From the NCBI GenBank assembly GCA_023717565.1, contig JAMQPI010000248.1, forward strand, positions 1 through 33,878: a DNA stretch of 33,878 nucleotides. The letters run 5' to 3'. The position numbers and the translations under genes were made by a program. The notes below the pieces were generated by a model. The model saw nothing but the letters and a program-made list of their open reading frames with translations. It was not told where the DNA came from and made no database searches. Shown here piece by piece: positions 1 through 33,878 of the stretch (within the stretch, counting starts at the first letter, position 1; every line of letters starts with the position of its first letter). The stretch comes from Pyrinomonadaceae bacterium. Lineage in GTDB: Bacteria; Acidobacteriota; Blastocatellia; Pyrinomonadales; Pyrinomonadaceae.

Positions 1-425
1 CCAATTCCACCATAGATCAAAGGCAATTCAACGTTATGCAGAGCGGTTGCCCGAGCCAGGAGGTTAAAGGTTTGAAATACAAAACCAACTTCCTGATTGC
101 GAATCCGCGCCAACTCGTCGTCATCCATCTCGGACACGTTCTTCCCGTTAAGCCAGTACTCTCCCTGTGACGGAGTATCGAGGCAGCCAATCAGGTTCAT
201 CAGAGTAGACTTGCCGGAACCCGATGGGCCAATAATCGCGATGTACTCGCCCTTGTGAACTTCAAACGTGACACCATGCAGGGCGTGCACCTCCTCGGTA
301 CCCATCTGGTAAGTTTTCCAGATGTCGCGCATCGAGATCAGAGCGGCGGGACGATGCTGCCCGTTGACTTGCGCGGGCTGAAGGGCCGGTTCGGCGGGAA
401 GAGTTGCGAATGTAACGTCGCTCAT
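1..425 (-). CDS. ABC transporter ATP-binding protein, MacB/LolD-like (partial, runs off left edge)
   Basis: Reverse-strand translation [16 protein letters not shown]...[65 protein letters not shown]...[24 protein letters not shown]; Walker [10 protein letters not shown]. Start overlaps the stop of the adaptor gene (TAATG). Confidence 0.93.
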
Positions 426-1948
426 TAGCTGGCCTCGTTTGCGTTTGCGTTTGCGCCGGTCTTTCGCTCCTGGCGCTTGACCGCCAGACCATCCTTTAGT
501 GTCTTGAGCACCCGGCTTGGTCCTCGAACAATCTCATCACCCGAATTTACCCCGCTGGTAATCTCAATGTCGGCTTCTCCGGTTATGCCGGTGGTCACCT
601 CAACAAATTTCACTTTCATATCCTTGCCAAGAACATACACGCCCTTGAGATTTTTCGGTTTCTCCGTGGAGGCTGGAGTCGGCACACTTCCGGCGACGGT
701 CGCTGATGGCGACGGGGACGGAGTTGGCGCCTTCTCGACAATCGCTTCCAGGGGCACTGCCACGACATTGTTCTTCACTTTAGTGGTGACGGTGGCAGTG
801 GCGCTCATGCCGGGCCGGAGACTGTTTCGGATCTCATCAGTCATCTCGCGCAACTCGATGGTGACCTTGAATTCTTTTGCCTCCTGAACGTTCACGCGAG
901 TTGACAGGCCGCCGAGAGTGTCAGACTTGGAGACCGCCAATGGGTTCTTTTGGGTCACCACAGCTTGAATCTCTTTGTCGCCCAGGGCGTCAACTTTGAC
1001 TTTCACTTGTTGGCCCACTTCGACGTTGGAAATCTCCGTCTCGTCCACATTCACTTCGACGTTGATAGTAGACATGTCGGCGATCGTCATCAGTGGAGTG
1101 GTCGACAGACCAGCTACCGCAAATTCGCCGACTCTCGTAGGAATGTCAGCAACGACACCATTCAGCGGCGATAGCTGGGTGGCCTTAGACCGCTGGCTCG
1201 ATTGGCCTCGGAGGAGGGCCTGTTGTTGGCTCGCGCGCATCTCGGACGACTTGATACCGGTTCTGGCGTCGTGCACGGCGATGCGCTGCTGGTTGGCGCG
1301 TTCGACCGCTTCCTTGACCGCAATCTTCTGTGACTCCAGGTTAGCTCGCGCTGTTTCAACGGCAATCTTTGCCTGCTCGTAACGATCTCGCGCGGCGTCG
1401 TATTCAAAGCGTGAGGCCACCCCAGCCTCGATCAATTCTGTATAACGCTTGAGCTCGCGTTGGGCCGTGTTGAGATCCACCAGCGAGCGATCGACGGAGG
1501 TCTGCACGGCAACCAGCTGCTGGCGAGCTGAAGACACAGAGGCTTCGGCGACCACCAAGCTTTGCTGGGCTGACGAGACCGCGTTACGCGCCGATTGGAC
1601 ATCGTTCATTGAGGCTTGCGCCGCGGCCCATTGCGCTTCCTGATTGGATTGAAGCTGAGTTGGGTCGATTCGGACTAATGGCTTGCCGACCCCTACCTGA
1701 TCGCCGGCGTTTACATAGATCTCTTCTATCCGTCCGGGAACCTCACTCGTTAGTTTGATATAGCGAATCGGTCGTACCTCGCCGGAGGCGGTTACGGTTT
1801 GCCGTAGTTCGGGTCTGACTTCTACCTTAATGGTTGTCACTTCAGCCTGTTCTTTACGACTGGCGACGATGCTGATAGTAACAATGATCGCCAAAACAGC
1901 GACTGCGGATACGGCGATAATAATTTTCTTCTTACGGGTCAATGCCAT
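425..1948 (-). CDS. Efflux RND/ABC periplasmic adaptor subunit (MacA/HlyD family)
   Basis: N-terminal TM segment, [41 protein letters not shown] biotinyl-lipoyl-like motif, long coiled coil, C-terminal beta domains; translationally coupled to the ABC ATPase. Confidence 0.92.
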
Positions 1949-2216
1949 GAGTTGTACCTTCGAGTAGGATTCTTAAGCTCGCGATTGGTGATAAGTGACA
2001 ATTTCGCACAGAAATGGGCTAAATCCAAAGCCCCGCGTTCGAGTAGCTTTTACGTCCCAAAACCCCAAACAGTTTCATATAAGAACAGTATCCAGGAATC
2101 GCAATCGTTGGCGCGTCCGCCGTTTTCGCGCTAGAATGACCTGCCTCTTTGTGGCTCTATCCTACTCCGACTTTGGATTTAGACACCCGTACTGCCAGCC
2201 GCGGATCACCGAATAG

Positions 2217-2783
2217 ATGATTAATTGTGAAAGATGCAAAACAGAAAACCTTGATGGCTCGCAGTATTGCGACGAGTGTGGGGCCCCATTGAGGCCGAAT
2301 TTCCGCTCCAACCCCATGAGTACCGGTAGTTTGAAGGCTGACGCTGATGGGCAGAATGGGTCACATGCCATGCCTATCAAGCAGCCGGAATTCGCCAGTG
2401 GCTCGCACTCCGGGATCAATTTCGTTTCTTCCAGGGGCTCTGAAGCAAGGCCACATGCCTTGCTGGTGATAGAGCGTGGCCGCACCCCGGGCAAGAAATT
2501 CACGCTGAGTAGCGTTGAGTCTCAGATCGGGCGCTGGGACGCTGATGGAGGCATCTTTCCGGACGTCGATCTCGACGCTGATGACCCGGAGGCGAAGGTA
2601 TCGCGGCGTCATGCGCGAATTACATTCCGCGAGGGGAAGTATTTTCTGGAAGATCTTGGATCGACCAACGGAACGTTTGTGAATCGAGGGAAGAGATTGT
2701 TGCCCGGACACCTGCAACTCTTGCAGGATGGAGACGAGATCATTGTGGGCAAGACTTTCCTCCGTTTTCGCGTTACCAAATGA
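2217..2783 (+). CDS. Zinc-ribbon and FHA domain protein
   Basis: N-terminal CERCKTENLDGSQYCDECG ribbon; FHA motif IGRWDADGG...KVSRRHARITFREGKYFLEDLGSTNGTFVN. Confidence 0.9.
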   Translation: MINCERCKTENLDGSQYCDECGAPLRPNFRSNPMSTGSLKADADGQNGSHAMPIKQPEFASGSHSGINFVSSRGSEARPHALLVIERGRTPGKKFTLSSVESQIGRWDADGGIFPDVDLDADDPEAKVSRRHARITFREGKYFLEDLGSTNGTFVNRGKRLLPGHLQLLQDGDEIIVGKTFLRFRVTK

Positions 2784-2857
2784 TTTGGCGCGGAGTGGCT
2801 TCCGCAATTGATGATTTGGAAGGCTCTTGATATCTCCCTGAAAGGGCTGTCGGTTTA

Positions 2858-4612
2858 ATGGCTGAATGCATCGAATGTGGCGCGACGGTGGCAGTTGGCG
2901 AGTCCTTTTGTGGCGGCTGTGGAAGTGAACAGCCTCCAACTGCCGAAGCGTCACTGAGCACCACTCTGGATCAACCATCGGACCTGACACCAGTTGAAGT
3001 GGGAGTTGCCGAGGAAGAAGTAGTTGAGCAAGTGAACGAACCAGATCCCGAAGCACAAAGGCAGACCGGTCAACTTAGTGGCGAGACTGAGGGCGCCGGC
3101 ACCGAACTGCCGGCCGAAGCCGCCACGGTCAGGCGTCCGTCTGATCAGATCAAGATATCGTCCGCCTCTCTCGGTGGTTCTTCGACTGATGACGTAAAGA
3201 TTCAAAGCACTACCAGCGTTCCGCACAAGGGAACCACCGGCGGACATCAACCCACCCTAAAACAGTTAGACGGGGGTACGGTACTGAACGGCCGATACGA
3301 GATAGCCCGTCGTATAGGCGGCGGCGGCATGGGTGCGGTCTACCTGGCCAAGGACCGTAACCTGGGTGATGCCTCCCGCGCAGTCAAGGAGATGGTTGAA
3401 GCCCACCTCGATCCCGCCCAGCACGAAAAAGCGATCGGGGACTTCAAACGCGAGTCGCTGTTGTTGACTTCGCTTGAGCACCCTTGCATCCCAACTATCT
3501 ATGACTATTTTTACGACGAGCCGCTGGGACGCTTCTACCTGGTAATGAAATACATTTCCGGCGGAGACCTGGCGTCGCGTTTGCGCAACGCGCCCGGTGG
3601 GCGAATCGATGAGAAAACTGTAACCGATTGGGGCATGCAAGTAGCTGACGTGCTGCAGTACTTGCACAGCCGGCCCAAACAGATCATTTATCGCGATCTC
3701 AAGCCAGCGAATTTGATGATTGACGGAAATAGCGGCCGCGTAATGCTAATTGATTTTGGAATTGCCCGCTGGGTCAAGCAGGAAGAAAAGGGAGTCACTG
3801 CAGTAGGCACCATGGGCTACGCGCCACCGGAGTTGTTCGCCGGCAGAGTCGAACCTCGATCTGACATTTACAGCCTCGGTGCAACGATGTTTCACTTGCT
3901 GACCGGATCTGATCCCCAGGACAATCCGCTGCTGATTTTTGATTTTGCCAAGAACCCCCGGCCACGTCAGATAACACCGTCGCTCTCGAGCGAGATAGAA
4001 CAGATTTTGATGCGGTCCGTGGAGTATAAGCCGGAAGATCGTTTTGTGTCGGCGGGCGAGATGCGTGATGCCCTGGCTACTCACCTGGAGAGGTTGCTGG
4101 CTGGTCGGGTTAACTACGGAGTACCAACTCCGCAACTCGGTGGTGAGACGGTTCAAGTTCAAACCGTTTACTGTGGCTTCTGTGGCGGGAGGATCGCCGC
4201 GGACGATGTTTTCTGTGCTCACTGCGGAGCGCAACAACCACTGGCTGGAGTTGGCGCTAGCGCAACCTTGCGTGCTTCCCGGCCCACCGCCAAATTGGTT
4301 GTAGCTGGCACCACCGAACTCGATGCATCCTTCATTTTGCAAAAGGACAACAATCTGGTTGGCAGGACGGATCCGCATTCCAACATCTTTCCGGAAATCG
4401 ACCTTTCCAAGTTCGATCCTGAGACTAAGGTTTCGCGACGCCACGCGCGCATCTGGCTGGAAGGGGAAACTTTTTTGGTCGAAGATCTCGGTTCCGTGAA
4501 TGGCACAGTCATCAACGACTCGGTCAGGCTGGCGCCACGTCAGCCGCGAGTGCTTGACAGTGGCGATAAGCTTCGGCTGGGGGAAACCACACTACATTTT
4601 CTTTTGGGTTAG
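2858..4612 (+). CDS. Serine/threonine protein kinase with zinc ribbons and C-terminal FHA domain
   Basis: Kinase motifs IGGGGMGAVYLAKD, AVKEM, IYRDLKPANLMI, LIDFGIAR, GTMGYAPPE; zinc ribbons CIECG..CGGCG and CGFCG..CAHCG; C-terminal FHA KVSRRHARIWLEGETFLVEDLGSVNGTVIN. Confidence 0.95.
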   Translation: MAECIECGATVAVGESFCGGCGSEQPPTAEASLSTTLDQPSDLTPVEVGVAEEEVVEQVNEPDPEAQRQTGQLSGETEGAGTELPAEAATVRRPSDQIKISSASLGGSSTDDVKIQSTTSVPHKGTTGGHQPTLKQLDGGTVLNGRYEIARRIGGGGMGAVYLAKDRNLGDASRAVKEMVEAHLDPAQHEKAIGDFKRESLLLTSLEHPCIPTIYDYFYDEPLGRFYLVMKYISGGDLASRLRNAPGGRIDEKTVTDWGMQVADVLQYLHSRPKQIIYRDLKPANLMIDGNSGRVMLIDFGIARWVKQEEKGVTAVGTMGYAPPELFAGRVEPRSDIYSLGATMFHLLTGSDPQDNPLLIFDFAKNPRPRQITPSLSSEIEQILMRSVEYKPEDRFVSAGEMRDALATHLERLLAGRVNYGVPTPQLGGETVQVQTVYCGFCGGRIAADDVFCAHCGAQQPLAGVGASATLRASRPTAKLVVAGTTELDASFILQKDNNLVGRTDPHSNIFPEIDLSKFDPETKVSRRHARIWLEGETFLVEDLGSVNGTVINDSVRLAPRQPRVLDSGDKLRLGETTLHFLLG

Positions 4613-4735
4613 CCGTCAGTCCGTCTTCAGTTGTAGACGAACACACACTCGGCTATGGTTTCTCTTCGATGTGGGGCTCAAACATCAAAATCAGCTGCTG
4701 GCTACTAACCACTGACCACGGACTACAAACTTTTA

Positions 4736-5224
4736 ATGACTGCCAGGATTGAAGAAGCCGCGGTAACGCGGGCACAGTCGAGAACGCGTATCCGGAAACC
4801 ACTGGTTGAGAATCATCCCGCGCCCTTTTCTTTGCGGTGTGGGGCCATGTTGATTGACTACATCATCCTGGTCGGTATCGTTGCCTTTAGCTCGCTCATC
4901 GCGCGCATGGCCGGTGGAGGCCGCACTGCGGCCAGTTCGGCTGAGACAGTCGGGATCGCGATCGCGACTGCAGTGGCGGTGCTCAACCTGGGCGTGCTGG
5001 CGGGATTAACTGGTAGAACTCTCGGCAAGTGGGCGACCGGGCTCAGATTGCAGCGAAAGGACGGATCGGAGCCGGGGATGGCTCGCGCCTTCCTGCGTCA
5101 CTTTGTTGGTTACCCGATATCCTTTTTAACCCTGGGTCTTGGCTTCTTATTGGCTGCGTTGAGTACGCGCGGGCGGGCCTTACACGATCTCATTGCCGGC
5201 ACGATCGTGGTGCGCGAAGGCTAA
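4736..5224 (+). CDS. RDD family membrane protein
   Basis: RCGAMLIDYIILVGI ... GRTLGKWATGLRLQRKDGSEPGMARAFLRHFVGYPISFLTLGLGFLLAALSTRGRALHDLIAGTIVVR matches RDD family layout. Confidence 0.9.
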   Translation: MTARIEEAAVTRAQSRTRIRKPLVENHPAPFSLRCGAMLIDYIILVGIVAFSSLIARMAGGGRTAASSAETVGIAIATAVAVLNLGVLAGLTGRTLGKWATGLRLQRKDGSEPGMARAFLRHFVGYPISFLTLGLGFLLAALSTRGRALHDLIAGTIVVREG

Positions 5225-5341
5225 TCGCCCCGCTATACTACGCTGGAAAGTCGAATGTCGGATTATGGGCCTGAGTTTCCTGGACGATCGTGGGTGTCTT
5301 AGTATTCTGCTAACAGAAGCTGACCGTGACCTATTCACAGA

Positions 5342-7060
5342 ATGCCTGAGTTAATAGTCAGATATCCGGATCGAGCGCCGGATCATTTTCCACTCGGACG
5401 TCTACGGATCACTTTGGGCCGTTCAGCCCGAAACGACCTCTGCATCCCTGACCCTTTCGCTTCGCGTGTGCACGCCGAAGTGCGGCGCGAGGGGGATGAA
5501 TACTTCCTGCAGGACCTCGGCTCCGCGAATGGCACCGTCTACAACGGGTTGACGGTCGACGGTACGGTGCCGCTCACCTCCGGTGGCCGCATCCAAATCG
5601 GCGAGACCGAGATCATCTTTGACGATGGCACCTACAATTCGAGCATGGGCGCCACCATGATCACGGACAATACCGGATCGTTGCCCGAAGCTACTATCGC
5701 TCTGGCATCAGGTGACCGCACTACCTCGGGTCTGCTCGAGGCCATCGAAGGCGCACGTACAAAACCTGAAGAGATCGTTGACACGAATCGAGCCCGAGAA
5801 GGCGACCTGCTGGCCTTGATCAGCAAAGTAGGAATCACTCTGCTGGCCTCGACGACGCTCAACGAAACCATGGAACAGATCGTCTCCCTGGTGTTTGAAG
5901 CCGTGCCGGCAGATCGTTGCTTGCTCATGATGCGCGATGAAGGCAGCGAGGAACTGAGGGTAGCGGTGGCTCGGCTGCGTGATCGAGTCGGAGAAGTTGG
6001 CGAGATTCGGGTTAGCCGTAACGTGATGGATGAAGTTGTGATCCGTGGAAAGTCCGTCCTGACCTCAGACGCTCAACATGATCCGCGATTCGCGAGCGGC
6101 ACAGTAGTGTTGCAAGGAATACGGTCCGTCCTGGCGGTTCCTCTGGGAGTCTCTGACAAAGTTTTTGGGATCATCTACGCCGATTCGCCTATCGCCGATG
6201 GTCGGTTCACGGAAGATCACCTTAAAGTCCTGACCACCTTGGCTTCGGTGGCCGCTATCCGGGTGGAGAATGCGCGGCTGGCGGAAGCAAGGCTGCAGCA
6301 GGAGCGGCTGGAGCGCGAACTACAACTAGCCATGGAGATTCAACAGCGGTTTCAGCCCACGGCTCCGCCGGTGGTGCCGGGTTATGAGCTCCAGGGTATT
6401 AGTTTTCCGTGTTACGAAATCGGAGGTGACTACTACGATTTCATCCAGCGTGAAGATGGGCGGCTGGTAATCGCTCTCGGCGATGTTTCGGGTAAGGGCA
6501 CCGCGGCAGCGCTCTTGATGTCTTCGCTACACGCCTCAGTCCATGCGCAAGCTGGATCGCACGAAACTTTGTCGGAAACAATCTCAGCAGTAAACCGCTA
6601 TCTGGCTGACAACATTCCCGCAAATCGCTTTGTTACGCTGTTTTATGCCGAACTGGATCCCGCCTCGGGGGCGCTCTCATTTCTCAACGCCGGCCACAAT
6701 CCGCCACTCATCGTCCATGCCGCCGGAACCGTCGAACAGCTTGCTTCCGGAGGTCTGCCGCTGGGAATCAGGCGTAACGCCGAATACCGCGAGGGCCGCA
6801 CGCAAATGCAAATGGGTGATGTCCTGGTAATTTACTCGGATGGTGTCACTGAAGCAGCCAGCCCGTCTGGAGAAGAATTTGGTGCGACCCGACTGTATGA
6901 AGTAGTCTCTCGCAACATCGATGCGTCGGCTGCCGGAGTGCGCGATCGGATCGAATCAGCCTTGACCAAATTCTCTCAGGGCACCCAGGCCGCCGACGAT
7001 ATTACTCTCGTGATCGTCAAGCGTCAGGCCGAAATCAAGAAACAAATCTCGATAGCTTAA
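5342..7060 (+). CDS. FHA-GAF-PP2C (SpoIIE/RsbU-type) phosphatase
   Basis: N-terminal FHA (LGRSARNDLCIPDPFASRVHAEV...DLGSANGTVYNG), GAF region, PP2C motifs EIGGDYYDFIQREDGRLVIALGDVSGKGTAAALLMSSLHA, NAGHNPPLIV, YSDGVTEA, DDITLVIVKR. Confidence 0.95.
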   Translation: MPELIVRYPDRAPDHFPLGRLRITLGRSARNDLCIPDPFASRVHAEVRREGDEYFLQDLGSANGTVYNGLTVDGTVPLTSGGRIQIGETEIIFDDGTYNSSMGATMITDNTGSLPEATIALASGDRTTSGLLEAIEGARTKPEEIVDTNRAREGDLLALISKVGITLLASTTLNETMEQIVSLVFEAVPADRCLLMMRDEGSEELRVAVARLRDRVGEVGEIRVSRNVMDEVVIRGKSVLTSDAQHDPRFASGTVVLQGIRSVLAVPLGVSDKVFGIIYADSPIADGRFTEDHLKVLTTLASVAAIRVENARLAEARLQQERLERELQLAMEIQQRFQPTAPPVVPGYELQGISFPCYEIGGDYYDFIQREDGRLVIALGDVSGKGTAAALLMSSLHASVHAQAGSHETLSETISAVNRYLADNIPANRFVTLFYAELDPASGALSFLNAGHNPPLIVHAAGTVEQLASGGLPLGIRRNAEYREGRTQMQMGDVLVIYSDGVTEAASPSGEEFGATRLYEVVSRNIDASAAGVRDRIESALTKFSQGTQAADDITLVIVKRQAEIKKQISIA

Positions 7061-7183
7061 AAGATTTTGGAGTGCATGCAGCATTGTAGGGATGTCCCTC
7101 CGTGTGGCACCCCAAGTTGCGATGATGTCGAGATCTCGACATGGTGACTGGGGGAACAGACGGGCGGCCACGGAGAGCCGCCT

Positions 7184-7594
7184 CTACAATCCGGGATCTG
7201 TTGCGCGTTGGCGTCGCCGCAACCCGCTGAAGAAATGAAGCAAGGTCCCGAACGAAATCAGGTAGATGCCGCGCTGAGAAAGAGGAGTCAACAATCCGGA
7301 CAGCTTAGGCTCGTGGAAGAATGCTGCGATGAATAAGCACGTGGCAATCACGATCAGGCCGGACCCGAGCAATTGCAGAACTCGACGCCAGCGTTCGAAG
7401 TGATAAGCGAGGTAGGTGCCAATGCCGATGTTGAGCAGTCCCGCCAGTAGAATGTAAATGTGCCGGGAGCGATAGAGCATTCGTGGCCCATCAGGCATGC
7501 CTGCCAAATGGCCAAGATACTTATCCATGTATTGGCCGGTGAGAAGAAAGACAACTACCACTGAGATGCCAAACAGTTGATGAAATCGTTTCAT
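7184..7594 (-). CDS. Hypothetical multi-TM membrane protein
   Basis: Open frame with several hydrophobic segments (FGISVVVVFLLTGQYM, HIYILLAGLLNIGIGTYL, LGSGLIVIATCLFIAAFF, LISFGTLLHFFSGL). Internal ATG at 7594 preferred over the longer frame from 7702. Confidence 0.7.
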   Translation of the reverse strand: MKRFHQLFGISVVVVFLLTGQYMDKYLGHLAGMPDGPRMLYRSRHIYILLAGLLNIGIGTYLAYHFERWRRVLQLLGSGLIVIATCLFIAAFFHEPKLSGLLTPLSQRGIYLISFGTLLHFFSGLRRRQRATDPGL

Positions 7595-7729
7595 GGCTTT
7601 GCCGTCTAAAGTCCAGGATCCACTTTCAGTCGCCAGACTATAAGAACCGCCGCTTGTGTGAGTCAAACTTTCAACGGGCAAACCAAAACAAACCTTGACC
7701 AATCCCTACGCTTACGCTAAACCTCAACC

Positions 7730-8476
7730 ATGAGTGATCCCCAGATTGAACTAGACGCTCTCGCCATCTTTTCCCACCCGGATGATGCTGAGTTGTCGGT
7801 GGCGGGCACCTTGCTTAAGCTGAAATCGCTTGGTTATCGCACCGGCGTTGCTGATATGACACGCGGTGAAATGGGTACCCGGGGCACGCCTGAGGTGCGA
7901 GCCATGGAGGCCCTGGAAGCAGCGCGCGTGATGAATCTGGACGTGCGCATAAATCTTGAACGCCCAGATGGTCACGTCTGGCCCAATGAAGAGGCCCGCA
8001 CAGCAGTCGTCCGAATTATCCGCAGCTATCGCCCGCAAGTATTGATGACCACTCACTGGGACGATCCTCATCCCGACCACGCGAATACCTGCCGTATCGT
8101 GCGCGAAGCGGCGCGACTTGCGACCATGGCCCGCTATGATGCCGAAGCAGGACAGCAACCTGCCCCAATGCCGGCGTTGATGCACTCCCTTTATTCCCGG
8201 TTGGTGATTCCATCATTCATTGTTGACGTTTCTGATTTCGTAGATGAGAAGATGAAAGCCATCCGGGCGCACGCGTCACAATTCTACCGCGCGGAGTCAA
8301 AAGAGCCAGCCACGCGTATCAGCGACGTTGGGTTTTTGGAGGAGATTGAGCTTCGGATGAGGTACTACGGATCGATGATTGGGGTTAGTGCAGGCGAAGC
8401 ATTCTACGTACGCGAAGCGCTTAACATTGAGGATCCGGTGGCACTATTGACGAGACCGATGAATATTTACTCTTAG
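7730..8476 (+). CDS. bshB1: Bacillithiol biosynthesis deacetylase BshB1-like (PIG-L/LmbE family)
   Basis: LDALAIFSHPDDAELSVAGTL (HPDDAE motif), MTRGEMGTRGTPEVRAMEALEAARVM, THWDDPHPDHANTCRIVREA. Confidence 0.88.
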   Translation: MSDPQIELDALAIFSHPDDAELSVAGTLLKLKSLGYRTGVADMTRGEMGTRGTPEVRAMEALEAARVMNLDVRINLERPDGHVWPNEEARTAVVRIIRSYRPQVLMTTHWDDPHPDHANTCRIVREAARLATMARYDAEAGQQPAPMPALMHSLYSRLVIPSFIVDVSDFVDEKMKAIRAHASQFYRAESKEPATRISDVGFLEEIELRMRYYGSMIGVSAGEAFYVREALNIEDPVALLTRPMNIYS

Positions 8477-8626
8477 TCAGTGGTCAGTAGTCAGTGGTCA
8501 GTGGTCAGTGGTCCGTGGTCCGTTGTCAGGCGCTAGGAGTCGCGAGTAGTCAGTTGATGAAGGCGCTTTTAGAGCAGCAGAGATTTTGTTATCGGACAAC
8601 TGACCACTGACCACTGACCACTGACT
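8474..8626. repeat. Inverted array of GTCAGTGG units (convergent intergenic)
   Basis: Left TAGTCAGTGGTCAGTAGTCAGTGGTCAGTGGTCAGTGG; right CAACTGACCACTGACCACTGACCACTGACTA; near-complementary arms flanking about 90 bp. Confidence 0.9.
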
Positions 8627-10616
8627 AGTTCTTAATCTCCAATAGCTCGCTCGTCGTCCCCCCTTTTTTTGTTTCCAACACCGAGCGTGCAACTGCCAAC
8701 GTGGCGATTGCCCGAGGAGTATCCGCCGTGAACCCGCGGGCTAGTTCCACTGCACGATAAATATCTTCCTTCGCGAGCAAACTGAAGATCCCGACGAGAT
8801 CGAAGTTGTCCACAGTCATATTAGTAGTTGACGCCCCGCGTCCCATGGCGAAACGAGCACTGACTTGGGCATCCTCGCCGCTGAATTCAGAGGTTGAGTT
8901 CGCGGCTTTAACCGCCTCACCCAGCGCTTCCCAAACCCGACCTCGGTCGATGTCATACATCTGACTCGCGACGCCTACGAGTGCGCGAGCGTGATCACCG
9001 TCGCCGCCTCCAATGCGGCGGGCGACAGTGGCCGCTTCGTTCAGCACCTCCACAGCGCGATTGGCGTCGGTCTTCTTGAGAAATTGGGCAACCTGCAACA
9101 GCGCCCAGGTCCGCTGAATGTGCGTTAGTTCTGCGGTCGGCAGCAAACGCAGCACTTCCTGCACGTCTTTCTTATCGATCGCGCGACTGACCAGCGTGAA
9201 GTCTACATGGGCGCGCGCCCGCTTGCGAAGATCGCTGTCCGCGATCTTGTCAACCAGATCGCGGGCAGTTATTTCGCCTTTACGAGCAGCCACCAGCGCC
9301 GCCCGGGCGTAGAGTTGATCGCGCTCGGCGGCATTGGCTACACGCTCAGCGAGATCGAGCGATTCGCGCCCCTCATCACGCGATTGATCCTCGGGAACCA
9401 GACCCCGGGTGAGTAGCCGATTCTGCCCGGTGCGCAAATCTTCAGTGGCGTCGGGAGCAATTGAAGAGAGTTGCACTCGCAGCTCAGGAGCGAGCTCAGG
9501 GGCATATTGGTCCAGCAGCGGGAGGATGCGTGCAATCATGAAATACAAACCGCGCCGTCCGGCTATCGTGCGATCCTGGTCGGGCGGTTGCGGCGGTCGC
9601 AAAAGGATCTGGCTTGCCCCGCGTAGAAATGCGAGACGAAGGTCGGGTGCGATGTTCGGCGCCACTATTAGCTCGCGTTGCTGGCTGGAATGATTTTGTC
9701 CGTTGCCTCTGACGATAATGTAGAGGAAAGGCGTAAACACATAGGAAGACAAGACTGACACACCGACCGCGTCAGAGGTAGGATCGGCAACGGTGCGGGC
9801 CAGCATGGTAGCAAATCGTTGATCCGCGGCCAGCTGGTCCTTCTCCCTCAGCGTCGAGAGAAAGAAGATGCCCCGGGTGGTAACGCGATCCAGGACTGGA
9901 TCTGCAAACTGTAATGCGCGGGCAATGTCTCCCTCTTCCAGCAAGCGGCTGGCGAGTTGGAGTCGTTGCGACAACGCGAAAGGCGGGTCTTCCGGATCGG
10001 CGGTCTTGAGCGTGGCCGCATTGGCGTTGCCAGAACCCGCACCGCTGGTCTCTCGATTGGTATCGTCAGTTAGCTGGGCCAGGAACTCTTCTGATAGCGC
10101 TCGGTCACGTTTGGCCGAGAGTCGCAACACTTCACTGCGCAACTCGGGCGGCGACTGAATGTACTCGTTCGCACCGCGAGATGCAGATCGACTCTTTTCT
10201 TCATAACGTTGCCAAGCTTCCTTGTCGGCCGTGCCAGCCGCATCCCAGGCGCGGCGGAACAGCGTGCGCGCTTTCTCAACATCGGATTCCCAAAGCGCGT
10301 CGGCCGCCCGGGCCTGCACCCGAGCACGCAAGGTTTGGTCTTGATAACTGCGGGCCTCGTCCGCCAGCGAAGTCAAGAGAGAGATCGCAATTGTACGGCG
10401 TTGGAGAGCGAGTGGATTGGGTTCTTCGCCTTTTGTTTTCCTTTTCTCTTTGAGCGACGCTGGTGGCGCTTTGCTTTCCGGCGTCTGGGCTCGAACTATG
10501 AGAGTTGGCACCAGAGATCCAATTATCAGTGCGACCATCAGAACGATGGGAAACGGGTAAGTGCTACCAATCATCGGATTTCCTCTCTTTGAGACTGCGG
10601 GGCGGGTGGCCCGCAC
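8625..10616 (-). CDS. Secreted protein of unknown function (paralog of 10872..12785)
   Basis: Long ORF with N-terminal hydrophobic signal-like segment (TYPFPIVLMVALIIGSLVPTLIVRAQT), alpha-helical repeat-like sequence; clear similarity to the next gene (LRARVQARAADALWESDVEKARTLFRRAWDAA). Confidence 0.85.
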   Translation of the reverse strand: MRATRPAVSKRGNPMIGSTYPFPIVLMVALIIGSLVPTLIVRAQTPESKAPPASLKEKRKTKGEEPNPLALQRRTIAISLLTSLADEARSYQDQTLRARVQARAADALWESDVEKARTLFRRAWDAAGTADKEAWQRYEEKSRSASRGANEYIQSPPELRSEVLRLSAKRDRALSEEFLAQLTDDTNRETSGAGSGNANAATLKTADPEDPPFALSQRLQLASRLLEEGDIARALQFADPVLDRVTTRGIFFLSTLREKDQLAADQRFATMLARTVADPTSDAVGVSVLSSYVFTPFLYIIVRGNGQNHSSQQRELIVAPNIAPDLRLAFLRGASQILLRPPQPPDQDRTIAGRRGLYFMIARILPLLDQYAPELAPELRVQLSSIAPDATEDLRTGQNRLLTRGLVPEDQSRDEGRESLDLAERVANAAERDQLYARAALVAARKGEITARDLVDKIADSDLRKRARAHVDFTLVSRAIDKKDVQEVLRLLPTAELTHIQRTWALLQVAQFLKKTDANRAVEVLNEAATVARRIGGGDGDHARALVGVASQMYDIDRGRVWEALGEAVKAANSTSEFSGEDAQVSARFAMGRGASTTNMTVDNFDLVGIFSLLAKEDIYRAVELARGFTADTPRAIATLAVARSVLETKKGGTTSELLEIKN

Positions 10617-10758
10617 ACGTTGCTCATACGAGGGTTGATTCTTCCGGTTCAGTCAAATTCAGGGCGGGCTAGCTAACTCTACTCGTTGAGGCTGGCGAAA
10701 GTCGAGTGGTGGATAAACAGTACTTACCGATCTTTGAGCTTTCGGGCTGGTGAAAAAC

Positions 10759-10816
10759 ACGATCCACGAAACCCCATGAAACGGGTTGTCTTGTTTCGTG
10801 CTATTTCGTGGATCGT
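10759..10816. repeat. Inverted repeat ACGATCCACGAAA...TTTCGTGGATCGT
   Basis: 13-nt perfect arms (10759-10771 / 10804-10816) with an inner CATGAAAC/GTTTCGTG near-palindrome; intergenic. Confidence 0.85.
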
Positions 10817-10871
10817 CTTGACCGTTTGTTACATCAACCTTGAATCTTCACGATTGCTCTTCTGGGCGGAG

Positions 10872-12785
10872 TCACTGCCCCCTTGGCAGCTGCACAGCAG
10901 TAGGAGTTTTCTCGAGCACAGACCGAGCTACTGCCAGAGTGGCGGTGGCGCGCGGTGCTTCGCCCGTGAAACTCTTCGCCGTCTCAACCGACCTTAAGAA
11001 ATCATCGCGAGCCAGCGCGCGGAAGGCACCCAGCAAGTTGAAGTCCTCGGCGGTGGCGCTGGTCGCCAGGACCATGGATTCCGTTCGCAGCTGCGCGCCT
11101 ACTCTACTGTCGTCGCCGGTGAAGCCGTCCGCGGAATTGGCGGCTTTGACGGCCTCACTAATTGTCTCCCAGGCGCGCACGCGATCAGCCTGCGTCAGGC
11201 CGGTGGCCACTGCTACCAGCGCCCGTGCTCGATCGGGGTCGCTGCTGCCGATGCGCCGGGCTTCGGTTCCCGCCTCCTCAAGCAACTCAAGGGCACGGGA
11301 TCGATCGGAAGTCATTAGGAGCCGGGCCGCTTGGGTGAAAGCCCATACGCGTTGCAGGCTGGTGAGCTCGCCGGTCTTGGCTATGCGGGCCGCTTCGAGA
11401 GCGTTCTTGTCGTTGATTGCCGACTGGGCCGTTTGAAAATCGATATAACTGCGTACGTGCTTGCGTAATTCGCTCTCCTCTATCTTGTCGACCAGGTCGC
11501 GCGCTCGCGGATCGCCTCTACCTGCGAGCGCGACTGCCAGGTCGGCATAGATCGCATCGCGCTCTGCGGATGTGCGGGCTCGGTCAAGACGGCCCTGCAT
11601 GGTATCGACCGGATCACCCGAGCTGGGCGGCGTAATGCCATTTGTGACTGCCCGATTTTCACCGCCACGCATATCGTCCGATACGTCGGCAGCCATCGCA
11701 GCCATTTGCGTGCGCAGGTCAGCGGCCCGTTCAGGTGCATACTCCTCAAACAGCGGAAGCAGGCGACGGATAACCATGTACTTCCCAACGCGGCCTGAAG
11801 ATGTAGGGTCCTGATCCGGCGGCGCGAGCGGACGCAGCAGGACTTGCGAGGCCACGCGAAAGAAAGTCGCGCGCAGGGCCGGAGGCAGATCGGGTCTGGG
11901 GGCCGGGGGTCTCTGCCGGTTTTGGTTGGCGCCACCGCCGGCGTCAAAGGTTACATACAAGAACGGCGTAAAGGCATAGGACGAGAGCCCCGAGACAGTG
12001 TTGGCGTCTGATCCGGGGTCGCGTTCAGTACGAGCAAGCAGCGAGGCGAACCCCTGATCGGCCGCTGCGGCATTTTTTTCGCGCAGCGCCGAGAGGAAGG
12101 TGATTGAATCCATGTTTACCTGATCAAGTACCGGGCCCGCAAACTCGAGGGCCCGTTCGACATCTCCATCCTCCAACAAGCGCCGCGCCAGAGCTAATCG
12201 CTTCGCCGCTGCTGGAGATGCTGAGAAGTCATTAGCGGAGTTGTTCTGGCGAGCCTTGTCGCTGGCGGTCTCAGCTTCCTTCTTGTTTGCTTCAGCTAGC
12301 CTTGCGAGAAACTCCTCCCCCAGCGCTCGATCGCGTTTGGCCGCAAGTCTTAGAACCTCCGCGCGCAGATCGGGACGCGCAGTCCGGAGTCGGGCACCGG
12401 TTCCCGGTGGCCTAGCTGACTCCTCGGCACCACGTCGGTCGCTCTCGGCGTCTTCCGTCTCGGCGGCTTCCCAGGCCTTACGAAACAAGCCGCGAGCTCT
12501 TTCGCTATCGGTCTCCCAGAGTACATCGGCAACCCTCGCCTGGACGCGGGCCCGGAGTTTGGGCTCGCGGAAGCTGCGAGCATCATCAGCAAGTGATTGC
12601 AACAATGAAATGGCAACTACTTGCCGCTGAGCTGCGACTGGATCTGCCTCTTCAGCTTTAACTGTCTTGCTTCGAGCAGACTTCGGTGGAGTTATTTCCT
12701 TTTTTTCGGCAGGAGCCTGAGCATAAAGCACCGAGGTGAGCGCCATAAGACATAGGCCAGCTAGAAGGGAAGCACGATGGGCCAT
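10872..12785 (-). CDS. Secreted protein of unknown function (paralog of 8625..10616)
   Basis: Signal peptide ASLLAGLCLMALTSVLYAQA; LRARVQARVADVLWETDSERARGLFRKAWEAAET and C-terminal FTGEAPRATATLAVARSVLE match the neighbouring paralog. Confidence 0.87.
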   Translation of the reverse strand: MAHRASLLAGLCLMALTSVLYAQAPAEKKEITPPKSARSKTVKAEEADPVAAQRQVVAISLLQSLADDARSFREPKLRARVQARVADVLWETDSERARGLFRKAWEAAETEDAESDRRGAEESARPPGTGARLRTARPDLRAEVLRLAAKRDRALGEEFLARLAEANKKEAETASDKARQNNSANDFSASPAAAKRLALARRLLEDGDVERALEFAGPVLDQVNMDSITFLSALREKNAAAADQGFASLLARTERDPGSDANTVSGLSSYAFTPFLYVTFDAGGGANQNRQRPPAPRPDLPPALRATFFRVASQVLLRPLAPPDQDPTSSGRVGKYMVIRRLLPLFEEYAPERAADLRTQMAAMAADVSDDMRGGENRAVTNGITPPSSGDPVDTMQGRLDRARTSAERDAIYADLAVALAGRGDPRARDLVDKIEESELRKHVRSYIDFQTAQSAINDKNALEAARIAKTGELTSLQRVWAFTQAARLLMTSDRSRALELLEEAGTEARRIGSSDPDRARALVAVATGLTQADRVRAWETISEAVKAANSADGFTGDDSRVGAQLRTESMVLATSATAEDFNLLGAFRALARDDFLRSVETAKSFTGEAPRATATLAVARSVLEKTPTAVQLPRGQ

Positions 12786-12908
12786 ATTGTTCTCCTACGA
12801 GGTAAGCTTGAAAGATAGGCGTGGGCCAATCGCTTACACGTGTGGGGAGCGATTCAGTTCCAGAAAGGTGAAAGAAATTTTGGGGGTGAGTCTTCAGGGC
12901 GGGGGGGT

Positions 12909-13006
12909 CACGCAAAGACGCAAAGGGAGCAAAGACGCAAAGAAGAACCAGGCACCTTTCATGTAATCTCTTCTTTGCGTCTTTGCTCCCTTTGCGTCTT
13001 TGCGTG
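12909..13006. repeat. Perfect 36-bp inverted repeat of GCAAAGACGCAAAG units
   Basis: CACGCAAAGACGCAAAGGGAGCAAAGACGCAAAGAA (12909-12944) is the exact reverse complement of 12971-13006; 26-nt loop; intergenic. Confidence 0.95.
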
Positions 13007-13034
13007 GGACTCTTGGATCTCCAAGGCTCGTTCC

Positions 13035-13604
13035 CTAGACCGCAACCACCTCGATCTCCGGGTCGACTTCCTGCTTAAGCATACCTTCAATCGCCATCAA
13101 CGTTCCGGTCAATGAACTGGGGCAACTTCCACAGGCACCCTGGTACCGGATGCTCAGGGTATGGTCCTTGAGGCCAAGCACTTCCAGGTAGCCGCCATCA
13201 CCCATGAGCGCGGGTCGCACTTTCTCATCCAGGATGTCGTTTATTTTTAACAGGCGAGGGTCGTCGCTGGTGATGGCCGCTATTGAACCCCCAACTGCCG
13301 CTCCGGCTGCCGCCGCCGCACCGTTGGACGACCCAACCGATTCAGCCGCGCGAATCGGTACGGCCAGGGTAGGAAGCAGATCGTCCCAATCTCCTTCGTC
13401 ATCCTTTTCAACCGTAATCATGCGGTCCATGTAGAAGACGGAAACCACGTGGTCCACATCAAAGAGTGCCTTGGCGAGAGGGTCAGTCTGCGCCTGTGTG
13501 CGAGAGGGATAAGAATGAGCAGTGCCGTGGCTCACCGCCTCTCGGAGGATAAACTTGACGGCGTTTGGGTTAGGTGTCTCTTCAATATCACTAATCTTCG
13601 GCAT
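13035..13604 (-). CDS. NFU-type Fe-S scaffold protein (Nfu N-terminal domain plus NifU C-terminal domain)
   Basis: MPKISDIEETPNPNAVKFIL...DPLAKALFDVDHVVSVFYMDRMITVEK (Nfu_N) and VRPALMGDGGYLEVLGLKDHTLSIRYQGACGSCPSSLTGTLMAIEGMLKQEVDPEIEVVAV (CxxC). Start chosen at the internal ATG. Confidence 0.92.
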   Translation of the reverse strand: MPKISDIEETPNPNAVKFILREAVSHGTAHSYPSRTQAQTDPLAKALFDVDHVVSVFYMDRMITVEKDDEGDWDDLLPTLAVPIRAAESVGSSNGAAAAAGAAVGGSIAAITSDDPRLLKINDILDEKVRPALMGDGGYLEVLGLKDHTLSIRYQGACGSCPSSLTGTLMAIEGMLKQEVDPEIEVVAV

Positions 13605-13782
13605 TTCCTGTTCTCCCTTTGTTCGCTTCCCGCGACTCACTTTAACTGGCGAAGGTAGTCTGCCTCTCGCGAATACGCAGCCATTATAGCTGGTTTAGTG
13701 ATTAAGCGCAGGTTGGCGGAGTAGGCCCGTATTCATGACAAATTCAGGCACTAAACACACCCAAAAGTGAATGCAAGAATTG

Positions 13783-13811
13783 TTGCCAAAATCGCGGGCC
13801 AGGAATATACT
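13783..13811 (+). promoter_or_regulatory. Candidate sigma70-type promoter TTGCCA-17-TATACT
   Basis: TTGCCA at 13783-13788, 17-nt spacer, TATACT at 13806-13811, in an intergenic gap flanked by two minus-strand genes. Confidence 0.6.
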
Positions 13812-13817
13812 CCGTGC

Positions 13818-13904
13818 CCTCACTTGCCCCCCCCTTATCAAGAGGTGAGACAAGCTGAGATTGAGGCAGGCGATTGCGAGGGTCGCCTGCCTCTTCTTTT
13901 TGTT
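13818..13904 (+). ncRNA. Candidate small RNA (about 85 nt), unassigned family
   Basis: Lies between the promoter at 13783-13811 and a perfect hairpin/T-tract; no gene follows on the plus strand. Start position is estimated. Confidence 0.45.
13863..13904 (+). terminator. Rho-independent terminator
   Basis: GAGGCAGGCGA (13863-13873) / TCGCCTGCCTC (13883-13893) perfect 11-bp stem followed by TTCTTTTTGTT. Confidence 0.8.
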
Positions 13905-13914
13905 AGAAATGCAA

Positions 13915-16900
13915 TTAGCGTTTGCCGCTCAGGTTGGCCCATTCACCGGACTGAATGAAGTTGGCCCAGTAGAAGGGGTGGAGTTGACCGTTACGTTTAA
14001 GCAGGTCGAGTTGCACTTGCCTGAGCGCGGCGCTGCGGCCCATGCCAAGTCTTAGATTCTTGTAGTAACCGATCATTAAGTTTCTGGTTGAATAGTCACT
14101 GACGGGCCAAAGGCTCATCACCAAAGTCTCTGCACCGGCCAACACGAACGCGCGGCGCAATCCGTAGACTCCTTCGCCATTGCGCACCTCACCCAGGCCG
14201 GTATCGCACGCGGATAAAACAACCAACTCTGTGCCCCACAAGTTCAACCCCGATGCTTCCATCGCTGTCAGGATGCCATCCTCACCAGTGGCTCTATCGA
14301 GATTAGCGCCCGCCAACGCGAGACCCGAGCGCAGCAATGGATTCTCAATCCTGGTGTTTGCGCTGATGGCGCGAGTGCCCCGCGTATCGGTCGGGGCCAG
14401 CTCGTCGCTCAAGAAAAAGCCGTGCGTTGCGATATGCAGAATGCGCGGGGCGGCGGCCTGCTTTAGACGTGCTTCGGTGGCTTGTTCACCAGCCAGGAGG
14501 TTAGCTTCCGGAAAGAGCGTTTGGATCGTGCGTGCTTCCTGGGCCGTGGCGCTGAGTGGCGCAAAGTAGACATCTGAAATGTCACGCGCCTCAATCACGT
14601 TTCTGCGTTTTGCTCTCAGCGCATCCGGTTTCGCTGTCCCATTCCTGGCTGCCCGCTCCGTGACAGGTTCCCCGAAGAATGGGTTAGCAATCAAGAGTGG
14701 TTGATGCGTGCTTTCGGGCGCCGTCTGCATGCTCAACAGGTCGCGTCCGCTGGTCAGATAGGTGAAAGAGAAACGCTCTATCAGGTAATGTCCGCGTTCA
14801 TCGACAAGTGCCTCAAACGGAATCAGGTTCAATTCGCCGTCCGGTGAGACTAGCAACTGAGTCGCATCGCCAACGAGGGTGCGAACGGGTTGCATCAGCT
14901 TTTCGTCGACCACGCGTGCCAATTCACGCGATTCGCGTCGCAAAGGGTCGCGCAGCGCCTGACGCAGGGAGCCAATCGCATTGTTGATCGCTTTCGCGTC
15001 GCCGAGGTCAAGCCACCTGACTTCACCACTCCGGCGCAGAACGTACGCGACGTAGCGTGGTTCTTTATAAGCTTCGCTCGCCCTCTTCGAGTTTGGGTTG
15101 AACGGGCAATAAATCGCGAATTCTACGAGCGCTGCATTAATGGGAATAGCTGCTTGCACGGCGGACAGAGTCACGGGCTGCGAAGCGGCTCGAAACCGTG
15201 CGCTGCGGCGGCTTATCTGCGCTTCAAGCCGTTCCTTTTGTCGTTCCAATTCGCTGATCTGCTTCTGGTGATCTTCGATCGACCTGGTTTGCGGCCCATT
15301 GAGGACCAGGCGAGCCAGGTCTGAAGTGGTCTCGTTGTATTGCTCGATTAGCGCTCGTTCTTCGGGAGTTGATCGTTGCCGCAAAGAGGCGAAGCTTTGC
15401 GACATGGCATCTAGCACGCGTCCTTTGCGCTGTAATACCACCAGAGCTGCCAGCGCGCTGGCGGCTCCGTCATGCGGCGCTAAATCGACGCTCAATGAAA
15501 TGGTTCGGTCGGTTCGGCGCCCAAGCCCGAGTGAACTTATGTAGGAGAGCTTCTCACTCTCTGACCCGATGAGTAGGTTTAGCTGGAGGTTGAGCTCGAT
15601 GGCGGCATCAACACGCTGTTGGAATTTCACTGCTTCCGCCAGATTCCGTTGCGACGCATACATCATTGCGATGTTGCCCAGGGAGGTGGTGGTTAGGGAG
15701 TGGTTTGGTCCGTAACTTCTCTCCGAAATCCGCAACACTCGGAGGTATGTCTCCAGTGATTTCTCGTACTGGTCTCGGAAGTCATAAAGGCCGGCCAAAT
15801 TATTCAGAGTGGTGGCCGAGTTTGCGTTGTCAGGGCCGAGGGTCTTTTCAGTGATTGCTATTGATTTCAGATAATAGTCTTCGGCCTGAGCGTGCTCTCC
15901 TCGTCCCTGGGCGGAACGGCCAAGATGGTGCAGGCTTTCGGCGAACTTGAGATTATCGGGCCCTAGTGTTTTTTGATACGTTGCGTCGGCGCGCAAGAAG
16001 AGTTGCTTGGCTTTCTCCTTATCGGTACGTAAGTACAAGACGCCGAACTCACCAAGCACATCGCCGACTAGCTCATGGTCAGGGCCAACAGTTTTCTCAG
16101 CGATCTCCAACGCGCTTTGCAGTGTCGCTTCCTTTCGTTTTTGATCCTTTATGATTCTGGCGAGGTCGCCCAGACACCTGGCCACCAGGAAGTGTTCTGA
16201 TCCGAGTGTCTTCTGACTGATGTCAACGGCGCGCTGCAGCAGTTCTTCGGATTTGGTTCTTTCGTTCGTCCAAAAGTACAAAATTCCCAGCGCTCGGGTG
16301 ATGTCGATTGCCTGCGGGTGTCCTGGTCCTAAGGACTTCTCGCTAATCGACAGGGCGCGTTGAAACAATGATTCGGCTTTTCCATACTCTTGTTTGTAGA
16401 AGTGGTAATAAGCGAGTTGGTGTATTACCCGAGCGGTAAAAGGGTGTTCCGCGCCAAAGACACTCTCGCTGATAGCCAACGCGCGCTCAGCGAACAAACG
16501 AACGTCCTCATACTTTCCTTCGATAAGCGCCCGTCTGCTGTCCGCTTCGAGTTTGCGCGCATCGTGCAATAAGCGATCATTCCTGGTGGCGGCGTGAATT
16601 TCGGCAACGCGAATCTCGTACAGTCCGGCCGGAGCGCTTTTCGAAGATGCCCTAACAATCAACCGATAGGTGCCCGCCGCCCCGGCAACCATCTCAATTC
16701 TTTCTTCTCCTTGTTTTTGGTATTCGCCATCAAAACTAACGATGATCTCGCGCTCCTTTCCGAGCAGTTGGATAGCGACGTCTATGCCCTGTTGCTCGAC
16801 CAGGACGCTGGCGTATTGGCCCTCAGTCAGAGTGATTTGATAACTGTGCTCATCGCCGCCGACCAATTCGTGTGCTACCGGTTTGCCTAACTCAAGTGAG

Positions 16901-17130
16901 GTAGACTCGACGATCCTTTGCGGTAACAACGCCAGATTCATGGCGAATGGACTCCCCGATGCCTGTGAGTTGAGGGAACACAAAACACCTAAGAGAAGCG
17001 CTGCGGAGAAAGATAGCCTGAGGGTTGTTCCGCCTAAGAGGTTTGGTCTCGAGCAGTCGAGTATGAGGTTGAACATGTGCCGAACTCCGTTGCCTTGCGG
17101 TCGAGTGTCCTGGTCAGGTGGTGGAATCAT
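13915..17130 (-). CDS. TPR-CHAT protein (caspase-like CHAT protease domain with N-terminal tetratricopeptide repeats)
   Basis: Multiple 42-aa TPRs (e.g. YGKAESLFQRALSISEKSLGPGHPQAIDITRALGILYFW); CHAT signature with His in ILHIATHGFF and Cys in ELVVLSACDTGLGEVRNGEGVYGLRRAFVLAGAETLVMSLWPVSD. Alternative start at 17076 possible. Confidence 0.93.
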   Translation of the reverse strand: MIPPPDQDTRPQGNGVRHMFNLILDCSRPNLLGGTTLRLSFSAALLLGVLCSLNSQASGSPFAMNLALLPQRIVESTSLELGKPVAHELVGGDEHSYQITLTEGQYASVLVEQQGIDVAIQLLGKEREIIVSFDGEYQKQGEERIEMVAGAAGTYRLIVRASSKSAPAGLYEIRVAEIHAATRNDRLLHDARKLEADSRRALIEGKYEDVRLFAERALAISESVFGAEHPFTARVIHQLAYYHFYKQEYGKAESLFQRALSISEKSLGPGHPQAIDITRALGILYFWTNERTKSEELLQRAVDISQKTLGSEHFLVARCLGDLARIIKDQKRKEATLQSALEIAEKTVGPDHELVGDVLGEFGVLYLRTDKEKAKQLFLRADATYQKTLGPDNLKFAESLHHLGRSAQGRGEHAQAEDYYLKSIAITEKTLGPDNANSATTLNNLAGLYDFRDQYEKSLETYLRVLRISERSYGPNHSLTTTSLGNIAMMYASQRNLAEAVKFQQRVDAAIELNLQLNLLIGSESEKLSYISSLGLGRRTDRTISLSVDLAPHDGAASALAALVVLQRKGRVLDAMSQSFASLRQRSTPEERALIEQYNETTSDLARLVLNGPQTRSIEDHQKQISELERQKERLEAQISRRSARFRAASQPVTLSAVQAAIPINAALVEFAIYCPFNPNSKRASEAYKEPRYVAYVLRRSGEVRWLDLGDAKAINNAIGSLRQALRDPLRRESRELARVVDEKLMQPVRTLVGDATQLLVSPDGELNLIPFEALVDERGHYLIERFSFTYLTSGRDLLSMQTAPESTHQPLLIANPFFGEPVTERAARNGTAKPDALRAKRRNVIEARDISDVYFAPLSATAQEARTIQTLFPEANLLAGEQATEARLKQAAAPRILHIATHGFFLSDELAPTDTRGTRAISANTRIENPLLRSGLALAGANLDRATGEDGILTAMEASGLNLWGTELVVLSACDTGLGEVRNGEGVYGLRRAFVLAGAETLVMSLWPVSDYSTRNLMIGYYKNLRLGMGRSAALRQVQLDLLKRNGQLHPFYWANFIQSGEWANLSGKR

Positions 17131-18170
17131 TATTTCACAACTCTAAACCGATAATCACCGACAATTTCGGACTCGTTGCCGGTCGAGACGCCTGTGACCC
17201 GCAGCACGTAAGCATTTGGCCCCAACAGGCTGGCAGGCAGATTAACTTTGAGAGTTTTCCGGTCTGACGCGGTCGCCTTGATCTTGCTGCTGCTCCAGAT
17301 GTTTCGATTGGTGATCTGATCGATCAGTACCACGCGGTAATCGCGAAAATCGTCTGGCTCCAATTCCAGCTGCAACGACACCCGATCCGTATCAACCGGG
17401 ATTGAAATCACCGGCACTTGCTGAAGACCTCGCATTTGCGGCGTCAGGATGAAGGAGGCAATGTTGACCCCGCGCGGTGACGGCTGCTGGTTGGGCGCGC
17501 TTCGCTCGCCGGCTGCTACTTGAGACTCGGGAGCTTGTTGTTTTAGTTCAGCTGCTAACCGCTCACGCTCCTCGCGCAAGCGCGTCAGTTCCATCTCCGT
17601 TTTTGCAATTGCCTCTCGCTGCTGTTCCAACTCCTTTTGGAGTTCCGATTCGCGGGTTCCGGGCGCTTCCGGATGCCCCTGTGACTGCGATATTTGCTGA
17701 CGAAGTCGCATATTCTCGGACCATAACCAGCTACCTGCTACGAGGAAGGCAATTGCAGCAACCGCGAAGCCCCATTGCCAGGCCAAACGCGGAGTTGTGA
17801 AAAAGCCCTTACCAGCAAACCACCCTGGACGTTTTTTCTCTGTCGGACGTTCTGCGAGGAGTTCTTCCCCAGCCGTCTCACTGAGCGCGGGTTGATGCCT
17901 TTTGGCGTGGGCCTCCAGCGCCTCCGCAAAATCGAGTTTGCCGCGTCTGAATGGTGAGGCGAGAAAATTAGACCGAAAGTCGTTCAACGTAGCCCCCGTG
18001 AGTTCACCCTGCACGTAAGCATCTATCAGGTCTTTTTCGGCGGCGCTCAACGCGACGGCGAATTCGCCATCGGTAATACTCATCTCGTCGAAACTCTCGG
18101 TCTCGGCCTCAGGCAGAGAACCGAGCAGATACTTAACGATCTTCTCGTTGTTAGCTGCCGGGTTATTCAT
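17130..18170 (-). CDS. Anti-sigma-factor-like single-pass membrane protein
   Basis: N-terminal helical region (KYLLGSLPEAETESFDEMSITDGEFAVALSAAEKDLIDAYVQGEL) typical of acidobacterial anti-sigma-like proteins, one TM (GFAVAAIAFLVAGSWLW), coiled coil, C-terminal beta domain; between sigma factor and CHAT genes, with TAATG stop/start overlap to CHAT. Confidence 0.72.
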   Translation of the reverse strand: MNNPAANNEKIVKYLLGSLPEAETESFDEMSITDGEFAVALSAAEKDLIDAYVQGELTGATLNDFRSNFLASPFRRGKLDFAEALEAHAKRHQPALSETAGEELLAERPTEKKRPGWFAGKGFFTTPRLAWQWGFAVAAIAFLVAGSWLWSENMRLRQQISQSQGHPEAPGTRESELQKELEQQREAIAKTEMELTRLREERERLAAELKQQAPESQVAAGERSAPNQQPSPRGVNIASFILTPQMRGLQQVPVISIPVDTDRVSLQLELEPDDFRDYRVVLIDQITNRNIWSSSKIKATASDRKTLKVNLPASLLGPNAYVLRVTGVSTGNESEIVGDYRFRVVK

Positions 18171-18226
18171 TTTTGGTAGAAGTTAGACCGCTCCCCATAC
18201 TTATTAGACAATATCGAGAAAGTATT

Positions 18227-18850
18227 TCATCTCCCGAGGCACTGCCTGACGCAAACCTCGAGTTTGTCACGCAGCCGGCAGGCCCGAATGCTCACGGCGT
18301 TCATCGTGATACCCAAACTCGCCGCCAGCTCCCGACGGTTCTCAATCTTTACGCGCTCCTGGCCCACGTAGTATTGGGTGATAATCCGATGATTGACTGG
18401 ATCCAATTGGAGAGTGCAGTTCTCAAGGCAGTTCAACATCTTCTCCTTGATCTCCATTTCCTGAACGGCCTGGTGCTCAGAGACGCTTTGGGTGGGCTGG
18501 TGCTTGGTAATGCTTTCAACCATTACCCTTTCCTTTTGTGTCTCCCGCAGGTGCTCCATCAGGATGAAACGCGCAACTACATAACAGTATTTTGCCGGTG
18601 TCTCGGACTCGATCGTGCCCTCATCTTCCAGCCTGCGAGCAACCCGGTTCAGGGTCTCATCGGCGAGTTCCTCGAAGTTAGTGAGGTTCTTACGGTCGAA
18701 GTAATCCACCAGGCGGCGGCGCATCTCAAGATATTGTTGGCCGTCGGAATTGGTACCCTGATCGAGCCAGCCGAGAAGCCCCTGAAAACTGTGTGGGGTG
18801 AGGGTCCGGTCTTTCTTTTGGCCAACCTTTTGTGCGGAAAAGTCACCCAT
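18227..18850 (-). CDS. ECF-like RNA polymerase sigma factor (sigma-70 family)
   Basis: Region 2-like LVDYFDRKNLTNFEELADETLNRVARRL...YCYVVARFILMEHLRETQK and region 4-like HRIITQYYVGQERVKIENRRELAASLGITMNAVSIRACRLRDKLEVCVRQCL. Confidence 0.82.
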   Translation of the reverse strand: MGDFSAQKVGQKKDRTLTPHSFQGLLGWLDQGTNSDGQQYLEMRRRLVDYFDRKNLTNFEELADETLNRVARRLEDEGTIESETPAKYCYVVARFILMEHLRETQKERVMVESITKHQPTQSVSEHQAVQEMEIKEKMLNCLENCTLQLDPVNHRIITQYYVGQERVKIENRRELAASLGITMNAVSIRACRLRDKLEVCVRQCLGR

Positions 18851-19141
18851 GATCGTAAGGCGTATTCAGTTTGAACAAGGTTCTACTTCTGGCATCAGTG
18901 ATTCGTATTGCGAGGAGCAACGCGACCCATTACCCGGCACCCGCATGCACTATTCAGTGATCAGAGGATAGGCTGTCTGACGTTCGACGGCAACAAGGAT
19001 GGCCCAGACTCTGAGGAACGCTGGTTCATCGCCCGCAAGCCGAGGTCGGTTCGCTTTGGGCCCCAGCTTTTGATCTTTCGCAAAGAATCATTGATCCTTA
19101 CGGTATCCTGACGACAAAAAGAGTTTCGAGCATGAGCATGG

Positions 19142-19200
19142 CAACTGACAACGGACTACTGACGACGGACTACTGACAACGAACCACTGACAACTGACTA
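19142..19200 (+). repeat. Tandem degenerate ACTGACAAC/GGACTACTGAC units directly upstream of bshA
   Basis: CAACTGACAACGGACTACTGACGACGGACTACTGACAACGAACCACTGACAACTGACTA; ends 2 nt before the bshA ATG. Confidence 0.85.
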
Positions 19201-19202
19201 CC

Positions 19203-20345
19203 ATGAACATTGGCATCACGGTTTACCCGACTTACGGCGGCAGCGGCATAGTAGGTTCCGAATTGGGAAAGGAGTTAGCAGCGCGCGGTCACACCGTGCA
19301 CTTCATCTCCTCGGCTCTGCCGACGCGGCTGACTGAACTCAACGAGCGCGTGCGGTTTCACGAGGTCGAGATGATGTCGTATCCCTTATTCGAACATCAG
19401 CCGTACACGCTGGCGCTGGCCACAAAAATGGCCAAGGTCGCTGAGACGGAGAATCTTGATCTGCTGCACGTTCATTACGCCATCCCGCATTCCATAAGTG
19501 CCATTCTCGCGCGCGAGTCTCTAAAACCAAATCGCCGGCTGCCGGTAATTACTACGCTCCACGGTACGGACATAACTCTGGTTGGGGCTGACCGCTCGTA
19601 TTTGCCTATCACTCGTTACGGTATCGTCCAATCAGATGGTGTGACGGCCATCTCGCATTATCTAAAAAATGCCACCAGAGAGATCTTTCAGATTGATGAC
19701 ATCACCGTGATTCCCAATTTTGTCTGCGCTTCGGACTACCAGCGGCACGCGGTAGACGAGTTACACAAGACGCTGGCGCCAAATGGCGAGCCGCTGCTCG
19801 TCCACGTGTCCAACTTTCGCCCGGTAAAACGTCCGGTGGATTGCGTTGATATCTTCGCGCGCGTACTGAAGAAGCTCCCGAATATCAGACTCGTGATGGT
19901 GGGAGACGGCAGCGAGCGAGTGAGTGTCGAACATCGAGCACAATGCCTGGGCGTTTATGAAAAATGTTCCTTCGTGGGAAAGCAACCGAACATCGTGGAC
20001 TATCTATCCGCGTCCGACGTACTACTGTTGCCTTCAGAACAAGAATCATTTGGTCTGGCAGCGCTCGAAGCGATGGCTTGCGAGGTGCCCGTCATTGCCT
20101 CGCGAGTGGGTGGCATTCCGGAAGTCGTGACCGATGGGGAAACAGGGTTTCTCAGCGAGGTCGGAGACATTGAAAAGATGGCTGAGGATGCAGCACGCCT
20201 GCTGGCTGATGCCGACCTCCGACAGAGGATGGGGCGCCGCGCCCGTGAATCAGCGCTGTCCCGCTACCGGACCGATATCGTCATTCCTCAATACATTCAG
20301 TTCTATGAATCCGTGCTCGCCAAATCGGCGGGGGAAGTTCAATGA
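19203..20345 (+). CDS. bshA: N-acetyl-alpha-D-glucosaminyl L-malate synthase BshA (GT4)
   Basis: [43 protein letters not shown]...[16 protein letters not shown]...[12 protein letters not shown]...[33 protein letters not shown]. Confidence 0.93.
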
Positions 20346-20439
20346 AGAGATCGTTCCTCGCGCGGAAAACCGAATCCTAAAGTCTCAAGTGCGCCTTTTC
20401 CGAAATAGAGAGCAGATACCGACACCTGACACCCTTAAT

Positions 20440-22359
20440 ATGCATTCTATTATCGTGGGCACGGCAGGCCACATTGACCACGGCAAGAGCGCTTTGGTAC
20501 GGGCTCTCACGGGAATTGATCCCGACCGGCTGCCGGAAGAAAAAAGACGCGGAATAACAATCGATCTCGGCTTTGCAGATCTGGAAATTGGAGACCTGCA
20601 CATCGGCTTCGTCGATGTCCCCGGCCATGAGCGGTTCGTAAAAAACATGCTGGCCGGGGCACACGGCGTCGATGTTGTCGCGCTGGTGATCGCGGCTGAT
20701 GAGGGTGTGATGCCGCAGACCCGAGAGCATTTTGACATCTGCCGCCTGCTAGGCGTGCAGACGGGCCTGGTTGTGATCACCAAAACAGATCTTGTTGAGG
20801 AAGAATTGATCCCTCTGGTACGCGCCGAGGCGCAAGAGTTGGTGGCCGGGTCATTTTTGGAGGGCGCACCGATGCTGACCGTGAGCGCGAAAACTGGAGC
20901 GGGCCTGGATGAATTGAAAAACTCTTTGCAGGAGTTGGCCGGGCAAGTACCCGCGCGCTCCTCGGACTCGGTTAGCCGGTTGCCAGTTGATCGCGCCTTT
21001 ACGATGAAAGGATTCGGCGCGATTGTCACCGGCACGCTGGTTACCGGAGAGATCACGGAAGGAGCTGAACTTCAGCTCTTTCCCACACTGACTCGCGTGC
21101 GTGCGCGGGGCCTCCAGGTGCACGGAACAACTGTACGTCAAGCTAAGGCGGGCCAAAGAACGGCACTTAATCTCGGAGGTGTCGATACGACCATGATTGA
21201 GCGCGGGATGGTACTCGCGCCCGTCGGCCGTCTACGAGCCACGCAGATCATCGATGTCCACTTAAGCGTGCTTCCTAACGCCGCTCGCGCGCTACGCTCG
21301 CGCGCTCGCGTGCGTCTTCACCTACACGGCGCGGAGGTCCTGGCGCGGATCCAGGTGCTCACCGATGGCGGTCAGCTGGCGCCCGGTGATTCGGGTCTGG
21401 TCCAACTCCGGCTTGAAGCGCCTGTGATGACGGTGGCCGGAGAGCGATTCATTATTCGATCTTACTCACCCTCGCAAACTGCGGCCGGCGGTCTGGTACT
21501 CGATCCGTTTGCCGTCAAACACAGAGGACGCGACCTGGCCCAGATTCGTCAAAGGCTAGAGAGGTTGATGGTCGCCAATAGTGCGGAGCGAGTGTCACTG
21601 TTCGTCGAATCCTCCGAGAACCACGGGCAGCGCTTCGCCGATCTCGCTGCCCGCACTGGCTGGAACGATGCCACGCTAAGCCAGACTCTGATTCAGGCAA
21701 AGCAAAGCGGGGCCGTAGTTGATTGCGAAGGTGTGTTTGTTTCCAGCGAGACCTTCCAGCTTCTGAAACAGGCAGCCGTGGATGAGGTCACCGAGCAACA
21801 CCAACGAGAGCCGTTGGCTCGCGGCGCGGCGCGCGAGACTCTCCGCGAGCGACGCTTCGCTCACACTCCCCCTGAAGTCTTTCGCGCGGTGCTGCTCGCG
21901 CTGGAGCGGGAAGGAGCGCTTGTTTCTGAACGGGACGTCGTCCGCACACATTCACATAGAGTTGAACTCTCGGCCGCCGACGCCGAGATGCGCGATCGTT
22001 TGGCGCAGGTTTATGAGCAGGCGGACCTCGAACCACCTTCGCTGGACGAGGCGATGGACGCCGCCCAGGTCTCAAGTCCGCAGAAAAACCACGGGCGAAA
22101 AGTGCTGCAACTGTTGATTGAGGGGCAAACTCTGATCCGGGTCCAGGGAGAGTTCTTTTTCCACCGCAAAGCGCTCGACAAGCTGGTCGCCAGACTCAAG
22201 GAGTTTGGCGACCAGCATGAGCCTGGCCGCACCATCGATGTGGCCACCTTCAAGGACCTTGCCGGCGTTTCTCGAAAATATGCCATACCATTGCTGGAGT
22301 TTTTGGATCGCGAACGGATAACGAGGCGGGAAGGCGACCACCGCGCAATCCTGAAGTGA
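20440..22359 (+). CDS. selB: Selenocysteine-specific translation elongation factor SelB
   Basis: [102 protein letters not shown]-terminal winged-helix-type region. Start at 20440 is in frame with the longer ORF that begins at 20134 inside bshA. Confidence 0.94.
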
Positions 22360-22469
22360 AATCAAGTGACGGGCTTGCTTTCATCCGCGCACAGGCGTTA
22401 ACATGCAGGCCTCAATTAAAGTATCGGCTTTTTCCTTAACCTTCATAACTCATTGGCCGGAGGTTCAAG

Positions 22470-22685
22470 ATGAAAATTAAAGACGTACTGGCCGTGATCG
22501 TGGGTTTGGCAGCGGCCGGAGGCGCGATCTACTACTTCTACAAATTCGTGACTCACACGGAAGCCGAGGGCGGACAAAGTTTAGGCTGGGTTTCCCTCGG
22601 GTTGGCAGTAGTAGCTTTCGTTTGCGGGCTGGTCTATTTCCTGGGTCACGTTAACAAGGAAGAGGAGATTCACATCACGCAATAG
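22470..22685 (+). CDS. Small two-TM membrane protein, unknown function
   Basis: 71-aa ORF with two hydrophobic segments; Shine-Dalgarno-like CGGAGG upstream of the ATG. Confidence 0.65.
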   Translation: MKIKDVLAVIVGLAAAGGAIYYFYKFVTHTEAEGGQSLGWVSLGLAVVAFVCGLVYFLGHVNKEEEIHITQ

Positions 22686-22794
22686 GCCCGGGGGGCAATG
22701 CGTCACCATTCCGCGCCGGAAGCTAGTCCTGTTGACTCCGCGCGGTGCCTATGGCGTTTCAGTTTCTTACTTCCGAAATACATTGAGCCTTTGA

Positions 22795-22866
22795 CGCCGT
22801 TTGCGCACAAGTTGGCGGCTTCTGCCGTGCGTAAACGGCGCTTAGTTTGTTTATCAAGGAACAAAC
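22795..22866 (+). promoter_or_regulatory. Two consecutive hairpins (terminator/attenuator or structured leader candidate)
   Basis: CGCCGTTTGCGCAC (22795-22808) pairs with GTGCGTAAACGGCG (22827-22840); then GTTTGTT (22845-22851) / AACAAAC (22860-22866). Confidence 0.5.
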
Positions 22867-22883
22867 CCTGAGGAGACTTGGTG

Positions 22884-23231
22884 ATGATCGCAATGTTGGT
22901 AATGCTTGCCCAGGTGGAGACCACGTTTCGTGAACCGGGCTACTTCGCTCCGGTCATGCTCGGCCTGCTCGTGTTGGGCGCCGTAGCCTGGTTGATTGCG
23001 GCGGTCCTGGGTTTTGCACGGGCGCGGGCCTTTGGGCCGTCAGCCAGATGGTTTTCATTCGCAGCTGTTTGCCTGATTCTGTTTCATCTGCAGTTCATCG
23101 TGCTTGGTTTCAGTTTGCTGACCAAAGACAACACCCTGATCTTCGGGATCCTGACGTTCTTTAATGTTTTCGTGTTGCTGGGCGCGGTGTGTGCGATCAT
23201 GGGCTTTATCCGGTTGACCAACCCGCGTTAA
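22884..23231 (+). CDS. Small multi-TM membrane protein, unknown function
   Basis: About 115-aa ORF with four hydrophobic segments; GAGGAG upstream. GTG at 22881 is an alternative start. Confidence 0.65.
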   Translation: MIAMLVMLAQVETTFREPGYFAPVMLGLLVLGAVAWLIAAVLGFARARAFGPSARWFSFAAVCLILFHLQFIVLGFSLLTKDNTLIFGILTFFNVFVLLGAVCAIMGFIRLTNPR

Positions 23232-23255
23232 CAAGTTTCGTTTTAGCTCGTTTAG

Positions 23256-25055
23256 ATGACCAAGAGACTCTCGTTAATAGCCGCGCTCGCAGTTTTTGTG
23301 AGCGCGGCTTTTCTGTTTTCCTGCGATCCATCTCAGCGCGAGGAATCAGCAGCGATCAAAGGGTTCGTGCAGACTCGAGGCAGCCGTTTCGTCGTTGACG
23401 GAAAACCGTTTCGCTTCGTGGGTGCTAACGTCGCGATTATGCATCGCGATGAAGATCGACAACGGATGCCAGAAACGCTGCGCCAGGCTGCGCAAGCCGG
23501 TATGCGCGTCGTGCGGGTCTGGGCTTTTGGCGAGGGCGGCCCCGGGGACGTGGGCCCGCTCGCGGACTTTGCTGATTGGCCACGGACTCACCCGTTTCGA
23601 TTTCGACCCGGTGAGTGGAACGAAGAAGCGTTTGTGCACCTCGACAACGTCATTGTTGAAGCTCAACGCAACAACATCCGCGTGCAACTCTGTCTGACTA
23701 ACTGGTGGCGCGATACCGGCGGTGTTGCTCAGTATTTGCGCTGGGCCGGAATCAATGACGCCGACGATGATCGCCTTCCTTTTGGCATCAACCCTGAGCG
23801 CGCGATGCTATTTTATACCAACGAAACCACCCGCCGGCTCTATCGCGAGCATCTGGAAAAGGTGGCCACGCGCCGCAACACGGTAACCGGAGTCTTCTAC
23901 CGGGACGACCCGACAATTTTTGGTTGGGAGCTGATGAATGAAGCACAGGCTATGACAGGCCGCTGGGGAGAGCGTCGAGCATGGATCGCCGAGATGAGTG
24001 CTTATCTGAAGGCGCTCGATCCCAAGCACATCATCGCTCCTGGTACCTGGGGATATCGCACCGCCGCTGAGAGAAGGGAATGGCTGGCAGATCACCGCTT
24101 ACCTAACGTTGACTACTGCGACGTGCACAACTACCCGCGGCCTGATGAAGACAGCTTTGTAGATTCGCCGGCTGCGATGCGTCAGTTCATAGACAATCGG
24201 GCAGCGGCGGCGTTCTCAATCAACAAGCCGCTGGTATTTGGCGAGTTTGGCATGGGTCAGGAAGGCTACAAGGGATTTACCCAGGTTGAGTGGTTTCGAG
24301 CTTTCCTGGAAGGCAACCTTCGCGCGGGGGCCGGTGGAGCGATGTTCTGGATTTTGACACCGGATCCCAACCGTGGTTACGGAGTGGTGTATACGACACC
24401 GCGCGACCAGGCAGTGATCGCGGAGGTCAGTCGCGCAGCCAGGGCGTTTGAGTCGTTGAAGTCCGCCGATCTGCCGGAACGACTAACTGATCCCGGGCGC
24501 CACCTGGTGCCCCGGCAGTTTGTGTGGGCCAGAGCTGTTGGGGATCCGGCGACAGTGCCCCTGATGATAGTCAAAGAAGACAAGTCGGTTCTCTATCGTT
24601 TCAAGCCGAACATGACTGTTAGCGCGCGCTTCGAAAAACTGGGCGGCGGGCCAGGATATCTCTGGGGCGGAGGAGCAGGGTTCTTTGAGTATCTCGTACC
24701 TGCTCGTGAGGACTGGCGGCGGGTCAGTGAGATTGTTGTGAAGGCGCACTTGCAACCAGTCTTGCCGACAGATGCCAAGCCCAAAGACATTAAGACCAGC
24801 GTCACTCTATTCGTAAATGGTTCTGAGTGCGGCGCGCGACTGATTCCTGTGCGGCAATCAAGCACGCCTCTTATTCAGGAATGGCGTGTGGAGGGATTTC
24901 TGGCTCGGCTGCACGCCATGCGAGGGTTGCCCATAAGAATCCGCTTTGCCGTCACGCCGGACACCGATTGGATTTATGGGATCAACATTTCGAACTGGCC
25001 GGAAGGGTACGAATCAAACGACGCGAAACCAGTAGAGGTTGAACTGCGGCACTGA
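23256..25055 (+). CDS. Glycoside hydrolase GH5-like (cellulase/mannanase family) lipoprotein
   Basis: Lipoprotein signal VFVSAAFLFSCDPS; FVVDGKPFRFVGANV...; candidate catalytic Glu in FGWELMNEAQ and LVFGEFGMGQEG. Confidence 0.85.
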   Translation: MTKRLSLIAALAVFVSAAFLFSCDPSQREESAAIKGFVQTRGSRFVVDGKPFRFVGANVAIMHRDEDRQRMPETLRQAAQAGMRVVRVWAFGEGGPGDVGPLADFADWPRTHPFRFRPGEWNEEAFVHLDNVIVEAQRNNIRVQLCLTNWWRDTGGVAQYLRWAGINDADDDRLPFGINPERAMLFYTNETTRRLYREHLEKVATRRNTVTGVFYRDDPTIFGWELMNEAQAMTGRWGERRAWIAEMSAYLKALDPKHIIAPGTWGYRTAAERREWLADHRLPNVDYCDVHNYPRPDEDSFVDSPAAMRQFIDNRAAAAFSINKPLVFGEFGMGQEGYKGFTQVEWFRAFLEGNLRAGAGGAMFWILTPDPNRGYGVVYTTPRDQAVIAEVSRAARAFESLKSADLPERLTDPGRHLVPRQFVWARAVGDPATVPLMIVKEDKSVLYRFKPNMTVSARFEKLGGGPGYLWGGGAGFFEYLVPAREDWRRVSEIVVKAHLQPVLPTDAKPKDIKTSVTLFVNGSECGARLIPVRQSSTPLIQEWRVEGFLARLHAMRGLPIRIRFAVTPDTDWIYGINISNWPEGYESNDAKPVEVELRH

Positions 25056-25060
25056 GAAGA

Positions 25061-25198
25061 ATGTCCGATATGCTTCAGCTTGTCGTCGAGATTGCCAACC
25101 CTCAAGCAGGTATTACTCGTGACGTCGCAAGGTATTACTCGCAACGTCGCACATTGAGCTTTTCGAATCTCGACGACAAGCTGAAGCATGTCGGACAT
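25061..25198. repeat. Palindromic dispersed element, copy 1 (33-bp arms)
   Basis: ATGTCCGATATGCTTCAGCTTGTCGTCGAGATT (25061-25093) vs reverse complement of 25166-25198, one difference (G-U pairable in RNA). Interior has a 22-bp tandem duplication AGGTATTACTCG(TG/CA)ACGTCGCA. Confidence 0.97.
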
Positions 25199-25215
25199 TT
25201 TGGCTGGCTTAGAAT

Positions 25216-26976
25216 CTATCTGTTGATCGTTTCGGCAACAACCGCGAGTGAGGCAGGATCCATTACGTAAACATCCGCTGCCGGGACGCCTCCCAGCGCA
25301 GTCTGGAATGCGGGAGCAGTTGTTTGTTTGAGGGCCGAGATGACGGCGTCATTACTGAAGTAGCGTCGCCCGCGCGCATCGACCAGGAAGTCGCCATCGC
25401 TTAATTGTCTCAGAGCCTCGGGATCTGAAAGCGAAATGAAAACCAAGTCAGGACGACCTGCGCGCTCAGCGTAGTGAGACGCCAGACCCGGTGTTTCGGT
25501 TGCGACTCTCGCTCCGGGTTTGGCACGCCTGGCAATCTCCGCCATCACGTCCCGCGTACTCGCGTCATAGAACTCATCGTGGGGAAAGAAAGAACCGGCC
25601 TTGGCCATGCCGCCGCCGAGGACGTTCGTGTAGAGCCGAAAGTACGGTCCCGCACTCGCGGAGGTAGCGATTGACCCGAGCACGAGTGACAGTACCAATC
25701 CTGCCTTAACATAGACCCCAGCCCGTTCACTTGAAAGCAGCACTGTGAGTTGTTGGGATACCCAACGACCTACAAACTGCGCGCCTACCGCAGCGGTGAT
25801 AAGCACAGCCGGCAGCACGAGCGTGAAGTAGCGTGTGAATTTCCCACCGACAAAGACGAAGGTCATGATCCAGACAAACAGCCAAAAGAGAATGAAGTAG
25901 CGCCCATCCCCGAGCTTACGACGGAAAAGTAAGGGCAAGCCGGCTACAAATGCCACGATCGTTAGAACAGGTAGTTTCACGGCAAGGAAGACGGCATAGA
26001 GGTACCAAGGGGTACCAGCCAACCAGTCAGTCATGCGATGGCTATAAAGCGAACCCATGAATTCGTAGCCGTCGTGGCCAATACGTTTCTGCCCGGCGAA
26101 GATTCCCATCTCACGCCAGGTGGCGGGCAGCAGCGCAGTCGGGCTGAGCAGCAGAAACACTCCACCCATGATCAGAGTGACGATCAGAAACTTCTTCTTG
26201 CCGAGCCGCCAGCGGGTTTCCGGAATGGCTTGAAACATCCAGTAGTAACAAATACTGACACCGATAAGTTGGGGAAGATATTTGGACGCCATCATCGCGC
26301 CGAAGCAGGCGGCAGTGGCCCAGTAATAGCGCTCCGGTCGGACGACGGTTCCGTTGCGGCTGCCGTTCTGTAGATCGCGACCGCTGGATCCACTCTCCGC
26401 CACACGTTGTCCGCGCAACCAGAAGATGTTCGCCAGGAGGAAAAAGAAGATCAGGAAGGAGTCCTCTTTGGCGATGCGGTTGAACCCAATCGCCTGCGGG
26501 TCAAATGCCCAGAGCGCCGCAGCCAGCAACGCTACTTCTGCACCGAACAGCTCCGCTGCGAGGAGGTAAATAAGGATTACAGTGAGCGCGCCAAACACAG
26601 TCCCGGGCAAGCGCAGGGCCGTTTCCGTAGGAATATGTAAGGAGGAGTTTTGATTGGCGAGCGAGCTATTGTTCCACTTCTCGGCGACGAAGATGCTGGC
26701 GGTCTGCAGTGCTTTCATCAGCATCGGGTGCTCGCCATTAGCAGCGGTCAATCCGTTCTGACGGTAATCGGCGACCGCGAGGAGTTTGTTTAGCTCATCT
26801 TCGCTGAGTCCTTCCGCGCTCAGACCGGTAACGCGAAAACCAAAACCTGCCAGCACCAGCAAGGCGAGAGTTGCAATCACCAGAGTTCGGCTGGCCAAAA
26901 GCACCCCTCGTTCGGCAAACAAATCGGGTCTCAAGCCCGCGGTTACTATTGCTTCTGCTTCCGCCGCCAAATCCAA
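25216..26976 (-). CDS. GT39/ArnT-like dolichyl-phosphate-mannose-type glycosyltransferase, multi-TM
   Basis: LSEDELNKLLAVADYRQNG...GEHPMLMKAL, LRLPGTVFGALTVILIYLLAAELFG, WAFDPQAIGFNRIAKEDSFLIFFFLLANIFW; many TM segments. Confidence 0.85.
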   Translation of the reverse strand: MDLAAEAEAIVTAGLRPDLFAERGVLLASRTLVIATLALLVLAGFGFRVTGLSAEGLSEDELNKLLAVADYRQNGLTAANGEHPMLMKALQTASIFVAEKWNNSSLANQNSSLHIPTETALRLPGTVFGALTVILIYLLAAELFGAEVALLAAALWAFDPQAIGFNRIAKEDSFLIFFFLLANIFWLRGQRVAESGSSGRDLQNGSRNGTVVRPERYYWATAACFGAMMASKYLPQLIGVSICYYWMFQAIPETRWRLGKKKFLIVTLIMGGVFLLLSPTALLPATWREMGIFAGQKRIGHDGYEFMGSLYSHRMTDWLAGTPWYLYAVFLAVKLPVLTIVAFVAGLPLLFRRKLGDGRYFILFWLFVWIMTFVFVGGKFTRYFTLVLPAVLITAAVGAQFVGRWVSQQLTVLLSSERAGVYVKAGLVLSLVLGSIATSASAGPYFRLYTNVLGGGMAKAGSFFPHDEFYDASTRDVMAEIARRAKPGARVATETPGLASHYAERAGRPDLVFISLSDPEALRQLSDGDFLVDARGRRYFSNDAVISALKQTTAPAFQTALGGVPAADVYVMDPASLAVVAETINR

Positions 26977-27010
26977 GCTCCTCTATTTGTGCCGTATCTT
27001 GCTTCGGCGT

Positions 27011-27538
27011 TCATCCCACAAAACCGGAAAGCGTAGCGTGAATGTTGTCGCTACGCAACCCAACCGTGACCAACTCGATGATGCCATTGATAGCTACGCC
27101 GATCGCGACGCCAAGCCAGTATCTCGCCGGGCGCATCGTGCGTCTAAACCTTGCAAGCGTGACGACTCCCAGCGGGATCCACAGCAGAATCGATGTAAGC
27201 AATCCCGGAACATACTCGGTAAAGGCCACGCTCAGGAGCAAGTGAGTGATGCCATTTACTAGCACGACCGCGCCGAGGACAACACTCAGTAGGTTAGGGA
27301 ATTGGAGTCTACGCGCCAGGCTGATTCCCACGATCATCAGGACCAACCCGATAGTCTGGACCACTAAGAAACGAGTCGGCGAAAACTGAATACCTCTCAG
27401 TCTCAGGAGGTAGGCTGAGTAACCTTCACCACCAAAGTACTCTTCACAGAGGTGGAGCAGATAAGTAACGGGAAACAGCCAGGACCAAAGATCGGTTGAT
27501 GTATCGGATGGTAGGTGGTTAGCATGGCCGGAGATCAT
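27011..27538 (-). CDS. HXXEE domain-like membrane protein
   Basis: VTYLLHLCEEYFGG carries the H-x-x-E-E motif; several TM segments with VLVNGITHLLLSVAF. Confidence 0.72.
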   Translation of the reverse strand: MISGHANHLPSDTSTDLWSWLFPVTYLLHLCEEYFGGEGYSAYLLRLRGIQFSPTRFLVVQTIGLVLMIVGISLARRLQFPNLLSVVLGAVVLVNGITHLLLSVAFTEYVPGLLTSILLWIPLGVVTLARFRRTMRPARYWLGVAIGVAINGIIELVTVGLRSDNIHATLSGFVG

Positions 27539-27609
27539 TTATTGAATCGCATCGGCAGGATGGCCAAATTCGTGCTCGTAGTGTTATACCACTTCAAAGT
27601 AAGAAGCTA

Positions 27610-28974
27610 ATGAAAAATTCTCCTTCTCCGCCACAGACCGAGCCGCGACTGGTCCGCCGTCTGGGGTTGTTTGACGCCACGATGATAGTTATGGGCGGAA
27701 TCATCGGCTCGGGCATTTTCATTAATCCTTACGTGGTGGCCCGGCAGGTCAACACGCCATTCCTGATTCTAGGTGTTTGGGCGTTGGGCGGATTGATCGC
27801 CTTGACCGCAGCTTTTATCTGGGCGGAGTTGGCCGCGTTGAGGCCGGAGGTCGGCGGCCAGTACGCATATCTCCGCGAGGCTTTTCATCCATCAGTTGCG
27901 TTTCTCTACGGCTGGGCCCTGTTGCTGGTTATTCAAACCGGCGGCATGGCCGCCGTCGCGGTTACCTTTGCGCGCTACTTCGTTGAGCTAACACACGCGC
28001 CCGTTGCTGACTGGTCGGTAGCCGTCCTCGCGCTCGGCAGTCTAACTGTCATTAACTGTCTGGGAGTTCGCTCCGGCAGCACCGTGCAAAGCGTGTTGAT
28101 GGTCCTCAAGATCGTTGCGATCATTGCGCTCATCGTATGTGGTCTGCTGCTCGCTGGGGCCGTGCCCGCGACGGTTACTCAAAGCTCGGACGTGTTGGCC
28201 CAACCAATCTCATTTGATTTACTAACTGCGGTGGGAGCTGCCATGGTGCCGGTGCTGTTCGCCTACGGTGGTTGGCAGACCGCCAGCTTTGTCGCGGGCG
28301 AGATGCGCGAGCCAAAAAAGAATCTTCCTCGAGGATTGCTAATCGGGGTCACCGGCGTAGTGATTCTGTATCTCGCGGTGAACTTCGTTTGTCTGCGCGT
28401 ATTGGGCACTTCGGGGTTGGCAGCGACTACAACACCGGCCTCCGATGTAATGCGACTCGCCTTGGGCGAGAAAGGCGCGCGGGCGATTGCCGCCGGAATC
28501 GCGATCTCAACACTCGGCTTTCTTAGTCAGGGGATGCTAACAGCGCCCCGCGTTTATTTTGCGATGGCCGAGGACGGGTTGTTCTTCAAGGTGGTGGGGC
28601 GGCTCCATCCAAAGACCCACGTTCCGATTGTGGCAATCGCCCTTCAGGGTCTGTTGGCCGTAGTCATCGCGCTTTCGGGGCGGTACGAGCAGATTTTGAA
28701 TTATGTAGTTTCGGTAGACTTCATTTTCTTCGGATTAACCGCGACTTGCATCTTCGTGTTTCGCGGGCGAAAGCAGAATCACGATGGTCATGAGGCGAAC
28801 GCGATAACCCGTGTGCCTGGGCATCCGCTGACTACCGGCGTGTTTGTGGTGGTCTGTTGGGTGGTAGTGATCAATACGGTCTACAAGTATCCGGAGAATA
28901 CGCTAATCGGCCTGGGAATTCTTATCGCCGGAATACCGGCGTACTTCTTCTGGCGAAGGAGAAAGATCGCATGA
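27610..28974 (+). CDS. Amino acid permease (APC superfamily)
   Basis: LGLFDATMIVMGGIIGSGIFINPYVVARQV...; about 12 TM segments; VLFAYGGWQTASFVAGEMREPKKNLPRGLLIG. Confidence 0.93.
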   Translation: MKNSPSPPQTEPRLVRRLGLFDATMIVMGGIIGSGIFINPYVVARQVNTPFLILGVWALGGLIALTAAFIWAELAALRPEVGGQYAYLREAFHPSVAFLYGWALLLVIQTGGMAAVAVTFARYFVELTHAPVADWSVAVLALGSLTVINCLGVRSGSTVQSVLMVLKIVAIIALIVCGLLLAGAVPATVTQSSDVLAQPISFDLLTAVGAAMVPVLFAYGGWQTASFVAGEMREPKKNLPRGLLIGVTGVVILYLAVNFVCLRVLGTSGLAATTTPASDVMRLALGEKGARAIAAGIAISTLGFLSQGMLTAPRVYFAMAEDGLFFKVVGRLHPKTHVPIVAIALQGLLAVVIALSGRYEQILNYVVSVDFIFFGLTATCIFVFRGRKQNHDGHEANAITRVPGHPLTTGVFVVVCWVVVINTVYKYPENTLIGLGILIAGIPAYFFWRRRKIA

Positions 28975-30083
28975 GCGGAACGCGGCCAGGAATGAGTTCC
29001 GAGTATATGCACTGGGCCAAGACGAGTTCGGCTGCCCGCTTTAATCTTGCCACCAGCGGACTGGAGAACTTGCCTCTGAGCGGTCTGAATTTCGGCCTCG
29101 CGGATCTGCAGCTTACACGCGGCGGTGGCTATGGTTACGAACCGCTGCAGCAGGCCTTAGCTCAGAGATTGAATGTTCGTGTTGAGTCGATCGTTGCGGC
29201 CATCGGTACGTCGCTGGCTAATCATCTAGCCATGGCGTACCTGGTCAAGCCCGGCGACGAGGTGCTGATCGAGCGTCCTACGTACGAGCCATTGCTGGCT
29301 TTGGCAAGATACCTCGGCGCGGACGTCAGGCGATTCGACCGGCGTTTCGAGGAGAGTTTCAGAATTGTCCCGGATGAGATCGAACGGCAGATCAGCCCTC
29401 GCACTCGTCTGATCGTGATAACAAACCTTCACAATCCTTCTGGTGTGCTTACTGACGATGAAACCCTTCGCCGAATCGGGGCGATTGCCCGAAACGCAAA
29501 CGCGCGGGTGCTGGTTGATGAGGTTTACCTCGAAACGCTGTTTGAAAAACCCGTTCGCACCTCCTTCCACCTGGGAGAGGAGTTCGTGGTTACCAGCAGT
29601 CTGACAAAGGCGTTCGGGCTTAGCGGACTTCGCTGCGGCTGGATCGTCGCCGAGCCGGAGGTGGCCCAGGGGATATGGCGACTAAACGATCTTTTTGGCG
29701 TGATGGCGGCGCATTCGGCGGAACGGTTAAGTGTTCTTGCCCTGAGTCAGCTCGATCAAATTTCGGCGCGGGTGCAGGCGCTGCTGCATACCAATCGTGG
29801 GCTGGTGAATCAATTCCTGGATTCGCGAGACGATATTGAAGCCGTGAGACCTGAATTTGGTACGATAGTTTTCCCGCGAGTGAAGCACGGGCCAACAGAG
29901 CATCTGATAGCTCTGCTGAGAACCAAATACGAAACATCGGTGGTGCCGGGAAGTTTCTTTGAGATGCCCGCGCATTTTCGCCTGGGGTTTGCCGGCGACT
30001 CGGAAACGCTGACTGAGGGGTTGCGAAGATTGGGTGCGGCGCTGGATGAGTTCATAGGCCGAGTGAGTGCCGGGTCGTCATGA
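28971..30083 (+). CDS. PLP-dependent aminotransferase class I/II
   Basis: NLHNPSGVLTDDETLRRIGAIARNANARVLVDEVYLE and SSLTKAFGLSGLRCGW (PLP Lys). ATGA overlap with the permease stop. Confidence 0.92.
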   Translation: MSGTRPGMSSEYMHWAKTSSAARFNLATSGLENLPLSGLNFGLADLQLTRGGGYGYEPLQQALAQRLNVRVESIVAAIGTSLANHLAMAYLVKPGDEVLIERPTYEPLLALARYLGADVRRFDRRFEESFRIVPDEIERQISPRTRLIVITNLHNPSGVLTDDETLRRIGAIARNANARVLVDEVYLETLFEKPVRTSFHLGEEFVVTSSLTKAFGLSGLRCGWIVAEPEVAQGIWRLNDLFGVMAAHSAERLSVLALSQLDQISARVQALLHTNRGLVNQFLDSRDDIEAVRPEFGTIVFPRVKHGPTEHLIALLRTKYETSVVPGSFFEMPAHFRLGFAGDSETLTEGLRRLGAALDEFIGRVSAGSS

Positions 30084-30106
30084 GCAACGGTCCACGAAAT
30101 GTCAAT

Positions 30107-30229
30107 CCCATGTCCGATATGCTTCAGCTTGTCGTCGAGATTGGCAACCCTAAAGCAATGATGTTACCAGTAACTCGAACATTGAGCCTTTCCAATCTCG
30201 ACGACAAGCTGAAGCATATCGGACATGGG
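30107..30229. repeat. Palindromic dispersed element, copy 2 (38-bp arms including 3 bp of flank)
   Basis: ATGTCCGATATGCTTCAGCTTGTCGTCGAGATTGG (30110-30144) is the exact reverse complement of 30192-30226; CCC/GGG flanks extend the stem. Confidence 0.97.
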
Positions 30230-30241
30230 GAGATGCGAGGC

Positions 30242-30913
30242 TTACTTTTGTGGCGGGTGCAGTGATACTGCCAGCAGCCAATCGTGAACGCGTTCGGCGG
30301 CTTCTATACCTGCGGCCTCGACAGTGATTTTGATGGGAGGGCCCTTGGGCCAATTGTCCTTCCGCATTCCCGCGCCGCCGATAGCCTGGTAGTAAACTTT
30401 GCCCTTGGCTTTTTCCTGACCGGTGCCTGGCGCAAATATGAAGTACTTGACTTCCAGATCCGGGGAATTGAGGATTATCCTGCCTTCCTGAAAATTATCA
30501 ATTTCGAACTGCAACAAGACCACCACTGACTCAGTCTCTTCCCGGGCTCGCAGTATTGCCTGCTGACGTTTGATATCGCCGATCGAAGTTCCGCTGACAT
30601 TTGTGAATTCATTCAGGCGCTTGATAAAACTTGCGTAGATGGTGGCTTCGCTCGGCAGTTGTTTCGAAGTCAACTGTCGCGCGACCAGCAGTATCACTTT
30701 GTGTTCGAGTTTGTGATTGCCTTGTTCGTTTCGGACGCTCGATCCACTCGCGTTTGCGTCCGTCGTGGGCGTGATCTCGGTCGCCGTTTGGGGCTCCGGC
30801 CGGGGCGCTCGCCTTCCCGACTGTCCCTTACAGGGGTTATCCAAAAACAATAACAATGGAACCAGAATGAGACCTCTGATTCGAGGCGCTGACGTTGTTC
30901 TCTGTCGGGTCAT
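30242..30913 (-). CDS. Hypothetical secreted protein
   Basis: ORF with N-terminal hydrophobic segment (GLILVPLLLFLDNPCKGQS) and a globular C-terminus; internal ATG at 30913 preferred to the TTG at 31015. Confidence 0.6.
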   Translation of the reverse strand: MTRQRTTSAPRIRGLILVPLLLFLDNPCKGQSGRRAPRPEPQTATEITPTTDANASGSSVRNEQGNHKLEHKVILLVARQLTSKQLPSEATIYASFIKRLNEFTNVSGTSIGDIKRQQAILRAREETESVVVLLQFEIDNFQEGRIILNSPDLEVKYFIFAPGTGQEKAKGKVYYQAIGGAGMRKDNWPKGPPIKITVEAAGIEAAERVHDWLLAVSLHPPQK

Positions 30914-31084
30914 TCGGGGAAACTCTCCGAGAACATCCTCACTTTTAGGCTTCAACTGGAGCGTCCACTTTTTACTGGATAAATTCGCGAATGTCGTCGC
31001 CTCCTGTGATGACAATTGCGTCCACGCTGTTGCAAGGATCGGAGTCTATTTGAAGTACATTTTCCATTCACTCTATCAACGGGT

Positions 31085-32059
31085 TCACTTCCCCAAGGCT
31101 TTGATAGCTTCGCGGGCGTAGTAGGTCAGAATAATGTCAGCGCCGGCGCGCTTGATGCTGGTTAGGGTTTCCATCATCACGCGTTGCTCATCGATCCAGC
31201 CGTTTTGCGCTGCCGCCTTGATCATCGAGTATTCGCCGGACACGTGGTAGGCGGCCAGCGGCAGATCGAAACGGTCGCGCATGGTTTTCAGAATATCCAA
31301 GTATACGGTAGCCGGCTTAACCATCAGGATATCGGCGCCTTCGGAGTAATCCAGCTCCGCTTCGCGAATGGCTTCCCTGGCGTTGGGCGAGTCCATCTGA
31401 TATGCGCGGCGATCGCCGAACGCCGGCGCGCTGTCGGCCGCCTCGCGAAACGGCCCGTAAAAAGCCGAGGCGAATTTCGCGGCATAGGACATGATGACCA
31501 CATTTTCGAAGCCGGCGTCGTCAAGCGCTTCGCGTATGGCCCCAACCTGTCCGTCCATCATTGCCGAAGGCCCCACGACGTGCGCACCTGCTTCCGCCTG
31601 ACTCACCGCGGTACGCGCCAGCAATTCAACCGATTCATCATTCAAAACTTCGTTGTTACGCACCACACCGCAGTGCCCGTGGGACGTGTATTCACAGAGA
31701 CAGGTGTCGGCGGTGATGATCATTTTTGGCGCCGACTGGCGAATTGCGCGCACGGCTTGCTGCACGATTCCGTTATCAGCGTAAGCTCCGGATGCGGTTT
31801 CGTCTTTTGTTTCCGGGAGGCCAAAGAGAATCACTCCAGTGACGCCAAGGTCGTAGGCGGCTGCTGCTTCCTTCGCGATTTCATCGACGGACAGGTTGTG
31901 CACACCGGGCATCGAGCCAATCTCGCGACGAACATTCTGCCCCGGACACGCAAACAACGGCAGAATCAGATCCTCCCGCTCCAGCCGTGTCTCGCGCACA
32001 AGGGAACGCAGCGCTTCAGTTCTTCTGAGGCGACGAGGACGATGAATGAGATGCGACAT
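31085..32059 (-). CDS. hemB: Delta-aminolevulinic acid dehydratase (porphobilinogen synthase), zinc-type
   Basis: Family motifs [15 protein letters not shown] (Zn Cys cluster), [68 protein letters not shown]. Confidence 0.97.
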
Positions 32060-32281
32060 GAGTGTCCTGCTAAAGAATCGGATTAAGAGCTCGTAAGGGG
32101 TGGAATGATACCTGTCAGGGAATTGGCAAGCAAACGGATGTACGTGTGACCTTCGTGTGAAACTGGGTGAAGCATAGAAATCCCACCAACGGGTGGGGTG
32201 GATTTGTCCAACCAGTCACTCAAGCAGCACCACTCCGTAGCCAATGGATGTTAAGTTCAACCAGCTCCAGTACCCTCAACC

Positions 32282-32629
32282 ACAGAACCATTTGCCGTAG
32301 AGACTGTGTCAAAACTCAGATGAGAAGCCTGACGTGTGTCGTGCTAGCGTAGACTTGGGCTTCACCCCGCGAGGGGTGCGATGTTTATAGCAACACGGGA
32401 CGCCACAACCCCTGCGCTGTTCGGAGTGGCGGAATGATCCTGGGATGATACCTTTCACATTGAGTTCCGCCCCTCCGAACAGCGCTGGAAGGGATAGCGG
32501 TCTGAAGCTATAAACATCGCACCCCTCGCGGGGTGAAGCCAAAGCTTGCTCCTAACCATGACACTCGTCGGGCAACGTCGGGCTTCTCATCTGAGCATTG
32601 ACACGGTCTCTTACCGCAAATGGTTCTGT
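32282..32629. repeat. 348-bp nested inverted-repeat element
   Basis: Outer arms ACAGAACCATTTGC..GTGTCAA..CTCAGATGAGAAGCC; middle arms GGCTTCACCCCGCGAGGGGTGCGATGTTTATAGC (32358-32391) exactly complementary to 32507-32540; inner arms 32414-32434 / 32465-32485 with one mismatch. Confidence 0.95.
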
Positions 32630-32819
32630 AACCGCCTATAGGAAATCGCCCTTAACTCGCTTTTTACACCTGCAAAATTATCTCCGACATATTTCTTGCC
32701 GGACTGCCAGTAGATGGTGGACGGAAACTATTCGACTGAAATCGAAGCTACGAGGAAATTCTGGGTTTCCGCTCCTTCCCGGATCCTGCTCGGCACAGAA
32801 CGGAAAGTAGGGGTTTCGT

Positions 32820-33878
32820 ATGATCAAACAAGTCAATTTCAACCATCGTCTTCTCTTAATGAGCGTTTTGACAATCGCGGTGACGATCTTGTCCCTGGGG
32901 ATCAGTAGCGGCTGGGTCACCAGTGCAAACGACGATGGCAATCTCCTGCGGCACACTCTCACAAGTAATGCATCCCGCGCCTCCCTAGTCTCCGAAGGCG
33001 ATTGGATATTTCCCGGAGAGTACGAGAGCCATCAGGCCATGTGGATGCTCTGGCCGGTATTCGAGAACAAGGCAGGCTTTCCCTCCACTGAGGTTGTGAG
33101 CGACATGGTCCACGCGATGCGCGGACACGTCCCGGTAAATCTCGCGGTGCAGGACGCCTACGACGAAGCTGCCGCCAGGAATTTCATGATGGATCGAGGA
33201 GTGCCCCTCAATCACGTCCACTTCTATCATCTCGAACACGGCGACCTCTGGGCTCGTGACATGGGCCCGCAGTTCACGCGAAGCCGGTCCGGGCGACTGC
33301 GTATCAACGATTGGAACTTCAACATGTGGGGCCACGAGGAACCTAACAGCGATTTGAGTCTTTTCGACGAGGACTTTGACCGAACTGTTGCCTCCACCAT
33401 CAGGGTGCCGGTGCTTGATTCGTCAGCCGGACCAGGCACCGGCGTGCGTTTGATTCACGAGGGTGGCAGTGCGTCGCACAACGGACACGGGACGCTGATT
33501 GCCGTTGAATCAGTCGTCATGCAACGAAACCTTGGGCCGAACCGTTTCTGCGGTGGACAGGCTCCCGTGACCGACTTCAGCCAGCCGAATACGTACGCAC
33601 CGAACCCGGATTGGGCGGCGTGCAAGTTCCTTGTCGAGAACGAGTATCGGCGGATGCTGGGCGTCGAGAAAGTCATCTGGATCCCCACCGGAGTCATCGA
33701 GGACACGGGAACGTTTCGCGGCGCGCTCGGGAAACACATCCAGGTGCCGAGCGTCGACGGCATCAACATCCCGCACGCCGGGGTTTACACACTCTTCACC
33801 ACCAACGGACATCCTGACCAGTTCCTCCGGTTTGTCACTCCCAACAAGGTTGTGCTGGCAGAAGTAAACGTGTCGAGC
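32820..33878 (+). CDS. Secreted agmatine deiminase / Porphyromonas-type peptidylarginine deiminase family protein (partial, runs off right edge)
   Basis: N-terminal signal-like MIKQVNFNHRLLLMSVLTIAVTILSLGISSGWVTSA; EGDWIFPGEYESHQAMWMLWP, HLEHGDLWARDMGPQF, IHEGGSASHNGHGTLIAVESVVMQRN. Confidence 0.88.
   Translation, partial: MIKQVNFNHRLLLMSVLTIAVTILSLGISSGWVTSANDDGNLLRHTLTSNASRASLVSEGDWIFPGEYESHQAMWMLWPVFENKAGFPSTEVVSDMVHAMRGHVPVNLAVQDAYDEAAARNFMMDRGVPLNHVHFYHLEHGDLWARDMGPQFTRSRSGRLRINDWNFNMWGHEEPNSDLSLFDEDFDRTVASTIRVPVLDSSAGPGTGVRLIHEGGSASHNGHGTLIAVESVVMQRNLGPNRFCGGQAPVTDFSQPNTYAPNPDWAACKFLVENEYRRMLGVEKVIWIPTGVIEDTGTFRGALGKHIQVPSVDGINIPHAGVYTLFTTNGHPDQFLRFVTPNKVVLAEVNVSS

Follow-up and report, generated by a model that had tools for sequence, protein, structure and literature searches.

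A dispersed REPIN-like repeat in a Pyrinomonadaceae genome, with ends shared by RAYT transposase genes of related species

The inverted repeat at positions 30107–30229 of the window, the stretch of 33,878 nucleotides that was analysed (positions 1 to 33,878 of contig JAMQPI010000248.1 of a Pyrinomonadaceae bacterium, assembly GCA_023717565.1), belongs to a dispersed family of repeats. The element is very probably a non-autonomous, REPIN-like mobile repeat that is spread in trans by a RAYT, inserts between genes without duplicating its target, and prefers the tips of palindromes; effects on transcription or mRNA decay would be secondary. According to this model, the element has two palindromic ends recognized by the transposase, each composed of ATGTCC and a mini-hairpin, which are inverted around a spacer of about 60 nt, and in single-stranded DNA the whole element would fold as one long hairpin. 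The RAYT, a REP-associated tyrosine transposase of the HUH/Y1 type whose gene has the same ends in sister species, would insert the element into intergenic DNA, preferentially at the centers of other palindromes, which would give rise to composites of a hairpin within a hairpin.

Anatomy of the element in the window

The copy at 30107–30229, referred to as copy 2, has 38-nt arms that are exact reverse complements of each other. The left arm (30107–30144) consists of CCC followed by 35 nt, and the right arm spans positions 30192–30229, in agreement with the first-pass annotation, which had described exact 35-bp arms extended by CCC/GGG. The inverted repeat is real and cannot be a product of chance: a perfect pair of 35-nt arms has a rough chance expectation of about 6e-15 in a window of this size, and the single-stranded DNA fold of copy 2 has a z-score of -14.7 relative to shuffles. 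The 47-nt interior (30145–30191, forward strand) is diverged and, as had been noted, shorter than that of copy 1. The other copy of the same element, copy 1, is located at 25061–25198 on the forward strand, and its interior is partly duplicated internally, so that GGTATTACTCG..ACGTCGCA occurs twice. The arms of the two copies had been described as matching; they are near-identical, with one difference in 35 positions in the left arm and two in 35 in the right arm, but the arms of copy 1 mismatch each other at 3 of 35 positions.

The strands of the flanking genes place both copies between converging genes, as previously proposed. Copy 2 is preceded by an aminotransferase class I/II gene (28857–30083, forward strand; PF00155, E = 1.6e-43) and faced by an uncharacterized gene without a Pfam match (30242–31015, reverse strand). 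Copy 1 is preceded by a GH5 cellulase-like gene (23256–25055, forward strand; PF00150) and faced by a gene for a PMT-family glycosyltransferase (25216–26976, reverse strand; PF13231 and PF02366). The warning that spurious reading frames may be called at the palindrome was justified, because frames of 61 (30080–30265, forward strand) and 67 amino acids (30150–30353, reverse strand) cross copy 2.

Each end of the element, about 27 nt long, combines an unpaired tag with a small and imperfect palindrome that follows it. In the local DNA fold, the left REP-like end of copy 2 (30110–30136, forward strand) begins with the unpaired tag ATGTC, which is followed by the imperfect mini-palindrome CGATATGCTTCAGCTTGTCG; the right end (30200–30226, reverse strand) has the inverted orientation. 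A single end folded as DNA likewise forms an unpaired ATGTC and then a mini-hairpin. The stem of this mini-hairpin contains one mismatch in the GATATGC variant of the window's own genome, and the GATAAGC variant folds well (z = -3.8). With ends of this kind, the element constitutes an inverted doublet made up of two REP-like palindromes, which together fold into one hairpin. The unpaired 5' part is ATGTC(C) rather than a GTAG-type or CGTC-type tag, and the element is therefore classified as REPIN-like and not as a GTAG or CGTC REP. Membership of the CGTC REPs was considered and rejected: CGTC is present in the arm, yet it is internal and paired.

Several other hairpin families are present in the window. 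An inverted doublet of CTTGGGCTTCACCCCGCGAGGGGTGCGATGTTTATAGC and its complement at 32354–32544 resembles repeats that flank a RAYT gene in the genome G007 (L122, C327), and probably represents a further family of REPIN-like elements, served by a RAYT of its own. A perfect 38-nt inverted repeat, CACGCAAAGACGCAAAGGGAGCAAAGACGCAAAGAAGA, at 12909–13006 belongs to the CGCAAAG-type hairpin family, which is common in the genome and is host to some copies of the element. Arrays and hairpins of inverted CTGACCACTGACCACTGACTA-like units occur in several spacers (8474–8627, 19145–19200, and 4698–4725). A hairpin with arms AACACGATCCACGAAAC and GTTTCGTGGATCGT at 10756–10819 is a member of the GATCCACGAA family, whose hairpin fills the spacer orthologous to that of copy 2 in three relatives (G001, G008, and G012). 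The segment GGTCCACGAA (30089–30098, forward strand), located next to copy 2, may be a remnant of the GATCCACGAA..TTCGTGGATC hairpin that is intact in these relatives. The spacer orthologous to that of copy 1 carries another hairpin in G012.

Distribution of the family and its link to RAYT genes

The genome searched was the window's own assembly (G000), a Pyrinomonadaceae-like Acidobacteriota MAG of 6.9 Mb in 735 contigs that is 89% complete. It contains about 36–40 dispersed copies of the element in all, a count based on 37 places in the loci taken, some of which are fragments of one element, together with two divergent copies, C129 and C497. The elements are 117–138 bp long, with spacers of about 60 nt, and 29 of the 30 placed copies are extragenic. 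Exact matches to 25 nt of the arm among 85,462 genomes, a collection that may omit the window's own genome, are limited to two Acidobacteriota MAGs labelled Pyrinomonadaceae and gp4. Viral contigs contain no exact 25-mer match, plasmids contain no match, and Rfam covariance models do not match the element at E ≤ 1. Relatives from the same genus have the same ends, with GATAAGC in place of GATATGC, around unrelated interiors. A weak match to the end motif in one genome from another family of the same class (L048) also reads as a palindrome and is likely to be a relative of the motif.

The interiors and flanks of the copies cannot alone prove that the element is transposed by a RAYT. In G006, a RAYT-like reading frame lies between two ends of the motif (L047); when 16 genomes from the genus were searched with its protein, G004:C41 and G012:C812 emerged as its closest relatives. 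The RAYT genes of G004, G006, and G012 are flanked by the same REPs, and the motif of the left end of copy 2 is found at these loci (L050/L135, L134, and L047/L133). In a tree of 25 RAYT or Y1 proteins, with the motif sought within each locus, the three motif-flanked RAYTs make up one clade (support 0.99), whereas none of the 22 other RAYTs examined is flanked by it. Judged from these sequences, the link between the end motif and one RAYT clade is specific. Because RAYT genes of three relatives have this end motif on their flanks, the element is interpreted as a non-autonomous repeat mobilized by RAYT and not primarily as a terminator. Mobilization by a motif-flanked RAYT would presumably proceed through a single-stranded intermediate.

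The RAYT of G006:C103 is a fragment and that of G004:C41 has one in-frame stop; in both genomes the REP overlaps the stop codon of the RAYT gene, which follows KELSDKL. The G012:C812 RAYT is an open frame of about 247 codons enclosed by two complete elements, one on each side, although it has no clear normal N-terminus. Its protein carries the HUH motif SNHVHTVF and matches NCBIfam NF047646 REP_Tyr_transpos with E = 1.2e-12 and 47.9 bits, which is under the cut-off of 80; a PDB sequence search gave no match. Present-day activity is doubtful, since the N-terminus of the G012 protein is unclear and the two other RAYTs of the clade are broken. A cognate RAYT of the motif-flanked clade was sought twice in the 89% complete genome of the window and was not found; it could have been lost or could be encoded in the missing 11% or so of the assembly. 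The RAYTs C61, C536, and C365 and five weaker candidates from the same genome were rejected as cognate, as none of them is flanked by the motif of the element.

Two RAYTs of the window's own genome adjoin other inverted repeats. The RAYT gene at L115 (G000:C365) is flanked by another REP family, CCCCAACCTAAAGGTTGGGG, and that at L121 (G007:C46) by yet another, an array with GGCATTTCAATGCC, which indicates that several RAYT–REP pairs coexist in the genus. A degraded RAYT-like gene in G007 (C165, L126) shares its locus with one end of the element motif and many copies of a CCACCAACTGCCGTTGGTGG-like repeat.

The nearest known kinds of element are REPINs and TIRtrons. REPINs are REP doublets that form hairpins (Bertels & Rainey 2011, PMC3116915). 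The element resembles them in being an inverted pair of REPs whose ends are conserved and whose spacer has diverged, in its extragenic position, in its long hairpin in single-stranded DNA, and in its link to a RAYT clade. It differs from them in the tag, which is ATGTCC and not of the GTAG type, in its longer spacer and arms (117–138 bp overall), in its acidobacterial host, in the absence of the cognate RAYT from the MAG, and in the nesting of many copies in palindromes. In TIRtrons, or TIRYTs, the inverted repeats on either side of a RAYT-like gene bear no relation to GTAG REPs; some of these repeats are self-complementary and dispersed as dimers, and they have been reported in Acidobacteria, including Koribacter (Di Nocera et al. 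2013, PMC3733652). The present RAYT-like genes are similarly flanked by non-GTAG inverted repeats, but the motif GGGGWSAS, common in TIRtrons, is missing from the ends of the element in a comparison based on the published description. With the ends of IS608-type elements of the IS200/IS605 family, the element shares the link to an HUH/Y1 transposase and subterminal hairpins with a guide-like 5' tag. By contrast, no tnpA/tnpB element has the ends of this repeat, which is a palindromic doublet without strand-specific left and right ends. The earlier suggestion of a REP/BIME-like site is thus supported by the inverted doublet of small palindromes, its dispersed extragenic copies, and the link to one RAYT clade. 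RAYT-linked doublets with a non-GTAG tag now extend to a lineage of soil Acidobacteriota.

Gene context and the RNA stem

Nine of the 29 placed copies are located between convergent genes, 17 between tandem genes, and three between divergent ones. The corresponding numbers for element-free spacers, which were drawn from the loci taken for analysis only, are 15, 81, and 18. The contexts were assigned by a simple gene caller; it overlooked the aminotransferase gene next to copy 2, but the class of that copy is unaffected. The enrichment at convergent sites that had been anticipated is present yet modest (9/29 versus 15/114, Fisher p = 0.03), and tandem-gene spacers hold most of the copies.

This enrichment, together with the extragenic position of the copies and the high stability of the hairpin, is what would be expected if the element were a bidirectional transcription terminator or protected the 3' ends of mRNAs, with its RNA stem under selection. 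Such a primary role is nevertheless improbable. The right end of copy 2, CATGGGGAGATG, and its left end on the other strand, CATGGGATTGAC, are not accompanied by a T-run; the GC-rich stem followed by a U-run that characterizes an intrinsic terminator is absent from copy 2, where a terminator scan finds none. At G000:C497, a separate terminator-like hairpin adjoins the element. These two loci speak against the proposal of a bidirectional terminator. Furthermore, orthologous spacers in relatives hold unrelated hairpins or none.

The first-pass annotation had also suggested selection on the stem, which is supported only in part. The arms are indeed conserved, and six of 40 arm pairs have changes on both sides, which is above shuffles and includes compensatory pairs. 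However, given the close relationship among the copies and the second role of the arms as transposase ends, double-changed pairs are not proof of RNA selection. The oriented strand has 32 cells with A.C mismatches and 18 with G.T pairs, which differs from the prediction of selection on the RNA hairpin of that strand, and strand-specific RNA selection is not supported by these counts. It is possible that some copies were co-opted for termination or 3'-end protection after their insertion. It is also possible that the host derives a generic benefit from some hairpin at gene ends, without specificity for this element. In the orthologous spacers of G002, G003, and G012 (L204, L210, and L198), the hairpin family that occupies the same slot differs from species to species, which suggests that hairpins at gene ends turn over fast.

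Insertion sites and nesting in other hairpins

None of 34 copies of the element is flanked by a target-site duplication of 4–11 nt. A classical MITE derived from an insertion sequence with a DDE transposase would also be short, bounded by terminal inverted repeats, and devoid of coding capacity; such an origin is highly unlikely given the lack of duplications, the RAYT genes flanked by the same ends, and a spacer that, as far as seen, contains no remnant of a DDE transposase.

The flanks of the copies are complementary to each other. The complementarity, scored by anchored alignment of the left flank against the right, is at least 10 in 44% of copies and at least 20 in 32%, versus 3.7% and 1% of mismatched controls, in which flanks of different copies were paired. 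Among the 25 copies with intact ends, the bases at ±1 are complementary in 88% (control 56%) and those at ±3 in 68% (control 23%). Many copies are positioned exactly in the center of hairpins to which they are unrelated, a hint as to how repeats of this type select their landing sites. The outer stems are up to about 40 bp long and originate from several unrelated palindrome families, and element-free copies of host palindromes from the CGCAAAG, GGTTGGGAAGG, and GATCCACGAA families exist in the same genome. The loci C428 and C234 have in common a 107-nt repeat that ends in the palindrome half CATGAA. The tip of the split palindrome CATGAA/TCATGACAC is filled by the element at C428, which has no ortholog, and by an unrelated hairpin at C234, its informative paralog. 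In the latter locus (L280, G000:C234:4600–5300), GTCAGTACCGTAGCGCGGTAGCGTCGGGTCA, which represents a hairpin family of its own, is repeated in tandem. At C595, the nested hairpin of the window's own genome takes up 182 bp where species G002 has 9 bp, which constitutes an insertion polymorphism between species. The orthologs of the C417 spacer contain other hairpins or lack one altogether and thus provide no clean empty site. Nesting is rarer in relatives (three of 20 copies).

The complementarity of the flanks could alternatively have arisen after insertion, if template switching of replication at the hairpin copied one flank in inverted form to the other side, so that palindromes grew outward without any target preference. 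The nested copies pair flush with the element, as this would predict. The left flank of C348, CCGTTGCTCAA, looks ancestral (CCGTGGCTTCA in G012), and the right flank, TTGAGCAACGG, repeats it exactly in inverted form and is missing from G012 and G011, although G012 has another large hairpin that blurs this comparison. The right flank of C543 has an extra GATTC relative to the paralogous palindrome C566, and in copy 2 the GGG looks ancestral and the CCC does not. Template switching as the source of the complementarity is possible but rather unlikely, because many outer stems are independent palindrome families that are found elsewhere without the element, and because the single split palindrome at C428 and C234 holds two different elements. 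These two loci and the known outer families favor landing at tips, whereas the CCC/GGG next to copy 2 and the loci C348 and C543 favor some flank copying across the hairpin during replication; both processes may be at work.

Insertion of REPs and REP dimers inside longer palindromes has been described for GTAG-15 of A. variabilis, GTAG-23 of T. roseum, and CGTC-1 of H. neapolitanus (PMC3733652), and nesting as such is therefore not new. In each of those families the target palindromes are essentially of a single kind, and two of the three genomes yielded no empty targets. By contrast, the present element occupies several unrelated families of host palindromes that have element-free copies in the same genome. 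What the present case adds is the diversity of the host palindromes, the existence of versions without the element, and a tip that is used twice.

A preference for tips may be the cause of the nesting. We tentatively propose, with somewhat less than even confidence, that RAYT-type elements land at the tips of hairpins, where the centers of palindromes are exposed as single strands, regardless of sequence. Intergenic hairpins would then seed further insertions, and unrelated families would use the same tips and give rise to nested hairpins. For the question of how REP and REPIN elements choose their targets, about 36–40 copies without target duplication, about 40% of them flush inside other palindromes, form a natural set. 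The element-free palindromes and the doubly occupied tip make the hairpin-tip model directly testable against growth by template switching.
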